This document shows positions 1 to 64,000 of a DNA stretch of 64,000 bases, one piece after another. The first letter of the stretch is position 1. The number at the start of each line of letters is the position of its first letter. Under the pieces are notes generated by a model that saw only the letters and a program-made list of their open reading frames with translations, had not been told where the DNA came from and made no database searches. The DNA comes from Alkalihalobacillus sp. AL-G (GTDB lineage: Bacteria; Bacillota; Bacilli; Bacillales; Fictibacillaceae), in assembly GCF_030643805.1 (NCBI RefSeq), contig NZ_CP094656.1, positions 3,038,001-3,102,000 on the forward strand, written 5' to 3'. The position numbers and the translations under genes are program-made.

Positions 1-471
1 TTTTATTAATAATCCGCCTGGCATCACTGCACCGACTCTTGCGACTACAACCTTTTGACCCTTATCAACGTTCGGCGCACCACAAACAATTTGAAGCGTT
101 TCATCTCCTATATTCACATGACAAATACTTAGCTTGTCTGCGTCTGGGTGTTTCTCTTTAGACTCTACGTGCCCAACAATAAACAGTGGTCGCGAATCAA
201 ATTCCAACGTTTCATCTAAATCATTTTCTTTTAGCAAGGTGTTAATTGATTGGACCAGTTCCTCAGTCACGTCGATAACACCGTTTCCTTCAAGGTCAAA
301 ATGCTTTGTAGCATTAAATATATTAAAACCAAAAGTTCGGCTATCCTGGCGATCGTAAATACGTACGACATCACCTGTTTGTGTGTAATCCCGTTCCTTA
401 ATTTCATCTCCATTTACCGAAACAAATAAAACATCTCCGACACCATCAGGGTTATAGTATACATTTAACAT
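1..471 (-). CDS. ytpR: YtpR-like tRNA-binding protein (3' end outside window)
   Basis: The reading frame starts at ATG 471 behind an AAAGGAG site and runs off the left edge, so 157 residues are visible. The second half (from about residue 95) looks like the OB-fold tRNA-binding domain found at the N-terminus of PheT and in free-standing tRNA-binding proteins, with a segment reading [16 protein letters not shown] and a [13 protein letters not shown] strand at the edge. YtpR-family proteins are about 200 residues, so roughly 40 are missing. It follows ytpQ on the same strand, 26 bp downstream of its stop, as in B. subtilis. Role: probable structured-RNA or tRNA binding; no enzymatic motif is visible. 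Confidence 0.85.
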
Positions 472-497
472 CGAGCTTGCTCCTTTCATCTGTCGAA

Positions 498-1295
498 TCA
501 ATCGTCTTTTGGCTTGTTTTTTGCTAGGATGAATATCGGCTCAAGTTCACCATCTTCATATAAAAACGGTAATGCTGTAATTGGTACACGTCCGTTCGTG
601 AAAAAATGCATGGCCATTTGTCCAAGGATATCATAGCCTTGTTCGTTTTCTATATCGGCAAAAATCAATACGTCTTGATGTGGAACCGCAACAGCAAGTG
701 CCCCTTTTGCGTTTCGTTTCATATCATCAAGTAATTGTTGCTTAAGAATTCGACTAGCATCATAACCGTCATTCCTGTTAATAAAATAAAACGTGTTTCC
801 TGCAACGATATCTTTTTTCATGGAATCCTCTAATGATCGCAGGTTAAACCGCCCGATCTCCCTTAATTGATTCAGGTTCCATCCTTCTTTTACAAGCATA
901 TTCTCGGTTACGAGGCGGTACGATTTCCCAAGATCCTGCGCATAATATATTCTTGTTTCAGCTGTATGCTCCTCATAGATAAGCGTATCTCCGTTATTTT
1001 CAGTTGGGAATGATGTTGAACGGATGACAGGAAAAATAGCCCGTTGATGCTCATCAAGCGATTGGTCGTGGTTCATTACAGTGAAGACTTCATTCACATG
1101 ATAAACAATTTCGTCTATCGCAGCTTCTTTTCGTTGTTCATATTTTGCCGTTAAACCAGGAAGCGAGAGTGTAATTCCCTTTCCTGTTGACTTTTCTTCA
1201 ATTCGAAGTGTCTTTTCTTTCGCATCATAGTGCAGAGATCGTTCTGGTGTCTCAAGTTTTCCTACAAGAATTCGCTTCAATTCAACCGGTTCCAA
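498..1295 (-). CDS. ytpQ: YtpQ, DUF1444 family protein
   Basis: A 265-residue soluble protein with no signal peptide or membrane segment. The start is TTG at 1295, eight bases after a GGAGGGG site; no upstream ATG has a comparable site. Length and placement between a thioredoxin-like gene and ytpR match YtpQ of B. subtilis. The family is conserved in Bacillales but its biochemical role is not known to me. The gene is probably cotranscribed with ytpR (26 bp gap) and with queF upstream (87 bp gap). No catalytic motif can be pointed to. Confidence 0.8.
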
Positions 1296-1382
1296 ACGAG
1301 CCCCTCCTTCAAGTTGCTAACATTTAAGTATGACTTTTAAAACGTGCAAAAAGGGGATGACACATTAGCATCCCCCACTACC

Positions 1383-1796
1383 TTACTTAGTATATTCAGC
1401 GACAACCTCTGTTCCTAAACCGCCACGCGCGTTCCAGATTGCGGTTATCTTCATTTCTTTTGGATCCAATAGATTAACGAGATCTTCAAGCATACGATTG
1501 GTTGCATGCTCCTGATAGATCCCGACATTTCGGTAAGATGTAAGGTAATATTTTAAAGACTTCATTTCCACAAGCTTTTCGTTCGGTACATAACTAATGC
1601 TGATTTCCGCAAAATCAGGAAGACCTGACCATGGACATACCGATGTAAATTCATTTGTCGGAATCGTTACAAGTGTGTCCTTACCAACATATTCGTATGG
1701 GATTGTTTCTAATATATTTACAAGGATTACCTCTTCATTCTCAATATCAAAACGTATTCCTTCGTATTTGCTGTGGTCGACATCTACTTTTGCCAC
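1383..1796 (-). CDS. queF: NADPH-dependent 7-cyano-7-deazaguanine (preQ0) reductase QueF
   Basis: This 137-residue unimodular QueF reduces the nitrile of preQ0 to the aminomethyl group of preQ1, the last step before insertion into tRNA. The catalytic cysteine lies in TSVCPWSGLPDF, with the conserved Asp seven residues later, and the substrate-binding Glu is in the YQEHATNR segment. B. subtilis QueF has His-Glu where this protein has Gln-Glu; I recall the same YQEH pattern in other short QueF proteins, so it is probably a subfamily variant. The start is GTG at 1796 behind GGGTGAG. The gene sits between ytpP and ytpQ, about 6.5 kb from the queDEC operon that makes its substrate, which is an unusual split. 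Confidence 0.9.
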   Translation of the reverse strand: MAKVDVDHSKYEGIRFDIENEEVILVNILETIPYEYVGKDTLVTIPTNEFTSVCPWSGLPDFAEISISYVPNEKLVEMKSLKYYLTSYRNVGIYQEHATNRMLEDLVNLLDPKEMKITAIWNARGGLGTEVVAEYTK

Positions 1797-1861
1797 TTAG
1801 CTCACCCTTTCTTTTCTTGCTTGGATCAGTGGATCTCCAATGTTCAATTTTACCACCCATA

Positions 1862-2194
1862 TCAAGAAAAGTCACGGCTTTGAGCAAGTGAATCAATAAA
1901 GTTTTCAACCTGCTCCTGCGTCTTTCGATCCTTGTTCACAAGCCTCCCGATCTCCTTACCGTTTTGGAAACCGATAAAGCTTGGGATTCCAAAAATATCC
2001 ATATCCTGACAAAGTTCAATGTGTTCATCGCGGTCAACATAGAAAAATTGAAAGCTTGGATAGTTATTCTCAACTTCAGGCATTACCGGCTTAATAACAA
2101 CACAATCTGGGCACCAGTCTGCAGAGAACATCAAAATCACATCATCCGATTGAATTGCTTCTTCAAACTCTTGTCTGTTTTTTATCGTTTTCAT
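1862..2194 (-). CDS. ytpP: Thioredoxin-like protein YtpP
   Basis: A 110-residue cytoplasmic thioredoxin fold. The redox motif WCPDC is at residues 27-31, and a cis-proline loop FGIPSF follows at about residue 70. It probably acts as a thiol-disulfide oxidoreductase. WCPDC differs from the WCGPC of classical thioredoxin, as in other YtpP proteins. It is the first gene of the ytpP-queF-ytpQ-ytpR run; the 66 bp gap to queF holds no obvious terminator. Confidence 0.85.
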   Translation of the reverse strand: MKTIKNRQEFEEAIQSDDVILMFSADWCPDCVVIKPVMPEVENNYPSFQFFYVDRDEHIELCQDMDIFGIPSFIGFQNGKEIGRLVNKDRKTQEQVENFIDSLAQSRDFS

Positions 2195-2462
2195 CTTATG
2201 ACCTCCAAGATAATCATTGTATTAATTAATAAGGATCAGTAGTCAATTTTCATATTTCCAAACTCTTTCCTCATTAATATTGATAATACTAAAGAGATGA
2301 CGCTCGGTCCAATGAAGTCCCATAAAAGAATCGTTTTCAATCCAATACTTAGTGATGATAATAGTCCTATAGTTATGAAATTAAATGTCCTTTAATCATA
2401 GTCAATTATACCTATTCCACAACAGCAGCCAATTTTTTATGAATTTCTATCTAAAAATAGGT

Positions 2463-2488
2463 TAAGATTTTCTTCCATACTACGATAA
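2463..2488 (+). promoter_or_regulatory. Possible sigma-D type promoter for the chemoreceptor gene
   Basis: TAAG at 2463-2466 and TACGATAA at 2481-2488 are separated by 14 bases. The motility sigma factor SigD recognises TAAA-N14-16-GCCGATAT, so five or six of the -10 bases match and the -35 has one mismatch. It lies about 140 bp before the chemoreceptor start, in a 435 bp gap with no other gene. The match is by eye, and the region is AT-rich enough for chance hits. Confidence 0.35.
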
Positions 2489-2629
2489 TAAAAGTATAGG
2501 AATTGGTCTGGCTATTCTAACCGTCGAAAGCTATTTTCTTTATGAATCCGTCATTAGATATGTAAAGAAACACATCAGGGTTAAGCGGTTAGGCAATATT
2601 AAAGCAGCAGGAAATAAGGGGGAAAAGGG

Positions 2630-4855
2630 ATGTTAGAGAAGTTGAAAAAACTGGATTTATCGATTAAAAATAAGGTTCGCCTTATGCTTGCAATGGCCGT
2701 AATCGGGCTAGTCCTTTTATTCGCGTTTACCATGTTTTATGTGATCATGACAGGGAATATGAGCGATAAACAGGAAAATTTGCAAAATTTAACAACCGGT
2801 ACAATTACACTTGGCGAGGATTTTTCTTACATACGAAAGCTTGAACAGGAGTATTTACGAACTACAAATAAGGGTGTTTCACAAGAAATCACAACAAAAA
2901 TTTCTGACTTGAAGAAAGATATCGAGGCTCTGAAAAAACAGAATGGTGATTTCTCTAAGGCGTTCGATAAAGTATCAAAGGATATCACAACATATGAGAA
3001 TGCCTTCGCGGATACATCAACACTCGTAAGTGACATAGATAGTATGCAAGGTATATTAAATGAGCGAGCAAATGAATTAGAAAAGGTACTAGCATCAGCA
3101 AATAGAAGTCTGTTAGCAGAATTTTACGAGCTAAGAATACTTGAAAAACAATTATTTTTAACTGGTACCACCACCGATCAAAACCGATTTAACGATCAAG
3201 CTGCAAAGCTGAAAGATGCCGTTAAATCAAGTGAAATCCCTGCTGGAGACAAAAGTGCTTTCAGCTCTGATTTTCTCGGTTACACAAGTTCTTTGGATAC
3301 AGTGAAAGGTTATAGAGGGCAGATTGAGAGCTCCGTCGTCCAATTTGGAGAAATTGGTCTTAACCTTGGACAATCCATCGAAACAGTTGAAAAGAACATC
3401 ATTAGTGTTACAGAGGACTTAAGTGCAGACCAGGAACGTTTTGGGTCGATTCTATTATGGGTATTGATTATATTAAGCTCTGTTATAATCGCTGCAATGA
3501 TCTTTCTTGGATTCTGGCTCACACGTACAATCACATCTTCAATTACAAGCTTAAAAGAAGGTGCCACTATTATTGGTGAAGGTAACCTAGGTCATCGCGT
3601 AAGCGTCGATCAAAACGATGAGATGGGTGAACTAGCTTCAACGTTTAACTTAATGGCAGATAAGGTGCAACGTGCAATGCAGGAAGTCCAGACGGCATCC
3701 GTCCAGCTTTCTTCATCCTCCCAGCATTTAGCTGCCATTTCAGAAGAGACAACCGCACAAACTGAGGAAGTCAATGATGCCATTCAACAGGTTTCAGCAG
3801 GAGCACAAGCACAAGCGGATCACCTTCAGGAAAGTACACAACTTATTGAAACGGTTACTCAATCAATTGACGAAACCGCCGAACACAATGTACAAATCAG
3901 TGAAGATTCACATGAAACAATGGAAGAAGGAAAAGAGGGACTTAAGGTTGTTGCACAGCTTGATCAAAGTTCAAATGAGTTCCTTAAACTAGCAAACCAC
4001 CTTATCCATCAAGTACAGGAAGCAAATCAGCATTCTCAACAAATCGGGTCCATTGTTGATACAATTAAAGATATTGCCGGAAGTACCGATTTGCTTGCGC
4101 TGAATGCCGCAATAGAATCAGCACGTGCTGGCGATGCAGGTCGAGGTTTTGCAGTAGTCGCTCAAGAGGTTCGGAAGCTTGCAGAACGTTCGAAGTCGGA
4201 AGCACAGAACATTTACGGCCTGATTGCATTAATGTCTGAACAGATGGAAAATCTCGCTAAGGAAGCAACTCAATTTGACCATTATCGAACAGAACAAGAA
4301 ACTTCTGTTCAACGTACAAAACAGGCATTTACAAAGATCGTTGATAATGTAACAGGAATCAATCAACGAATACAATTGGCTCGAAAAACGATCAGTGATG
4401 TACAGTCTTCTAACATTGCACTAACCGAAAAGCTGCAGGAAGTAAGTGCAATATCGCAAGAGTCAGTCGCAGCGTCAGAACAAGTAAGTGCTTCGAGTGT
4501 CCACCAAAAAGAAGCGATTGGTGAAGTCAATCACGCGGCTAATGAGCTTCAACAAATTGCACTATTGCTTCAGGAAGAGGTAAACCAGTTCAATTTGATC
4601 GGCGAGATCATTGAGGATGAACGTTTGCTTGATGATAAGCCTTTAATCGATAACGATGAGGAGTTAAAGGGAGACAACTCTGATTTGTTGGAGGAACATC
4701 GTGAAGATGAGTATCTCTATGATGAAGCTGCTGCAGCTGAAGATAATGAATCGGATGATTATGATACGTACGAACAAAACATAGATGAGGAACACGAGGA
4801 ATCGGATTACGAACAAAAGCCTGAAGATGATAGTGATACAAAGTTCAGATTTTAA
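2630..4855 (+). CDS. Methyl-accepting chemotaxis protein with acidic C-terminal tail
   Basis: A 741-residue transmembrane chemoreceptor. Transmembrane segment 1 is at about residues 16-40, followed by an extracytoplasmic mostly helical sensor of about 225 residues (possibly a helical bimodular domain, not the Cache type). Transmembrane segment 2 is at about 269-295, then a HAMP domain and the coiled-coil signalling domain, whose conserved hairpin tip ([18 protein letters not shown]) is at about residues 488-505. The last 85 or so residues are extremely rich in Asp and Glu and follow the end of the coiled coil; most receptors lack such a tail. The start ATG follows a GGGGGAAAAGGG purine-rich site. 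The gene is monocistronic with a terminator behind it. The ligand cannot be deduced. Confidence 0.9.
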
Positions 4856-4872
4856 TAAGTTAAAATTATTAA

Positions 4873-4904
4873 AGCCTGGGTGGACATTTTCCACTCAGGC
4901 TTTT
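4873..4904 (+). terminator. Terminator of the chemoreceptor gene
   Basis: Stem AGCCTGGGTGG / CCACTCAGGCT with a short loop and a TTTT tail, 18 bp after the stop codon. Confidence 0.85.
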
Positions 4905-4942
4905 GTGTGTTAGAGAATAATAATGTAATCAGCCAAAAATGC

Positions 4943-5028
4943 GGGCACTACCCTCGTACGAAGCTTCTGAGAAGGACACTTTTACGCTAATCTACGGTTT
5001 TTTGTCCTCAGTCAAGGAAAAAATGCCC
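4943..5028 (-). terminator. Long imperfect hairpin after mltG, possible terminator
   Basis: Outer arms GGGCA (4943-4947) and TGCCC (5024-5028) enclose inner arms CTGAGAAGGAC (4967-4977) and GTCCTCAG (5004-5011). On the minus strand the outer arm is followed by GCATTTTTGG, so it could end mltG transcripts 12 bp after the stop. At about 86 nt it is much longer than an ordinary terminator. Confidence 0.45.
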
Positions 5029-5040
5029 ACTTATATTCAT

Positions 5041-6045
5041 TCACCAGTTTCCTTCATGGCTTGTGTATTTCTGATGTTCTTTAAACGATTCGGAGAAATG
5101 GTGTTCACCCGATCCGTCACCTTTAACGACAAAGAAATAGTAATCATGCTGTTTTGCATTTATTACTGCTTTCAATGACGCTTTTCCCGGATTACTGATT
5201 GGTCCGGGCGGGAGTCCTTTATTCAAATACGTATTATATGGGCTCTTCACCTCCAGATCCTCAAACAATAGCCGCTCTTTCGGTTTATCCAACACGTATT
5301 GAACGGTGGCACAAGACTGCAGCTTCCATTCATCCTCTATCCTGTTTTTGAAAACCCCAGCGATGATCGGCCTCTCGCTTGCGACCACTGCTTCCCTTTC
5401 AACAATCGAAGCTAATGTAACCCAATCATGAAGGTTCAGCTCATTAGGTAAATCGAGCTGATCTTTGACCTCTTGGAACTGAGTTAACATTTTACCGATG
5501 ACCTCTTTTGGCGCCGTTCCTTTTTCGAAATAATACGTATCCGGAAATAAATAACCTTCCAGTATATACGTGACTTCCTTTTGGCCACTGGTTTTTTTGA
5601 TGATTGGATGTGAAATTTCCTTGCCCGTTTTTGCCATTTTTAAAAATGATTCCTTGTTTGTTATTCCCTTTTTGTCTAGTCGTTCGGCTATTTGTTCAAC
5701 CGTAAATCCTTCAGGAATGACAACTTTGACTCCTTTTTTAACATGTGAAGTGACCAGTTCTTCATATATTTCAGAATAAGTCAGGCTGCCAGATACTAGA
5801 TGTTCCCCAGGCTTAATTTGATTAGCAAAGCCCTTTACTTTTCCGAAGATAATAAAAAAGGTTTTGTTCTTGATTAAACCCTTTTTCTCTAGGGTATCAG
5901 CAACATTTACTAAACTCTCCCCTTCTTCAACTCGTATTGTCCTCTCTTTGTCGTTCGATAATGGTGTAAGCTCATAAATGAACCAGGCCAATACCGCTGT
6001 AAAAAACAAAACGAGAGAAAGTAATACAATTCTTTTTCTATTCAT
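5041..6045 (-). CDS. mltG: Endolytic peptidoglycan transglycosylase, MltG/YceG family
   Basis: A 334-residue inner-membrane lytic transglycosylase that cuts nascent glycan strands at septal synthesis sites. It has an N-terminal membrane anchor (residues 5-25), a LysM-like region (EGESLVNVADTLEKKG) and the YceG catalytic domain. The catalytic Glu lies in LASIVEREA at about residues 208-216, and the conserved LPPGPISNPG motif is near the C-terminus. ATG 6045 (MNRK) has GAGG seven bases upstream; the upstream in-frame TTG does not. In B. subtilis the known homologue (YrrL) lies elsewhere, so this may be a second paralogue or a relocated gene. Confidence 0.9.
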   Translation of the reverse strand: MNRKRIVLLSLVLFFTAVLAWFIYELTPLSNDKERTIRVEEGESLVNVADTLEKKGLIKNKTFFIIFGKVKGFANQIKPGEHLVSGSLTYSEIYEELVTSHVKKGVKVVIPEGFTVEQIAERLDKKGITNKESFLKMAKTGKEISHPIIKKTSGQKEVTYILEGYLFPDTYYFEKGTAPKEVIGKMLTQFQEVKDQLDLPNELNLHDWVTLASIVEREAVVASERPIIAGVFKNRIEDEWKLQSCATVQYVLDKPKERLLFEDLEVKSPYNTYLNKGLPPGPISNPGKASLKAVINAKQHDYYFFVVKGDGSGEHHFSESFKEHQKYTSHEGNW

Positions 6046-6185
6046 AAGCAATCCTCTTCACTTCTAGATTCAACTATCAGCCTTCCCATGAATCAAACCT
6101 ATCATTCACAAAGCCTTTCAACGTTCGCTTTTTGGAGATTCATGATAGTATGAGAATATATAATAATACAAGTGGAGGGGTTACG

Positions 6186-6632
6186 ATGAACCTAACCGTA
6201 TACCTAGCCGGACAAATCCATGACAACTGGCGTGAAGAGGTAAAGCAAAAAGCTGAAGAAAAGAACCTGCCATTAACCTTTGTTGGCCCGATGACCAATC
6301 ATGGCCGATCTGATGACATTGGTGAAGAGATTCTAGGGGAACAACCGAATAAGGTATTTAAAGATGACAAAGCTTCTGACTTTAACAATTTAAGAACACA
6401 AATTTTGCTTTCAAAAGCAGATGTAGTGGTAGCGTTGTTTGGAGAAAAGTACAAGCAGTGGAATACAGCTGTGGACGCTTCAACAGCACTTTCATTACAA
6501 AAACCATTAGTGCTTGTTCGCCCAGAATCCTTGCATCACCCATTAAAAGAGTTATCGAACAGGGCAACAGTAACCGTAGATAACGTTGATCAAGCCATTC
6601 AAGCACTTTCCTATGTATTTGAAGCAAATTAG
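6186..6632 (+). CDS. ytoQ: YtoQ family protein (nucleoside deoxyribosyltransferase-like)
   Basis: A 148-residue cytoplasmic protein of the YtoQ family, related in fold to nucleoside 2-deoxyribosyltransferases. The N-terminus reads LTVYLAGQIHDNWREE, typical of the Rossmann-like nucleotide-binding start of that fold, and an ILLSKADVVVALFGEKY strand-loop follows in the middle. ATG 6186 follows a GGAGGGG site; the longer in-frame start at 6132 lacks one. It is convergent with the DUF84 gene and shares a terminator with it. The substrate is unknown. Confidence 0.8.
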   Translation: MNLTVYLAGQIHDNWREEVKQKAEEKNLPLTFVGPMTNHGRSDDIGEEILGEQPNKVFKDDKASDFNNLRTQILLSKADVVVALFGEKYKQWNTAVDASTALSLQKPLVLVRPESLHHPLKELSNRATVTVDNVDQAIQALSYVFEAN

Positions 6633-6643
6633 AGCATAGAAAA

Positions 6644-6668
6644 AAGAGGGGGGTCATCCCCCTCTTTA
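6644..6668. terminator. Bidirectional terminator between ytoQ and the DUF84 gene
   Basis: AAGAGGGGGG / CCCCCTCTTT stem around GTCAT, with A-rich and T-rich flanks on both sides, in a 43 bp convergent gap. Confidence 0.85.
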
Positions 6669-6675
6669 TGTATGG

Positions 6676-7182
6676 TTATTTCGAAAACTGATACTGGCCT
6701 ACAAGCAATTTTACAACATGGGCAAACATCTCGTCTCTCGTTACCCAACCATCTGTAAAAATGCCTATAGCACCCTCCTTTTTCCGTACATCCTTCTTAT
6801 CCGTATAATCGGCCATCACATCTCCGAGCTCTCTTCCGCTCCGAACAGGCTCCGCGATTTCCGTTGGCAATAGAATCTTAGCACCACTCGCTACAAAATT
6901 CGTTCTTCCTCGAGTCACTAAGGCACCCCAGTTACAGAGGAACATGCCAACCTCGGTATCGACTACACCGCCTTCTAATCCTAATCCGATATCATAACCG
7001 TTTGGAATACAGGCTGATGCCCTATTAAGAGCCCCTTGACGTGTTTCAGAGTCCGAAAAGGGTTGTTCAGAAACCAATGAGGGCGTATCAATTGCCTCGA
7101 TCGTCCAACCAAGTTTATTTGTCACTTTCTCGACTGCACGGATTTTGGCAGGGTTTTTTGAACCAACTGCTACCTTCAGCAT
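6676..7182 (-). CDS. DUF84 family NTPase (inosine/xanthosine triphosphatase type)
   Basis: A 168-residue protein of the YjjX/DUF84 family, which hydrolyses non-canonical purine nucleotides such as ITP and XTP and protects RNA and DNA synthesis. The glycine-containing start KVAVGSKNPAKIRAV and the DIGLGLEGGV segment are the family signatures, and a C-terminal EGAIGIFTDGWVTR motif is also present. The start ATG lies about seven bases after GGGGGGAT. It is followed 25 bp upstream by ytoP on the same strand, so the two may be cotranscribed. Substrate preference is inferred from the family only. Confidence 0.8.
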   Translation of the reverse strand: MLKVAVGSKNPAKIRAVEKVTNKLGWTIEAIDTPSLVSEQPFSDSETRQGALNRASACIPNGYDIGLGLEGGVVDTEVGMFLCNWGALVTRGRTNFVASGAKILLPTEIAEPVRSGRELGDVMADYTDKKDVRKKEGAIGIFTDGWVTRDEMFAHVVKLLVGQYQFSK

Positions 7183-7207
7183 ACGATCCCCCCATGTTCG
7201 TAAAAAA

Positions 7208-8278
7208 CTAAGAATGGATAATCTGATCTACAGTTGATCGGTCAGATTGCTTAACCAATTTCACCAAGAGCTCTTTTGCAGCTGCATAATCATCGACATG
7301 GATCATTGACGCAGGAGTGTGAATATAGCGGGAACAAATCCCGATTACTGCTGAAGGAACACCAGTATTTGATATATGTACACTTCCGGCATCTGTTCCG
7401 CCTTGAGAAATGAAGTACTGATATGGAATATCATTCGATTCCGCTGTATCGAGAATAAACTCTCTCATTCCTTTATGGGTTATCATCGTACGGTCAAGAA
7501 TCCGCAGCAACGCACCTTGTCCAAGCTGGCCAAACGCTTCCTTATCACCAAGCGAATCATTCGCAGGACTTGCATCAAGCGCAAAAAAGAGATCAGGTTG
7601 AATCAGGTTGGCAGCCGTTTTCGATCCTCTTAAACCGACTTCCTCCTGAACCGTCGCACCAGAATACAAATTATTCGGAATTGTTGTATCCTTCAATTCC
7701 TTCATAAGCTCGATAGCTAAACCGACTCCGTAACGGTTGTCCCATGCCTTTGCAAGAATTTTTTTCTTGTTAGCCATCGGTGTAAACGGGCAAACAGGAA
7801 CAATTTGTTGTCCTGGGCGAACGCCGATTGCCTTAGCATCATCCCGATCATCCGCTCCGATGTCAATGTACATTTCCTTCATCGGCATTGGTTTCGAGCG
7901 CTGTGATTCTTCAAGTAGATGTGGAGGCGTCGAACCGATTACACCGATTACAGGTCCGTTATCGGTCATGACCTGAACGCGTTGGGCTAACAACACTTGA
8001 CTCCACCAGCCCCCTAATGTTTCGAACTTAAGCATTCCATTAGGCGTGATTTTTGTAACCATGAAACCGACTTCGTCCATATGTCCAGCGACCATTATTT
8101 TAGGGCTGTTTTCCTCGCCCTTCTTCACCCCAAATACACTCCCAAGTCCATCCTGAATAAGTTCATCAGAAACCGACTCAAGTTCTGACCGGACGAACTT
8201 ACGAACTTCATGTTCGAATCCAGGGGCTCCTTGTAGTTCCGTCAATGTTTGAAATAGCTTTAAAGTTTCTTCTTTCAT
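7208..8278 (-). CDS. ytoP: M42 family metallo-aminopeptidase YtoP
   Basis: A 356-residue cytoplasmic aminopeptidase/glucanase-type enzyme of peptidase family M42. Metal ligands and catalytic residues are visible in order: [33 protein letters not shown] and, near the end, SQGGTDAG followed by the final His. M42 enzymes form large dodecameric shells and trim peptides from the N-terminus. ATG 8278 follows AAAGGAG at a good distance; an in-frame ATG 15 bp upstream overlaps that site and is rejected. Placement next to the DUF84 gene and ytoQ fits the B. subtilis 'yto' cluster. Confidence 0.9.
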
Positions 8279-8357
8279 CGTTTCTCCTTTCATTTGCCAG
8301 AATATTTCTCACATTCACTATTGTAACGTAAGTTTTTGTGTTCCGCTATTTCCTGAC

Positions 8358-9029
8358 TTACCTCACATATTGAATCGGGTCTTTCTTACCTGCTTCCTCA
8401 AACCCCTTCAATCTTAATCGACAGCTGTCACATTCACCACAAGCGACTTCCTCACCAATGTAACACGAAGTTGTTAATTCATACGGAACATTCAACCTGA
8501 CGCCCTCTTCGATTGTTTCTTTTTTCGTAAGGTGCATTAGTGGTGCCTCAATTTGAAAATTCTCACCTGTCGTCCCAGCTTTTGTTGCGAGATTGACAGT
8601 TTCACTCATGCTTTTAATGAATTCAGGCCGGCAGTCCGGATAGCCACTGTAATCAACTGCAGACACACCAATATAAATCGCCTCTGCACCAATGACTTCT
8701 GCATAAGCACTTGCCAACGCTAAGAAAATCATGTTTCTTGCAGGAACGTAGGTTGAAGGGATTTCGTCTTCATCGCCATCCTTCCTAACCTCTATCGATT
8801 CATCTGTTAATGCACTGCCCCCAATTTGCTGTAAAAAACTGACGTTGACAATGCGGTGGTCGGGCGCATGATAATGGCCTGCAACTTTTTTTGCCTGTTC
8901 GACCTCGCGATTATGTCTTTGACCGTAATGGAATGTAATGGGATAAAGTGAGTAGCCCTTTTCCTTTGCTATCCCCATACAGGTCGTGCTATCTAGGCCA
9001 CCACTTAATACGACTACTGCTTTTTTCAC
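8358..9029 (-). CDS. queC: 7-cyano-7-deazaguanine synthase QueC
   Basis: QueC converts 7-carboxy-7-deazaguanine to preQ0 using ATP and ammonia. The ATP pyrophosphatase loop SGGLDS is at residues 9-14, and the zinc cysteines are in the C-terminal SCYIGEEVACGECDSC segment. I chose GTG 9029 (223 residues) because GGGGGG lies seven bases before it and because it begins only two bases after the queE stop; a longer in-frame start would extend into queE. It is the last gene of queD-queE-queC. Confidence 0.95.
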   Translation of the reverse strand: MKKAVVVLSGGLDSTTCMGIAKEKGYSLYPITFHYGQRHNREVEQAKKVAGHYHAPDHRIVNVSFLQQIGGSALTDESIEVRKDGDEDEIPSTYVPARNMIFLALASAYAEVIGAEAIYIGVSAVDYSGYPDCRPEFIKSMSETVNLATKAGTTGENFQIEAPLMHLTKKETIEEGVRLNVPYELTTSCYIGEEVACGECDSCRLRLKGFEEAGKKDPIQYVR

Positions 9030-9031
9030 TG

Positions 9032-9763
9032 CTAAACCCCCCTTTTGTTTGGATCCCATATGATTTTATGCATTTGCAGACTTAATTTCACTTCCGGAAG
9101 AGGCTCAGCTAGTATCTTTTCTACAAGCTTGTCCGGGGGCATTGTTTCCCAAACTGGGCTGTATAAAACTTGCCCCAGCTTATGATGATTATTGACGACA
9201 GAGGTTGCGATTTCAAAGTCTTCATCGCTGCCAATTACAAACTTGATTTCGTCTTGTGGTTGAAGCAAATCAAAGTTCGAATAGATCATCCGCTCCATCT
9301 CTCCTGAATCCGGAAGTTTATAATCCATGATAAATCGAGCTTTCTTTCTGACTTCTTTATATGCATTGCGTAACTTTTCAAAAGGTTTTAAATCAATGGC
9401 ACCATTTGTTTCGATGTGAATGTCCTGGATGTGATCAAGGTCACACATCGCCAAAAGTAAAGCGGCCGATTTTTCACGATGGATTAGCGGCTCACCACCG
9501 GTAAAACAAATTCGTCGGCTTGAAAATTCCTTTATACGTTCAATGATTTCTTCGATTGTTGCTTCAAACTCATGTTTCGAAGGTGCATAGCTATAATCCG
9601 TGTCACACCAGGAACATCTGAGGTTACAATGGAACACCCGGACAAAAACAGTCGGAAAACCAGCCATGTTCCCTTCACCTTCAACGGTTTCGAAAATTTC
9701 GACCATCGGAAGCTTCCATTCGTAATATTCAGTTTGATCAGGTATCGTCCACTCTCTACTCAT
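9032..9763 (-). CDS. queE: 7-carboxy-7-deazaguanine synthase QueE (radical SAM)
   Basis: A 243-residue radical SAM enzyme that contracts 6-carboxytetrahydropterin into CDG. The cluster motif CNLRCSWC has cysteines at residues 46, 50 and 53 (CxxxCxxC), and a CFTGGEPL motif follows. The ATG at 9763 overlaps the end of queD by eight bases, indicating translational coupling. The 5' neighbour queD makes its substrate and the 3' neighbour queC uses its product. Confidence 0.95.
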   Translation of the reverse strand: MSREWTIPDQTEYYEWKLPMVEIFETVEGEGNMAGFPTVFVRVFHCNLRCSWCDTDYSYAPSKHEFEATIEEIIERIKEFSSRRICFTGGEPLIHREKSAALLLAMCDLDHIQDIHIETNGAIDLKPFEKLRNAYKEVRKKARFIMDYKLPDSGEMERMIYSNFDLLQPQDEIKFVIGSDEDFEIATSVVNNHHKLGQVLYSPVWETMPPDKLVEKILAEPLPEVKLSLQMHKIIWDPNKRGV

Positions 9764-10229
9764 TTTCCATCCACTCTCGTTTTAAAATTGCATAGCTTGT
9801 CGGTGTTTCAAAAAGCTTTAATTCTTCCAAGCGTGTTCCTTTTGCTTTATATCCGTTTGTATTTAAATGCTCATCCAGTTGTTCCCAAATCCAGACGACC
9901 ATATTTTCTGCGGTCGTATTCATGTTTGGAAGAACCTCATTCAGATAACGGTGATCCAAGCGGGAATCGATTTCTTTTTTAAACATTTCTTTGATGGCTC
10001 CGAAGTCAACGGTTATTCCGATCTCATTTACATAGCCGCTAATGGAAATGACGAGCTTATACGTATGTCCGTGCAAGCTTTTACATTTTCCTTCATAGCA
10101 GTGAAGGTGATGAGCAGCATCAAACGTAAACTCCTTTACAACAGCGACACGCTTGTTGTGATATTTCAGCTCATTCCGTTGGATATCCCGGTCAATCTGT
10201 TCCACACGTTTCGGTATTTGAAAGTCCAT
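9756..10229 (-). CDS. queD: 6-carboxytetrahydropterin synthase QueD
   Basis: A 157-residue member of the PTPS family, converting dihydroneopterin triphosphate to 6-carboxytetrahydropterin in preQ0 synthesis. Zinc-binding histidines are seen in DAAHHLH (about residues 38-43) and HGH (53-55); the catalytic Cys is in GKCKSLHGH. An AAGGAGGAGG site precedes the ATG. It is the first gene of queDEC and lies behind a preQ1-I riboswitch and a terminator hairpin, so expression is probably shut off when preQ1 is abundant. Confidence 0.95.
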   Translation of the reverse strand: MDFQIPKRVEQIDRDIQRNELKYHNKRVAVVKEFTFDAAHHLHCYEGKCKSLHGHTYKLVISISGYVNEIGITVDFGAIKEMFKKEIDSRLDHRYLNEVLPNMNTTAENMVVWIWEQLDEHLNTNGYKAKGTRLEELKLFETPTSYAILKREWMENE

Positions 10230-10276
10230 AATTGACCTCCTCCTTCATTTTAAAAATCGAATTTGTATCGTTCACG

Positions 10277-10395
10277 AAAAAAAGAACTGACCTCTATTTA
10301 CAGACAGCCGTTTCCTCCATGTCACTTGCTGCACATCGATCTATACCGATATGCATACTAGTAGAGCAAACAGACTCTCTGAAGAGCCAGTTCTT
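10277..10395 (-). terminator. Long leader hairpin ending in a U-tract, upstream of queD
   Basis: On the minus strand, AAGAACTG (10395-10388) pairs with CAGTTCTT (10289-10282) and is followed by a run of Ts ending at 10277, about 45 nt before queD. Inside are nested arms GTC-TTGC / GCAA-GAC and TGCA-ATCG / CGAT-TGCA. The divergent neighbour ytzB is on the other strand, so there is no upstream gene whose transcript needs ending; this supports attenuation of queDEC, working with the riboswitch. It is longer than a standard preQ1 expression platform. Confidence 0.6.
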
Positions 10396-10427
10396 GAATA
10401 AATAAGCTTAATTTAATTATTCATGCT

Positions 10428-10470
10428 CCCTAGTTTTGTTTTTCGAGGGGTGGGAATTTCGAACCCTCAA
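10428..10470 (-). ncRNA. preQ1-I riboswitch for queDEC
   Basis: Read on the minus strand, the stem GAGGG / CCCTC encloses TTCGAAATTCCCAC and is followed by an A-rich tail AAAAACAAAACTAGGG. This is the compact preQ1-I arrangement: a short hairpin with a C-rich loop and a downstream A-rich strand that folds back as an H-type pseudoknot, ending in the ACTA/ACTAGG ligand-side segment. It lies 200 nt upstream of queD in a divergent region. The aptamer senses the end product of the pathway encoded downstream. Confidence 0.85.
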
Positions 10471-10492
10471 TAAAATATTCTGTTATAATAAT

Positions 10493-10623
10493 TAAGAAAA
10501 CTTGGATCAGCCAAGCATAGCGTCGGCTGATCCTTAGTTGCACTTATACTTAGGACTTAAACTTTTCTACAACGTCGATTTACCTTTATTGCTGAAAAGT
10601 TATACTTCCTAACGTGTAAAGAG
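10493..10623 (+). repeat. R1 intergenic repeat, divergent copy
   Basis: It begins GAAAACTTGG-ATCAGCCAAG and ends TTCCTAACGTGTAAAG, the two ends shared by the R1 family, with TTAGTTGCACTTATACTTAG in the middle. The centre is longer than in the other copies (an extra segment around 10555-10600). Confidence 0.7.
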
Positions 10624-10721
10624 TTGTTCAAAAGTAACCAAAGTATAAACGACAAATCCAGATTTGTCGACTTTTTGAAGCTAAGCCTATGTTCGATAAC
10701 CCTCTGAAAGGAGTTTTCTGT

Positions 10722-11012
10722 TTGAAGACGTCAACTTTACTTGGTACTGCAATCGGTTTTATCGCAGGTGTTTTCATTACAAAGCAAGTGTCTGAACGAT
10801 CGGTTTCACCCGAGCTTGCATTGAAAAAAGTTAAACAGAAGTTTCCAGAAAAGATAGACGGCTCCTGGATATATACAACCAAGGAAACCATCGCTCTGAA
10901 TGAACTTGATTATAACGTGTATAAAGGTGGATTAACATGCCTTGACCAACACTATGAATTTACCGTAGATGCTGAAACTGGCGCGATTCTCGAACTGAGC
11001 CCCTCTAACTGA
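10722..11012 (+). CDS. ytzB: PepSY-domain protein YtzB
   Basis: A 96-residue protein with an N-terminal membrane segment (about residues 5-22, LLGTAIGFIAGVFI) and a PepSY-like domain: SPELALKKVKQKF, then the YEFTVDAETGAILEL ending typical of that fold. PepSY domains are often inhibitors or chaperones of extracellular proteases, but this protein's target is unknown. I chose TTG 10722 because AAAGGAG lies just upstream; a longer ATG start at 10689 would run through that site. Confidence 0.75.
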   Translation: MKTSTLLGTAIGFIAGVFITKQVSERSVSPELALKKVKQKFPEKIDGSWIYTTKETIALNELDYNVYKGGLTCLDQHYEFTVDAETGAILELSPSN

Positions 11013-11057
11013 ACCGAAAAGCGAAAACACCTTATTAACTTTCTTTACGTGCAATGA

Positions 11058-11142
11058 AAGAAGAGGTTGACCGATGACAGTGTAAGGCACCTCCAAGCTA
11101 ATCGGAGGGTGAACCTGACCGTACCTTAGTCAACCCCTTCTT
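11058..11142. terminator. Long imperfect hairpin between ytzB and a convergent gene
   Basis: Outer arms AAGAAGAGGTTGAC (11058-11071) and GTCAACCCCTTCTT (11129-11142); inner arms TAAGG / CCTTA and ACCTCC / GGAGGGT around a short loop. It sits in the convergent gap after ytzB and may act as a bidirectional terminator, though the total stem is unusually long (85 nt). A fragment resembling the R1 3' end (CTTATTAACTTTCTTTACGTGCAA) lies just before it. Confidence 0.55.
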
Positions 11143-11170
11143 ATTTCACATTTATATCGTATTGTTACCC

Positions 11171-11728
11171 TTAGTTAAATGTATGATGTTGGTTGTATAG
11201 GTTATTTTTAATTGTAAAGCGAGTTATAGAATAAACTTGGTTCCCCCATACAAACACGAAATAAGCAGGAACGATGAGCAACAATGAATGAAGGAATAGG
11301 ATCCAGCCAAGATTCATTTTTTTACCTAAATGCTCGAATTGATCTTTATAGGCACTCAACGATTTATCATTTAGTGCTGCAATTTCTGTAGAAGTCATCA
11401 TAACTCCATCTGTTGCATTGAAATATACAGTTTCCTTGCGATCAAACGTGAAAATATTATCACGTACAGTTTGGAAATCTGCTAGAGCTGCATAGATTGT
11501 AATCTCTTTCGACTCTTTCCCTTCCTCAGCTGGTGTTTCCACTACGAATTTCTGAAAAGTATCGGAATTCAAATCCAATGTGTCACTCTTATAATCATAA
11601 TATTCCTCTTTAAGGAACTCCTTAGTCGCTTTCTCCATACCTTCAGGCGCTTCAGCAGCATAAACATTCGCCGCTCCTGTAAATAGTAATGTAAGAACCA
11701 TGATAATGGCTGTAAGTTGTTTTTTCAT
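11171..11728 (-). CDS. Secreted or membrane-anchored protein of unknown function
   Basis: A 185-residue protein with a Sec signal peptide (residues 1-25, with a likely AYA-AE cleavage site), a polar mostly acidic central region of about 115 residues, and a C-terminal hydrophobic segment at about residues 146-166. The mature part is therefore probably displayed outside and anchored by its C-terminus. I do not recognise the family. The start ATG follows a GGGAGG site. It stands alone between the ytzB hairpin and ytnP. Confidence 0.7.
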   Translation of the reverse strand: MKKQLTAIIMVLTLLFTGAANVYAAEAPEGMEKATKEFLKEEYYDYKSDTLDLNSDTFQKFVVETPAEEGKESKEITIYAALADFQTVRDNIFTFDRKETVYFNATDGVMMTSTEIAALNDKSLSAYKDQFEHLGKKMNLGWILFLHSLLLIVPAYFVFVWGNQVYSITRFTIKNNLYNQHHTFN

Positions 11729-11895
11729 TTCGGTATACCCTCCCTGACATATATAAGTAATCCTCTATGAGCCAATTAATATATTACACTATTATTACTG
11801 TCAAAATCTATGGTAATTGTAACAGGTTTTCATAAATTATGTGACGTTTTTTATCATCCAGTTTCTTACATGTTGTTTATTCGTGTCTTCGTCAA

Positions 11896-12738
11896 TTAAC
11901 GTTGCCGCTTCACCGAATCCGTAATCTCACCATTACTATTAAACTTAACAGCTCGATAGATGGCATCGTGATAAAAGGTGAACCATGCCCCGTCCGAGAT
12001 CGCTTTGCTTATCCATTTTTGCTTTTGGGCGATCGAAGTCATCGGATAATCGTCATAGGCAAGTACCCACAGTGCATTCAAGTGGGCATGAGTCGGCATC
12101 AAATCTGCCATATGAACATAGGATTCATTTTCTTGAGTAAACTGTAAAATTGAATGGCCGTCACTATGTCCGCCAGTATGCACCATCTTCAAACCCGGAA
12201 GAACCTCAACCTCTTCTTTAAACGTTTGAATTTGTGACTCGATTCCTTTCCAATTCATCTCCCAATAAGTATTTTTGGAGCGAATGTTCGGATTTCGCAT
12301 CTCATTCCATTCCGTTTCGGAAGTATAAATGATTGCATTTTTAAATGTTGAACCGAACTTATCCCCATTAGGCTTGGTCAAACCACAAGCATGATCGAAA
12401 TGGAGATGTGTCATCAATACGATATCGATGTCATCCGTTGTAAGGTCTAGTTTTTCCAATTCCTTATCAATACTGGACTGTTCTGTTATGCCGTAATTTC
12501 TGATTTGTTTTTCATTAAATTTATCGTTTCCGATACCGGATTCGATCAATATGTTTTTCCCCTCATACTGAAAGAATATCGGATCTGATCGTAACTCGAT
12601 TTGGTTCTTTTCATTGTGCGGGTACTTATTCTCCCAAAGGGGCTTTGGCACAACCCCAAACATTGCGCCTCCATCCATATGGGTTACTCCGCCATTTAAC
12701 CAGTGCAGTTTGTTATCACCAATTTGAAGCGTTTCCAT
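11896..12738 (-). CDS. ytnP: Metallo-beta-lactamase-fold lactonase YtnP
   Basis: A 280-residue enzyme of the metallo-beta-lactamase superfamily. The metal motif [10 protein letters not shown] and a later [10 protein letters not shown] segment give the expected HxHxDH and downstream His/Asp ligands. YtnP of B. subtilis is known as a lactonase that interferes with quorum-sensing or streptomycete signals. ATG 12738 (METLQIG) is preceded by AAGGAG and matches the known N-terminus; the longer reading frame to 12843 overlaps trmB and is not used. The next gene upstream, trmB, is on the same strand, as in B. subtilis. Confidence 0.9.
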
Positions 12739-12817
12739 GCTTGACCACTCCTTGTTTTGTTCTCTTTTATCCCATTGTAGCATATGGATTGATATTTCTG
12801 AGAGTGGTTCGTTTACA

Positions 12818-13462
12818 TCATTTGTTTCTGAATACCGCTTCACAACGATAGATACGATTACCTAGTGCAGAAAACTTTTCTTCATACTCTGTCATGACAT
12901 TTCCCTCAAAATCACTATTGTGTAGATCAAGGCTGACATTATTGATCAGCATGCCGTATTTTGAAAAGCTATATAGGGAATATTCGAATAAGGATTGATT
13001 ATCCGTTTTCAAATGAACTTCACCGTTCGGGATTACAATTTCTTCATAGGCTTTTAAAAACGTTGCATAGGTCAACCGCCGCTTGTCATGTCGGTTTTTG
13101 GGCCACGGATCGGAAAAGTTCAGATAAACTCTATGAACCTCGTTTTTCTTAAAATAGTCCCTCAGGTTTACCGCATTCACATTCATAAGGTGAACATTAC
13201 TTAATTCCGTATCGCTTACTCTATCAATAGCCGAAACAATGATACTTTTTTGACGCTCAATGCCTATAAAATTGATATCAGGATTACGTTGTGCCATTCC
13301 ACAAATAAACTGTCCCTTCCCTGTGCCAACTTCAATATGAATCGGATTATCGTTTCCGAAAACCTCTCTCCATTTTCCTTGCCACTTTTCAGGGTCGGCG
13401 ACGACAATATTTGAATGGTGATCTATTTTTTCTTGTGCCCATGGCTTGTTTCTAAGTCTCAT
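12818..13462 (-). CDS. trmB: tRNA (guanine-46-N7)-methyltransferase
   Basis: A 214-residue Rossmann-fold SAM methyltransferase that makes m7G46 in the tRNA variable loop. The SAM loop [12 protein letters not shown] and the [17 protein letters not shown] motif are diagnostic. The start ATG lies a few bases after a GGGTAG site. It is the upstream partner of ytnP on the same strand. Nothing unusual is visible. Confidence 0.95.
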
Positions 13463-13838
13463 CTAATACTACCCTTTCTCTACGATTGTTTTTGCCTTTG
13501 TCATTTTACCATGATTTGATGAACTTGTTACAACGTCTTATTTTTACCAGCATTTTGACACGTAATTGTTAAAATCATCCACCTATCCCTTGAATAAGAG
13601 AGTATATGAGCGTATAATCGAGCATTTATTCATATAAGTGTTCTAAAGTACATTGACGTAATGTCATGCTCTTACATTACATTAAATACCGTTTCACTCC
13701 ATTAGGGTCGTAAACGCTTTCAAGGGTATGATTGTATTTGGTTAAGAATTGTCTTTATTAATGTGAGTTCAAAAAGTAAAAGAATATAATGCTTTTTGAA
13801 CATCCTCATAAAAAATTAGGAGTGAATTTAACAAAACC
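13463..13838. other. Intergenic region with one short hairpin
   Basis: This divergent interval of about 375 bp is AT-rich and contains no convincing reading frame. The only clear structure is the GTTCAAAAAG hairpin listed separately. Confidence 0.5.
13767..13801 (+). repeat. GTTCAAAAAG / CTTTTTGAAC hairpin, copy 1
   Basis: Perfect 10 bp arms at 13767-13776 and 13792-13801 with a 15 nt AT-rich loop, about 40 bp before a small plus-strand gene. Two further copies lie before plus-strand genes at 46.7 kb and 61.6 kb. Confidence 0.7.
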
Positions 13839-14009
13839 ATGATCTTACTAAAAAAAGCTGCATCAAAGACAGCAGAAATTTCCGTACTGACTGTATTTAG
13901 CGGAATATTCGCTGGATATGCACTTGTTGTTTATCCAATTGAACGAATTGCACTTAAGCAAAGTAAACGTACACAAAAGACAAAAATCAAATACGCATCT
14001 CAATTTTAA
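13839..14009 (+). CDS. Small membrane protein, 56 residues, unknown
   Basis: The frame from ATG 13839 to TAA encodes a 56-residue basic protein with one hydrophobic stretch (about residues 14-33, SVLTVFSGIFAGYALVVYP) and a Lys/Arg-rich tail. A GGAG element lies 16 bases upstream, farther than ideal, which lowers confidence. A terminator immediately follows the stop, supporting a real transcription unit. I do not recognise the family. Confidence 0.5.
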   Translation: MILLKKAASKTAEISVLTVFSGIFAGYALVVYPIERIALKQSKRTQKTKIKYASQF

Positions 14010-14035
14010 TAGATTGAATATAGAATTTTTGCTGC

Positions 14036-14077
14036 AAAAAAATGGGATTGACTTTCAATGAGGTCATCCCATTTTTT
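14036..14077 (+). terminator. Terminator after the 56-residue gene
   Basis: AAAAAATGGGATTGAC / GTCATCCCATTTTTT, with an A-rich and T-rich flank on each side. Confidence 0.85.
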
Positions 14078-14144
14078 GTTTAAACTGTTGATTTGAAATG
14101 TTCGTTTGGGGAAAATAGAAGAAGATAAAGGAAGGTGAATGATA

Positions 14145-14231
14145 ATGGACAATTTTTTGATCTTTTGGGCTCCTCCACTTGTTCTTTTGATTGGAATCGC
14201 CATTCTTTTTACCTGGGGTGCCAAAAAATAA
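14145..14231 (+). CDS. Very small CydS-like membrane protein, 28 residues
   Basis: ATG 14145 to TAA 14231 encodes 28 residues starting MDNFLIFWAPPLVLLI and ending WGAKK: a single transmembrane helix with a short basic tail. An AAGGAAGGTGA site lies upstream. The pattern (Met, two polar residues, Phe-Leu-Ile-Phe, Ala-Pro, a hydrophobic run, a basic end) resembles CydS, the 30-residue-class third subunit of cytochrome bd oxidase in Bacillaceae. No cydAB genes are in this window, so assignment rests on the N-terminal pattern alone. Confidence 0.55.
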   Translation: MDNFLIFWAPPLVLLIGIAILFTWGAKK

Positions 14232-14293
14232 CTGTATAAAGCAATGGTATTGACACATCCTAATGACAAAAGTGTCGGAAGGGGAATACGTTA

Positions 14294-14566
14294 ATGCCAT
14301 TACAAACAAAGGATCAGCTTACTCTGCTTGCAGATATATTAAGAACCCACCAACTCGATCAATGTGGTTCTCAGTCAGAATGCCAGCAGTTAGAACGACT
14401 TACAAATTCATTACTGCAAAATCCAAGTACTCCCCCCGAATTGAGAGAAACGTTGTCATCCATACATACATACAGTCAGCAAGGCAACCAAGCTGGATCA
14501 ATTAATGGGCATATACAAGGTCATCAGGGTCACTTGATGCAATGGATGACGACATTAAATTCTTAA
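14294..14566 (+). CDS. ytzH: YtzH-like protein
   Basis: A 90-residue soluble protein, rich in Gln, His and Leu, with no membrane segment or catalytic motif. Length and position between trmB and ytmP match YtzH of B. subtilis, a Bacillales family without a known role. ATG 14294 follows GGAAGGGG. The 3' half (HTYSQQGNQAGS onward) is polar and probably flexible. Confidence 0.7.
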   Translation: MPLQTKDQLTLLADILRTHQLDQCGSQSECQQLERLTNSLLQNPSTPPELRETLSSIHTYSQQGNQAGSINGHIQGHQGHLMQWMTTLNS

Positions 14567-14646
14567 AAGAGGAATGACCTGCTTAACTGATTCTAGCTTG
14601 AAATAATAAAAATCACCAAAACAATTAAAAATGAGCAAGCTTCACC

Positions 14647-15081
14647 TCAATAAACACTCGCACATGTTCCAGCTGCTGGTTCATAAAAACAATGATTTTT
14701 AAATTGACCAGAAAAAGGTTGACCGAACCATGTCTGAGGACATGGACCGTATGGATTAAAATACCAAAGACCATACTTCGCTGGGTGTTGCCTCCAATAA
14801 TCCAAATTCTTTCTTGCTAATCTTTTCTCAACAGATCTCGCCCTGTTATAAAATACATTACCCTTTTGAACAGCTTCAAAAGAATAGTTTCCTCCTTGCA
14901 CTTGATAGATGACTTCTCGGATTGTTCTTACATTTGCAAAATCTAAACAATCCGCTACGCCACGATTAACAATTATATTTCCGACATACAACATTCCTTG
15001 TTTCCCTTCACCTTCGGCTTCCGCTCTCATCATCCTAGCCATTAAGTCAACGTCCGCACTTGTATATTTTACTCTTGGCAT
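14647..15081 (-). CDS. cwlJ: Spore cortex-lytic cell wall hydrolase CwlJ
   Basis: A 144-residue protein closely resembling CwlJ, the SleB/CwlJ-family enzyme that opens the spore cortex during germination. The family segments YTSADVDLMARMMRAEAEGE and GKQGMLYVGNIIVNR are present, as is the C-terminal FKNHCFYEPAAGTC. There is no signal peptide, as expected for CwlJ, which is laid down from the mother cell. ATG 15081 has GAGG eight bases upstream; a GTG three codons earlier is possible. In B. subtilis cwlJ is paired with gerQ, which is not next to it here. Confidence 0.9.
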   Translation of the reverse strand: MPRVKYTSADVDLMARMMRAEAEGEGKQGMLYVGNIIVNRGVADCLDFANVRTIREVIYQVQGGNYSFEAVQKGNVFYNRARSVEKRLARKNLDYWRQHPAKYGLWYFNPYGPCPQTWFGQPFSGQFKNHCFYEPAAGTCASVY

Positions 15082-15351
15082 TTTTTTCACCTCAAAAGTA
15101 TTGTATGAAAAGAGCCTATTTTAATTTCATTATTTATGTAAAGAAAGAGCGATCTATTAAAAAACTCCCTTACCTTTTAAAATTTTTTTTCATAACTTGA
15201 ACCCGGTCTTGAATAAAAGAATAAATGAGTCCAGCCAATTGATATTCATTTATTGCCCCCTCGCATATTGAACAAGAGAGACATCAGGAGCTGATATATC
15301 TAAGGATTTTGCAGCCAATATCAGGATAAACTGAGCGATAATAACAACTCA

Positions 15352-15759
15352 CTACTCTAACACCATTTTATTAAATGATCGGACCAATAAAATACCCGAC
15401 AAAGCAGTAAGTAGTATCTGAATTTCAGCCATTTTGAACATTTCGATGTAAAATGGATTTGCTACCCCAAACCAAATGCTCCAGTATAACCTTGGAATAA
15501 AGCATACAATCGCTAAGAAAATTGCAGGAATAAACAGCCAATTTACTTTTATATTGCCTTGCATAATATTTCTTAAGGCGTTCCATTCAATCAAAATTCC
15601 AAATAAAAATGCCCACAAACTCATTTTTAAAAGAGGAACTTGCGGTTGATACATTTTATCTAGCGCTTTTTGTAGTTCCCAAAAAGTATTAGTCATTAAA
15701 TAAAGCAACACTAATATTCCTACGACAATAAATATGTAAAAGAATGTCTTTTTGTTGAT
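15352..15759 (-). CDS. Membrane protein of unknown function, non-standard start
   Basis: The frame encodes four or five hydrophobic segments, suggesting a small integral membrane protein. The first standard start, GTG 15711, has no ribosome binding site and cuts into a hydrophobic segment. A strong AAGGAG at about 15765-15770 instead points to an ATT (15762) or ATC (15759) codon in the same frame, giving an N-terminus INKKTFFYIFIVVGILVLLY that forms a complete first helix. I give the ATC version (135 residues). The family is not recognised. Confidence 0.45.
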   Translation of the reverse strand: MNKKTFFYIFIVVGILVLLYLMTNTFWELQKALDKMYQPQVPLLKMSLWAFLFGILIEWNALRNIMQGNIKVNWLFIPAIFLAIVCFIPRLYWSIWFGVANPFYIEMFKMAEIQILLTALSGILLVRSFNKMVLE

Positions 15760-15927
15760 AATACCACTCCTTAACTATAATATAATTACATTTTAACAAA
15801 TCATTTCCCCAGTTCGTGGATAAACCCTCTTCTTCAACATAACTGCGCAATAGTTAGATATTAAACAAAAAAAGAGGCTTAGCCCTTCTTAATCTGTACC
15901 CCTTGTAAAGGACAATTTTAAAAAAGG

Positions 15928-16779
15928 CTAGGCTGCGTTAAGAAGATGATCTCTGTATTGAACGGGGGTCATCTTTTTCATATTCCATTGGTATCTATAG
16001 GAGTTGTAGTATTTAATGGCAGTTTTTACTTCCCGTTTAAGATCTTTCAGTGTTTTACAGGATTTTATTTCAGCTAAATCTTTGAAATGACCAAAAAAGG
16101 ATTCCTGTGGGGCGTTGTCCCAACAATTCCCCCTTCTGGACATGGACTGGCCCAGTCGATGTTTCTTCACCAACTTTTGATATACAGGGCTGGTATAATG
16201 ACTCCCTTGATCAGAATGGATGTAGGCTCCTTTAGCCAGTTTAACCTTCCTATTCTTCTTTAACTTCTTAAGCGTGTCCATAGCGATGTCGAGCGTAATT
16301 CGATCCGAAACATTATGGGCCAATACTTCATTGGTAGAGGCATCTATAATGGTTGATAAATAAGCCCTTTCCCCTTTCCCGAAGTAGAGATATGTGATGT
16401 CTGTAAGCAGCACCTTATAAGGTACTTCCTGTTTGAACTCTCTGTTAAGCTGGTTCGAAACGACTTTGTGCTCCTGGGTGGCTTTCATAATACGCTTGTA
16501 AGGATTCGCTCTCCGGATAGGACATACAATGCCATACTTGTTCATGACTCTCCCGATTCTTTTAAGGTTATAGACAATATTAAATTGACCTGCCAGTATC
16601 ATTTTAATTTGGCGGGCTCCTTTTTTACGGTTCTTAAAGTGAAAGGCTTTGAGAATAACATCCCGGACAACTTCATCCTTTTTCTCTTTTTCCCTTCTTC
16701 GCTTTACTTGTTTCGCTGAAAAATAGTTATAGTAGCCTTGACGAGATACGCCTGCAGATTTACAAAGGTAAGTGATCAT
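15928..16779 (-). CDS. IS3-family transposase OrfB (DDE catalytic part)
   Basis: The 283 residues shown begin at an internal ATG; the real product is probably an OrfA-OrfB fusion made by -1 slippage at AAAAAAG (16890-16884), which adds a KDKVRRKGAKEKELILSADQ-type linker. The DDE triad is visible: LLTDITYL, then IHSDQGSHYTS, then the NAPQESFFGHFK glutamate. The SRRGNCWDN box before the Glu is typical of the IS150 group. The reading frame is intact. Confidence 0.9.
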   Translation of the reverse strand: MITYLCKSAGVSRQGYYNYFSAKQVKRRREKEKKDEVVRDVILKAFHFKNRKKGARQIKMILAGQFNIVYNLKRIGRVMNKYGIVCPIRRANPYKRIMKATQEHKVVSNQLNREFKQEVPYKVLLTDITYLYFGKGERAYLSTIIDASTNEVLAHNVSDRITLDIAMDTLKKLKKNRKVKLAKGAYIHSDQGSHYTSPVYQKLVKKHRLGQSMSRRGNCWDNAPQESFFGHFKDLAEIKSCKTLKDLKREVKTAIKYYNSYRYQWNMKKMTPVQYRDHLLNAA

Positions 16780-16844
16780 GTTTTTTAACTTATATTTCTC
16801 AATGATGTATCGAATGAGGACGAACTTCTGATCAGCTGATAAGA

Positions 16845-17264
16845 TCAGTTCTTTTTCTTTAGCCCCCTTTCGGCGAACTTTATCTTTTTTAGCAATTCGT
16901 TCTCTGCTTTCAATAAATTATTTTCCGCCTCTAACCTTGCATATTTTTCTTCATTGGAAAGTTCTCTTTTCCTTGGTCTTCCTGATTGTCCTCTTCTTGC
17001 ATCCTGAAGTCCCAGTGCTCCATTTTTACGATAGGCTTTCCCCCACCTTTCAGCAGAACATTTAATACGTCTAGTTCCAATAATCTCTGTATCAAACCCG
17101 TACTCTTCAAAAATCTCTCTAGAGAATTTCCCACGTTCCTTTTGAACAATAAACAGCTGCTTGAATTCATCAGTATAGGTGATGGCTTTTGAAGTAACGG
17201 ACTTAACATAAGGATTTTTTGATAATAGTTCGATCTCTTTTTTTGTGAAGCATTTTTTACTCAT
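16845..17264 (-). CDS. IS3-family transposase OrfA (helix-turn-helix part)
   Basis: A 139-residue DNA-binding subunit with a helix-turn-helix (FSREIFEEYGFDTEIIG) and a C-terminal leucine-zipper-like coiled coil (ARLEAENNLLKAENELLKK) that ends at the frameshift site. On its own it would bind the IS ends and inhibit transposition; after slippage it is fused to OrfB. Codon phase and spacing to OrfB agree with a standard IS3 organisation. Confidence 0.9.
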   Translation of the reverse strand: MSKKCFTKKEIELLSKNPYVKSVTSKAITYTDEFKQLFIVQKERGKFSREIFEEYGFDTEIIGTRRIKCSAERWGKAYRKNGALGLQDARRGQSGRPRKRELSNEEKYARLEAENNLLKAENELLKKIKFAERGLKKKN

Positions 17265-17490
17265 GTGTGTTCTCCCATCCCATTTTTCACTCTAATTGTA
17301 CACAAAAAGACCCTGCAGAGTAGACCTTTTTTTAATGTGTCTACTCTACAGGGTACAGTTTATCTTAGACAACGCTTCCTTTTCTCGAATATGTGAAAGT
17401 CTAAATTCATAACCACAGTTTATATTTCACACCCTGCGAATCAGCATGTGAATTTTAAGGCTTTTTTGGAAAACTGCATAACAGTATAAA

Positions 17491-17525
17491 ACGCAAGAGA
17501 CTTCGATTTGCGAAATCTCTTGCGT
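17491..17525. terminator. Hairpin downstream of ytmP
   Basis: Perfect 10 bp arms ACGCAAGAGA (17491-17500) and TCTCTTGCGT (17516-17525), 55 bp beyond the ytmP stop. The T-tract is weak, so termination is likely but not certain. Confidence 0.5.
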
Positions 17526-17580
17526 ATAAATGTGCGAATTATTTAAGAACCGCTTGACCTGAGGCAGCCCTCTTGTGTGT

Positions 17581-18369
17581 TCAATGATAGATGTACTGAT
17601 CCAAATGGGATAGATAATCCACCCAATAATCAGCCTGTTCAATTTGACCGCGATCCATGTGCCAGAAAACAGAATCAATCGTCTGGGCAACAATGTACCA
17701 ATGCATTCGAACTTGAAGAGGCTTTGTCAATTGAATTCCATAGGAGTGGAGCCATTGTTCCCATTCATGATTCGGGATATACCAGTATAGCAGCATCGCA
17801 AGATCAAGAGCGGGATCTGCAATGACAGCCCCATCCCAATCAATCAAAAACAAGTGTTCTTCATCATTCAAAAGCCAATTGTTATGGTTTACATCACCAT
17901 GACAGACAACATAATTATCGGTATGAACGTTTTGGACATTTGTATTTAAAAAGTGCAAAAATGGTTGTATTTCATTTCGGAACTTATCGTTCTTATCTAG
18001 TTTATCTTCAAGTTTAGTTACAACTTCAGCAGGTGTCACCGGATGTTTGCCCAACCGATGCATCATTGAAACGAGCTCCTGTGAACGGTGGATTTTGGAT
18101 AGTAATTTGGCAACCAAATCCCTACTCATTTCGGCAGCCTTCAATTCACGGCCATCCAACCAGTGTTGTGCGGTGATCACATCGCCATTTTCCAAGCGTT
18201 TTGTCCATAGGAGTTTTGGGACTATGCCCTCTGCCGATAAAACAGCAAGGAAAGGTGAAGAATTCCGTTTAAGGAAAATCTTTTCTTCTCCAAATTGAGC
18301 GATATACGCTTCACCGGTTGCGCCGCCTGCAGGCTTGACCTGCCAGCCGCTTCCAAGAATATGTTTCAA
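17581..18369 (-). CDS. ytmP: Aminoglycoside phosphotransferase/choline kinase-like protein YtmP
   Basis: A kinase-fold protein of the APH/ChoK superfamily. The catalytic loop VCHGDVNHNNWLL and the metal-binding LIDWDGA motif (HxDxxxxN and DWD) are intact, so it is probably an active small-molecule kinase. The substrate is unknown. TTG 18369 is preferred: GAAGGTGA ends six bases before it and it gives the usual N-terminus before the conserved LGSGWQV. ATG 18393 is an alternative. Placement beside the trmB/ytzH cluster matches B. subtilis. Confidence 0.75.
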   Translation of the reverse strand: MKHILGSGWQVKPAGGATGEAYIAQFGEEKIFLKRNSSPFLAVLSAEGIVPKLLWTKRLENGDVITAQHWLDGRELKAAEMSRDLVAKLLSKIHRSQELVSMMHRLGKHPVTPAEVVTKLEDKLDKNDKFRNEIQPFLHFLNTNVQNVHTDNYVVCHGDVNHNNWLLNDEEHLFLIDWDGAVIADPALDLAMLLYWYIPNHEWEQWLHSYGIQLTKPLQVRMHWYIVAQTIDSVFWHMDRGQIEQADYWVDYLSHLDQYIYH

Positions 18370-18593
18370 TGTGTTCACCTTCGTTTTCGTCATTCTACCT
18401 GTAAAGGGAGGTACAAAAAGAATCAAATGCTGACAAATGTTAATCTGTCTGAACTTATTGCCCCACACTTATAGTATCGACATGATGTAATAAATGCTAA
18501 GATGTTTTAGAAAAACAGTACAGATACAATATTTTAACACAGAACCCGATAAATTCGTAGCATAACTCTACGATTATTCAAAATAGGAAAACC

Positions 18594-19529
18594 CTAGATG
18601 ATAATTGATCGACTTTGTTTAACCTCAATGTTGACAGGACTTTGACCAATGACCTCTCCATCGGCATGCACAGTGACCGGCCCCATTGTTGATAGTTCAA
18701 TTTCTTTTCCGGTAAACATCTCAACTTCCTTCAGCTTTGTATGTATTCCGAAAAACACGGTCCCAAATAAGAAAAACAACTTCGAACGGGACAAATTATG
18801 TACAATACAAATATTCAGTATCCCATCATTAGGCTTCGCACCGGGGCTGATTTTCATCCCTCCACCGAAGTGCTCAATATTCGTAGTTGTTGCAAACCAT
18901 ACCTCTTCAAATCGGTATTCTCGTCCATCGATTGTAAGGTCCAGGTGAAACGGCTTGTAGGTCATCGCAACTTTTAGAAGCATATAAACATAGGCAAGAG
19001 TGCCGAGTCCGAATTTGTTGAATAATCCTTTCGACTTTGATTGATTCGTTTGCTTTGTCACTTCTCCATCAAAGCCTACACCTAGAGAACTGGCGAAATA
19101 GCCAGGCTTATGCTTGCGTTTTTCAAGTCGGTACTCGCCAAGGTCATAACGCTTTACGCGAATAGGACGATAGGACAATATTCGATTTAACGCTTTTATT
19201 GGCGATTTCGGGATATGATATCCTCTTGCAAAGTCATTTCCAGAGCCTGCTGATATGAACCCTACAGGTACTCGATCATGGTGAACGAGACCGTTGATCA
19301 CTTCATGGACGGTACCATCTCCTCCGATTGCAATGATCCCTTTCAAATGGTCCTGATGCATGTGTGCCATTTGCTTCGCAAGATCTTCTGCATGACCAGG
19401 TCGTTCCGTCAGGAAACTTCGAAAATGAACGTTTTTCCGTTGCAGTTCACGCTTAATCTTTTTCCAAACCTTTGTCCCCCGGCCATTCCCCGCACAAGGA
19501 TTGATGATGAAAATCAGAAGTTTCTTCAT
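18594..19529 (-). CDS. ytlR: Diacylglycerol kinase-family lipid kinase YtlR
   Basis: A 311-residue kinase of the DAGK catalytic (LCB5/YegS) fold. The nucleotide-binding motifs are present: NPCAGNGRG near the start, GGDGTVHEVINGL and SGNDFARG. Such proteins phosphorylate diacylglycerol or related lipids; the exact lipid is not known for YtlR. It is not the essential DgkB, which lies elsewhere in Bacillus. A GGCCACTC-flanked GAGAG site precedes the ATG. Confidence 0.85.
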   Translation of the reverse strand: MKKLLIFIINPCAGNGRGTKVWKKIKRELQRKNVHFRSFLTERPGHAEDLAKQMAHMHQDHLKGIIAIGGDGTVHEVINGLVHHDRVPVGFISAGSGNDFARGYHIPKSPIKALNRILSYRPIRVKRYDLGEYRLEKRKHKPGYFASSLGVGFDGEVTKQTNQSKSKGLFNKFGLGTLAYVYMLLKVAMTYKPFHLDLTIDGREYRFEEVWFATTTNIEHFGGGMKISPGAKPNDGILNICIVHNLSRSKLFFLFGTVFFGIHTKLKEVEMFTGKEIELSTMGPVTVHADGEVIGQSPVNIEVKQSRSIII

Positions 19530-19691
19530 TTTTGTCGGCCACTCTCTTTTCGGTAATCTTTAACCTTTTTCAACAAAATGCACCGTATTTCCTCTATTAC
19601 TGTATTGAATTTTTATCCTGGAAAACAACTGTCTGATTCAGGCCACATTTCATTGTTGTTTCGTAAAAAATGGCGAATTGACACCAGTGCA

Positions 19692-20606
19692 TTAATCCGA
19701 CGGTGATGAAAACCACTGCTCTGAATCTGAATCCCACTCAGGACGATGGTACGCTGTAACGATACAATGGTCGAGCATTGCTTTCGCTGCTTTTAGCTGA
19801 GTGAATTTTATCGGGCTAGGCTGTCGTTTAAGCCTCGAATGCCATTCCTCGAATGTCCGTCGATCAACGATTTTTATGTACGATGGGACTGAATCGTTGT
19901 CTACAAAGCCCTTTTTTGCAACAAGTGTATAATTGATCTTCATGTTTAATTGATCGTGATCGATAACCGTATCTATAAAATAGTTCATTCTTTGGATTGC
20001 TGGTACAGGACTAATCAATTGATTTGTATGCTTAGAGCCCTCCACCCTCCAAAAACGTTCGTTCAACCCTGAAACGATACTGTCTCTTTCAAGATCAAGA
20101 AAAACGAGACAGTGAATGGAGTCAGGACCGATTAAGATAACTTCAAGTTGTGTGGCTGCTTGTTTTAATTGAACGACCGGTTTATACAAAACAAGGTAGT
20201 TATCGGGCAGCTCCGTTAATAGGAACTTCAAATAAGGGTCGGATTGGTTACTCTGTGTCAGAGGTGACTTTTCTCGCAATGTTGAACTCGCCCATTTTAA
20301 TTGAAATTGATAGAGTTCTCTTTTATACTTTTCTTTTAGTTCTTCAAAATCAGGAAGGCTGTCCATATCATGAATATCCTCGATAAACGGTTTCGACTCG
20401 CCAACCTTTTTTTGCCACCACTTTTTCTCTTTCACAGTTTCCTCAGGTTCATTTTGAACTGAAGCTTCATCAGCTCTTCGGTTTTGCCAATTTGTTTTGA
20501 CCCGTTTCCAGCGATCTCTTTTTAACCGTATGTATTGGCCCGTATAACGAAAGACATCGGACTCATATCTCGATACACAGTCCTCTAATTTAAGTAGTTG
20601 TGCCAT
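19692..20606 (-). CDS. ytlQ: YtlQ-like protein of unknown function
   Basis: A 304-residue soluble protein without recognised catalytic residues. The N-terminal 100 residues are highly charged and helical, and the middle (about residues 140-210) resembles an alpha/beta domain. ATG 20606 has GGAGG five bases upstream. It lies between thpR (ytlP) and ytlR in the same order as B. subtilis YtlQ, which is the main reason for the name. Confidence 0.65.
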   Translation of the reverse strand: MAQLLKLEDCVSRYESDVFRYTGQYIRLKRDRWKRVKTNWQNRRADEASVQNEPEETVKEKKWWQKKVGESKPFIEDIHDMDSLPDFEELKEKYKRELYQFQLKWASSTLREKSPLTQSNQSDPYLKFLLTELPDNYLVLYKPVVQLKQAATQLEVILIGPDSIHCLVFLDLERDSIVSGLNERFWRVEGSKHTNQLISPVPAIQRMNYFIDTVIDHDQLNMKINYTLVAKKGFVDNDSVPSYIKIVDRRTFEEWHSRLKRQPSPIKFTQLKAAKAMLDHCIVTAYHRPEWDSDSEQWFSSPSD

Positions 20607-20779
20607 AGTTTCCTCCAATCTTGAAACAAGCCAAAAAAATAATAGTTAGCTAGTCATTTAATCCTGCAATCCGATAAAACTTCCTGGTCGGTTACGTAAA
20701 ATGATTTGAACACAGGTCTCTATGACATAAATTCCTTATCAAAGAAGAACTTGAATACCGATTCGTAAATGAACCGCCA

Positions 20780-21352
20780 TTAGTGTTCTTCCTGATCTAG
20801 TCTGAATCGGTGCCATGGAACGTACATCGGTTGCTGCTGTGGATGAATCTCATAAAGGATTATTTCATCCACCTTCCAGTCGAGTGATTCAAGGTAATCA
20901 GGAGTTGGTAATTCTTTTAGCGATACAGATTGTCCTGCTGCCCCATTCCACCGTTTCCCGATTGTAATATGTGGTCGATACGATCTGTTTTCAATACGAA
21001 AGCCTGCAGTACTGCACGCTGCCTCTACATCCCCTTGAAGCGATGAAAGCGGCTCAGATGGATTTACACCAAGCCAAAAAACACTCGGGGTCAACGGATT
21101 TCCGAAAACACCTATATCATTCAGCACTAGATGAAAAGGGTTATGAAACAGCATCTTTTTCTCGAGTTCAGCTTTCAGTCCATTCAATTGATTTTCTGAT
21201 GAATCGCCTAGGAAAGAAAGTGTAATATGGTAGTCCCTTGTCCCCGTCCACTTTTTCAGGGGAAGAACCGATTTTGCTTGTGTAGAGAATGCGGCGATTT
21301 GCTGTTGGATCCGTTCTGGTAATGGTACTGCCAAAAATGTATGTCGTCCCAT
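20780..21352 (-). CDS. thpR: RNA 2',3'-cyclic phosphodiesterase ThpR (YtlP)
   Basis: A 190-residue 2H phosphoesterase. The two HxT catalytic motifs are HITL and HITI, spaced about 80 residues apart. Such enzymes open RNA 2',3'-cyclic phosphates and were once called 2'-5' RNA ligases. ATG 21352 follows GGAGG. It is divergent from ytkP, about 175 bp apart, and upstream of ytlQ on the same strand. Confidence 0.9.
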   Translation of the reverse strand: MGRHTFLAVPLPERIQQQIAAFSTQAKSVLPLKKWTGTRDYHITLSFLGDSSENQLNGLKAELEKKMLFHNPFHLVLNDIGVFGNPLTPSVFWLGVNPSEPLSSLQGDVEAACSTAGFRIENRSYRPHITIGKRWNGAAGQSVSLKELPTPDYLESLDWKVDEIILYEIHPQQQPMYVPWHRFRLDQEEH

Positions 21353-21527
21353 CGCAACCTCCATACTTAGTTTGTTCTTAGTTTACCAAAAAGAGCGAAT
21401 GTCTTGTACGCTTTCTACTAATAATGTAAAAAGATATATGACTAAGACGGGAAAATAGAGAGGAATACTAGGATTTGATATACTTAGAACGATGATTTAA
21501 GATACCGAATTTAAGGAAGTGTATAAA

Positions 21528-22466
21528 GTGAAAGTCGTTAATAACATAGCTGAACTAATTGGAGATACACCATTTGTAAAATTGAATCGTTTACCAGATC
21601 CGGACGGCGCTGATGTATATTTGAAGCTAGAGTCTTTTAATCCGAGTGGAAGCATTAAAGACCGTGCAGCGTTCAATATGCTGACGGAGGCAGAAAAACA
21701 AGGAAGATTAAAGGCGGGCTCGACGATTATCGAACCGACATCCGGCAACACAGGAATCGGATTGGCGATGAATGCAGCAGCCAAAGGGTACAAAGCGATG
21801 ATCGTCATGCCGGATACGATGACAAAGGAACGGATTAATCTTTTAAAAGCATATGGAGCCGAAGTCGTATTGACTCCAGGAGATGAAAAGATGCCCGGTG
21901 CGATCGCAAAGGCAAAGGAGCTCGTCAACGAGATCCCGAACAGCTTTATGCCCATGCAGTTCGAAAACCCAGCGAATCCTGATGCCCATCGGAATACGAC
22001 AGCAATCGAGATCTTGGAAGCAGCAAAAGAAATCGGTAAGAATTTTAAAATGTTTGTCTCACCAGCGGGTACGGGTGGCACGATCACCGGAACTGGAGAA
22101 ACGTTGAAAAAACATATGCCAAAACTTCATATCAAGGTAGTTGAACCACAAGGATCCCCTGTATTGTCCGGTGGAAAGCCTGGTAAGCATAAACTCGTCG
22201 GTACAAGCCCAGGGTTCATCCCGTCGATTCTCAACCAAGATGTGTATGATGAAATCCAACAAATTACCGATGTGGAAGCATACGATACAACACACAAGCT
22301 TGCACGAGAAGAAGGAATCCTTGTCGGACCATCCTCTGGTGCAGCAGTGTACGCTGCAATACAAGCGGCAAAAGATCTGACACCTGATGATGTGGTCATC
22401 TCAATGACGTGTGATTCAGGAGAACGCTACCTTTCAAGCGACCTGTTTGATTTTGAAGTAAAATAG
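21528..22466 (+). CDS. ytkP: Cysteine synthase family protein YtkP (PLP-dependent)
   Basis: A 312-residue O-acetylserine (thiol)lyase-fold protein. The PLP lysine is in NPSGSIKDRAA, the substrate loop in PTSGNTGIGL and the phosphate-binding segment in PAGTGGTITG. It probably makes cysteine or a related beta-substituted alanine; CysK is expected elsewhere in the genome, so this may be a specialised paralogue. GTG 21528 is favoured because AAGGA lies nine bases ahead; GTG 21519 is too close to the same site. A terminator follows directly. Confidence 0.85.
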   Translation: MKVVNNIAELIGDTPFVKLNRLPDPDGADVYLKLESFNPSGSIKDRAAFNMLTEAEKQGRLKAGSTIIEPTSGNTGIGLAMNAAAKGYKAMIVMPDTMTKERINLLKAYGAEVVLTPGDEKMPGAIAKAKELVNEIPNSFMPMQFENPANPDAHRNTTAIEILEAAKEIGKNFKMFVSPAGTGGTITGTGETLKKHMPKLHIKVVEPQGSPVLSGGKPGKHKLVGTSPGFIPSILNQDVYDEIQQITDVEAYDTTHKLAREEGILVGPSSGAAVYAAIQAAKDLTPDDVVISMTCDSGERYLSSDLFDFEVK

Positions 22467-22477
22467 AGTGACTGCTA

Positions 22478-22507
22478 AACCTCCTGGAATGGGAGGTTTT
22501 TTCTTTT
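22478..22507 (+). terminator. Terminator of ytkP
   Basis: AACCTCC / GGGAGGTT stem followed by a TTTTTTCTTTTTTT tract, 12 bp after the stop. Confidence 0.9.
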
Positions 22508-22510
22508 TTT

Positions 22511-22624
22511 CACGTAAAGAAGTATAATAATACTTTCTTTAGTACAAGTGCAAGGGCCTTTAGGTCATCCTTTAGGGCTAAGGTTCAGCCTGCGCCGAGG
22601 CTTGGCTTTACCAAGTTTTCTTTG
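22511..22624 (-). repeat. R1 intergenic repeat, inverted copy
   Basis: Read on the minus strand it starts AAAGAAAACTTGGTAAAGCC, continues AAGCCTCGGCG and ends ATACTTCTTTACGTG, i.e. the R1 family ends in reverse orientation. It directly precedes the ECF sigma gene. Confidence 0.6.
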
Positions 22625-22632
22625 AAAAGAAT

Positions 22633-22659
22633 TGTAAGAAAGTGATACATAATTGCGAC
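22633..22659 (+). promoter_or_regulatory. Possible ECF-type promoter of the sigma/anti-sigma pair
   Basis: TGTAAG (22633-22638) and CGAC (22656-22659) are 17 bases apart, resembling the TGAAAC-N16-CGTA/C pattern used by SigX/SigW-type factors. The location, 27 bp before the sigma start, would allow autoregulation. Weak by-eye match. Confidence 0.35.
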
Positions 22660-22685
22660 TACCTATTAGAGGGGGGATCACTGGA

Positions 22686-23204
22686 ATGGATACGGAGAGG
22701 TCTAAGTTACTCAATCAATGCTTAGAAAATTATTACGATGACATATTGAACTTCATGTATTTAAGGCTGAACAACCACCAAGATGCAGAGGATATGACGC
22801 AAACCGTTTTTCTGCAAATAATGAAGGCAATTGAAAACTATCGAGGTGAATCCTCATTGCGGACATGGGTATTCCAAATTGCCCGAAACACCTTGGTTAA
22901 TGAATATCGGCAAAAAAGCTCACTCAAGCGCTTATTTGATCGACTGAAACAACATGTACGCTTTCAAAGTAATGAACCATCCCCTCATAAAAATATTGAA
23001 CTTTTCTCGTTACTGGACTCGCTCAACGAACGGGACTGCGAGTTGATTATTTTAAAACACTATTTCGGTTTCACTTATGGAGAGATATCGAAAATAACCG
23101 GATTAACCTCAAGCAATATCGGTGTAAGGCTAGCTCGGGCAATCCAACTTTTAAATCGTGATCAAAATGATGGAGGTGATCATATTGAACAAAAAAGCCG
23201 ATAA
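22686..23204 (+). CDS. ECF-family RNA polymerase sigma factor
   Basis: A 172-residue group 4 sigma factor. Region 2 is seen in DAEDMTQTVFLQIMKAIENY with the following RGESSLRTWVFQIARNTL, and region 4 helix-turn-helix in FTYGEISKITGLTSSNIGVR. There is no region 1 or 3. ATG 22686 follows a GGGGGG site. The 3' end overlaps the next gene by 20 bp, the usual arrangement for a sigma factor and its anti-sigma partner. The inducing signal is unknown. Confidence 0.9.
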   Translation: MDTERSKLLNQCLENYYDDILNFMYLRLNNHQDAEDMTQTVFLQIMKAIENYRGESSLRTWVFQIARNTLVNEYRQKSSLKRLFDRLKQHVRFQSNEPSPHKNIELFSLLDSLNERDCELIILKHYFGFTYGEISKITGLTSSNIGVRLARAIQLLNRDQNDGGDHIEQKSR

Positions 23205-24621
23205 CCTCTTTGATGATTTTCAACCGTTGAAACGCAATGAAAAAGCATATAATCGATTGGAGCGGAAACTGAATAACCGGTCGAACTCCTTTTTTATAAA
23301 GCAGCCGATTATGAAGTTCAGTGCAGCAATCATCGTTTTGTTCGTTTTCATAGGATCTGTAACGATATTCTTTTCCGGTTTATCTTTCTCTCCTTTTACA
23401 TCATCAAGTCCTGAGGATACCGAAATGGCTAAGGTTACCAAACGACATTATATATTTTCCGATGAAAGTGAACATTGGACGGCAAAGGTGATTTCGAACT
23501 CGATTCAATTGGTTTCTGAACAAAATAATACAGTCCAACTCGAAGGATCAAGTGAATCCAACCTTCATTTAACCTTTAAGGGTAAGGATGTAAAATCCAT
23601 TTCTGGCTTTAGTTATAAGATTGAAGGACCCGGGTTTAGTTCTGAATTAAATGAATCTAATCCTTTTTATAACGGCAATACTCTTACTTCCCACCTTACG
23701 AATGATATTATTTATAAAAATGAGTCCATTAAGGTGAAAGTAACATGGAATGGAAACCAAGAATCACTCACATTAACTTATGACGATTCTTCATCCTCAG
23801 AATCCCAATACAAGAGAGCGTTGAACCTTTCGCCAGTAACAATGAAAACGTACGAGGAATCCTTTGCCAAATGGGATACCAATGGGTTTGTTGGAGATGA
23901 GGGGTTCCAAATCAGCACTGTTTCCTGGGATGAGAAGATGATCCTTTTCGATCACTTTGAACCGAGTCTGTTGGCAAAAGGCGGCAGCCTTACACAATCT
24001 GTTATTTTCACGTTTCCAGATCAAGAGCTTTTTCCGTATAAACTCCGAATCAAAGCCAAACATTCGGATGGACATGAAATGATGATTTGGAAAGGGGATG
24101 TTTCCACACAATACGCCAAACAATATAACGATCGTTTAGCGGTCCCGGCCGTCGTCAAGTTTGGTAAGGAAGGAAAATGGAAGCTAACGGCTTTTTATGA
24201 GGATGAGAAGCTTGGTACGGTTTCAATTGATGTACGGAAACAAAACGACCCTCCTGAATACAACATGTTGTTCCAAGACGATAATGTTTGGGGATACAAT
24301 TTCGGAATACGTTCCTTAATTGAAAAAAGTAGCGTAACACCGAATGCCCCCGTCTTGGTCACTGGGAAAAACCATATGCAAAAGGTGGCGTGGTTGTTCA
24401 GAAATATTTCTGATGGTCCTGTCATCATTATTGGACAACACGAATCCGGAATAGAACACTTTGTCAGCACCTTTGATTCCTTGATGGCTGGCATACACGG
24501 TGCAGATTTCCACCATATTGATGGTCCGCGATTTGAAAAAGAAGGGACTTGGAATGTCAAAGCATTCGCAGATGGAGAGTACCTCGGCAAGATCACCTTC
24601 TTGGTAAGACATACCGAATAA
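23185..24621 (+). CDS. Probable membrane anti-sigma factor with large extracytoplasmic region
   Basis: A 478-residue protein started at TTG 23185 (GGAGGTGA five bases ahead). About 40 residues are cytoplasmic, followed by one membrane helix (about residues 43-62) and roughly 410 residues outside the membrane. The outer part contains two similar beta-rich modules, each ending in a matching segment: KEGKWKLTAFYEDEKLG at about 328-344 and KEGTWNVKAFADGEYLG at about 453-469. This resembles the DUF4871-type modules found in Bacillus anti-sigma-linked proteins. No zinc-binding anti-sigma signature is present in the short cytoplasmic part. Role as anti-sigma is inferred from the overlap with the sigma gene. 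Confidence 0.7.
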   Translation: MNKKADNLFDDFQPLKRNEKAYNRLERKLNNRSNSFFIKQPIMKFSAAIIVLFVFIGSVTIFFSGLSFSPFTSSSPEDTEMAKVTKRHYIFSDESEHWTAKVISNSIQLVSEQNNTVQLEGSSESNLHLTFKGKDVKSISGFSYKIEGPGFSSELNESNPFYNGNTLTSHLTNDIIYKNESIKVKVTWNGNQESLTLTYDDSSSSESQYKRALNLSPVTMKTYEESFAKWDTNGFVGDEGFQISTVSWDEKMILFDHFEPSLLAKGGSLTQSVIFTFPDQELFPYKLRIKAKHSDGHEMMIWKGDVSTQYAKQYNDRLAVPAVVKFGKEGKWKLTAFYEDEKLGTVSIDVRKQNDPPEYNMLFQDDNVWGYNFGIRSLIEKSSVTPNAPVLVTGKNHMQKVAWLFRNISDGPVIIIGQHESGIEHFVSTFDSLMAGIHGADFHHIDGPRFEKEGTWNVKAFADGEYLGKITFLVRHTE

Positions 24622-24626
24622 AGTAA

Positions 24627-24660
24627 AAAACAGGGTGACCCGGGCGTCATCCTGTTTTTA
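24627..24660. terminator. Bidirectional terminator, anti-sigma / MFS
   Basis: AAAACAGGGTGACC / GTCATCCTGTTTTT, in the convergent gap and overlapping the last codons of the MFS gene. Confidence 0.85.
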
Positions 24661-25822
24661 TTGTGCTAGCTTTATTTAAAAAGTAGAAATTTATGATTAG
24701 AAGAATCAATCCTACAAACGTCATGGTCCCGAAGAACAGGTACATAGCAAATAGCGAAAACGCTTCGTAAATCATTCCTCCGAAAAATGTACAGAACCAG
24801 CTTCCAAGTCCATTTCCAACTGAGCTGTATAAGGCAACAGCGGTCACCTTAATATCTTTCGGTGCAATCTCGCGAACATATTGAAGTGCAGCAGGGATAA
24901 AGAGTCCGATTGAAAGTCCTTGTGCAATCGTTGTGGCATATACAACAGCCAAGGAAGGTTCAGTAAAATAGAATAACCAACGAAGTGCCGATATCAATGT
25001 TGCAGTTATAAGAATTTTTTCGATACCCGCCTTCCGGATCCAATTCCCTGAAAACTTCATAAAAGGTGCTTCACTACCGGTTGCAAGCAAAAAGGCGATC
25101 CCCACACCAATAAGTGTCCCCCCTAGCTCCTGAATGTAAAGCCCAAAATAAAAATTGTTCGAAAGGATCGGTCCGAACACGGAAAATGTCGTGAACAAGA
25201 ACAAAACAAACTTCGGCATCCGAAACAGCTTGGAAATTCCTGTTCTTAGATCGACTTGGATGGTGTTGTTTTCTTTTGGCATTGAAAGTACAAAGAGCAT
25301 ACATAAAATAAGTACACCAGCAAAGCAGTAAAAAATTATTTTTAATCCCGTTGTTTCAGCAAGAGTTCCCATTACAAAAACTGCCAATGCAAATCCCACC
25401 GCTCCCCACAAGCGGAAGTTACCGTAATCTTTTTTCGTCGCCGTAACATAATTCAATGTAATACTGTCTGATACTGGGATGATTGCACTTTGGAAAACTG
25501 CAAGTAAAATCGAGAATATGATAAATGCTATGTACGAATCAGAAAATGAATACGGAATTGCAAGTAATCCTGTTAGGCACAATGCTAAAAGCAGCACACC
25601 TCTAGGCTTCCTTGTATAATCACAAATTACTCCCCAAATCGGTTGGGCGATAATCATGACAACTGGACTGACAGACAAGATTGCTCCAATCTGTGTCCCA
25701 GATAAATGAATTTCCTGCTTTAAGTATACACTCAACAATGGATATAGCGTTCCCATTCCGAAAAAGAAGAACAAATAAAATAGACTGATATTTACAGAGG
25801 TCTTGTCTACGCTTCGATACAT
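24647..25822 (-). CDS. MFS transporter of the nucleoside/phenylpropionate permease-like group
   Basis: A 391-residue, 12-helix carrier with the MFS_1-like (PF12832-type) architecture: an N-terminal LFYLFFFFGMGTLYPLLSVY helix and the ICDYTRKPRG loop between helices 2 and 3. The substrate cannot be told. ATG 25822 (MYRSVDK) follows AGGAG; a longer in-frame ATG at 25894 lacks a site. The 430 bp upstream hold three small stem-loops and an R1 repeat. Confidence 0.8.
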   Translation of the reverse strand: MYRSVDKTSVNISLFYLFFFFGMGTLYPLLSVYLKQEIHLSGTQIGAILSVSPVVMIIAQPIWGVICDYTRKPRGVLLLALCLTGLLAIPYSFSDSYIAFIIFSILLAVFQSAIIPVSDSITLNYVTATKKDYGNFRLWGAVGFALAVFVMGTLAETTGLKIIFYCFAGVLILCMLFVLSMPKENNTIQVDLRTGISKLFRMPKFVLFLFTTFSVFGPILSNNFYFGLYIQELGGTLIGVGIAFLLATGSEAPFMKFSGNWIRKAGIEKILITATLISALRWLFYFTEPSLAVVYATTIAQGLSIGLFIPAALQYVREIAPKDIKVTAVALYSSVGNGLGSWFCTFFGGMIYEAFSLFAMYLFFGTMTFVGLILLIINFYFLNKASTIKTG

Positions 25823-25943
25823 ATGTGTGTGTCTCCTATCCCTCTTATACAATGATTCCATTGTCGATTGTACCCTACTTTCCAGAGTTTGCAAAAAGAT
25901 TGACTTCCGATTTTACTCTGGTCCTTTCTTTGGTTGTTCATGA

Positions 25944-26051
25944 GGAGCGTTTTCCCTTTTTCCCGCTCCAAACCATCCGTATGAACCCGCCATAGCGAGC
26001 GCTTCCCCTTTTTTCCTCGCTCAACTGTCTTCATAAACCTTCCATGAAGAC
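25944..26051 (-). repeat. Three consecutive stem-loops upstream of the MFS gene
   Basis: GGAGCG...CGCTCC (25944-25969), GAGCG...CGCTC (25997-26022) and GTCTTCAT...ATGAAGAC (26027-26051). The first two have pyrimidine-rich loops on the plus strand. They lie in the untranslated region upstream of the MFS start. No open frame is supported here. Confidence 0.5.
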
Positions 26052-26110
26052 ACTTTGTTCGATGTTTCGCCATTTTCTGTCCTCATAACGAGTGAGTTGG
26101 ACAAAGATAT

Positions 26111-26209
26111 AAAGAAAACTCGGCGATTGCCGAGCCTTCAGGCGAGAGCAGAGAGTAGTTGCGCTTATACTATAGAAAGCATTTTTATACTTTCTTAACG
26201 TGTAAAAAA
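26111..26209 (+). repeat. R1 intergenic repeat
   Basis: Starts AAAGAAAACTCGGCGATTGC-CGAGCC, has GTTGCGCTTATACTATAGAA in the middle, and ends TACTTTCTTAACGTGTAAAA. This is one of the best-preserved copies. Confidence 0.8.
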
Positions 26210-26236
26210 GACAGAATCCACAAAATGAGGATCCTG
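26204..26236 (-). terminator. Terminator of pepV
   Basis: On the minus strand CAGGATCC / GGATTCTG is followed by TCTTTTTT, 15 bp after the pepV stop; it abuts the end of the R1 repeat. Confidence 0.8.
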
Positions 26237-26251
26237 ACTTTAACTAAAACT

Positions 26252-27661
26252 TTATCTCGCTAATTCATAAATCGCTTCAGCATATATGGCTGCAGCTTTT
26301 AAAATATTGTCAACATCAACATATTCATCCTTTTGATGAGCTAACCCTTCTTCACCCGGGAACAATGCTCCGAATGCTACCCCAGCATCCAATGATCGAG
26401 CGTACGTGCCGCCACCGATTGAAATCAAATGGCCTTCTTCCCCAGTCTGTTTTTCATAGACACCCATCAGTATTTTGATCAAGTGATGCTCTTTCGGAAC
26501 ATGGTGAGGCGTCAGGTGTTCAATCTCATTCAATTGATAACCGTATTGCTCACCAGTCTTGATCAATTTTACATGTGTCGTTTTAAAGTCGTGTTTGACA
26601 GGATAGCGAAGGTTCAAACCAAACCTTCCGCCTTCCTTAACTGAATAACTCATGATTCCCGTATTTAAAGTAAGAGGCCCAGTAATATCATCCTCATCCT
26701 TGATTTCAAGTTTACGTCCCTCCGTGTCATCGGTTAAATAACCATTAGCAAGATCGATAAACTTCTGACCTTCTTGATCGAAGGAAAAACGGGATAAAAA
26801 TCTCAATAAATAAAAACCTGCATTCTTCCCTTTCTCTGGATGACTGCCGTGAAAAGATAGACCCTCTAGATGCAATGTAATATGGTCATTTTCTACACTC
26901 ACATCGCCATCCACCTGATGTTCTTCAAGAAAGCGTTCAAAATCAGCCGACAGTGTTTCCTGATTCATCTTCCCCACTAAAACTGCCTCAGCATGATCAG
27001 GCACCATATTCAACCGTCTCCCAGATTGAAAGGATAATAACTGTACATCCCCACCGTTTGATTCTGACGTACTGACCTGCTTCCATTCACAATCGAACAA
27101 GCCTTTTTCAGCATAAATGATTGGAAAGCTGGCATCCGGTGCAAACCCGACAGTCGGCATCTCCTCATGCTTGAAATAGTGCTTTACACATTGCCAATTA
27201 CTCTCCTCATCCGTACCAATGATCATCCGTACCCGTTTGTTCAGCTTCAGTCCAAGCTCATTAATGATTTTCATGGCATAATATGCAGCCATCGTCGGCC
27301 CTTTATCATCAATCGCTCCGCGCGCAAAAATTTTACCGTCACGAAGTTCAGCGGCAAATGGATCCGAGCTCCAGCCATCTCCCTCAGGAACGACATCGAT
27401 ATGACAGAGGATCCCGACAAGTTCCTCACCTTCGCCAAATTCGAGATGAGCGGCATAACCTTCAAGATCTTTACTTTGGAATCCATCTGACCCGCCTTTT
27501 TCAAGTAGGTAATCCAGCGCTTTACGAATGCCTTCTCCAAACGGTGCGCCTTTCTTTGACGTATCCGGATCGAGGACACTTTTGATTTGTAAAAAAGACT
27601 GTAAATTTTGAATGAAATCTTCTCTTCGGTTTTCCACTTCTTGTTTCCAATTGACTTTCAC
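26252..27661 (-). CDS. pepV: Dipeptidase PepV (YtjP), M20 family
   Basis: A 469-residue cytoplasmic metallopeptidase of family M20. Zinc ligands are seen in CHIDVVPEGDGW, GAIDDKGPTMAAYY and the GTDEESNW glutamates, and a catalytic His is expected near the C-terminus in the SIGGGTYARS region. It cleaves dipeptides with an N-terminal D-Ala- or hydrophobic residue in related lactobacilli. A GGAGGAGAAG site precedes the ATG. In B. subtilis the homologue is ytjP, close to ytkP, as here. Confidence 0.9.
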   Translation of the reverse strand: MKVNWKQEVENRREDFIQNLQSFLQIKSVLDPDTSKKGAPFGEGIRKALDYLLEKGGSDGFQSKDLEGYAAHLEFGEGEELVGILCHIDVVPEGDGWSSDPFAAELRDGKIFARGAIDDKGPTMAAYYAMKIINELGLKLNKRVRMIIGTDEESNWQCVKHYFKHEEMPTVGFAPDASFPIIYAEKGLFDCEWKQVSTSESNGGDVQLLSFQSGRRLNMVPDHAEAVLVGKMNQETLSADFERFLEEHQVDGDVSVENDHITLHLEGLSFHGSHPEKGKNAGFYLLRFLSRFSFDQEGQKFIDLANGYLTDDTEGRKLEIKDEDDITGPLTLNTGIMSYSVKEGGRFGLNLRYPVKHDFKTTHVKLIKTGEQYGYQLNEIEHLTPHHVPKEHHLIKILMGVYEKQTGEEGHLISIGGGTYARSLDAGVAFGALFPGEEGLAHQKDEYVDVDNILKAAAIYAEAIYELAR

Positions 27662-27678
27662 CGAACTTCTCCTCCAGT

Positions 27679-28698
27679 CTAAGCCTTACTCTGTATCATT
27701 TCATAGCTTGTATGGTCACAAATAACGAATAACTGCGACTTAGAGGAAATTTCATCATCCATTCTACGGTTGATGTCCATTTTCTCCCCGTCTGCAATTA
27801 AGGTTGCTCCCTCTTTAAAGAGTTCATCAAACGCATCGCGATACGTTTTCCAGTGGGATCTTACTTTGATTTCATAAAGGTTATCCCCAATTCCACGGCT
27901 CATAAGCTGACTGTATATTTTTGAAATCCCTTTTGTGATCGCAGAACGAACGGCAAGGCGAGAGATCGTCTCGTGAGACAGAATAAATTCATCCACCTTC
28001 ACATGGCGGAAATTTTTAATATGTGCCTCACTCATGATTTCAACAGTACTATGAATATCAGGAGACAACCTTTCAATTGACGTTACAATAAGTAGGGTTT
28101 TCCCATCTGTCAGTAACGGATCCTGAATCGTATCATCTGCAAAAAGCAAAACCGCCTTCGCCTTTGGCAAGTTGGCACGCATTAAAACATCCTCTTCAGC
28201 AGGGTCCCCCTGTATGTAATGGACACTCTCATGTAAAAACGGGGATTTCCCAAGTTGATCTATAATGACAATTTCCTGTTGAAAATCCACACCGTTCATA
28301 ATTTCCTCAATTGCAAACCTCGCTTTTTGTGACCATCCAATGATAACGATATGTCCTTCTTGTTTATATGTCAAAAGCCCTTCCTCCTTCCGTCTCCTGA
28401 ACATTCCAAAACCATCAATAACTTTCCCGATTGCAACCCCGATAAGACCGATTCCAATAATGTATAAGAAAATTGCATACAGCCTTCCACCAATCGAACT
28501 CGGATAAAAATCCCCGTACCCGACAGTGGTCACAGTAGTCATCACCCACCAGAATGCATCAAATGGCTTAGAAAAAGTCTCAGGCTCTATTGCCACCATG
28601 ATATATGTACTGAATAAAATCAACAGGATGCTTGCAGCAAACAACACCCAAGTGTTCAACTTGATTACCTTGACCCATAACCTTTTAAGAACGTACAC
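27679..28698 (-). CDS. Two-transmembrane K+ channel with RCK/TrkA domain (YugO-like)
   Basis: A 339-residue channel of the MthK/YugO type: helix 1 at about residues 16-37, selectivity filter TTVGYGD at about 57-63, helix 2 at about 75-97, then a cytoplasmic RCK (TrkA-N) domain starting GHIVIIGWSQKARFAIEEI. The ligand in this family is usually Ca2+ or nucleotides, and YugO has been linked to electrical signalling in biofilms. GTG 28698 follows AAAGGGGG. A longer in-frame ATG at 28776 runs through that site and is rejected. Confidence 0.85.
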   Translation of the reverse strand: MYVLKRLWVKVIKLNTWVLFAASILLILFSTYIMVAIEPETFSKPFDAFWWVMTTVTTVGYGDFYPSSIGGRLYAIFLYIIGIGLIGVAIGKVIDGFGMFRRRKEEGLLTYKQEGHIVIIGWSQKARFAIEEIMNGVDFQQEIVIIDQLGKSPFLHESVHYIQGDPAEEDVLMRANLPKAKAVLLFADDTIQDPLLTDGKTLLIVTSIERLSPDIHSTVEIMSEAHIKNFRHVKVDEFILSHETISRLAVRSAITKGISKIYSQLMSRGIGDNLYEIKVRSHWKTYRDAFDELFKEGATLIADGEKMDINRRMDDEISSKSQLFVICDHTSYEMIQSKA

Positions 28699-28800
28699 AA
28701 TATTTCCCCCTTTCCGACTAAGAATAACACAAATTATGGTATTGACCTTTGAATTATTGACAGAATTATTATACAATATTTTTAACTAGGAGGTGGAGGT

Positions 28801-28908
28801 TTGAAGCAATCTTATTCTACTCGAAAACTCGATCTAGAGTGGAAAAGGAATATTACAAGGACAGACCTTACACAAATATTGATTACTTCTAGTCCGTCAA
28901 CAGAATAA
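28801..28908 (+). CDS. Possible 35-residue peptide
   Basis: TTG 28801 follows an unusually strong AGGAGGTGGAGG site, and a TTGAAT-N17-TACAAT promoter lies 30-60 bp upstream. The product (start MKQSYSTRKLDLEWKRN) is polar and basic with no signal peptide or known family. The strong initiation signals argue it is translated, but it could be the head of a decayed gene. Confidence 0.35.
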   Translation: MKQSYSTRKLDLEWKRNITRTDLTQILITSSPSTE

Positions 28909-28974
28909 CGATAGGGCAATGATTGTTGCTGATTCACCGTTTTTCCGGTGACTTAAAAGCATCTCTTGAAAAGA

Positions 28975-29004
28975 TTGAATATTTAAACAAAGAGTGGATA
29001 CAAT
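28975..29004 (+). promoter_or_regulatory. Possible SigA promoter of ytzE
   Basis: TTGAAT (28975-28980) and TACAAT (28999-29004) with an 18 bp spacer, about 37 bp before the ytzE start. Confidence 0.5.
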
Positions 29005-29040
29005 TGTTATAACGATCGTTAAAAAGTAAGGAGTGGTTGT

Positions 29041-29259
29041 TTGAGTCCTTCGACTGAACGTATGTTGAACCGTGTGAAAGCGATCTATTTATTCATTAAC
29101 GAAAAAGGGACGGTTACAACACAGCAGCTTGTCGACGAGTTTGGAACGACACAACGAACGATTCAGCGAGATTTAAACGTACTGACGTATAATAACTTAG
29201 TATCAAGTCCTGCCCGAGGGAAATGGGAAACAACCTCGAAAAAAGTCAAATTGGCTTAA
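29041..29259 (+). CDS. ytzE: Small DeoR-type helix-turn-helix protein YtzE
   Basis: A 72-residue protein that consists only of a DeoR-family winged helix (QQLVDEFGTTQRTIQRDLNVL), without the sugar-binding effector domain of classical DeoR regulators. TTG 29041 has AAGGAGTGG just upstream. Length and context match YtzE of B. subtilis. Targets are not known; with no ligand domain it may be a constitutive or partner-dependent DNA binder. Confidence 0.8.
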   Translation: MSPSTERMLNRVKAIYLFINEKGTVTTQQLVDEFGTTQRTIQRDLNVLTYNNLVSSPARGKWETTSKKVKLA

Positions 29260-29265
29260 TTAGAA

Positions 29266-29371
29266 AAGTGCAAGCGCTCAGGGTAGCCGCAAGGTACTGG
29301 AAATGCACCAGGAGGCTACATCCGCCGCAGAGGGTCCGAAGTGATCTGAGGGGCTGGGCGCTTGAGCTAGA
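29266..29371. repeat. Structured intergenic element (GCAAGCGC ... GCGCTTGAGC)
   Basis: A 106 bp GC-rich stretch in an AT-rich gap: AAGTGCAAGCGCTCAG at the left pairs with CTGGGCGCTTGAGC at the right, and AGGTACTGG / CCAGG and other arms occur inside. No reading frame. It resembles a type of dispersed element with CAAGCGC/GCGCTTG ends that I recall from Bacillus genomes; only one copy is in this window. Confidence 0.5.
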
Positions 29372-29406
29372 CATTACATCGATGCTTAAATTCTAATATA
29401 AAACAA

Positions 29407-29444
29407 AAAGGGATCGTCCAAGCGTCGGGACAATCCCTTCTTTA
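29407..29444 (+). terminator. Terminator after ytzE and the structured element
   Basis: AAGGGATCGTCC / GGGACAATCCCTT stem with a TCTTTATTTT tail on the plus strand. Confidence 0.75.
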
Positions 29445-29485
29445 TTTTGATTTATTTGCTGGATTTTATTCAGTTTCAGTGCTGG

Positions 29486-30121
29486 CTACATCCTCACATT
29501 CTGAACATCTTCAACTAAGCGGTCTTTAAGATGGTTGGAAACGATGATTTCATCCACTGTCCAATCCATCGTGCCCTCGAGTGGCATGTATTTATTTTCC
29601 TCCGACATCATACGTGCCCAAAATCCTTCGGCTAGTGAAAGTCCTACAACTCTTTTAATATCCCAATCAATGACTATGTCTTTCACTTTACCAAGTGAAT
29701 CTCCACTAGCGGTCTTCACTTTCCTATCAATCAATCCAGTTACCGCAATTGATTCAACCGGATCATGAAGCTGTTGATCGATACCAGTTATAAGCACTTT
29801 GTCGTTTAGAATCTCCTCAACATGGGAAAACGGGACATAGAAGATATCCTCCCTATAATCCTTTGTAAAGCTATCGTCACTTGTAACAGGCGGTGTATTC
29901 ATAGCTGTTTGTCCACCAGTGCTGCCCACTACATTCATCATGGAAGGCTCAACACGCTGTTTCTCATTGCCTTCCGATGGTCTTTTCTCCACATATAAAA
30001 TGTAATCCAATACGTAGGTGTCTTTTTCAAGAAGAATGTCCTCTACAGTGTGATCAGTTAAATCTCCACTATCCTTGTAACCTATCGTCTTATCTAAAAG
30101 ATCTTTTCCTACAATTAGCAT
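29486..30121 (-). CDS. PRC-barrel domain protein
   Basis: A 211-residue protein whose first 60 and last 80 residues form two halves of PRC-barrel type: VGKDLLDKTIGYKDSGDL early, and SGDSLGKVKDIVIDWDIKRV at about residues 140-160. A low-complexity polar linker joins them. PRC-barrel proteins such as the ylmC/ymxH group bind RNA or act in photosynthetic or sporulation contexts; the role here is unknown. ATG 30121 follows AAAGGAGAG. Confidence 0.65.
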   Translation of the reverse strand: MLIVGKDLLDKTIGYKDSGDLTDHTVEDILLEKDTYVLDYILYVEKRPSEGNEKQRVEPSMMNVVGSTGGQTAMNTPPVTSDDSFTKDYREDIFYVPFSHVEEILNDKVLITGIDQQLHDPVESIAVTGLIDRKVKTASGDSLGKVKDIVIDWDIKRVVGLSLAEGFWARMMSEENKYMPLEGTMDWTVDEIIVSNHLKDRLVEDVQNVRM

Positions 30122-30185
30122 GAGACAACTCTCCTTTTCATTTGTTGCTATTGATTAATACCCGAACAAAACGAGAATCAAACAA

Positions 30186-30228
30186 ATGAAGAAAACTCGG
30201 CGATTGCCGAGCATACAACCAAAGTGAA
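30186..30228 (+). repeat. R1 intergenic repeat, partial (left end only)
   Basis: GAAGAAAACTCGGCGATTGC-CGAGCATACAAC matches the left hairpin of R1; the right half is missing. Confidence 0.6.
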
Positions 30229-30230
30229 GA

Positions 30231-30953
30231 TCATGGCTGTGGAGAGTCCTTTTCTAAGGTCTCAAGTTCTTTTTCCTGTAGATGACGATATTCACCCAGG
30301 GGAAGGTTGTCATCAAGAGGAAGCGATCCCATTTTGATCCGCTTTAAATAAACAACCCGTTTACCGACTGCTTCAAACATTCGTTTCACTTGATGATACT
30401 TTCCCTCTGTAATCGTCAGTTCAATTTCTGAAACTAGGCCAATTGATAGGATTTTCAGCTGTGCAGGTTTTGTTTCGTAACCATCATCCAATCTCACACC
30501 GTCAGAAAACGACTGCTGATCCGTTTCTGAAACTCGCCCTTCCACCTTTGCAAAATAGGTTTTGGGCACATGCCTTTTCGGTGATAACAGCCGATGAGCT
30601 AGCTGCCCGTCATTGGTCAGTAGTAACAGTCCTTCAGTATCCTTATCAAGGCGACCGACTGGAAACGGATCAAAAGCACGATCATCCTCTGCTAACAGGT
30701 CAAGCACAGTCCGATGAGATACATCTTCGGTTGCAGAAATGACACCGTCGGGTTTATTCATCATCAAATAAATATACTCCTTGAACGTCACTTTTTCACC
30801 GCCGACAACAATTAGATCGGTATCAGGATTTACGTGTAGCTTTGGATCCTTTGTTGTCAGCCCATTAACTGTGACCATTCCGTTTCTCAGAAGTTTTTTG
30901 ACCTCTTTTCGACTACCGTAATTCATATTGGCTAGTAATTTATCTATTCGCAA
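30231..30953 (-). CDS. rsuA: 16S rRNA pseudouridine synthase, RsuA family (YtzG)
   Basis: A 240-residue pseudouridine synthase with an N-terminal S4 RNA-binding domain (LRIDKLLANMNYGSRKEVKK) and a catalytic domain with the aspartate in PVGRLDKDTEGLLLLT. The C-terminal TEGKYHQVKRMFEAVGKRV motif is family-typical. TTG 30953 follows AGGAG at a proper distance. It corresponds to YtzG of B. subtilis. The target uridine (U516 in E. coli) is inferred. Confidence 0.85.
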   Translation of the reverse strand: MRIDKLLANMNYGSRKEVKKLLRNGMVTVNGLTTKDPKLHVNPDTDLIVVGGEKVTFKEYIYLMMNKPDGVISATEDVSHRTVLDLLAEDDRAFDPFPVGRLDKDTEGLLLLTNDGQLAHRLLSPKRHVPKTYFAKVEGRVSETDQQSFSDGVRLDDGYETKPAQLKILSIGLVSEIELTITEGKYHQVKRMFEAVGKRVVYLKRIKMGSLPLDDNLPLGEYRHLQEKELETLEKDSPQP

Positions 30954-31048
30954 ATCGAAAACTCCTATCAATTGTAAAATAGTGGCTTATTCATATGAAA
31001 AAAGGGTATAATAAAAAAGATGCAACTAGTACGAAAGGAGGGGTACCA

Positions 31049-31477
31049 TTGAAACAAAAGGTGGGTCTATTAGCTACAGGTCGCAAAAAGCTAGACCACT
31101 CGGAATCTGTACTTAAATTTTATACAAGTCCATTATTTCAAAAATCGGTTCAATATGCACAAAAACATTATGCTCGATTTTACTTTTATAATGCAAAAGA
31201 TGGTCTTCTGTTACCAGATGATACATTAGAACCGTACGATCTATCTATTAAAACCTTTTCGATCATGGAGAAAAAGGTTTGGGCACGCAAAGTGATTGAT
31301 ACCTTCCAAAAATACGAATCTCCTGAGGATATCGTGGTCAGTTTGCATGGAGGCAAGGTATACCGGGATCATCTTGAACCCATACTCGAACAGAAAGGCT
31401 ACCGATATGAAATCCCGATGAAAGGACTCGGTATCGGCCAACAGCTAGCTTGGTATGATGAAAAACTGAACAACTGA
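31049..31477 (+). CDS. DUF6884-like protein
   Basis: A 142-residue soluble protein. The YTSPLF segment followed later by FYFYNAKDGLLLPDDTLEPY is the recognisable signature of the DUF6884 type: a conserved Tyr-Thr-Ser, then an Ala/Ser-Lys-x-Gly-Leu-Leu loop and a Pro-Tyr-Asp. The biochemical role is not known to me. TTG 31049 follows AAAGGAGGGG; the ATG at 30995 lies before that site. It is divergent from rsuA and convergent with ytgP. Confidence 0.6.
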   Translation: MKQKVGLLATGRKKLDHSESVLKFYTSPLFQKSVQYAQKHYARFYFYNAKDGLLLPDDTLEPYDLSIKTFSIMEKKVWARKVIDTFQKYESPEDIVVSLHGGKVYRDHLEPILEQKGYRYEIPMKGLGIGQQLAWYDEKLNN

Positions 31478-31510
31478 ACAATTCATAGGTCTCATTTATC
31501 CATTTTAATG

Positions 31511-31541
31511 TAAAAAAAAAGAAGGCCTGAATTGACCTTCT
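31511..31541 (-). terminator. Terminator of ytgP
   Basis: On the minus strand AGAAGG / CCTTCT is followed by a run of nine Ts, overlapping the last codon of ytgP. Confidence 0.75.
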
Positions 31542-33171
31542 ATCCATTCGACCTCATTCTTTTTTTACGAAGGAAACGCTCGAGACGATCTCCGAAAATA
31601 TGTTGTAGGAGCCCAGAAAAATGACTCATATACAGATAGACTCCCGCTCCTGCAATAACTCCGACAATTAACACTAAGCCTGAGAACCAGGAATTTCCAT
31701 AATTCGCCCCAAACATGGACTCTATTCCCGATTTAACTCCCACCACTGCTAACGTCATCAATCCGATAAACATTCCGATTAAAATTGTTCGTTTAAAAAC
31801 AGGCTTGAAGCTGTAATCGGTCTCTCTTTTTATAATGAAAAGATTGATTGAAATAGAAATTAGATATCCAAAATTGGTTGCAATGATTGCACCTGCAATT
31901 CCGAAAGAGGCAATCAGAATATAATTTAAGCTAAGCTTGACGAAAACACCTGCTAGTAAACTATAAACAGCAAACTTTTGTTGATTGATCCCTTGTAAAA
32001 TCGCAGCTGATACTGAAAACAATGCAAACAAAATTGCTGTTGGTGCATACCAACTTAATACATATCCACCAGTCGCTACCTCCTCTGAAAATAAAAATGA
32101 GTAAGCAGGGACCGCCAACAAGGATAATCCCACACCTGCGGGAACAGTAAGAAATAGAACGATTTCAAACGTTTTCGTAACCTGATTGTGAAGGATATGC
32201 GTTTCTTTTTTCGTATAATAACTCGTAATCAACGGGATAACCGTCAGTGCTAAACCTGTTGATAAGGAAACAGGGATCATGATTAGCTTCTGTGAATACG
32301 TCGTCATTACTGCATAGAACGTTTCCGCTTCCGGTTGAGAATACGCTAAAGCGTTCATGAGCGCTTTATTGATTGTGAATGTGTCGATCACAGAATAAAG
32401 CGGTATTGCTAGTCCTACGGCAACGAACGGTATCGCATACCCAATCAATTCTTTATACATTTTAACCAGAGAAATTCGTTGACGTTTACTCGTTTTAACC
32501 AACTTGTCCAAATGCGGCTTACGCTTCTTCCAATACCAGATCAAAATGAAGAGGGATGCAAGTGCTGCGATGAAAGCCGCAAACGTTGCAAAGCCAACCG
32601 CCGTGCTTTCCTGTCCGCCAAAAACTTTTAATATAAGGGTAGCACTGATGAGAATAAATCCGATACGGACGATTTGCTCCACAACCTGTGACAAGGCTGT
32701 TGGACCCATTGATTGAAAGCCTTGGAAATAACCACGGATCAAGCTCATCGATGGAACGATGATGAGTGCAGTTGAAACAAGTCTGATCACCATCGTGACA
32801 TCACTGATCGAGTTCCCCTTGCTACCTTCTTTTACAAGGAAACCAGCGATCCACTCTGCTGAAAAAAATAAACCGAGAAAGGCTATCAACCCGGTTAAAG
32901 ACATTAATAACATACCTGTCCGAAGCAGCCTTCTCCCAGTTGCATAATCACCTAAAGCATTGTATTTGGAGACGAATTTCGAAACTGCAAGTGGTAATCC
33001 TAGCGTAGCTATACTTAAAATGACGGTATAGGGCTGATACGCATAACTATATAATGCACCTGCGGAGGTTCCGAAAAGCCGTTCTAAAGGAATTACAAAA
33101 ATAAGTCCGAGAAATTTTGAAAAAAATGTAGCCGCTGTAAGGATCAGCGTACCACGAACCAGCTTTGACAT
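31540..33171 (-). CDS. ytgP: Lipid II flippase-type polysaccharide exporter YtgP (MurJ-like)
   Basis: A 543-residue integral membrane protein with about 14 helices of the MOP/PST flippase fold. Segments such as RGTLILTAATFFSKFLGLIF at the start and the GYFQGFQSMGPTALSQVVEQ loop match the YtgP/MurJ group, which flips lipid II during peptidoglycan synthesis in B. subtilis together with the unrelated Amj. A TTCTCCCC-flanked GGGGAGAAGG site precedes the start. Its 3' end overlaps a terminator. Confidence 0.9.
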   Translation of the reverse strand: MSKLVRGTLILTAATFFSKFLGLIFVIPLERLFGTSAGALYSYAYQPYTVILSIATLGLPLAVSKFVSKYNALGDYATGRRLLRTGMLLMSLTGLIAFLGLFFSAEWIAGFLVKEGSKGNSISDVTMVIRLVSTALIIVPSMSLIRGYFQGFQSMGPTALSQVVEQIVRIGFILISATLILKVFGGQESTAVGFATFAAFIAALASLFILIWYWKKRKPHLDKLVKTSKRQRISLVKMYKELIGYAIPFVAVGLAIPLYSVIDTFTINKALMNALAYSQPEAETFYAVMTTYSQKLIMIPVSLSTGLALTVIPLITSYYTKKETHILHNQVTKTFEIVLFLTVPAGVGLSLLAVPAYSFLFSEEVATGGYVLSWYAPTAILFALFSVSAAILQGINQQKFAVYSLLAGVFVKLSLNYILIASFGIAGAIIATNFGYLISISINLFIIKRETDYSFKPVFKRTILIGMFIGLMTLAVVGVKSGIESMFGANYGNSWFSGLVLIVGVIAGAGVYLYMSHFSGLLQHIFGDRLERFLRKKRMRSNG

Positions 33172-33395
33172 AGATTGTACCTTCTCCCCAGTTTCCTAAC
33201 ATCTAATCTAATGTATTTTACCATAGTACCATAGCATTCGTTAAACGGTTTCTATTAAAGTGGACAGGATTTTGCCATACAGACGTTTTCTTTTTCCAGT
33301 TAAAAATGGTATCTTTCTGTTTAGTAAGAATAGGTGTGTTCAAAAAATCCAGAGCAAAAAAACGTCTTTTTAGATCTTGAAAAGCAGGTGTTCAA

Positions 33396-34655
33396 ATGGA
33401 AAGCTACGATGTAATCATAATAGGCGGTGGTCCCTCAGGGCTGATGGCTGCAGTAGCCAGTGCGACAAACGGTTCTAAAGTTTTACTTGTTGATAAAGGA
33501 AACAAGCTAGGGAAAAAGCTAGCAATTTCCGGAGGGGGCCGATGTAATGTGACCAATCGACTGCCTATTGAAGAGATTATCAAGCATATACCAGGCAACG
33601 GGAAGTTTCTGTACAGTGCTTTTAACATCTTTAATAATGAGGATATCATCGGATTTTTTGAAGGCCTTGGAATCCAGTTGAAAGAAGAAGATCATGGCAG
33701 GATGTTCCCGACTTCTGACAAAGCTCAATCAGTCGTTGATGCCATGCTCAAAAAGATCCGAGAGCTCGGTGTCGAAATACGAAAGAATACAGCCGTCAAA
33801 AAAGTGATTTATGGCAACGATCAGGTAAAAGGAATCACATTGAACAGCGGCGAAACCATTCATTCCAAAGCTGTCATCATTGCGGTTGGCGGTAAATCGG
33901 TTCCTCATACTGGATCTACAGGGGACGGTTACTCATGGGCGAAGGCGGCCGGACATACAATTACCGATTTGTACCCTACCGAGGTTCCAATTACATCGAA
34001 GGAATCCTTTATCAAAGAAAAAACGTTACAAGGGTTGTCTTTACGGGATGTAGCACTAAGCGTGCTGAAACCGAATGGGAAACCAATCATAACTCACCGG
34101 ATGGACATGATCTTTACTCATTTCGGAATATCAGGACCAGCAGTGTTAAGATGTAGTCAGTTCGTCGTAAAGGCTCTTAAGAAGAGCAAAGACAATTCCG
34201 TTTTGATGGAGATTGACTTGATGCCCGATAAAAACAAGGAACAAATTTTTCAAGAAGCGGTCAGGATTTTAAAAGATGAACCGAAGAAAGCGATCAAGAA
34301 TGCATTGAAGGGCTGGATTCCTGAACGATATTTGCATTTTTTATTGCAACAGGCCGGAATCGACTTGAATACAGTTTACGACCAGTTATCTCATCGTCTT
34401 TTACGTGATTTTTCAGGACTTATTAAAGAGTTCCGATTCAATGTCAACGGAACACTGCCGATTGAAAAAGCATTTGTAACAGGAGGAGGCGTATCGACAA
34501 AAGAAATTGAGCCGAAAACGATGCGGTCGAAAATTATGAATGGCCTATATTTTTGCGGGGAAATTTTAGACATACACGGCTATACAGGAGGCTATAACAT
34601 TACGTGTGCCTTTGTAACAGGCCACCTTGCCGGAACAAATGCAGCAGGTGAATAA
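33396..34655 (+). CDS. ytfP: NAD(P)/FAD-dependent oxidoreductase YtfP (BaiN-like)
   Basis: A 419-residue flavoprotein of the HI0933/BaiN family. The FAD-binding Rossmann motif [13 protein letters not shown] is at residues 6-18, followed by the family motif [17 protein letters not shown]-terminal [17 protein letters not shown] and [14 protein letters not shown] pattern is also diagnostic. The physiological substrate is unknown. AAAGCAGGTG provides a modest ribosome site. The acetyltransferase gene follows 15 bp downstream. Confidence 0.85.
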
Positions 34656-34670
34656 CCAGAGGAGGAGAAT

Positions 34671-35138
34671 ATGGGGGATTCTAAACAGTTTGATGAGTAC
34701 ACTCTTTCGACAGATCGTTCACATTTAGATATTCCTTATATACATCACTATCTTTCAAAGCATTCGTACTGGGCGAAAGGAATAGATCTAGAAACAGTTG
34801 AAACGTCAATTAATCACTCTTTATGTTTCGGGGTTTATCGTTCAGGCGAGGATAACAACCTGAAACAACAGGTCGGATTTGCCAGGATTGTAACCGATTA
34901 TGTGACCTTCGCTTATTTAGCAGATGTATTTATCGATGAAGCACACCGTGGCAAAGGGCTCTCGAAATGGTTGCTGAAAGAAATCCTTGACCACCCTGGA
35001 CTACAACGATTACGATCCTTTCTTTTGATGACGAAAGATGCACAAGGATTATATGAACAATTCGGATTTAAAACGTTTAATAATGATGAAAAGCGGCTGA
35101 TGGCAATTCGTCAAAAAGCAGAGGAATTATATACCTAA
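34671..35138 (+). CDS. GNAT family N-acetyltransferase
   Basis: A 155-residue GNAT-fold acyltransferase. The acetyl-CoA pyrophosphate-binding loop is seen in DEAHRGKGLSKWLLKE (Q/RxxGxG/A type), followed by the SFLLMTKDAQGLYEQFGF ending common to this fold. ATG 34671 follows a GAGGAGGAG site. The 15 bp gap from ytfP suggests one operon. The acceptor substrate is unknown. Confidence 0.85.
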   Translation: MGDSKQFDEYTLSTDRSHLDIPYIHHYLSKHSYWAKGIDLETVETSINHSLCFGVYRSGEDNNLKQQVGFARIVTDYVTFAYLADVFIDEAHRGKGLSKWLLKEILDHPGLQRLRSFLLMTKDAQGLYEQFGFKTFNNDEKRLMAIRQKAEELYT

Positions 35139-35142
35139 AGTA

Positions 35143-35180
35143 AAAAAATGGAGCTATTACATTTGTGATAGCTCCATCTT
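35143..35180. terminator. Bidirectional terminator, GNAT / Nudix
   Basis: AAAAAAATGGAGCTAT / ATAGCTCCATCTTT in the 18 bp convergent gap; the right arm overlaps the Nudix 3' end. Confidence 0.85.
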
Positions 35181-35636
35181 TCTTACTCCATTCAATTTTC
35201 CACTGATGTAGTAGCAATGATATTCCGATGGTTCGGGGTCCTTCAACATGTCTGTTAGAAAAAATCGAATGTTACTGACGACGCCTGCGTTATCGACCTC
35301 AAGAAGCCAATCGATGCTCTTCCAATCGAGTAGCCCTTCATCCACTTTTACCGGAGTCGGGTAGGTTGTATCTTTGTCGAGGTGGAAGACAAAGACGTAC
35401 ATGCCACCTATCAGACGGTTGTCGTTCTCCCATTGGACTGTTCCAGTAAATCGTGGTTTTTTAATCTGTAACCCAGTTTCTTCAGCCACCTCTCGAACGA
35501 TGCATTGCTCAGGCGTCTCACCAGCATTGATTTTGCCACCAACACCATTCCAAAGCCCTTTATTCGGAGCCTTATTTCGATTGAGCATCAGAAGTTCCGA
35601 ACCCTTTATGATAAAACAAATCGTAAATCGCAGCAT
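35157..35636 (-). CDS. Nudix hydrolase (8-oxo-dGTP diphosphatase-like)
   Basis: A 159-residue Nudix protein with an intact box GKINAGETPEQCIVREVAEE (GX5EX7REUXEEXGU), preceded by NKAPNKGLWNGVGG. It probably hydrolyses an oxidised or modified nucleoside triphosphate. ATG 35636 (MLRFTICFI) is the usual N-terminus of such proteins, but no strong ribosome site is visible there; an upstream ATG at 35657 is the alternative. Confidence 0.75.
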   Translation of the reverse strand: MLRFTICFIIKGSELLMLNRNKAPNKGLWNGVGGKINAGETPEQCIVREVAEETGLQIKKPRFTGTVQWENDNRLIGGMYVFVFHLDKDTTYPTPVKVDEGLLDWKSIDWLLEVDNAGVVSNIRFFLTDMLKDPEPSEYHCYYISGKLNGVRKMELSQM

Positions 35637-35682
35637 CCAAACACATCCAAATCTCATTTTCTACAAGTCTATCATAGGAAAG

Positions 35683-35871
35683 CTACTCACGGTATAGGAT
35701 CATGGCTGAAAAACTATAAACCGCTTCGAGTCCATCACTATATTCATCGACAGCCATCGAAACCTGATAACGGACATCAATGACATTGGTCTCATGAACA
35801 TTCGTTAAGAATGTATTCATCTCTTCTTCTAAATCCTCTTCATGCTCTGCTTCAAATAGCTTTACTCGCAT
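35683..35871 (-). CDS. cse60: Sporulation-associated protein Cse60 (YteV-like)
   Basis: A 62-residue acidic protein matching Cse60, a SigE-dependent sporulation gene product of about 60 residues: the start KLFEAEHEEDLEEEMNTFL and the DVRYQVSMAV segment are typical. The ATG at 35871 directly follows the T-tract of a terminator-like hairpin, whose 3' arm contains the only good ribosome site (GGGGGTG). Function in sporulation is not known. Confidence 0.8.
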   Translation of the reverse strand: MRVKLFEAEHEEDLEEEMNTFLTNVHETNVIDVRYQVSMAVDEYSDGLEAVYSFSAMILYRE

Positions 35872-35877
35872 AAAAAA

Positions 35878-35926
35878 AGCACCCCCGATAAGTTGTAGTA
35901 ATACCTACAATTCCTCCGAGGGTGCT
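35878..35926 (-). promoter_or_regulatory. Terminator-like hairpin that contains the cse60 ribosome binding site
   Basis: On the minus strand AGCACCC...GGGGGTGCT with an inner TTGTAG / CTACAA stem, followed by TTTTTTT that runs straight into the cse60 ATG. The GGGGGTG in the 3' arm is eight bases before the ATG. It may terminate transcripts from the rhodanese genes, hide the cse60 initiation site, or both. Confidence 0.65.
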
Positions 35927-35958
35927 CGATTTCCTTTAGCGAAAATCTGCTAGTTTTG

Positions 35959-36294
35959 TCAAGTTACGGTAACATAGTAAATGAAACGTTTAGTTCTCCG
36001 CTTCAAAATCCGTGCAGCCTTTGCCGCTGCTAGCTTTGATTCTGCAATGATAACAATATCTTTATCACAAACCTCTTCTTCTTTCGTTGTCCGTTGCAAA
36101 TAAGAAAGAGGGATATTTCGTGAAACGCTGTTGAATGGATTCCGATAAGCCAGATTATAATCCCTTACATCAATCATGCAAAAATCGTGCTGGTCGATGC
36201 AATCCTGTTGAACAGATTTCAGCTTCATATAAGGAACGAAATAGTAGAAAAAGAGGTAAAATGCTGTAAGCGTCACGATGATTTCAAACATCAT
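35959..36294 (-). CDS. Membrane-anchored rhodanese-like protein lacking the catalytic cysteine
   Basis: A 111-residue protein starting at ATG 36294 (AAGGGGG eight bases ahead). Residues 3-20 form a membrane anchor (EIIVTLTAFYLFFYYFVPY). The rest resembles a small rhodanese domain (HDFCMIDVRDYNLAY and DKDIVIIAESKLAAAKAARI), but where rhodaneses have an active-site Cys the loop reads IAESKLAAA. It is therefore probably not a sulfurtransferase by itself. It lies directly behind ytwF. Confidence 0.65.
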   Translation of the reverse strand: MMFEIIVTLTAFYLFFYYFVPYMKLKSVQQDCIDQHDFCMIDVRDYNLAYRNPFNSVSRNIPLSYLQRTTKEEEVCDKDIVIIAESKLAAAKAARILKRRTKRFIYYVTVT

Positions 36295-36315
36295 CTCCTG
36301 TTCCCCCTTCAACCA

Positions 36316-36627
36316 TTAGTTGGTATCGCCTTCCCATTCGAGCATTCCACCAACCATATTTTTCACTTTATAGCCTTGATCCTGTAAGTACATGCAAGCA
36401 TTTTCACTACGACGACCTGAACGGCAAACCATGATATGCTCCGTTCCTTTTTCAAGCTCACTCATCCGTTCAGGAATTTCCATAAGACGGATATGCTTTG
36501 CAGCAGGAATTATTCCAGCTTCCACTTCTTCGTCTTCTCGTACATCTATAATCGAAATCGCTTTACCTTCTCTTAAAAGCTTCTCAACCTCTGCAGGTGT
36601 AATCGTTTGGACTTCTTGATACTCCAT
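36316..36627 (-). CDS. ytwF: Rhodanese-family sulfurtransferase YtwF
   Basis: A 103-residue single-domain rhodanese. The active loop MVCRSGRRSENA contains the catalytic Cys, and the IIDVREDEEVEAGII motif is in place. Such proteins transfer sulfane sulfur, for example to thiol acceptors in cofactor or tRNA modification pathways. The name follows B. subtilis YtwF. A GGATGG site lies before the ATG. The next gene downstream is a cysteine-less rhodanese-like protein, 21 bp away. Confidence 0.75.
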   Translation of the reverse strand: MEYQEVQTITPAEVEKLLREGKAISIIDVREDEEVEAGIIPAAKHIRLMEIPERMSELEKGTEHIMVCRSGRRSENACMYLQDQGYKVKNMVGGMLEWEGDTN

Positions 36628-36798
36628 CCGTGGCCACCCATCCTTTCACATCTATTTGAAAAATGGCTTTGATTTTTGATGTTCCCGCCACTCATTTTAC
36701 GAATTTTAAATGCAAAAGTAAAGAAATTGAGAATGAAATGATAAAATTTTACATTTATGAAGCAAGTTCTTTTAAGTCCATCTTGCAACCCTCGGATC

Positions 36799-36837
36799 GA
36801 TAATTCTGCCACGTATGCGGATAATTCGGCCACGCAT
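36799..36837. repeat. Two tandem 21 bp repeats
   Basis: GATAATTCTGCCACGTATGC and GATAATTCGGCCACGCAT lie in tandem (36799-36819 and 36820-36837) in the gap between leuS and ytwF. No function is visible. Confidence 0.6.
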
Positions 36838-36863
36838 AGTAAAATGATCCCTGTTTTCAGCTA

Positions 36864-36893
36864 GAAAAAAACTGCCAGCAACAGCTGGCAGCT
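36864..36893 (-). terminator. Terminator of leuS
   Basis: CTGCCAGC / GCTGGCAG stem with a T-tract on the minus strand, 13 bp after the leuS stop. Confidence 0.9.
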
Positions 36894-36905
36894 TTTCCAA
36901 ACACA

Positions 36906-39323
36906 TTAATTTGCAACGATGTTCACTAATTTTCCAGGGACAGCAATCACTTTTCTGACTGTTTTCCCCTCAACGTTTTCTTTTACCTTGCCATCTGCTA
37001 GTGCGATTTCTTCGAGTTGATCTTTATTCGCATCAGCAGGCACGAGCAATTTTGCTTTAACTTTTCCATTGATCTGGACGACGATTTCCACTTCGTTTTC
37101 AGTAAGCTTGCTTTCATCGTAGATTGGCCATTCTGAATAAGTAACGGTATCTGCATGCCCAAGCTTTTCCCATAACTCTTCACTGATGTGTGGTGCAACT
37201 GGAGAAAGCAATTTCACAAAACCTTCCATCACCGATTTCGGTAATGCATCCTGCTTATAAGCATCATTGATGAACACCATCATTTGTGAGATGCCGACAT
37301 TGAATCGAAGCTCTGCGAAGTCTTCTGTCACTTTTTTAACCGTTTGATGATAGACTCGTTCAAAGCTTTCGGTCGCTTCTGTATCTTGAATCTTGCTAGC
37401 GAGTGATCCATCTTCTTCAACGAACAAACGCCAAACCCGATCAAGGAAACGACGAGAGCCATCTAATCCATTTTCAGACCATGCAATCGAGGCATCCAAC
37501 GGTCCCATGAACATTTCATATAGACGAAGCGTATCCGCACCATGACTTTTTACGATATCATCCGGGTTCACTACATTCCCTTTCGACTTACTCATCTTTT
37601 CATTGTTTTCACCGAGAATCATCCCTTGGTTGTAGAGTCGCTGAAATGGCTCCTTCGTCGGAACAACCCCTGCATCATATAAAACCTTATGCCAGAACCG
37701 GGCGTACAGCAGATGAAGTACCGCGTGTTCAGCCCCACCGATATAAAGATCGACCGGAAGCCAGTGCTTTAATTTTTCAGGAGCAGCCAATTGTTCCGTG
37801 TTGTCTGAATCGATGTAACGAAGATAATACCAGCAGCTACCTGCCCACTGTGGCATCGTATTCGTTTCACGGCGGCCTTTTTTCCCTGTTTCAGGATCGA
37901 CTACATTTACCCATCCTTCAGCATTCGCAAGCGGGGATTCGCCCGTACCAGAAGGCTTGATGTTGTCCATTTTAGGTAGGATTAATGGCAACTGGTCGTC
38001 TGGGACCGCACTCATCGTTCCATCTTCCCAATGAATGATCGGGATCGGTTCTCCCCAATAACGCTGACGGCTGAAGAGCCAGTCTCGAAGACGGTACGTA
38101 ACCTTCCGCTCGCCTTTTTTGTTTTCTTCAAGCCATCGGACCATCGCATCGATTGCTTCCGCTTTATTCATACCATTTAAGAAATCCGAGTTGACGATCT
38201 CTCCATCCTCTGTGTATGGGTCCTTGGAAACATCGCCGCCCTTGACCACTTCCACAATCGGAAGCTCGAATTTCGTTGCAAATTCGTAATCGCGCTCGTC
38301 ATGTGCTGGAACCGCCATGATCGCACCCGTTCCATAGCTCGCCAAGACGTAATCCGCTATCCAGATCGGAGCCTTTTTACCGTTAACTGGATTCACGGCA
38401 TACGCACCCGTGAAAACACCTGTCTTTTCCTTTGACAGCTCGGTACGCTCTAGATCACTTTTTGTTTCGATTTCTTTTTTATAAGCCTGAACCGCATCTT
38501 TTTGTCCGGAAGTTGTGATTTTGTCAACAAACGAGTGCTCTGGTGCAAGAACCATGTACGTTGCACCAAACAATGTATCTGGTCGTGTCGTAAAGACGGT
38601 AACTGTCTGATCATGATCTTCAATATCGAACATGATTTCAGCACCCTCTGAACGTCCAATCCAATTCCGCTGCATTTCCTTCAAGCTTTCCGGCCAATCC
38701 AGGTCTTCAAGATCCTCCAACAGACGGTCAGCATAAGCGGTGATTTTCAACATCCATTGTTTCATCGGCTTACGGATGACCGGGTGACCGCCGCGCTCAC
38801 TTTTCCCATCGATTACTTCTTCATTAGCGAGCACCGTTCCAAGAGCAGGACACCAATTCACCGGAACCTCATCGATATAAGCAAGACCTTTTTTATAAAG
38901 CTGTAAAAAGATCCATTGTGTCCACTTATAGTAGTTTGGATCAGTTGTGTTCACTTCTCGGTCCCAGTCATAGGAAAAACCAAGCTCTTGAATCTGACGG
39001 CGGAACGTATTGATATTTTGTTTGGTAAACTCGGCCGGATCATTCCCAGTATCCAACGCGTATTGCTCTGCCGGAAGTCCGAATGCGTCCCAACCAATTG
39101 GATGAAGCACATTATAACCCTGCATCCGCTTCATTCTTGCAACGATATCCGTAGCTGTATAACCTTCTGGATGCCCTACATGAAGGCCTGCTCCAGATGG
39201 ATACGGAAACATATCCAATGCGTAAAACTTCTTTTTGCCAGGTTCAAATTCAGTTTTGAATGTTTTATTTTCACTCCAATAATCTTGCCACTTCTTTTCA
39301 ATCTGCTTATGGTGAAAAGACAT
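36906..39323 (-). CDS. leuS: Leucyl-tRNA synthetase
   Basis: An 805-residue class Ia synthetase that charges tRNA-Leu. The HIGH box is HVGH at about residues 48-51 in [15 protein letters not shown], the KMSKS loop is KMSKSKGNV at about 575-583, and the editing domain lies between ([20 protein letters not shown]). Met at 39323 is chosen: GGAG is about eight bases upstream and [12 protein letters not shown] is the usual N-terminus. The T-box leader expected directly ahead lies instead at 41.1-41.4 kb, with an IS3-family element between. Confidence 0.97.
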
Positions 39324-39490
39324 AAACACCACTCCATTCTGATTAATTTAAGTATGGTTTTCTCTGTTATGGTTTAAATATGAATGCATCTTGTGATCCC
39401 GATTGCCAAAAAGCTGGATTAACTGCGAAATCGGCTGGGCCCCCTTATTTTGGACACATGCCCAGCCATTCTCCTTCTATCGTAGAATTT

Positions 39491-40414
39491 CTATAATTTC
39501 ACTTTTGTGCTCGGGATCTGCCCTCTTCGAGATAAGTCATAATACTTCTGAGGCGTGTGTGGCTTCAAGCTTCCGTGATAACGAGAATGGTTATAGAAAG
39601 CGATATATTGATCCACATAATAAAAGGCTTCTTCGTAAAATCCAAATGCATATCGGTCAAAACACTCTCTCTGTAACACACTGTGAAAGGACTCAATATA
39701 AGCATTCATGTCTGGTGTCTTCTTTGGAATTCGCTCATGATAGACCTTGTGATGGTCACAAAAGTTGCCAAAGTCTTCGCTCACAAACTGGGGTCCGTTA
39801 TCGGTTCGAAGAATCAGCTTCTTCTCAAATTCCCCAGATTTAAAGTGCACTTTCCGACGTATAAGTGCTTTTGTCAACATCGTTGTAATATGTTTCGCCT
39901 TACAAACCGATCCACAATAATAACCAACAATGGTTCGATCATAAACGTCAATCGCACTACACACGTAAAAGAAGGCGTTGGAATCCGTTATGTTTCCATA
40001 TTTGATGTCGACTTGCCAGAGTTGATTCGAGCCTGTAATCGTACGATTTCTCGCAAGTTTTCTTGGGTGTTTTGCTTTTTTTGTGTTCGGTTTTTTTAGA
40101 ATTCCTAGCCCTTTACACATCCGGTACACTTTATGCTTACTAATGATCAGGGAGTGGTGGTCTTTTAGATATAGGGTCCATTTTTTGTAGCCCATAGCTC
40201 CCAACCACTCGTCCCAATAAAGTTCCATCAGATATTCTGCGATTTGCGCATCCGGAATCTTTTCCCCTTGATTGGATACCGAGTAGCCCGGAATCGGCCG
40301 CCCTCTTTTTTTCACGTCCTCTTTGCCCCCTTGGCCTCGTAATAATAATAGAGTGACCTGGTGAAGTTGAAAGCCTCTGTCGCTTTGATCACAGAAAACC
40401 CTTCTTGCACCCAC
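39491..40414 (-). pseudogene. IS3-family transposase OrfB, 5' part frameshifted
   Basis: The main frame encodes the DDE core: QVDIKYGNI, then ILRTDNGPQFVSEDF, then PDMNAYIESFHSVL. The expected N-terminal part (LVQLEEIKMWVQEGFSVIKA, ending YYYYEAK) is in another frame and reaches a stop soon after. The two parts join if one G is restored to the G5 run at 40326-40330 (minus strand AAGGGGGC). Thus this copy probably cannot make a full OrfA-OrfB transposase. The GTG at 40414 is only a possible internal start. Confidence 0.75.
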
Positions 40415-40436
40415 ATTTTGATTTCTTCAAGCTGCA

Positions 40437-40751
40437 CTAGTATTGGGATTTGTTTTTTTTAAGAAGTTCCCTCAACATCGCTACTTCTAATTCTTTTTCG
40501 CCTAGTAGCTTCATGGCATGATCATATTTCTTTTCTAATTCTTTTCTGGATGTTTGTGGGGTTAAGGCCTCTGTTCCTTCAACTTCCATTTCATCTCGAA
40601 CCTCATCTTCATAGGTCCTCATCCACTTTCGGAGGGTCTCTGTGGAAATCCCCGCACCCTTTGCCGTGGAACTCATCTTATTGGTCTCGAGGGCCATCCG
40701 GACATATTGTTTTTTTACTTCCTCTAATACCTCAATTTTTTTCTTCGGCAT
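40437..40751 (-). CDS. IS3-family transposase OrfA
   Basis: A 104-residue helix-turn-helix protein (AKGAGISTETLRKWMRTYED) with a C-terminal coiled coil (LEKKYDHAMKLLGEKELEV). ATG 40751 follows GGAGGTGATTGG. An A8 run in the last codons (minus strand CTTAAAAAAAAC) is the likely -1 frameshift site into OrfB, giving KKKQIPILVQLEE across the junction. Confidence 0.85.
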   Translation of the reverse strand: MPKKKIEVLEEVKKQYVRMALETNKMSSTAKGAGISTETLRKWMRTYEDEVRDEMEVEGTEALTPQTSRKELEKKYDHAMKLLGEKELEVAMLRELLKKNKSQY

Positions 40752-40852
40752 AACCAATCACCTCCCCCAAGTAGCTAAAATAGCTTATTTTTAATATAAG
40801 GGAGAATGATTTTGGTGTCTAAATGATTTAGGGGGCCTAAAAGAAATCCGAT

Positions 40853-41095
40853 AATTAACTGCGAAATTTGAAAAAGAACTGCGAAAAATGAAAATTAACT
40901 GCGAATTCTTAGTCAATGCTAAGTGAGGACCGAAGGACCGAAGAAACGAGTTAACGCCGAAATTCGCAGCTAATCATTCGCCAACCTTTTAGGAAAGAGG
41001 AGCGAAGAAATCAAGGCGTCGCAGTTCCGAGGACCGGAGCTTAGTACAGCTAAGTGAGGACCGGAAGAACCAGAAAACGCTGAGATCTGAAGCTA
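40853..41095. repeat. Short repeats between the IS and the T-box leader
   Basis: Three near-copies of TTAACTGCGAA (40856, 40878 and 40894 regions) are followed by two copies of a longer unit containing GCTAAGTGAGGACCG and ending in GCTAATC (about 40918-40974 and 41049-41095), with CGAGGACCGGAGC between them. No reading frame. These resemble dispersed GAGGACCG-type repeats known to me from Bacillus intergenic regions. Confidence 0.6.
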
Positions 41096-41107
41096 ATCTT
41101 TTCTAAA

Positions 41108-41385
41108 AATATAAAAAACCTCCCGCCACTGATATAAACAAAACTCAGGGACGAGAGGTTGAATAAACGAACCTACCCGCGGTACCACCCGCATTAGCGC
41201 ATATTACATAAAAAATCGCGCTCACTCAAGCTCCTTATCGCGGAGATACGATAAATGCTACTCTTTCGTTCACATTTATGGCTCTGAGGCGAGTTCAAAT
41301 AGCTTTCGGGTTGGCTTTCACCGGTCGCCAACTCTCTTGTTCCGTTCACTACTTTACTAATCCTCTTCATTGCCTTTTAAATTTA
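41108..41385 (-). ncRNA. Leucine-responsive T-box leader (originally of leuS)
   Basis: On the minus strand the leader shows a Stem I with the specifier region GAACTCGCC, reading CTC (Leu), then the T-box antiterminator core GCGGGTGGTACCGCG, and a terminator AACCTCTCG...CGGGAGGTTTTTT (41117-41160). Uncharged tRNA-Leu would stabilise antitermination. Its cognate gene leuS starts at 39323, now separated by an IS and about 260 bp of repeats. Confidence 0.92.
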
Positions 41386-41402
41386 TAAAGATTTTAATTT
41401 GT

Positions 41403-41431
41403 ATTTTATGCACGTTCTCAACATTTGTCAA
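41403..41431 (-). promoter_or_regulatory. SigA promoter of the leucine T-box leader
   Basis: On the minus strand TTGACA (41431-41426) is 17 bp from TAAAAT (41408-41403), about 15-20 bp ahead of the leader. Confidence 0.8.
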
Positions 41432-41509
41432 GCTTTTCTGGAAAAATGGTCTAATAACAGGGTACACAAACCCTAATTCTTGTATACCCATCTTCGTATA
41501 TGTCCTTAT

Positions 41510-42190
41510 TTAGTCGCTTCGATTCTTATCTATTTTGATCATCGATCTTGGTACCCATAATCGTAAAAGTACCATTGAGAGTAGCAACCAGATACCGCCT
41601 GCTGCAAATCCAGCGATCACATCACTAGGATAATGCACACCGAGATACACCCGACTCAAACCAATCAAGAAGATAAGAACCCCTGTTACGACTAATGAAT
41701 TATTTTTGTTTATTCCGTTTTGACTCAAATAAATCCAAAGTATATAACTAAGTAAACCGATGAATGCAGTTGAATTCATCGTATGGCCACTCGGAAAACT
41801 TAATCCGCCGACATCAACCAACGGATTGCCATCCGGCCTTGTCCGACCATATATATCTTTTAAAAACCCGTTCATGTATCGAACACCAACAAGATTAAAA
41901 ATTAAAATGACTGAAAGCCGTTTGGGGCCATTCACAAAAAAATGAACGGATAAAACAATCAGGAGCGGATATGAGACATATGCTGAGCCTACATACGTGA
42001 TCAATATAAAAAATTGTGTAAAAACCCCGTTTCGCAGATCCCAAATTTGTTCCATAATAACAATATCAAATTTCGTAAGGGTTTCATGGAAATAGCCAAG
42101 CACGATGAAAAGAATAATCAAGACTATTGCAATCGCAAATGTGAACCGGAACCACTTTTGGTGTTGGTTTGCTGGGACCTTCTTGTCCAT
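41510..42190 (-). CDS. PAP2-family membrane phosphatase
   Basis: A 226-residue, roughly six-helix protein with the three phosphatase motifs: KDIYGRTRP, SFPSGHT and SRVYLGVHYPSDV. Members dephosphorylate undecaprenyl pyrophosphate, phosphatidate or related lipids; which one cannot be told. ATG 42190 follows AAAGGTGTG; an upstream ATG at 42268 lacks a site. Confidence 0.85.
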   Translation of the reverse strand: MDKKVPANQHQKWFRFTFAIAIVLIILFIVLGYFHETLTKFDIVIMEQIWDLRNGVFTQFFILITYVGSAYVSYPLLIVLSVHFFVNGPKRLSVILIFNLVGVRYMNGFLKDIYGRTRPDGNPLVDVGGLSFPSGHTMNSTAFIGLLSYILWIYLSQNGINKNNSLVVTGVLIFLIGLSRVYLGVHYPSDVIAGFAAGGIWLLLSMVLLRLWVPRSMIKIDKNRSD

Positions 42191-42327
42191 ACCTCGTACA
42201 CACCTTTCCAATTTTCCACCTACTATTTCTAATTCACTCTTTTGTTGGATATTATTCCAGAAATTCAAATAAAAAGCCGACCCATTATGATAATGAGTGA
42301 GCTTTTAACAACTGTATATCTGTGTAA

Positions 42328-43527
42328 TTAATAAATTTTAGATACAATCTTAAACTCTTCCTTTGTACTGAGCTTTCTGTCGTGCAGTACAGTAATCGTA
42401 AAGCTTGCGATCAATAGTCCGAATAAAATAATAAATAGCAGCTGGATATTCGTTAAATCCACAATCAATCCCCCGACTACTGGCCCGAACATTCGTCCAC
42501 CGGTCGCAGTGCTGTTTACAACGCCTTGATAAAAGCCTTGCCTTCCCTTAGGTGCAAGATCACTTGCTATTGTAGGAACGGCAGGCCAAACCAGCATTTC
42601 TCCAATAGTTAAAATCAACATCGCTGTCAGTAGTCCGTTGAATGCGTTGGATTGGGATGCGATGAAAAACGACCCCATAAAAATGACAATTCCGATTAGG
42701 ATTTGTGTTTTGGATGTTTTTACCCAATGCTTGACCACATACGCCAACAAAGGCTGCCCCAACACAATCAATGCACCATTTATCGTCCAAAGCAAGCTGT
42801 AGCTTTCGAGTGAGATTCCTAAATCCTGAGTGTACGAAGCAATGGTCGATTGCCATTGGACATAGGCGAGCCAACATATAAAGTATCCAACACACAAAAG
42901 AATCAACGCATTAAATTTCGTACGATTTTTCACTGCTTTATTTTCATCAAGAATACTCGCTACCCCTGAATCCTGCGTATTAGCAGAAAGGTTGCGATAC
43001 CCTTTAAAGGCAATGATCAGGAAGAGGACATACATCATTGTGTTTCCGATAAATATCCATTAGAATTCATAGGCGGCTAGAAAACCTCCGATCGCCGCTC
43101 CGACTGCAACCCCAACATTTTGCCCAACATATATCGCGTTGAATGCCCGCCTTCCACCTTCCTTCCAAACGGTACCCGCCATTGCATACATAGCTGGAAA
43201 AACCATACCCGAACCAAAGCCAAGTACGATTAAAAAGATGATATATGGAATAAAGCTGTGGTAGAAAATAAGACTGCATGAGCTGACAAGTGTAATACCG
43301 ATTCCTGTTAAAATTGCTTTATAGCCTCCGATTCTATCAAAAAGCATTCCACCAATCAGGTTCCCAAGTACCCCAGCGCCTGCATTTCCCATTAAAATGA
43401 GTCCTGCTATCGTGAGAGATTTACCGAGATGATCATGGATATAGATCGTGTTCATAGGCCAGAGAAAAGAAGCGCCTGTCACATTGATGACCATTCCAAT
43501 AACGAGTAACCATAGCGCTTTAGGCAT
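42328..43527 (-). pseudogene. MFS transporter interrupted by one in-frame stop codon
   Basis: The frame from ATG 43527 (GGAGG eight bases before) encodes a roughly 400-codon, 12-helix MFS protein, but a TAA lies at 43062-43060, after helix 5 (GGFLAAYEF, stop, WIFIGNTMMYVLF). The second half continues in the same frame, with typical helices to 42328. Either the gene is inactivated, or there is a sequencing error or readthrough. The family resembles the YttB-like drug/solute carriers; substrate unknown. Confidence 0.85.
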
Positions 43528-44018
43528 AGGCTTACCTCCATTCATATTAACCAAAAAGATTGTATTCTTTTTTGCAATGAATGGCAATTGTTTTTTCTGC
43601 CTTTCCAAAAATTATATCCTTCTACCCACTTTCACACAGTACAGTGAAAAATTTCGCCATAAAACACTGAAGTTTTTCAATGAACAACCGGGGTTTTTCC
43701 GTGGGCCACTGAAGGTACCTACTCGCTGCTGAATCTCGGCATTCACCTCCGTATTATGGCTGTTCAACCGCCTCGGTTTCGTTTGTTTTACAGCCAATTA
43801 TGGTTTTTATCGTCCGATTATGCGTCTCACAACTGGCTTAGCATCTATTTTGTGTGTAACTCGGGAATTTGGCGTGCAGCTCCTGTACTTGCCATGTAAC
43901 TCCTGAAGGAACACACACTTTTGGCTGCTAAGCACAAACATGCTAAAATGCTACTAGTATCTAAGAAGTTTTTTTAAAAAAATGTAGAATGATATTCAAC
44001 GGTGGAGGAGACCGCTCG
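43528..44018. other. Intergenic region with degenerate short repeats
   Basis: This 490 bp divergent interval has no supported gene. It contains degenerate repeats such as GTAACTCGGGAATTTG, GCAGCTCCTGTACTTG and GTAACTCCTGAAGG (about 43855-43915) and several CACTGAAG-type pieces near 43665-43715. No promoter was assigned with confidence. Confidence 0.4.
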
Positions 44019-44591
44019 ATGAACTTAGTCCCTGTTTTATCTTTTGCAAAAGATGTTTTACAAAAAGCAGTTCGTCCTGGCGATATCGTCATCGATGCAA
44101 CTGTAGGCAATGGGCATGACACCGTATTTCTTGCTGATTTAGTCGGTCCAAGCGGGAGGGTGTATGGATTCGATATCCAAGAAGATGCGATCCTTTCTAC
44201 AAATCGACGGTTGACTGAAAAAGGTTCCTATGATCGGGTATCCTTGTTTCTCGAAAGTCATGCAAACGTGAAAACAGCGATTCCTGAAGATGTCCACGGC
44301 ACTATTAAAGCAGCGATCTTTAACCTCGGCTACCTGCCTGGCAGTGATAAACAGGTCATCACCCGCTCAGACTCTACTATCCATGCCATCAAAGAACTGT
44401 TCGACATCTTAACTGCAGGCGGCTTGATTGTTCTCGTCGTTTATCATGGACATGAAGGCGGAAAAGAGGAAAAGGAGGCTTTGTTGAGTTATTTAAGCAG
44501 TCTTGATCAAAAGAAAGCACATGTGCTTCACTATCAATTTATAAATCAAAAAAATGATCCACCATTTGTGATGGCAGTTGAAAAACGCTGA
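44019..44591 (+). CDS. ytqB: Class I SAM-dependent methyltransferase YtqB
   Basis: A 190-residue methyltransferase. The SAM-binding motif I is VIDATVGNGHDTVFL, followed by VYGFDIQEDAI. YtqB of B. subtilis has been placed among rRNA methyltransferase-like proteins; the target here is not known. ATG 44019 follows GGTGGAGGAG; a start at 43989 is upstream of that site. It is divergent from the MFS pseudogene and has an R1 repeat behind it. Confidence 0.85.
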   Translation: MNLVPVLSFAKDVLQKAVRPGDIVIDATVGNGHDTVFLADLVGPSGRVYGFDIQEDAILSTNRRLTEKGSYDRVSLFLESHANVKTAIPEDVHGTIKAAIFNLGYLPGSDKQVITRSDSTIHAIKELFDILTAGGLIVLVVYHGHEGGKEEKEALLSYLSSLDQKKAHVLHYQFINQKNDPPFVMAVEKR

Positions 44592-44596
44592 CTTAT

Positions 44597-44690
44597 AAAG
44601 AAAACTTGGCTAGCGCCAAGCCTTAGAGTAGGCGGTCGCCTTAGTTGCGCTTATACTATAGAAAGCATTTCTTTCTTAACGTCTAAAAAG
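44597..44690 (+). repeat. R1 intergenic repeat
   Basis: AAGAAAACTTGGCTAGCGCC-AAGCCTTAG at the left, TTAGTTGCGCTTATACTATA in the middle, and CTTTCTTAACGTCTAAAA at the right. Confidence 0.8.
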
Positions 44691-44719
44691 GGATTGACTC
44701 ATATACAGTCAACCCCTTA
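44685..44719 (-). terminator. Terminator of the ytpA-ytpB operon
   Basis: AAGGGATTGACT / AGTCAACCCCTT with a TTTTTAG tail on the minus strand, adjoining the R1 repeat. Confidence 0.85.
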
Positions 44720-44724
44720 GTGAA

Positions 44725-45789
44725 CTATGCTTTTATTTTTCGATAAGCTAAGCTGTTCCAATAATAGTAGTAGGCTGTCATGCCACCTTCGCGCATTAGC
44801 CTTTTTGTAACTTGACGGACATCCTTTTGAAGCCGAACTTTTTCGTCTGACGCATACATACCGAGGAGTCCTCTTGTCACAAGCGAATGGAATCTTGCAT
44901 GAGGCAGTTCCCTCGTCGACTCATCGGCCTTTTTAAAGAAATGCAGCAAGCGGGTAATCATCTCGTTTTGATCTGCATAATAAAAGCAGAAATTCAAATC
45001 CCCGCCATGACGATCTTCCTCTTGATCAATCAAATAATCCATCATAATATGAAGACCTTGAATCCACGGAAAATAGCCCTCTTTGATCTTAATAACCCAA
45101 TCCGATTGAAAATCATCATGTGTCGCATACGATACGAGACAAAAAATCCCAATCGTAGAACCAGCACAAGCGGAAAATTCATACCAGCTCATTACAGGAA
45201 GGTGTTCTTTATTTTGTTCGAACCAATCCTTCAATCGTGGTATCCGTTCTTCTTTTTTCACATGTTTATGTATTTGTAAATTGCAGTAATGCTCGGCAAG
45301 CTCTTTCAACGTTTGTTCAATATACGGAAAACCAGGTAGTTGCCGAAGTACATTCTGACAGGTTGTGACAAGTTCATGCAGGTACCCACCATCATCCTGC
45401 TCCTCACGATACGAATAGTAGTTTTCCAGATCCATACCTGGTGTCAACGCATGTGGCATGGATCGATGGAGCTGTGCGAAATCGACAGGATCTAATGAGG
45501 TGCTGCGGTCACATAAGTTATCCAAATAATCACTGATCGTTTGGTAAGCAACAACAAACTTTATGACGTCCTTTTGTCGAGCCTGCCCACTTGATAGCAA
45601 GGCATAGATCCCGCCTCCTTCACAATGAAAGGTTTTCGAATCGATACTTGCTAAAGCCTGTGTTCTCAATTCAGCATTCGGGATAAACTGAGCTCTTCCC
45701 TTCCAATGGTCCAATTCCCCATGAACTAACGGAAGCACTTCCTTATACACTCGTTTCATCAATGTCCACGGATATGACGGGATTTTCAT
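44725..45789 (-). CDS. ytpB: Tetraprenyl-beta-curcumene synthase YtpB
   Basis: A 354-residue soluble protein of the YtpB large-terpene synthase family, which in B. subtilis cyclises tetraprenyl diphosphate to tetraprenyl-beta-curcumene, a C35 precursor. An Asp-containing segment ISDYLDNLCDRST at about residue 82 could bind Mg-diphosphate. ATG 45789 follows AAAGGAATG. The lipase-like ytpA lies 57 bp upstream on the same strand, the arrangement known in B. subtilis. Confidence 0.85.
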   Translation of the reverse strand: MKIPSYPWTLMKRVYKEVLPLVHGELDHWKGRAQFIPNAELRTQALASIDSKTFHCEGGGIYALLSSGQARQKDVIKFVVAYQTISDYLDNLCDRSTSLDPVDFAQLHRSMPHALTPGMDLENYYSYREEQDDGGYLHELVTTCQNVLRQLPGFPYIEQTLKELAEHYCNLQIHKHVKKEERIPRLKDWFEQNKEHLPVMSWYEFSACAGSTIGIFCLVSYATHDDFQSDWVIKIKEGYFPWIQGLHIMMDYLIDQEEDRHGGDLNFCFYYADQNEMITRLLHFFKKADESTRELPHARFHSLVTRGLLGMYASDEKVRLQKDVRQVTKRLMREGGMTAYYYYWNSLAYRKIKA

Positions 45790-45846
45790 ACAATCATTCC
45801 TTTTAATCAATACTTTTAGTGCATGATCAAGCAAAAAATTCAACAG

Positions 45847-46656
45847 CTATCTTTCTCGGATCGTTTGAACACCCTCTTCTAATATAAATCGTTCAAGAAA
45901 GTGGTTCAGATATTGAAAAACTTGATCTCGTTCCGGTTCGTTCAATACTTCGTGATAAAGATCCGGCCATTCTTTATATGACTTTTCAATGAGAGGGAGC
46001 TTATTAAACCATTCTCTCACCTTCCATTTGTCCACAATTAAATCGTTACCTGCCTGTACGAGAACGAGAGGTATGTCTGGGAAACGCTCGGTTGTTCGGT
46101 GGGCAAGCTTAATCGCTGAAACCAACTCCCTGTACCACCTTACCGATACTTTTTTGACGAGAAGTTTATCTTCTATATCACGTTTTATCATTTCCTCTGA
46201 CCTTGTTCCGTTACCTAAACCCTGATCTGCATTCAGGAGTAAGCTAGGATATACCTTATTTAAAACCTTCGCCACTGTATCCACCGCTTTTGAGGGCTTA
46301 TTGATAATCCCAAGACAAGGCGATGAGAGCAATACAGCTTTTACAGGAAGATTTTTTTCAGTCAGGACTCGGATGACCGCAAGTCCACCCATGCTATGAC
46401 CGAATAAAAAGACTGGTAAATCAGTCTGACGGGCTTGAATAACCCATGATTCGATTACTTCAATATACTCGTCAAAGGACTCGATATGCCCCCGTTTCCG
46501 CCGGGTTGAACCCTGTCCTGGAAGGTCTCCCATAACAACATGATATCCTTTCGAGATCCACTGAGACCTAAGCCACTTATATCGACCATGATGCTCTCCT
46601 GCACCGTGAACGATCACGATCACTGCTTTCGCTGAATCAGCTTTCCAAATCCACAT
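45847..46656 (-). CDS. ytpA: Alpha/beta-hydrolase YtpA (lysophospholipase / bacilysocin-type)
   Basis: A 269-residue hydrolase of the monoacylglycerol lipase type. The nucleophile elbow is FGHSMGG, an oxyanion segment is VHGAGEHHGRY, and the catalytic Asp and His are expected near VQAGNDLIVD and LYHEVLNE. B. subtilis YtpA makes the antimicrobial lysophospholipid bacilysocin. ATG 46656 follows AAAGGGGG; the longer frame to 46686 has no better site. Confidence 0.85.
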   Translation of the reverse strand: MWIWKADSAKAVIVIVHGAGEHHGRYKWLRSQWISKGYHVVMGDLPGQGSTRRKRGHIESFDEYIEVIESWVIQARQTDLPVFLFGHSMGGLAVIRVLTEKNLPVKAVLLSSPCLGIINKPSKAVDTVAKVLNKVYPSLLLNADQGLGNGTRSEEMIKRDIEDKLLVKKVSVRWYRELVSAIKLAHRTTERFPDIPLVLVQAGNDLIVDKWKVREWFNKLPLIEKSYKEWPDLYHEVLNEPERDQVFQYLNHFLERFILEEGVQTIRER

Positions 46657-46721
46657 ATATCGGTACCCCCTTTTCTTCTTCACCATAATTTGCTAAACTG
46701 CAGATGGTTTCATACAAGAGG

Positions 46722-46773
46722 ATGTTCAAAAAGAACTTAATTTAATAATTATCGATAATATGTTTTTGAACAT
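46722..46773 (+). repeat. GTTCAAAA / TTTTGAAC hairpin, copy 2
   Basis: ATGTTCAAAAA (46722-46732) and TTTTTGAACAT (46763-46773), 11 bp perfect arms with a 30 nt AT-rich loop, 40 bp before ytoA. Confidence 0.75.
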
Positions 46774-46813
46774 GAACCCAATACAATTCATTTTATGAAA
46801 GAGGATGGTATCA

Positions 46814-47335
46814 GTGATTTATCCGTATAAAGACGTCAAACCGAAAATAGATTCTTCCGCATTTATTGCAGAAGGCGCAGTCATCACCGGTGATGTGACG
46901 ATTGAAGAGCAAACCTCCGTCTGGTTCAATACCGTTATCCGAGGAGATGTAGCCCCAACCTTTATTGGGAAACGCGTTAACGTACAAGATCTATCAATGC
47001 TTCACCAGAGCCCGAATACACCACTCATACTTGAAGATGATGTAACGGTTGGTCATCAAGTCACTTTACATAGCTGCACAATCCGAAAGAACGCCTTGAT
47101 CGGAATGGGATCACTCATACTCGACGGTTCTGAAGTCGGTGAAGGTGCGTTTATCGGTGCTGGGAGTCTCGTGCCCCCAGGTAAAAAAATCCCGCCTAAC
47201 ACACTCGCATTCGGTAGACCTGCAAAAGTAATTCGGCCATTAAATGAAGATGACTTAAAGGATATGGAACGGATCCGAACAGAGTATGTCGAACGCGGGC
47301 AAGCCTACTCAAAAGTCAAAGGCGAACGTAATTAA
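46814..47335 (+). CDS. ytoA: Gamma-carbonic anhydrase/hexapeptide-repeat protein YtoA
   Basis: A 173-residue left-handed beta-helix protein with hexapeptide repeats; the SMLHQSPNTPLILEDDVTVG and VGHQVTLHSC segments hold the candidate metal-binding His residues of the gamma-carbonic anhydrase family. Activity is not established for YtoA. GTG 46814 (MIYPYKD) follows GAGG by nine bases and matches the known N-terminus; ATG 46805 overlaps the ribosome site. The last 4 bp overlap the convergent VOC gene. Confidence 0.85.
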   Translation: MIYPYKDVKPKIDSSAFIAEGAVITGDVTIEEQTSVWFNTVIRGDVAPTFIGKRVNVQDLSMLHQSPNTPLILEDDVTVGHQVTLHSCTIRKNALIGMGSLILDGSEVGEGAFIGAGSLVPPGKKIPPNTLAFGRPAKVIRPLNEDDLKDMERIRTEYVERGQAYSKVKGERN

Positions 47336-47700
47336 GCATTGAATTCAATGATATTCCCATCTGGATCCTGAACAAACACTTGGTGCCAGCCTGTCTTACT
47401 CGCTGGCTTATTCAAATACGGAATGCCTTGATTTTCAAAGCGTTCGATCAATTCAGCAATCGCGGTTACACGGATCGCAAAATGAGCGCTTCTGCTGTTC
47501 AATGTCGGTTTTGTATCGACGTTAGCCGAATCATTTACAATCAAATGAAGCTGAGTATCACCAATTTGATACCATACACCTTCAAAATCAAAATCCGGAC
47601 GTTGAGGACTGACCGTAAGCCCGAGTAAATTTTCATAGAATGCTCTTGCCCGACCTAATTCTTTTATCTCTAGCGAAACATGGTGAACTCGTTTGTACAT
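47332..47700 (-). CDS. VOC/glyoxalase-family protein
   Basis: A 122-residue vicinal-oxygen-chelate protein with a duplicated beta-alpha-beta-beta-beta fold: VHHVSLEIKELGRARAFYEN early and HQVFVQDPDGNIIEFNA at the end, including the Glu of the metal site. Such proteins are glyoxalases, dioxygenases or fosfomycin-type enzymes; the reaction is not deducible. ATG 47700 follows TTGGAG. It is convergent with ytoA. Confidence 0.8.
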   Translation of the reverse strand: MYKRVHHVSLEIKELGRARAFYENLLGLTVSPQRPDFDFEGVWYQIGDTQLHLIVNDSANVDTKPTLNSRSAHFAIRVTAIAELIERFENQGIPYLNKPASKTGWHQVFVQDPDGNIIEFNA

Positions 47701-47824
47701 CTCATTCACTCCAATGCCATTTACTAATCTATTTATATCCACTTTTCCTATTTTATCACCCATATTGTTAAAAGTGTAATTAGGACATTGATTTTAGTAT
47801 TCTTTTTATTGTTTCCGGTACAAC

Positions 47825-47892
47825 AAAAAAGGACCGGCTCCAGCGTCTCGCCTCCAACTTTCAGGAGAACAAAACGGTCGGGAGTCAGTCCT
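47825..47892 (-). terminator. Terminator of metK
   Basis: On the minus strand AGGACTGACTCC...GGAGCCGGTCCT is followed by TTTTTTG; the loop is about 40 nt and carries a small inner CTCC / GGAG stem. Confidence 0.7.
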
Positions 47893-47899
47893 GTGTTCA

Positions 47900-49093
47900 T
47901 TACACGTTATTTTTTAAAATATCAGCTTTATCAGTACGTTCCCATGGAAGATCGATATCCACACGTCCGAAATGGCCATAAGCAGCAGTTTGCTTATAAA
48001 TTGGGCGTCGTAAATCAAGCATTTTTATAATGCCTGCAGGACGAAGGTCGAAGTTATCGCGAACGAGTTCGACAAGTCTTTCTTCAGAAACGGTACCCGA
48101 TCCAAATGTATCAATCGAAATTGAGACAGGCTGAGCCACTCCAATTGCGTACGCAAACTGGACTTCACACTTATCTGCAAGTCCGGCAGCGACGATGTTT
48201 TTCGCAACATAACGTGCTGCATACGCGGCAGAGCGGTCTACTTTGGTAGGATCCTTACCAGAAAACGCTCCCCCACCATGACGAGCATATCCGCCGTACG
48301 TATCGACGATAATTTTACGTCCAGTCAGACCTGCATCACCCTGTGGGCCTCCAATTACGAAACGTCCAGTCGGATTTATAAAGTATTTTGTATCCTCATC
48401 AATCAACTCTTTAGGTACGACCGGGTTGATGACATGCTCCTTTAAGTCATGCTTAATTTGTTCAAGCGTAATCTCCGGATGATGTTGGGTCGAAATGACT
48501 ACCGTATCAACTCGAATCGGCTGATCATTTTTATCATATTCAACTGTCACCTGTGTTTTTCCATCAGGACGAAGGTATGGAACCACTTCTTTCTTGCGCA
48601 CTTCCGTCAGACGTCGGGAAAGTTTGTGGGACAATGAGATTGGCAGAGGCATTAGCTCAGGTGTTTCGTTACATGCAAACCCGAACATCAATCCCTGATC
48701 ACCTGCTCCGATTGATTCAATTTCCTTATCCGTCATTTGACCTTCTCTTGCCTCAAGAGCCTGATCGACGCCTTGAGCAATATCAGCAGACTGTTCATCA
48801 ATGGAAGTCAATACCGCACAAGTTTCATAGTCAAAACCATATTTAGCACGGGTATAGCCGATTCCTTTAATTGTTTCGCGAACAATTTTAGGAATGTCTA
48901 CATACGTAGTAGTCGTGATTTCACCTGCAACAAGAACCAATCCTGTATTGACTGAGGTTTCACAAGCAACACGGGCATTCGGATCGCTTTTTATAATTTC
49001 GTCTAAAATCGCATCTGAGATTTGATCACAAATCTTATCAGGATGCCCTTCTGTTACAGACTCAGATGTAAACAATCGTCTGCTTTTTTCCAT
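47900..49093 (-). CDS. metK: S-adenosylmethionine synthetase
   Basis: A 397-residue enzyme that makes SAM from methionine and ATP. Signature segments: [20 protein letters not shown] at the start, [12 protein letters not shown] in the middle and [16 protein letters not shown] near residue 265. ATG 49093 ([10 protein letters not shown]) follows AGGAGG and matches known MetK starts; the frame remains open to 49192 but without a site. A SAM riboswitch precedes it. Confidence 0.97.
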
Positions 49094-49488
49094 AATGGTA
49101 CCTCCTCGACGATTCGAAGTGAATCGAAGTAAATTGATACGGTACTCATTTCCGTAGAAGGAACGCATAAAGAAAGCAAGGCACATCCACAAAACGCTGA
49201 CTATTGTGGATAAGATATCTTTTCTTAATGAGATCCTTCATCGACTTTGAGATAGAAATTGGAGAAAGAATAATCCCTTTAGCAGGCTATGAGACCATCT
49301 ATGAATATGTTCTTTTCACATAGGTTTGGTAGGCGAAATTCCCCATAGAAAAATAGCCAAAACGTAAAAAAGGGCTGCCACACAAGGAACTAGCACGCTC
49401 CATTAATCTGAACATTTTCGAAAAATGTTATAGAGGAGGTGCCGGTATCCTAGACTGGTCAGCTCAGGATCGTTGTATACCTTTCACC

Positions 49489-49578
49489 CTCTTATTTTAC
49501 AGGTTAGCACCTTTTCGCCACAAGACGTCGGTTGCTGGGTTTCATCGGGCCTGTCCCTCCACCTACTCGGAATAAGAG
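49489..49578 (-). ncRNA. S-box (SAM-I) riboswitch of metK
   Basis: On the minus strand CTCTTATT (49578-49571) pairs with AATAAGAG (49496-49489) and encloses the hallmark sequence AGGTGGAGGGACAGGCCCGA followed by TGAAACCCAGCAACC. This is the SAM-binding core of the S-box. It precedes metK by about 395 nt. A poly-T site (GGCAGCCCTTTTTT) lies at about 49370-49385, but the terminator/antiterminator partners could not be resolved by eye. Confidence 0.95.
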
Positions 49579-49707
49579 TAGCCGTTCTCACAATATAATA
49601 ACGAAGTAACTATCCATTGTCAACGGAATTTGTTGCCTTTTAGGGGCGATTACATAAAATGGTGCTCGCTTTCATAATGGACCAACAAAGTAGGTTAGGA
49701 TAATAAA

Positions 49708-50701
49708 TTACCTGGGCTTGTTTTTTAATTCGTCTCTGTCCAAACTTGAAGGAGGTTTTTCCATCCAACCATTTTTTATTAATAATTTTGCTCCATCATT
49801 TAAATATTGGGTTGTTTCTAACAGTCTTGAATAATTAACCCCTAAATCTTTTCTTATACTCGCACTTATGGCAGTCCCATAATCAGCAACCCCACTTGCA
49901 CCTATCATATTTGTATGAAAAAGTAATAATTTATCTGAAAATGGAGCTTTCGTTGATTCAGTAATTCCACTATCCCATGTATATGGGTAAGAAGTGTCAT
50001 TCTCCTTTAATATATCTAAAAATAACGTTACATGCTTTTTATTTATTTCATACCCCTTTTTAAAATGATCACGTAATTTTTCAGATTGAGCTACTTGACT
50101 AAAGCCTAACAGTAACGTTTTGCCCACATTATATACTTCAATATTGGTTCCCAAGTGGGAAATTTCAATATCGAGTAATGGTCTTTTCTCCCCAAAAAAT
50201 CCACCTAGGAAACCATTTTCATTAACATAGGATATATGTGTTGGATATGAAGTATCAGGTGGTCTTATATAAACTCCTTTTTCTAATGAAAAATCACAGA
50301 CCATATCATATAATTTGTCGGTTTGATCTAACCATCTTTTAAATAATGTTCTTATATCTTTTCTGGTGGTTATTGCTTTAGCTAGAGCGTATGTTGATAG
50401 TCCTGTTCTTCCCATGTGTTCAAGGTATCTAAGATAAAAGATGTCAGACCATAGTTTTGGAGTGTTTAGATCAACGTCATGTTCATTGAAACCATTAGGA
50501 ATGGGGATATTTTCACTAGCAAAAATTGAGGTGATCTTCTGAAATAGATATAGCATATTCCAATATAGGATTTGTTTCAGGAGTGTTATTAGTTCCCAAG
50601 AAATGCTTTAATACACATATGGATAGTGTATCTGCAATATATGTATTCCATAACGTTGCTTGTTCTGAAGAGGTTAAATTTGCATGATGAGAAACATTCA
50701 T
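49708..50701 (-). pseudogene. DUF3231 family gene, frameshifted
   Basis: A DUF3231 protein (about 330 residues in the family) is split over two frames. The N-terminal piece from ATG 50701 (NVSHHANLTSSEQATLWNTY) ends at about 50520, and the rest (from ITSIFASENIPIPNGFNEHD) continues in another frame to 49708. The break is near the ATTTTTGC run at about 50517-50525. Restoring phase would give a full-length protein. An AAAGGA site precedes ATG 50701. DUF3231 proteins are common in Bacillales and have been linked to spore or stress contexts; the role is uncertain. Confidence 0.75.
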
Positions 50702-50878
50702 CTCTTATACGATCCTTTCTGATGTTTGCATCTGTATAATACTTTTTCAGACTATTTAATTGAGCTTTATTACATATCATTACAAACACCAATTAGAACT
50801 ATTCAATATACGAGAATTAACTTTATTTTCTTAATGGATTATTAGTAACAGAACTCACAATAATTTTTATCAAGTGAA

Positions 50879-50926
50879 TTAAGACGTACCCTTTGTGCAA
50901 GAGGGTACGCCTTAAAATTTTTTCTT
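50879..50926. terminator. Terminator between the DCC gene and the DUF3231 pseudogene
   Basis: TTAAGACGTACCCT / AGGGTACGCCTTAA stem with an AATTTTTTCTT tail on the plus strand. Its minus-strand flank is less T-rich. Confidence 0.7.
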
Positions 50927-50973
50927 GGGTCACTAGCACATTTTTCAGAAAGAGCTATCTGTTTTTGGTTAAA

Positions 50974-51363
50974 CTATTCATGTGGTTTTTGATGGATTTG
51001 ACATGCCCCATCCTCACACTCATCCTTGAAAAATCGATGACGATTTCTCGCTACCCACCGATAGATTGGATTGCCGATCCGATCGACGAACGGAATGTAA
51101 AGCAGAACGCCAACTGGAGCCAGCAGAGGTAACTGTAAGCTTAATCGTCGTACTGCATAAAAGCCTCTATAGAGTGTACTGTTTTTCGTGATAAGATGCA
51201 TTTCTTCCTGCACTGAAAAACGATCTAGCTGTGGACTTGCATCGTCTATCTCTTGAATGGGTACCCATGCTAATTGATTGAACCAATCAAACCGGGAAAG
51301 CCGCTTTTTTGTTTGTTTACATAGGATACAATCACGATCATAATATACATTTGACTGTCCCAT
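50974..51363 (-). CDS. Thiol-disulfide oxidoreductase, DCC family (DUF393)
   Basis: A 129-residue protein of the DCC family, named for the conserved Asp and two Cys in YYDRDCILC near the start. The fold is thioredoxin-like, and a hydrophobic segment (LLAPVGVLLYIPFVDRIG) may associate with the membrane. ATG 51363 follows GAGGG. Its redox partner is unknown. Confidence 0.8.
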   Translation of the reverse strand: MGQSNVYYDRDCILCKQTKKRLSRFDWFNQLAWVPIQEIDDASPQLDRFSVQEEMHLITKNSTLYRGFYAVRRLSLQLPLLAPVGVLLYIPFVDRIGNPIYRWVARNRHRFFKDECEDGACQIHQKPHE

Positions 51364-51501
51364 AATCATCCCTCAAATCGAACATATATGTTGAACTTAC
51401 TCCATTATAACATTATGTTCGGATTATTTGACCTATTTATACCGTAACCTATGTTTCAAATGTCACAAAACCGGAAAAATAGTATACATTATTAAAATAA
51501 A

Positions 51502-51512
51502 TATGTTATACT
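51502..51512 (+). promoter_or_regulatory. pckA -10 region with a CcpN-type operator
   Basis: TATGTTATACT matches the CcpN operator consensus TRTGHYATAYW at every position and overlaps the extended -10 (TGTTATACT, -10 at 51507-51512). In B. subtilis CcpN represses pckA and gapB on glucose through such sites. The start codon is 58 bp downstream. The -35 is weak. Confidence 0.6.
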
Positions 51513-51569
51513 AATTCAGACGAAAAAGGTATATACGTACAAACTTTATGTTAAAAAGGATGGGTTTAT

Positions 51570-53153
51570 ATGAATTCAACGCAAATTACTTCCTTAACAG
51601 AAGATTTATTATGTAAAACTACTACACAACAAAACTTATCAACCCCTATGCTCGTTGAAAAAGCGCTTTCACGTAAAGAAGGCATTTTATCTTCAACAGG
51701 AGCCCTACAGGTTGAAACAGGAAAATATACTGGACGTTCTCCAAAAGATAAATATATCGTAGCTGAAGATTCTGTAAAAGACAAAATTGACTGGGGATTG
51801 GTTAACCAGCCAATGGATGAAGCGCGTTTTAATAACCTATATAAAAAAGTCATCGAATACTTAACGAAAAAAGATGAAGTTTTTGTATTCCAGGGATTTG
51901 CTGGTGCAGACAAAACTTATCAGCTTCCACTTCAAGTCATTAATGAATACGCATGGCACAACCTATTTGCACGTCAGCTTTTCATACGACCAAATGAAAG
52001 CGATTTAAATGACTTTGCGGCGGACTTCCAGGTGATTTCAGCACCTGGATTCGAAGCGGACCCTGAAGTGGACGGAACGAACTCTGAGACCTTCATCATC
52101 ATTTCTTTTGAAAAGCGTGTCGTTCTAATCGGTGGTACTGAGTATGCTGGTGAAATTAAGAAATCCATCTTTTCAGTCATGAACTATATGTTACCTGAAC
52201 AAGACATCCTTTCTATGCATTGTTCTGCAAACGTTGGACAGGAAGGAGATGTTGCCCTTTTCTTCGGATTGAGCGGAACTGGGAAAACAACCTTATCAGC
52301 TGATCAAAACCGCCGCTTGATTGGTGATGATGAGCATGGATGGGCAAACAACGGTGTCTTCAATATTGAAGGTGGCTGTTACGCGAAGTGTATCAACCTT
52401 TCTCAAGACAAGGAACCACAAATCTGGAATGCGATTCGTTTTGGAACGGTTCTAGAAAATGTTGTCTCCGATGAAGAGTCGCGTATCGTCGATTACAACA
52501 ATACGTCAATGACTGAAAACACGCGTGCTGCTTACCCGATTGATGCAATCCCAAATGTGATAACACCAAGTGTTGCCGGTCACCCGAATACGATTGTCTT
52601 TTTGACAGCAGATGCATCTGGAGTTTTACCTCCGATCAGTAAGCTTACAAAGGATCAAGCAATGTATCATTTCCTTTCCGGGTATACGAGTAAGCTTGCA
52701 GGAACCGAGCGTGGTGTAACATCACCTCAGGCGACATTTTCGACCTGCTTCGGCTCTCCATTCCTCCCGCTTCCTGCTGTACGTTATGCAGAGATGCTCG
52801 GTGAAAGAATTGCGCAGCATGATGTAGACGTGTATTTAGTCAACACTGGTTGGTCTGGTGGCGAATATGGTGTCGGAAAACGTATGGACCTCCCATACAC
52901 TCGCTCAATGGTTCAAGCTGCTCTTGAAGGAGAGCTTCGTTCCATGGATACAGTGACAGACCCGGTTTTCGGTCTTCATATTCCAATACAATGTCCAGGT
53001 GTTCCAGATGACGTTCTTCAACCGAAGAAAACGTGGAATGACCCAGATGCTTATGATAAAAAGGCGAAAGAGCTTGCTGAAAAGTTCCAGGAAAACTTCA
53101 AGAAATTCACAAACGTCAGCGATACAATTAAAAAAGCAGGCCCAACAGTCTGA
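51570..53153 (+). CDS. pckA: Phosphoenolpyruvate carboxykinase (ATP)
   Basis: A 527-residue enzyme converting oxaloacetate and ATP to phosphoenolpyruvate, the first committed gluconeogenic step. The ATP-binding P-loop is [14 protein letters not shown] at about residues 230-243. The oxaloacetate-binding and metal motifs (for example [13 protein letters not shown] and [14 protein letters not shown]) are also present. The start follows AAAGGATGGG. It lies on the opposite strand from metK, the arrangement seen in B. subtilis. Two terminator-like hairpins follow. Confidence 0.97.
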
Positions 53154-53161
53154 GTCTAACG

Positions 53162-53193
53162 AACCTGAGTGGATTTCCACTCAGGTTTTTTCC
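53162..53193 (+). terminator. Terminator of pckA
   Basis: AACCTGAGTGG / CCACTCAGGTT followed by TTTTTTCC, nine bp after the stop. Confidence 0.9.
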
Positions 53194-53217
53194 ATAGTTT
53201 AGTTGAAATTTTCCTTC

Positions 53218-53252
53218 AACCCTCATCAATACAACATCGATGAGGGTTTTTC
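53218..53252 (+). terminator. Second terminator-like hairpin before the MFS operon
   Basis: AACCCTCATC / GATGAGGGTT with a TTTTTCG tail; it insulates the MFS-TetR promoter from pckA. Confidence 0.75.
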
Positions 53253-53267
53253 GAGTGAAAAAAAGGG

Positions 53268-53315
53268 TTGAAAAACGACACTGGTGTCGATATAATAAAA
53301 AAGACACTAATGTCG
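53268..53315 (+). promoter_or_regulatory. Promoter of the MFS-TetR pair with two operator palindromes
   Basis: TTGAAA (53268-53273) and TATAAT (53291-53296) have a 17 bp spacer that is almost wholly the palindrome CGACACTGGTGTCG (53276-53289). A second one, AGACACTAATGTCG, lies just after the -10 (53302-53315). They are likely binding sites of the TetR regulator encoded downstream. Confidence 0.75.
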
Positions 53316-53340
53316 TTTTTGGAACTAAGGAGGTTTTCAC

Positions 53341-54603
53341 ATGAAGAATTCTCTTTTACGAAACAAATCCTTTGTCGCTTTGATTTCCGCTCAAACCATT
53401 TCGAGCATTGGTGATTGGTTAAGCATTATCGCTATCTTTTCACTTGTAGGCTTACGCTGGGAGGCCACTCCATTTGAGATGTCGCTCGTGATTCTTTCGA
53501 TGGCGTTGCCAATGGCCGTTATGGGAACAGTAGGCGGCGTTATTGCCGACCGAGTTGAACGTAAATTTCTTATGGTTGCTTCAGATGTCATCCGTGCGAT
53601 CCTGATCATCATTATCAGTTTTGCTTCAAACCTATATGTCATTTACATTTGCCTCTTCTTTACTGGTCTGCTTTCTGCTCTATTTATGCCTGCCAAAAAC
53701 GGAAAGCTGAAGGAAATTTTATCGGATACAGAAATCAAGCCCGCTATGGCAATCAGCTCAATGATCGATTCAGGCTCCAAGATTATTGGTCCATTGTTAA
53801 GCGGCTTACTCGTTACATTTGTCGGAATCATCCCGGTTTTTTATATTGATGCCCTGACATTTATCGTATCCGCCATCATCATCGTGTTGTTGCCAAAAGG
53901 AAACTTTGACACTGCAGCAGAACATGATACAGGTAAAAAGAAATCCTTTTCCCACGAGATTGTACTTGGTTTTCAATTCATCAGAAAAAATGCATTCCTT
54001 TTTTACGGGTTGATGTTATTGACAATAAGCCTTCTCGTTTTGCAGCTCGCAGACTCACAGATCGTCATTTTGTTCCGTGAGATTGAAAATGCGTCCCCAT
54101 CTCTTTTAGGTACTGCAATCACCGGAACAGGTACTGGCATGCTCGTTGTAGGTGCTATCTTAAGTAAAAAGAACGAATACCCAGCGTTTCTGTATATTGT
54201 ACTCGGCGTCGTCGGTGCTGGAGTCAGTTTCGCAAGTCTTGCAGCACTTACTGTATATAACACCCCGCTTCCTTTTTTATGGGCACCAGGAATCGCATTT
54301 GTTGCAGGATTGAGTGGTGGGTTGGTATTCATACCGTTTCAGGCAAATGTTCAGGTGGAAACGCCAGTTCATATGACTGGTCGAGTTTTCGGTCTAATCA
54401 ATAGCATCATGATGACCGCTACAATCATTGGACCTATTCTTGGTGGATGGCTTGCTACTGAATTTGGTATAATACCTACATTCATAGCAACCGGTTCTTT
54501 ACTAGCATGCATTGGATCAATTGCCTTTCTGAACCGGAATAGGGTTGAACGGAGTGATGGAGTTGTCACCGAAGGTCAGCGAGGAACACAAGCAAGAGCG
54601 TAG
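53341..54603 (+). CDS. MFS efflux transporter (YfiS-like)
   Basis: A 420-residue, 12-helix MFS protein with the EntS/MFS_3-type N-terminal motif ISAQTISSIGDWLSIIAIF and the GVIADRVERK loop. AAGGAGG precedes the ATG. It overlaps a TetR gene by 41 bp; B. subtilis has a similar pair, yfiS-yfiR. It most likely exports a toxic compound or metabolite that is also the regulator's ligand. Confidence 0.85.
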   Translation: MKNSLLRNKSFVALISAQTISSIGDWLSIIAIFSLVGLRWEATPFEMSLVILSMALPMAVMGTVGGVIADRVERKFLMVASDVIRAILIIIISFASNLYVIYICLFFTGLLSALFMPAKNGKLKEILSDTEIKPAMAISSMIDSGSKIIGPLLSGLLVTFVGIIPVFYIDALTFIVSAIIIVLLPKGNFDTAAEHDTGKKKSFSHEIVLGFQFIRKNAFLFYGLMLLTISLLVLQLADSQIVILFREIENASPSLLGTAITGTGTGMLVVGAILSKKNEYPAFLYIVLGVVGAGVSFASLAALTVYNTPLPFLWAPGIAFVAGLSGGLVFIPFQANVQVETPVHMTGRVFGLINSIMMTATIIGPILGGWLATEFGIIPTFIATGSLLACIGSIAFLNRNRVERSDGVVTEGQRGTQARA

Positions 54604-55189
54604 AAGTGATTTACTGAACGCAGCAAAACAAGTTTTTACCGAAAATGGATATGAAAAAACGACAATGAAGCATGTCATGAATAAAGCAAAAGTTAGTAGA
54701 GGGGGTCTATACTTTTACTTTTCGAACAAAGAAGATTTGTTCGAAGCGGTTTTAGATGAAGAACTAAAGGAAAATTTAAAAGAAGTCCATGAGTTGATCG
54801 AATCCTCAAATGAATGCTGGCCATTGTTGAAATTACTCATCAAAGGGGACGAAGATGAGCCTCCAACTGAACCGCTTGCCGAGAACCTAGGTCCAGTTAT
54901 CATTGAGTTTTTCATAACAGGGCGTAATGATTCAAGGAGGATCCAGTACGCAAAGGAGAGGTACGAAAACGCGTTTCAATTTTTCCGTCCGATTATCGAA
55001 AAAGGAATCCGAAGCGGTGAATTTTCGCCGAAGGCACCTACTGATATCATCATTAGTACGATCCTTACATTCTCTGACGGGCTATGCATATTTAAAATAC
55101 TGCTTAAGGATCATACATTACAATCCGATGAACAGGCTGATCTTTTCCTCGACTACTTACGTTATATTTTACAGGTGAAAGACTCCTGA
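54563..55189 (+). CDS. TetR-family transcriptional regulator (YfiR-like)
   Basis: A 208-residue TetR repressor. The helix-turn-helix is TTMKHVMNKAKVSRGGLYFY at about residues 34-53, with SNKEDLFEAVLDEEL following. The C-terminal ligand domain is helical. TTG 54563 has GGAG eight bases ahead and gives an N-terminus SPKVSEEHKQERR; a further in-frame start lies at 54545 and an ATG at 54557 that is too close to GGAG. It likely represses its own operon through the palindromes at 53276-53315. Confidence 0.85.
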   Translation: MSPKVSEEHKQERRSDLLNAAKQVFTENGYEKTTMKHVMNKAKVSRGGLYFYFSNKEDLFEAVLDEELKENLKEVHELIESSNECWPLLKLLIKGDEDEPPTEPLAENLGPVIIEFFITGRNDSRRIQYAKERYENAFQFFRPIIEKGIRSGEFSPKAPTDIIISTILTFSDGLCIFKILLKDHTLQSDEQADLFLDYLRYILQVKDS

Positions 55190-55193
55190 TTAA

Positions 55194-55228
55194 AAAGGAT
55201 GTCCCGAACGCCTTTGGGACGTCCTTTA
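55194..55228. terminator. Bidirectional terminator between tetR and ytmA
   Basis: AAAGGATGTCCC / GGGACGTCCTTT with A-rich and T-rich flanks, overlapping the end of ytmA. Confidence 0.85.
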
Positions 55229-56011
55229 GACGTTACGCAGCATCCACTTAAGCAGCTCGTGTGTGACCTGTCGCTTTTTTCTCGGTGAAAAGTGATGATC
55301 ATCCTCAAAATACCAGGTCACATATGATTTTTCGTGCCTCTTTAACGCTTCCTCTAATCGTAAAGCATGTTCAAATCCAACATTTTCATCATGGATACCA
55401 TGGATGACCAGTACCGGAGCACGGATGGATCCAACCACAGACAATGGCGTCCGATTCTCATACCGTTCGGGATACTTATAGACAGATCCCCCAACAGCAC
55501 GCTTCAGCATCTTGCGGAGATCGGTCCTCTCTTCGTAAGTGAGTTTCATATCAGATAGACCACCCCACACAACGACCGATTTCACGATATCGGGAAAATG
55601 TGCTGCGGTGAAAAGCGCCATTGCCCCACCTCTCGAAAAACCGAAAACATGCAACGAGTCGGTATCAACCACAGAATGACTCCCCAATACAGCTAACCCT
55701 TCATAGGCGTCGTAACGATCCTCCATACAAAAATCCTCGTGCCCTTCTCCGTCTTCATTACCACGGTAGTAGGGAGCTAAAACGACAAAGCCTCGAGAGG
55801 CAAACTGGATGATCCGAGCAACTCGTACTTTTCCGACCTGCTTAATCCCGCCTCGTAAATATAGCAATCCAGGATAGCGTCCTCCCCACGTCGGCTCTGC
55901 TAACAACCCTTTTACTCGGAGGCCCTGGCTTAAGTATGTCACGATGTATAACTTGATCTCCGAATGTGGAGATGGATATCGTTGCTTATGTATAAATGTT
56001 GGATTTTCCAA
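55226..56011 (-). CDS. ytmA: Alpha/beta-hydrolase YtmA (S9-like)
   Basis: A 261-residue serine hydrolase with an S9/prolyl-oligopeptidase-like fold. The nucleophile is in FGFSRGGAM, the Asp in VIHGIHDENV and the His in FEDDHHFSP. It has no signal peptide and probably acts on small peptides or esters in the cytoplasm. TTG 56011 follows AAGGGGATG by eight bases. It is divergent from ytlA. Confidence 0.8.
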   Translation of the reverse strand: MENPTFIHKQRYPSPHSEIKLYIVTYLSQGLRVKGLLAEPTWGGRYPGLLYLRGGIKQVGKVRVARIIQFASRGFVVLAPYYRGNEDGEGHEDFCMEDRYDAYEGLAVLGSHSVVDTDSLHVFGFSRGGAMALFTAAHFPDIVKSVVVWGGLSDMKLTYEERTDLRKMLKRAVGGSVYKYPERYENRTPLSVVGSIRAPVLVIHGIHDENVGFEHALRLEEALKRHEKSYVTWYFEDDHHFSPRKKRQVTHELLKWMLRNV

Positions 56012-56102
56012 TGTAACATCCCCTTGTTATTTCAGTAGGCGAACACACATGTTTATGTCCCTTCATAGACTAATACATCTATAAGTGTGTGGAGGGATAA
56101 CG

Positions 56103-57107
56103 ATGACCAAATGGTTTCGACGTTATATTATAGGAGCATTTACAGCAATATTCATACTATCACTTTTCGCAGTTGGGTGCTCAAACAACTCTGGTGCCGA
56201 TAAAGTACGAGTTGCAGAGGTTACCCGATCGATTTTCTACGCTCCTCAGTACGTGGCGATTGAAAAAGGCTTTTTTGAAGAAGAAGGAATCGAAATCGAG
56301 CTGACAACCACATGGGGTGGAGATAAAACGATGACCGCCCTGTTATCAGACGGTGCTGATATTGCTCTCGTAGGCTCTGAAACATCAATCTATGTTTATG
56401 CACAAGGTACAAATGATCCTGTAATCAACTTCGCCCAGCTTACCCAAACCGACGGAACCTTCCTCGTTGCGAGAGAGAAGCCGGAGACGTTCTCATGGGA
56501 ACAGCTGAAGGGCAGCACCTTCCTCGGACAACGAAAAGGCGGTATGCCCCAAATGGCCGGTGAATTTGCTCTAAAACAGCATGGTATCAACCCGCATGAA
56601 GATATGAACATGATTCAAAACGTAGATTACGCAAACATTCCGAACGCATTTGCGTCAGGTACGGGTGATTATGTACAGCTGTTTGAACCGACTGCAAGCC
56701 TATTTGAAATCGAGGGTGTTGGACACATTGTCGCTTCATTCGGTAAGGAATCCGGTAAAATTCCTTACACGACTTTTATGACAAAAGAAAGCTTCCTAAA
56801 GGATAACAAAGACGTAGTTGAACGTTTTACTCGCGCCTTATATAAAGCACAGCAGTGGGTAGACAGCCATAGTGCGAAAGAAATCGCAACCGTCATACAA
56901 CCGTATTTTAAGGATACCCCGATCGATTTGATCGAAACCGTAACAGACCGCTACAAGAGTCAGCATAGCTTTGCAACAAACCCGATCCTTGACGTTGAGG
57001 AGTGGAACAACCTGCAAACGATTATGAATGAGGCGGGAGAACTCCCTCAAGAGGTCAAACACGACGTTCTCGTTAATACAGAAATAGCTGAAAGTGTCGC
57101 GAAATAA
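56103..57107 (+). CDS. ytlA: ABC transporter substrate-binding lipoprotein YtlA
   Basis: A 334-residue lipoprotein: signal peptide with the lipobox LFAVGC (Cys at residue 26), then the NMT1/SsuA-like periplasmic-binding fold starting VAEVTRSIFYAPQYVAIEKG. The family binds small molecules such as sulfonates, nitrate or HMP; the ligand of YtlA is not settled. ATG 56103 follows TGGAGGG. It is the first gene of ytlA-ytlC-ytlD. Confidence 0.85.
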   Translation: MTKWFRRYIIGAFTAIFILSLFAVGCSNNSGADKVRVAEVTRSIFYAPQYVAIEKGFFEEEGIEIELTTTWGGDKTMTALLSDGADIALVGSETSIYVYAQGTNDPVINFAQLTQTDGTFLVAREKPETFSWEQLKGSTFLGQRKGGMPQMAGEFALKQHGINPHEDMNMIQNVDYANIPNAFASGTGDYVQLFEPTASLFEIEGVGHIVASFGKESGKIPYTTFMTKESFLKDNKDVVERFTRALYKAQQWVDSHSAKEIATVIQPYFKDTPIDLIETVTDRYKSQHSFATNPILDVEEWNNLQTIMNEAGELPQEVKHDVLVNTEIAESVAK

Positions 57108-57123
57108 GCAAGGGGGGATAGAA

Positions 57124-57897
57124 TTGTCGTTCTTAACCATTAAACACTTAACCCATGCCTATTTCTCAACAAAATCGATAACAACTGCTTTGGATGACAT
57201 TTCACTCGAAATCGAGGAAGGAGAATTCGTTTCCTTCCTCGGCCCAAGCGGCTGTGGGAAAACAACCTTGCTATCCTTGATCGCGGGATTACTGAAACCT
57301 ACATCAGGTACCATTACGATTGACCACCAGACAATAAAGAAGCCACATCGGAAAATCGGCTACATGTTTCAACAGGATTACCTACTACCTTGGAAAACGA
57401 TTGAAGAGAATATTAACCTTGGATTGAAAATACGTGGAACGTTAAATGATTTTAACCGTTCCCTTGCCCTAGCACTGCTAGAGCAAATGAAGCTTAGTGA
57501 TACTCGGGCAAAATTTCCTCACGAATTGTCAGGTGGAATGCGTCAGCGTGTTGCACTTGTTCGGACGCTAGCGACAAATCCATCGCTTTTGCTCTTAGAT
57601 GAACCCTTCTCAGCACTCGATTACCAAACAAAGCTTAACCTTGAAAATCTTGTTTTTAAAACCTTAAAGGAACATAAAAAAACCGCCCTTCTCGTTACCC
57701 ATGATATCGGGGAGGCGGTCGCAATGTCAGATCGGGTTCTTGTTTTTTCAGCTAACCCAGGAAAAATCAAATCGATTTACTCGGTACCAGAGCACCTGCA
57801 ACGCATGAAACCGTTCGATGTAAGGCATCACGAAGACTATAAAGAGATCTTCCAGAGTATCTGGGAGGAGTTGAATCACCTTGAAAACACAAGTTGA
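57124..57897 (+). CDS. ytlC: ABC transporter ATPase YtlC
   Basis: A 257-residue ABC ATPase: Walker [14 protein letters not shown]-loop FQQDYLLPW, signature [12 protein letters not shown] and Walker [13 protein letters not shown]. It powers import together with YtlD. TTG 57124 follows AAGGGGGG. The 3' end overlaps ytlD by 17 bp. Confidence 0.9.
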
Positions 57898-58678
57898 ACA
57901 ATCATACCAGAACTTTTTACAGAAGGAACGCTCCACAAAAATACATGTTTTGTTTACCCAACTATGCATCCTGCTCGCGTTTATCATATTATGGGAAGTT
58001 GCATCTAGATTACAATGGATCAATCCACTTCTCTTCAGCTCACCATCGAGCATCAGTCAGCTGTTTTATGAAAAAGTCGTGGATGGAACTCTTTACGTAC
58101 ATGTTTTGGTCACCTTGTCTGAAACACTCGCTGGATTTGTTATCGCGACATTTCTCGGAACGACTCTCGCGGCTTTTCTCTGGTGGATTCCTTTCATGTC
58201 ACGAGTCGCAGATCCATACTTAGTTGTCATGAATGCGATGCCAAAGGTTGCACTTGGTCCGATCCTGATTGTCGCACTCGGTCCAGGTTACTCCGCAATC
58301 ATAGCAATGGGTGTATTGATCTCACTTATCATCACTACACTTGTCGTATACAACTCTTTTCGGGAAACCGATCCGAACTATATAAAAGTCGTTCAAATGT
58401 TTGGTGGGAACAAGAGGCAAATATTTAGAGAGGTCACATTACCAGCCGCTATTCCTGCCATCATATCTACGTTAAAAGTGAACGTCGGTCTTTCCTGGGT
58501 TGGTGTTATCGTCGGTGAATTTCTTGTTTCCAAACAAGGACTCGGCTATTTGATCATCTACGGCTTCCAAGTATTCAACTTTACCCTCGTCCTGCTCAGC
58601 CTGTTCATTATTGCAATTATGGCAACCATCATGTATACAGGGGTAGGCATTCTTGAGAGGCGACTCAGAAATCGATGA
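57881..58678 (+). CDS. ytlD: ABC transporter permease YtlD
   Basis: A 265-residue permease with about six helices of the SsuC/TauC type. The EAA loop reads [20 protein letters not shown], the contact with the ATPase. The TTG start overlaps ytlC, with GGAGG about 12 bases ahead. The terminal helices are intact. The operon is convergent with ytkD, which lies 4 bp away. Confidence 0.9.
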
Positions 58679-58682
58679 ATAA

Positions 58683-59162
58683 TCAATCATTATCGGTCAG
58701 AGTGGACAGATATTCTAGACTTCGTTGAAGAACTTGATCTTTCATCATAAAACTGTATTTGTTTTCCTTAAATGAACTCGGCAATTGTTTCATCATCAAA
58801 GGTCCATTTGTTTCAAAATAGTGGGCCTTTACTTTCATTTTCTCAATGGTTGCAAAGTAAATGTTTTTGATAATGGTACCACCTTTTCCTTTCACGCGGT
58901 ATTGTCCAAGATAGGTTAACACATCAACAGTTGCACCGGTTTCTTCATAAACTTCTCGTACCGCGGCATCATCAGCTGTTTCGCCTTTCTCGACCTTACC
59001 TCCAGGAAACTCAATTCCTCTTCTCGGATGCTCGGTTAAAAGCCACTGCCCTTTAAACTGACAAATCACCCATACGTGCTTGGGTTCCTTTGAATAGGGA
59101 AGATCTGTAAAAGATAGTTCAACTGTATTTTGATAGTAATCTTGAAAGGTATATTGATTCAT
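58683..59162 (-). CDS. ytkD: Nucleoside triphosphatase YtkD (Nudix)
   Basis: A 159-residue Nudix hydrolase that in B. subtilis removes 8-oxo-dGTP and acts on other NTPs. The Nudix box is GGKVEKGETADDAAVREVYE and following EETG. ATG 59162 (MNQYTFQDYYQNTVELSF) matches the known N-terminus and has GGAG ten bases ahead; an upstream ATG at 59234 lacks a site. It is convergent with ytlD by 4 bp. Confidence 0.88.
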   Translation of the reverse strand: MNQYTFQDYYQNTVELSFTDLPYSKEPKHVWVICQFKGQWLLTEHPRRGIEFPGGKVEKGETADDAAVREVYEETGATVDVLTYLGQYRVKGKGGTIIKNIYFATIEKMKVKAHYFETNGPLMMKQLPSSFKENKYSFMMKDQVLQRSLEYLSTLTDND

Positions 59163-59307
59163 ATTGTCATAACTCCAATTGTCATTTGCCTTATGTCCTA
59201 ATGTATTTGTTTCATTCGAACACTTTCTTTTCAACTAGATGTTCAGCATCTTCTTTAAACTATTGTATGAAAACTAACAATCGATTGTCCAATATTCCTT
59301 AACTAAT

Positions 59308-59340
59308 TTTAAAAAACTTGGCTAGCGCCAAGTTTTTGCC
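59308..59340 (+). repeat. R1 intergenic repeat, partial
   Basis: TAAAAAACTTGGCTAGCGCC-AAGTTTTTGCCC: the left hairpin of R1 with a T-tract; the right half is absent. It may serve as a terminator. Confidence 0.6.
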
Positions 59341-59375
59341 CTAAAGAAAGTGACTGGCCTAAACCACCCACTTTC

Positions 59376-60005
59376 TTAATTGTACGTATACTCAACATCG
59401 TTAATCTTCCATTTCCCATCCTGCTCTTTAAACGTTAAGTTGATTTTATAGTTTCCATATAGGTCTGATTTATTTATTTGGGTCAAGGTGTAGTTCTCTT
59501 CGCTTACTTCCGTCAAATCTGCTGGTTCGCCCATAATGATCCATGGTGGCAATTCAGTTGGTATGATGTACAGTTCACCATTCTTCTCTTCATATAATCC
59601 ATCAACATAGTAACGTGCAATTTCAGGCGAGGAATATTGACTTAAGTATTCAACAAGTTGTTGTTTTGTCGTGAATGTCATTACTTTATATTCATCATCG
59701 GCTGGTTGGACGATTTCATCCATAAAGTGATCAGCAATTTGCAGAAAATCACCTTTTGTTGGTTGTTTCGGTTCGGGGGTATGGACAGTTGTATAAGTTT
59801 GTACCTTTTCTTTCGATTCTTCCTCAAGCTTTATCGAACTGGATGTCATTACTAGTTCAGCAGGAAGCTCAATTGGCTCCTTCGCAAATTCCTTTTTCGG
59901 AAGTTCACCCGACGTTACATTTTGTGGTGCAGAAGGTTGCCATAACCAAAATGCACCTAAAGCGATGACTAGACCTACTCCAAAAGATAAAATTCCTTTT
60001 CTCAC
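59376..60005 (-). CDS. Membrane-anchored protein of unknown function
   Basis: A 209-residue protein with an N-terminal anchor (residues 7-22) and a long polar linker (about 25-85). The extracytoplasmic domain is about 110 residues (GDFLQIADHFMDEIVQPADD to the end) and resembles NTF2-like lipoprotein domains. I do not recognise it with confidence. A GGGGGAGAG site precedes the ATG. No partner gene is adjacent. Confidence 0.7.
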   Translation of the reverse strand: MRKGILSFGVGLVIALGAFWLWQPSAPQNVTSGELPKKEFAKEPIELPAELVMTSSSIKLEEESKEKVQTYTTVHTPEPKQPTKGDFLQIADHFMDEIVQPADDEYKVMTFTTKQQLVEYLSQYSSPEIARYYVDGLYEEKNGELYIIPTELPPWIIMGEPADLTEVSEENYTLTQINKSDLYGNYKINLTFKEQDGKWKINDVEYTYN

Positions 60006-60396
60006 TGCTCTCTCCCCCTTTATATCTTTTTAACTATCATTATTTTAAACAACTATTAGTAGTACTATACCTTTCCCTAACTATACGTAAACATTCCCTA
60101 AAAGTTCCATGTTAATTTATTACTGAATTCCATTGGTAGTGTGTAATCCCCTGCCTATTAATAGTGACTTATGACAAAAGGACTAAAAAAATCGTTCGTC
60201 AATATTTTCGTCTTTTTAGACATCGTGTAGAATTTGCATTTGTTTTCATGGAATAATGAAAAATCATGACGAATCATGGCATGTTGATCTAATTGTGTAT
60301 GAATAAAAAGGTTGACTCCATCAGTGTTCGGACTCCTACCAACATTAAGCTGTTGAATGTAAGAAAGTACCGACACTCTTGTTGGGTCAACCTCGT
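60006..60396. other. Intergenic interval containing one long hairpin
   Basis: 390 bp without a supported gene. The main structure is the hairpin listed at 60309-60393; the rest is AT-rich. Confidence 0.5.
60309..60393. repeat. Long imperfect hairpin
   Basis: Arms AGGTTGAC (60309-60316) / GTCAACCT (60386-60393), then AGTGTTCGG / CCGACACT, ACT / AGT and ACATT / AATGT around a short loop. About 85 nt; no T-tract at either side, so not a standard terminator. Its ends resemble those of the 11058-11142 hairpin. Confidence 0.6.
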
Positions 60397-60882
60397 TCAG
60401 GTCATTAATTCTTTTATTATGTTTTCGCAGTTTTCTGTAAAATCACGAAATCCTAGCCTGTCTATTCTGAAAATAGGTGAATCGACAAGACTGTGAGTAT
60501 ATAAGATTTCAACCTGTTGATAAACCCGGAACAGTTGATCAGCTAGTTTAGGATCCAACTTTGCAATTTCATACTTTACTTCATCCCATTCATCCAGACG
60601 AAAATTATACACTTTTCCAAACACTTTTTCTGTACCCTGGATCTCTACATTCCCATGTTCTAAAAAATCCTGTAAACTGCCACCATTTTGAGGTACTTTA
60701 CGTAAATATAATTTCAGATTATCCTGTAATTCCTGCATCAAAGTGGTTTTTGCAAGTTCCTTCGCTGTTTGCTGCCTTTGAATTAAATCTTCTTTCATCC
60801 TTAATTTTTGTCTAAAATAAACAGCACCTAAGGTAGAGAAAACACTGACTACCATGGACACTAAAAAATAGGTCCACTCCAT
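60397..60882 (-). CDS. Membrane-anchored coiled-coil protein, unknown
   Basis: A 161-residue protein with one N-terminal membrane helix (residues 4-22) and a cytoplasmic mostly helical region (KLRMKEDLIQRQQTAKELAK and onward). GGAGG precedes the ATG. I do not recognise the family. It lies 68 bp ahead of the hairpin on the minus strand and is not closely linked to the holin gene behind it. Confidence 0.65.
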   Translation of the reverse strand: MEWTYFLVSMVVSVFSTLGAVYFRQKLRMKEDLIQRQQTAKELAKTTLMQELQDNLKLYLRKVPQNGGSLQDFLEHGNVEIQGTEKVFGKVYNFRLDEWDEVKYEIAKLDPKLADQLFRVYQQVEILYTHSLVDSPIFRIDRLGFRDFTENCENIIKELMT

Positions 60883-60962
60883 GTTAAAACCTCCAGCTTG
60901 TACTCCCCCATTACATTATATGACTAAGACAACTATTGGAACTCAACTTTTGAACAAATAAG

Positions 60963-60993
60963 AAAAAAGAGGCTGACTCAGCTTCAGCCCCCT
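60963..60993 (-). terminator. Terminator of the holin gene
   Basis: GGGGGCTGA / TCAGCCTC followed by TTTTTTC on the minus strand, directly after the stop. Confidence 0.85.
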
Positions 60994-61263
60994 TCAACGC
61001 TTCCTTCTTTTCGGTACAATTCTATATTTTCCGAACTCATACAAGCCTGTTGCTGCTAATCCAGCTATTCCACCAGCCCAAATTCTTAACACCCAATCTA
61101 AGTCTGTTAATGGGTATGCCAACAAACCAACTGCGATTCCGATTAATAAACTAACTAAGGAAACGTAACGCTTTGAAATATGAACCGTTCGTTTTACCAC
61201 TTCAGTTAAGCCCGTTACTATCGGGGCCATTACGGAGGCAAACAATAAAACCTGTTCTATCAT
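60994..61263 (-). CDS. Holin of the A118 family, not in a prophage
   Basis: An 89-residue protein with two or three hydrophobic helices (APIVTGLTEVVKR, SLVSLLIGIAVGLLAYPL, WAGGIAGLAATGLYEFGKYR) and a basic tail, as in A118-type holins such as Hol118. ATG 61263 follows GGGGGG. No endolysin or other phage gene is nearby, so it may be a domesticated or stray gene, or have a different membrane role. Confidence 0.7.
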   Translation of the reverse strand: MIEQVLLFASVMAPIVTGLTEVVKRTVHISKRYVSLVSLLIGIAVGLLAYPLTDLDWVLRIWAGGIAGLAATGLYEFGKYRIVPKRRKR

Positions 61264-61688
61264 TGGACATTCCCCCCATTCAAGTGTGTTCAAAAAGTGG
61301 ACAAATCAGCAGCAAGTGGATTTTTGATTAATATTCCACGCGATTACACCGCTGCCCTCTTTTTATCTTCAAAATGGTCTAATCGTATGAATTAAGCATA
61401 TGGTTATTATATTTTGAAAAAACCATTCCTAGAACGATTGGCAAACCTATGCGATTTCATAATCCTTTGAAGAGGAAGATTCAATCTCTTAAAAGGATGA
61501 ATGAAGTCTTTGAACTAATTTTATTGAAGTAATGTATTGATGCTGTAAAAATTAGGATTTAGATGAATACTTCTCCTAGTTCAATGAAACAATGAATGTA
61601 GAAGCATTTGTTCAAAATTCTTTTATCATATGGTTCGATTTTGAACAACTATAAGAAGTGTAAATTTAAGAACTATAGGAGTGGAAAA
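61264..61688. other. Intergenic interval before a small gene
   Basis: 425 bp with no supported coding sequence. The GTTCAAAA hairpin at 61609-61647 is its main structure; a single GTGTTCAAAAAG lies beside the holin start. Confidence 0.45.
61609..61647 (+). repeat. GTTCAAAA / TTTTGAAC hairpin, copy 3
   Basis: TGTTCAAAAT (61609-61618) and ATTTTGAACA (61638-61647), perfect 10 bp arms, 42 bp before a small plus-strand gene. Confidence 0.7.
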
Positions 61689-61901
61689 ATGACAAAAGAA
61701 TACGACCTTTATCTTATTCAATTAGAAAATAACAAAATGAATTGGTGGGATTATGCAAGAAAAGTTCCGACTGAATGCAGACCACCTATATACTCCAACT
61801 ATTGGACGTATTTGAGGAATCGGAAAAGTGCATCGAAACGTTGGATTAAAGAAGCTGAATGGCGAATGGAAGCAAGGAGAAAAGGGTTACTTGACTCATA
61901 A
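61689..61901 (+). CDS. Small basic protein, 70 residues, unknown
   Basis: ATG 61689 follows AGGAGTGG by seven bases and gives a 70-residue basic protein rich in Trp, Arg and Lys (SNYWTYLRNRKSASKRWIKE). No membrane segment or known family. A start at 61608 in the same frame lies inside the hairpin and has no site. Confidence 0.6.
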   Translation: MTKEYDLYLIQLENNKMNWWDYARKVPTECRPPIYSNYWTYLRNRKSASKRWIKEAEWRMEARRKGLLDS

Positions 61902-61943
61902 GTATAGCTGAAAGCTGATGGGCTAAATACATTCTGAACGCAT

Positions 61944-62038
61944 AAAGAAAACTCGGCGATTGCCGAGCCTTAAGGCGAAAGCAGAGTCGTAGTTGCCCTT
62001 ATACTATAGAAAGTATTTATACTTTCTTAACGTGCAAA
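61944..62038 (+). repeat. R1 intergenic repeat
   Basis: AAAGAAAACTCGGCGATTGC-CGAGCCTTAAGG at the left, TTATACTATAGAAAGTA in the middle, and TACTTTCTTAACGTGCAAAG at the right; nearly identical to the 26.1 kb copy. Confidence 0.8.
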
Positions 62039-62062
62039 GGACTGACCCCCCAGTCAGTCCTT
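62037..62062. terminator. Bidirectional terminator beside the R1 repeat
   Basis: AAGGACTGACC / GGTCAGTCCTT-type stem (AAGGACTGAC ... GTCAGTCCTT), perfect 10 bp arms around six bases. Confidence 0.8.
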
Positions 62063-62082
62063 ATTAAAAGAGTAATACTAGT

Positions 62083-62280
62083 TTAACAACCAGCTTTATG
62101 TAGTCTCACAAACAAATCGTTTAATTTACGAATTCTCTTTTCTTCACTATTCTTTTGCCCTGTTTCAATATCAGTCAGCTCGCAGCTTACCAATTCAGAA
62201 GCGTATTTTTGTTGGATCACCACATCTAATAGTAATGCCTTTTCTTCATCAGACAATCTCAACATCGTTGAAGTACTCAT
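62083..62280 (-). CDS. Small protein, 65 residues, unknown
   Basis: ATG 62280 follows AAGGGGG by six bases and encodes a 65-residue helical, charged protein (RLSDEEKALLLDVVIQQKYA). No domain is recognised. A longer frame to 62391 exists but lacks a ribosome site. It is convergent with the 70-residue gene and shares a terminator. Confidence 0.55.
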   Translation of the reverse strand: MSTSTMLRLSDEEKALLLDVVIQQKYASELVSCELTDIETGQKNSEEKRIRKLNDLFVRLHKAGC

Positions 62281-62513
62281 ATCCATCCCCCTTAAAAGTT
62301 CCTTACTAACATTATAAACATATAAGGTTGATGTAGAAAGGGTTTTTAACGAATAATCACCCAATCTAAATATTGGAAATAGATGAAACACTTGTCACGT
62401 AAGGCTTTAGACCGTTTTTAGTATATTGAATTTTTTCAAAATATTTAAATTCCTATTATTTCTATAGGTGATATATTATCCCAATAAAACAAAAAACGAC
62501 AAGATTTCATCGT

Positions 62514-62549
62514 ACGAAAAAAGGATGACCATAATCAATCAGTCACCCA
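62514..62549 (-). terminator. Terminator of the 61-residue membrane gene
   Basis: GGGTGAC / GTCATCC stem followed by TTTTTTCG on the minus strand, 55 bp beyond the stop. Confidence 0.7.
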
Positions 62550-62603
62550 TATAAACAAGTCGTGCATTCACAACAACTGCTTATTAATAATCTCATCACC
62601 TTT

Positions 62604-62789
62604 TTAGACACCGTTATGTAATGAAACTAGATAAACCCATAGAACGGCGCCGCAAAATATTCCAGCATTGAACAGCATGTTGAACCAGCGTTCAGAAATG
62701 CCTTTTACAACCGTTTTGATGAACACCAGAATACTCGTATACCCAATTAAAAACATAGCCATCGGCAATAAGACTTGATAAGAAGTCAT
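62604..62789 (-). CDS. Small membrane protein, 61 residues, unknown
   Basis: Two hydrophobic helices (about residues 5-25 and 36-55) joined by a basic loop KTVVKGISERW. ATG 62789 has GGAG about ten bases upstream. Not recognised. A terminator behind it supports expression. Confidence 0.55.
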   Translation of the reverse strand: MTSYQVLLPMAMFLIGYTSILVFIKTVVKGISERWFNMLFNAGIFCGAVLWVYLVSLHNGV

Positions 62790-63047
62790 TCCATTCCAAC
62801 TCCCTCATCAAACATCTCATAAACCGAAGAAAAGCGAAATCGTGATGGCAGCTGGCTGGCATATTGCTTGTCCGCAATGAAGCCCCTTTAGCTTTGCGAC
62901 GCCATTTTTCAATGGGTTTGCCTTTATCCTACGATTTATAAGATATCCCCTTTTTTCAGAATCTTATGTATATTATACTATTTATGACGAAATTTGTCAT
63001 CCCTTAGTTAGTATTTACTATGTTTTATTTCAAAAGAGGTGAATCGA

Positions 63048-63653
63048 ATGAAACTTTCAAAGTCCTTTTATGAACAACCAACCTTGCAACTCGCAAAGGA
63101 ATTACTCGGAAAAGAAGTGATCTATGAAAGTGAAAATGGGCAAGTCGGAGGACGAATCGTAGAGGTAGAGGCATACAAAGGTCCTGAGGATAAAGCCGCA
63201 CATTCCTTCGGAGGACGAAGAACAACACGGACGGAAATCATGTTTGGACCTCCTGGATTTATTTATATGTTTCTTATTTACGGAATGCACAACTGTTTTA
63301 ATATTGTATCGGGACCAGAGGGAAAACCGGAGGCGATTCTGATTCGGGCGATCGAACCAACGATAGGTGTTGAAACGATGCTGCAAAATCGATTTCCGAA
63401 CGTACATACATTTAAAAATTCGCATTTAAAAACACTTACGAACGGGCCTGGAAAACTCTGTAAAGCACTGGGAATAACGATGAAGCAATATGGATGGTCA
63501 TTAACCAATTCTCCAGTCATGGTCACCGAGGGAACAGATGTATATGAATCCGAAATTTCAATAGGTCCGAGAATCAACATCGATTATGCAGGAGAACACA
63601 TCCATCTGCCCTGGCGCTTTTGGATAACGGACAACGCTTTCGTGTCAAAGTAA
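63048..63653 (+). CDS. mpg: 3-methyladenine (alkyladenine) DNA glycosylase, AAG/MPG family
   Basis: A 201-residue monofunctional DNA repair glycosylase that removes alkylated and deaminated purines. Recognisable parts are RIVEVEAYKGPEDKAAHSFG, which contains the catalytic Glu region, YGMHNCFNIVSGPEG, and NGPGKLCKALGI. ATG 63048 follows AGAGGTGA; a GTG at 63039 overlaps that site. It stands alone. Confidence 0.9.
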   Translation: MKLSKSFYEQPTLQLAKELLGKEVIYESENGQVGGRIVEVEAYKGPEDKAAHSFGGRRTTRTEIMFGPPGFIYMFLIYGMHNCFNIVSGPEGKPEAILIRAIEPTIGVETMLQNRFPNVHTFKNSHLKTLTNGPGKLCKALGITMKQYGWSLTNSPVMVTEGTDVYESEISIGPRINIDYAGEHIHLPWRFWITDNAFVSK

Positions 63654-63810
63654 GGTACGGGATTTTACCACTGGAGGTTTTAGTGGATAGATTGGAATTT
63701 AAAGGAATAGATCAACGCTAAGACGGATCGGATCAATACCTGTTAAAAAGGTCGCCATCTAATCTCTCTTCGACGAGGAATTCGAATGACAACCTTCCTT
63801 TTTCCCAAAA
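63654..63810. other. Short non-coding gap
   Basis: No gene or clear hairpin was identified here. Confidence 0.4.
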
Positions 63811-64000
63811 TCAATGTGATGGATTGAATTCCTTTATTTCTAAGTCCTCTTCAGAAAGATCCTGTTTTTCCTTGGAACTCACTGACATTAGTCCAATCAA
63901 TTGAGCTACCTTCTTTTTTCGGTTCGTATAACGGAACAGTATTATTAAATACCAGAAAGCAATAATCGTACCCGTTTTCAATACGAGCTCAAGACTTAGT
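63811..64000 (-). CDS. C-terminal end of a membrane protein (runs off the window)
   Basis: The minus-strand frame ends at TGA 63813-63811 and is open to the right edge; 62 residues are visible. It has one hydrophobic helix (TIIAFWYLIILFRY) followed by an acidic cytoplasmic tail (SSKEKQDLSEEDLEIKEF). The start lies outside the window. Too little is visible to name it. Confidence 0.55.
   Translation of the reverse strand, partial: LSLELVLKTGTIIAFWYLIILFRYTNRKKKVAQLIGLMSVSSKEKQDLSEEDLEIKEFNPSH

Follow-up and report, generated by a model that had tools for sequence, protein, structure and literature searches.

An IS3-type element within a phased repeat array between leuS and its leucine T-box leader in Alkalihalobacillus sp. 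AL-G

The leuS locus and its leader

The window, that is the whole stretch of DNA analysed (64,000 nucleotides), comes from Alkalihalobacillus sp. AL-G, a species represented in the analysis by one genome. On its minus strand, a promoter, a T-box leader and a terminator are followed by about 267 bp of repeats, an insertion sequence (IS), 104 bp of spacer plus one AAAT copy, and leuS (Table 1). The initial annotation had described a promoter, a leucine (CTC) T-box and a terminator facing leuS with an IS in between, and all of these were present at correct coordinates. The IS, put there at roughly 1.4 kb, measures 1,412 bp, and the repeats, put at about 260 bp, measure about 267 bp. Near-identical copies of the element stand at five places in the genome, which rules out a chance pattern.

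Table 1 Features of the leuS locus, in window coordinates
Feature	Position	Strand	Evidence or remark
leuS, leucine--tRNA ligase	36906..39323	-	TIGR00396, 1195.9 bits
leuS-proximal spacer remainder	39324..39427	-	holds CATACTTAAA block and ribosome-binding site
GGAGTG ribosome-binding site of leuS	39330..39335	-	
CATACTTAAA block, genus-conserved	39347..39356	-	directly ahead of the leuS ribosome-binding site
Array unit left of IS, attaactgcgaaat	39418..39431	+	in 20-bp register with right-hand units when IS is left out
Target duplication AAAT, left copy	39428..39431		
IS3-type element, 1,412 bp, ends CGGCTGGGCCCCC / GGGGGCCTAAAAG	39432..40843	-	copies compared, duplication flanks
OrfB, rve integrase core, from first in-frame start	39491..40414	-	NF033516, rve
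OrfA, HTH_Tnp_1-like	40437..40757	-	PF01527, 23.4 bits, just under cut-off 24.1
Promoter-like TAGACA-N17-TATATT inside IS end, 10/12	40793..40821	-	reads through OrfA and OrfB towards leuS
Target duplication AAAT, right copy	40844..40847		
20-bp-phased array, three AACTGCGAA units, right of IS	40844..40912	+	TRF 40857-40905, period 20
Long dispersed repeats from array to leader, with two GCTAAGTGAGGACCG... elements	40913..41110		repeat search of genome
Leader terminator hairpin	41112..41159	-	fold z -3.0 for 41095-41185
T-box leader RF00230, Leu specifier CUC	41144..41379	-	122.1 bits vs gathering score 93, E 1.6e-26
Leader promoter TTGACA-N17-TAAAAT, 11/12 matches	41403..41431	-	promoter scan

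The leader scored above the gathering score of the T-box family and has a specifier loop, GGGTGGTACCGCG and a terminator; the covariance-model alignment gives the specifier as GAA-CUC-GCC. The TTGACA of its promoter is kept in all eight aligned species. A T-box precedes leuS in all seven congeners (G001-G007) and a GGGTGGTACC T-box core was found upstream of leuS in 80/80 other Bacillaceae-type loci; thus, the T-box belongs to leuS. The CATACTTAAA block is exact in seven of the eight genus species, with one substitution in G004, and among the 80 other loci it is exact in none and within one mismatch in one. Elsewhere in the window, a SAM riboswitch (49489-49578) and a c-di-GMP-I riboswitch (62844-62932) were observed. 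Low-score Rfam matches to BSR0626 and U12 were taken as chance.

The distance from GGGTGGTACCGCG to the leuS ATG is 1,867 bp in the window and 451 bp when the IS and one duplication are left out (the empty site). In the seven congeners it is 451, 474, 487, 583, 633, 776 and 796 bp. These spacers are too short to hold the IS, they have no sense ORF longer than 62 aa, and no OrfB match at E<=1e-90 was found anywhere in the seven genomes. The core-to-gene distance in the 80 other loci ranges from 86 to 580 bp with a median of 119 (67 loci below 200, 8 at 200 to 262 and 5 at 318 to 580 bp). Of the 19 other T-boxes listed in the genome, 17 have their end no more than 160 bp from the next ORF on their strand (80 aa or longer), and the remaining two (L008 and L004) end 425 and 335 bp from theirs.

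As the spacing is at least 451 bp in the congeners and in the empty site, leader and gene were apart when the IS arrived, and the insertion added to an already unusual spacer. The long, repeat-rich leuS spacer is genus-wide and older than the IS. The initial annotation, which took T-box leaders to sit normally directly ahead of their gene, had suggested checking whether related strains lack the IS and have the leader adjoining leuS. The IS was indeed absent from 7/7 congeners, but their leaders stand 451-796 bp from leuS and the empty site is likewise 451 bp long; an originally adjoining T-box was ruled out on these distances. It had also reasoned that the same spacing in a close relative lacking the IS would assign the T-box to another gene. 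The long spacing of the IS-free congeners agrees in part with that case, but it does not take the T-box away from leuS.

When the dispersed repeats and the array were used together as the query, 30 genome places were retrieved at E<=0.001, self included. Bacillaceae-1 RNA (RF01690) was detected in two of seven loci with dispersed-repeat members and in one congener leuS spacer, whereas the window's own repeats have no listed match to RF01690. This RNA was observed adjoining dispersed repeats akin to those of the leuS spacer at L029 (1569-1634), L042 (1385-1451) and L138 (1204-1270).

The IS3-type element and transcription towards leuS

The clean AAAT target duplication bears out the earlier view of the IS as a later insertion. 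OrfB matched the IS3 model NF033516 with 168.8 bits (cut-off 160) and rve with 63.8 bits, and the HTH protein OrfA, with a match just below cut-off, lies in a frame other than that of OrfB. Members of the IS3 family produce target duplications of 3-5 bp and usually, though not universally, have 5'-TG...CA-3' ends. Duplications of 4 bp were found at 15/15 insertion sites of this element and its relatives, one of them with a mismatch; the IS ends were placed by reading the flanks. The ends are CGG...AAG, not TG...CA. Because TG...CA ends are missing, the element was filed as an atypical IS3 subgroup on the strength of its transposase.

The five genome copies are near-identical and differ at 5 alignment columns; no further OrfB match at E<=1e-8 was found in this genome. 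OrfB of the leuS copy is split between two frames (window 39491-40432, L025), its N-terminal part being open in another frame. Three further copies are identical at this place and the fifth has a one-base length difference, while each of three translated relatives has a single long OrfB frame. The near identity of the copies suggests recent spread despite the split OrfB.

The transposase genes are now downstream of the leucine T-box. The IS is codirectional with leuS and no terminator-like site was listed from the leader to the gene; polymerase running past the T-box should therefore continue into leuS, so that T-box readthrough probably still serves the gene. The scan of the minus strand (39324-41110), which covered Rho-independent sites, listed no terminator; it also missed the leader's own terminator, so this is a weak negative result. 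The hairpin at the leuS-side IS end (z -1.1) is no more stable than in shuffled sequences and has no T run after it. The repeat-rich spacer (40849-41110 as RNA) gave a predicted fold with z -2.9, which could slow or stop polymerase.

Rewired control of leuS is possible, given the promoter-like site in the IS (Table 1) and the absence of a listed terminator before leuS. A stronger form, in which the IS uncoupled leuS so that a promoter in the IS or spacer mainly drives the gene and T-box control is lost or minor, is doubtful but is the most serious competitor. Two minus-strand sequences could act in this way, TAGACA-N17-TATATT (10/12; 40821-40793) and TTGAAG-N18-TATTAT (9/12; 39568-39539), and the repeat stretch and the IS end can each form hairpins. 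However, the eight promoter-like sites found on both strands compare with 4.2 +/- 1.9 in shuffles, the weak ones being near chance, and the leader, its promoter and its terminator are intact and alignable with those of the seven congeners.

Phased arrays and the insertion sites of the IS

The three AACTGCGAA units right of the IS and the unit to its left fall in one register when the IS is left out, with the 9-mer at positions 284, 304, 324 and 344 of the empty site. The register is kept across the IS and therefore the array predates it. The pair AACTGCGAA-N11-AACTGCGAA (two mismatches at most) was found at 53 places in the AL-G genome, at one in G001 and at none in the six other congeners; the reversed-pattern control gave one in the AL-G genome and 0-2 per congener. 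Manual grouping of these 53 places gave 29 arrays, of which 24 lack an IS. A decayed IS end as the source of the array was ruled out by these IS-free arrays and by the units in register across the empty site. Across the AACTGCGAA arrays the core is conserved and the linker variable. A coding origin of the period was also rejected as the main reading, because the period of this genome is 20 and core and linker evolve apart.

The gene context of 20 AL-G arrays, judged from ORFs of at least 70 aa, gave no firm rule. Three of them fall within short ORFs (74-99 aa); the other 17 are not in an ORF of that minimum length. Where both neighbours are codirectional (15 arrays), TTCGCAGTT is in the sense direction in 10 and in reverse in 5, as counted by eye. 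Downstream of leuS, two GATAATTCNGCCACG units stand 21 bp apart (36799-36834) and perhaps represent another array family.

When periods from 12 to 30 were compared, the best period was 20 or 21 in seven of the eight genus leuS spacers, including the empty site of AL-G; the exception was G004, and the values of G002 and G007 were each equalled by 1/200 shuffles. Six of the seven congener spacers thus show a 20/21-bp periodicity, with cores other than AACTGCGAA. The pair TTCCACAAG-N12-TTCCACAAG occurs at 87 places in G001, 101 in G006 and 17 in G003; the five remaining genomes have 1-2 places each. On contig C1 of G001, the listed TTCCACAAG arrays are by eye mostly on the plus strand in the first 1.35 Mb and all on the minus strand beyond 2.0 Mb, as if they followed the direction of replication or transcription.

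The non-coding DNA of the 80 other leuS loci (131 kb) contains three-unit arrays with at least 9/10 matches eight times at period 21 (five loci) and once each at 39 and 40. The same DNA gave no three-unit array at any other period from 12 to 40, and shuffled sequence gave none. A looser scan, made with no ORF mask and read by eye, found 20/21-bp arrays in about 11/80 Bacillaceae-type leuS loci; runs of N and repeats inside or near the leuS coding sequence were set aside.

The five AL-G copies of the IS have perfect 4-bp duplications (AAAT, AAAC, AATT, GAAA and CCAA). Each copy is no more than 34 bp from an array of the set of 29, while the zones within 50 bp of an array add up to 0.10% of the genome. 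The motif was taken from the leuS copy, so the independent test is 4/4 copies. At least ten relatives, with OrfB identities of 53-66%, were found in six other genomes (one each in G033, G300, G103, G160 and G424, and five copies in G422). All matches at the thresholds used were kept and none was dropped; at most five candidates per genome were scored in a sample of the order. The resulting 15 sites come from seven genomes only, two of which have five copies each.

With the flanks of the relatives joined, the phase score at 20/21 bp was at least 9/10 in 5/10 and at least 7 in 7/10. Random windows of the 80 leuS loci reached 9 or more in 9/3,992 and 7 or more in 67/3,992, and 0/140 tiles from the distant flanks of these ten loci scored 8 or more, with one at 7. 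At control periods of 17/18 bp, no site of the 15 exceeded 5. Weak sites at 20/21 bp were L174 (5), L175 (6) and L179 (6), in which repeat motifs are visible by eye. The array cores vary between hosts and between the sites of G422 (for example, CTTGTTGCGA and TATCGGCGAA). From the 15 sites we infer that this IS3-family subgroup prefers phased arrays.

GCG stands directly beside the duplication at 9/15 sites and 49/60 duplicated bases are A or T, so that target choice probably includes some preference for a short sequence; the IS ends behind these counts were placed by reading the flanks, and in single-copy genomes the placing of the ends itself helped to bring out the duplications. These same counts would fit an IS with no taste for arrays, one that needs just a short motif, for example GCGAAWT, or that persists in intergenic repeats because it is tolerated there. 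We consider this unlikely, as array surroundings make up so little of the genome, yet hold 5/5 copies, and as relatives such as L172 and L173 lie in arrays with a core lacking GCG. In addition, a score of 8 or more was reached by a single one of the 710 window tiles, that on the leuS array, and by none of 731 tiles of 21 other AL-G loci.

The arrays might also be neutral slippage satellites in which an IS survives since nothing is broken there. Their apparently intergenic position and host-specific cores agree with this. However, slippage is expected to copy whole units of any length, whereas here the core is kept, the linker varies and a period of 20/21 bp recurs in unrelated cores, and survival alone cannot account for 5/5 copies in 0.10% of the genome. 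Such an origin is therefore improbable, to about the same degree as an IS indifferent to arrays.

Known systems and a model for the locus

According to sections of PMC1525189, the IS3-family elements IS1397, ISKpn1 and ISPsy8 insert into REP/PU palindromes, and a table of that paper places 5/5 copies of ISPsy8 in such repeats. The leuS IS resembles them as an IS3-family element with copies (here also 5/5) in short, dispersed, host-specific intergenic repeats. The targets differ: IS1397-type elements, as described in those sections, use palindromes, whereas the units here are direct repeats with one orientation per array and a 20/21-bp phase, with a core that varies from host to host and from site to site within one genome. 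Targeting of REP palindromes by IS3 elements is thus known, and what appears to set the present case apart, judged from the sites compared, is a phased direct-repeat array with a host-varying core. The IS1447 subgroup of IS3 (PMC6211511), likened here by description only, likewise comprises Firmicutes IS3-type elements with A-runs in the transposase frames; array targeting was not found in the available part of its description.

A survey of prokaryotic satellites (PMC6749651) states, in the part available, that dispersed non-coding families of long repeats are rare, and names Leptospira and Methanocella. Like the present arrays, its non-coding satellites are tandem repeats spread in the genome and mostly species-specific, but phased 20/21-bp arrays with variable linkers in Bacillaceae were not found in that part. 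A literature search of titles and abstract openings found no description of such phased arrays. The Bacillaceae leuS T-box leaders (RF00230), as far as covered by the available text of PMC2494555, likewise have a Leu specifier and a terminator and stand ahead of leuS. The present group differs from them in its core-to-gene distance of 451-796 bp in the seven congeners, and of 1,867 bp in AL-G with the IS inside.

That the T-box serves another gene, with leuS having its own adjacent promoter and leader, is highly improbable: the conserved CATACTTAAA block directly ahead of leuS would suit it, but the specifier is CUC (Leu), a T-box core precedes leuS in 80/80 other loci, the congener spacers have no sense ORF above 62 aa, and no minus-strand promoter-like site was listed in 39324-39431.

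As a whole, the explanation that we favour, and hold to be likely from the sequence comparisons, is that an array-preferring IS3 subgroup inserted into an old array of the leuS spacer, and that leuS transcription comes from readthrough of the T-box, perhaps with a contribution from an IS promoter. In this explanation leuS is controlled by its own leucine T-box. In the genus, the stretch from the T-box core to leuS had by then grown to about 0.45-0.8 kb through dispersed repeats and an array phased every 20 or 21 bp, both of which are seen in the spacers. The IS entered the array just 3' of a GCG step of one unit and duplicated 4 bp, as the DNA shows. Polymerase that has cleared the T-box should transcribe OrfA and OrfB before leuS, so that the leader would be about 2 kb long. 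Some leuS transcription independent of the T-box may start at the IS promoter, and transposase transcription may in turn have come to respond to leucine through the T-box.

A broader proposal is more tentative, and we put it forward as possible rather than probable. Bacillaceae intergenic DNA may contain a widespread, so far undescribed element consisting of direct-repeat arrays in which a host- or site-specific core of about 10 bp recurs at a spacing of two helical turns (20/21 bp) and the linker varies. The IS3 subgroup would find these arrays by their architecture or by a bound protein and not by one sequence, and its insertion at leuS would also have put a transposase under a leucine T-box.

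The leuS locus would offer a natural example of T-box action over a distance of about 2 kb, and of a transposase downstream of an amino-acid sensor. The IS group may serve as a marker of 20/21-bp-phased arrays, its insertions being usable to find them. Arrays with host-specific cores would also point to an unknown binding factor in Bacillaceae.
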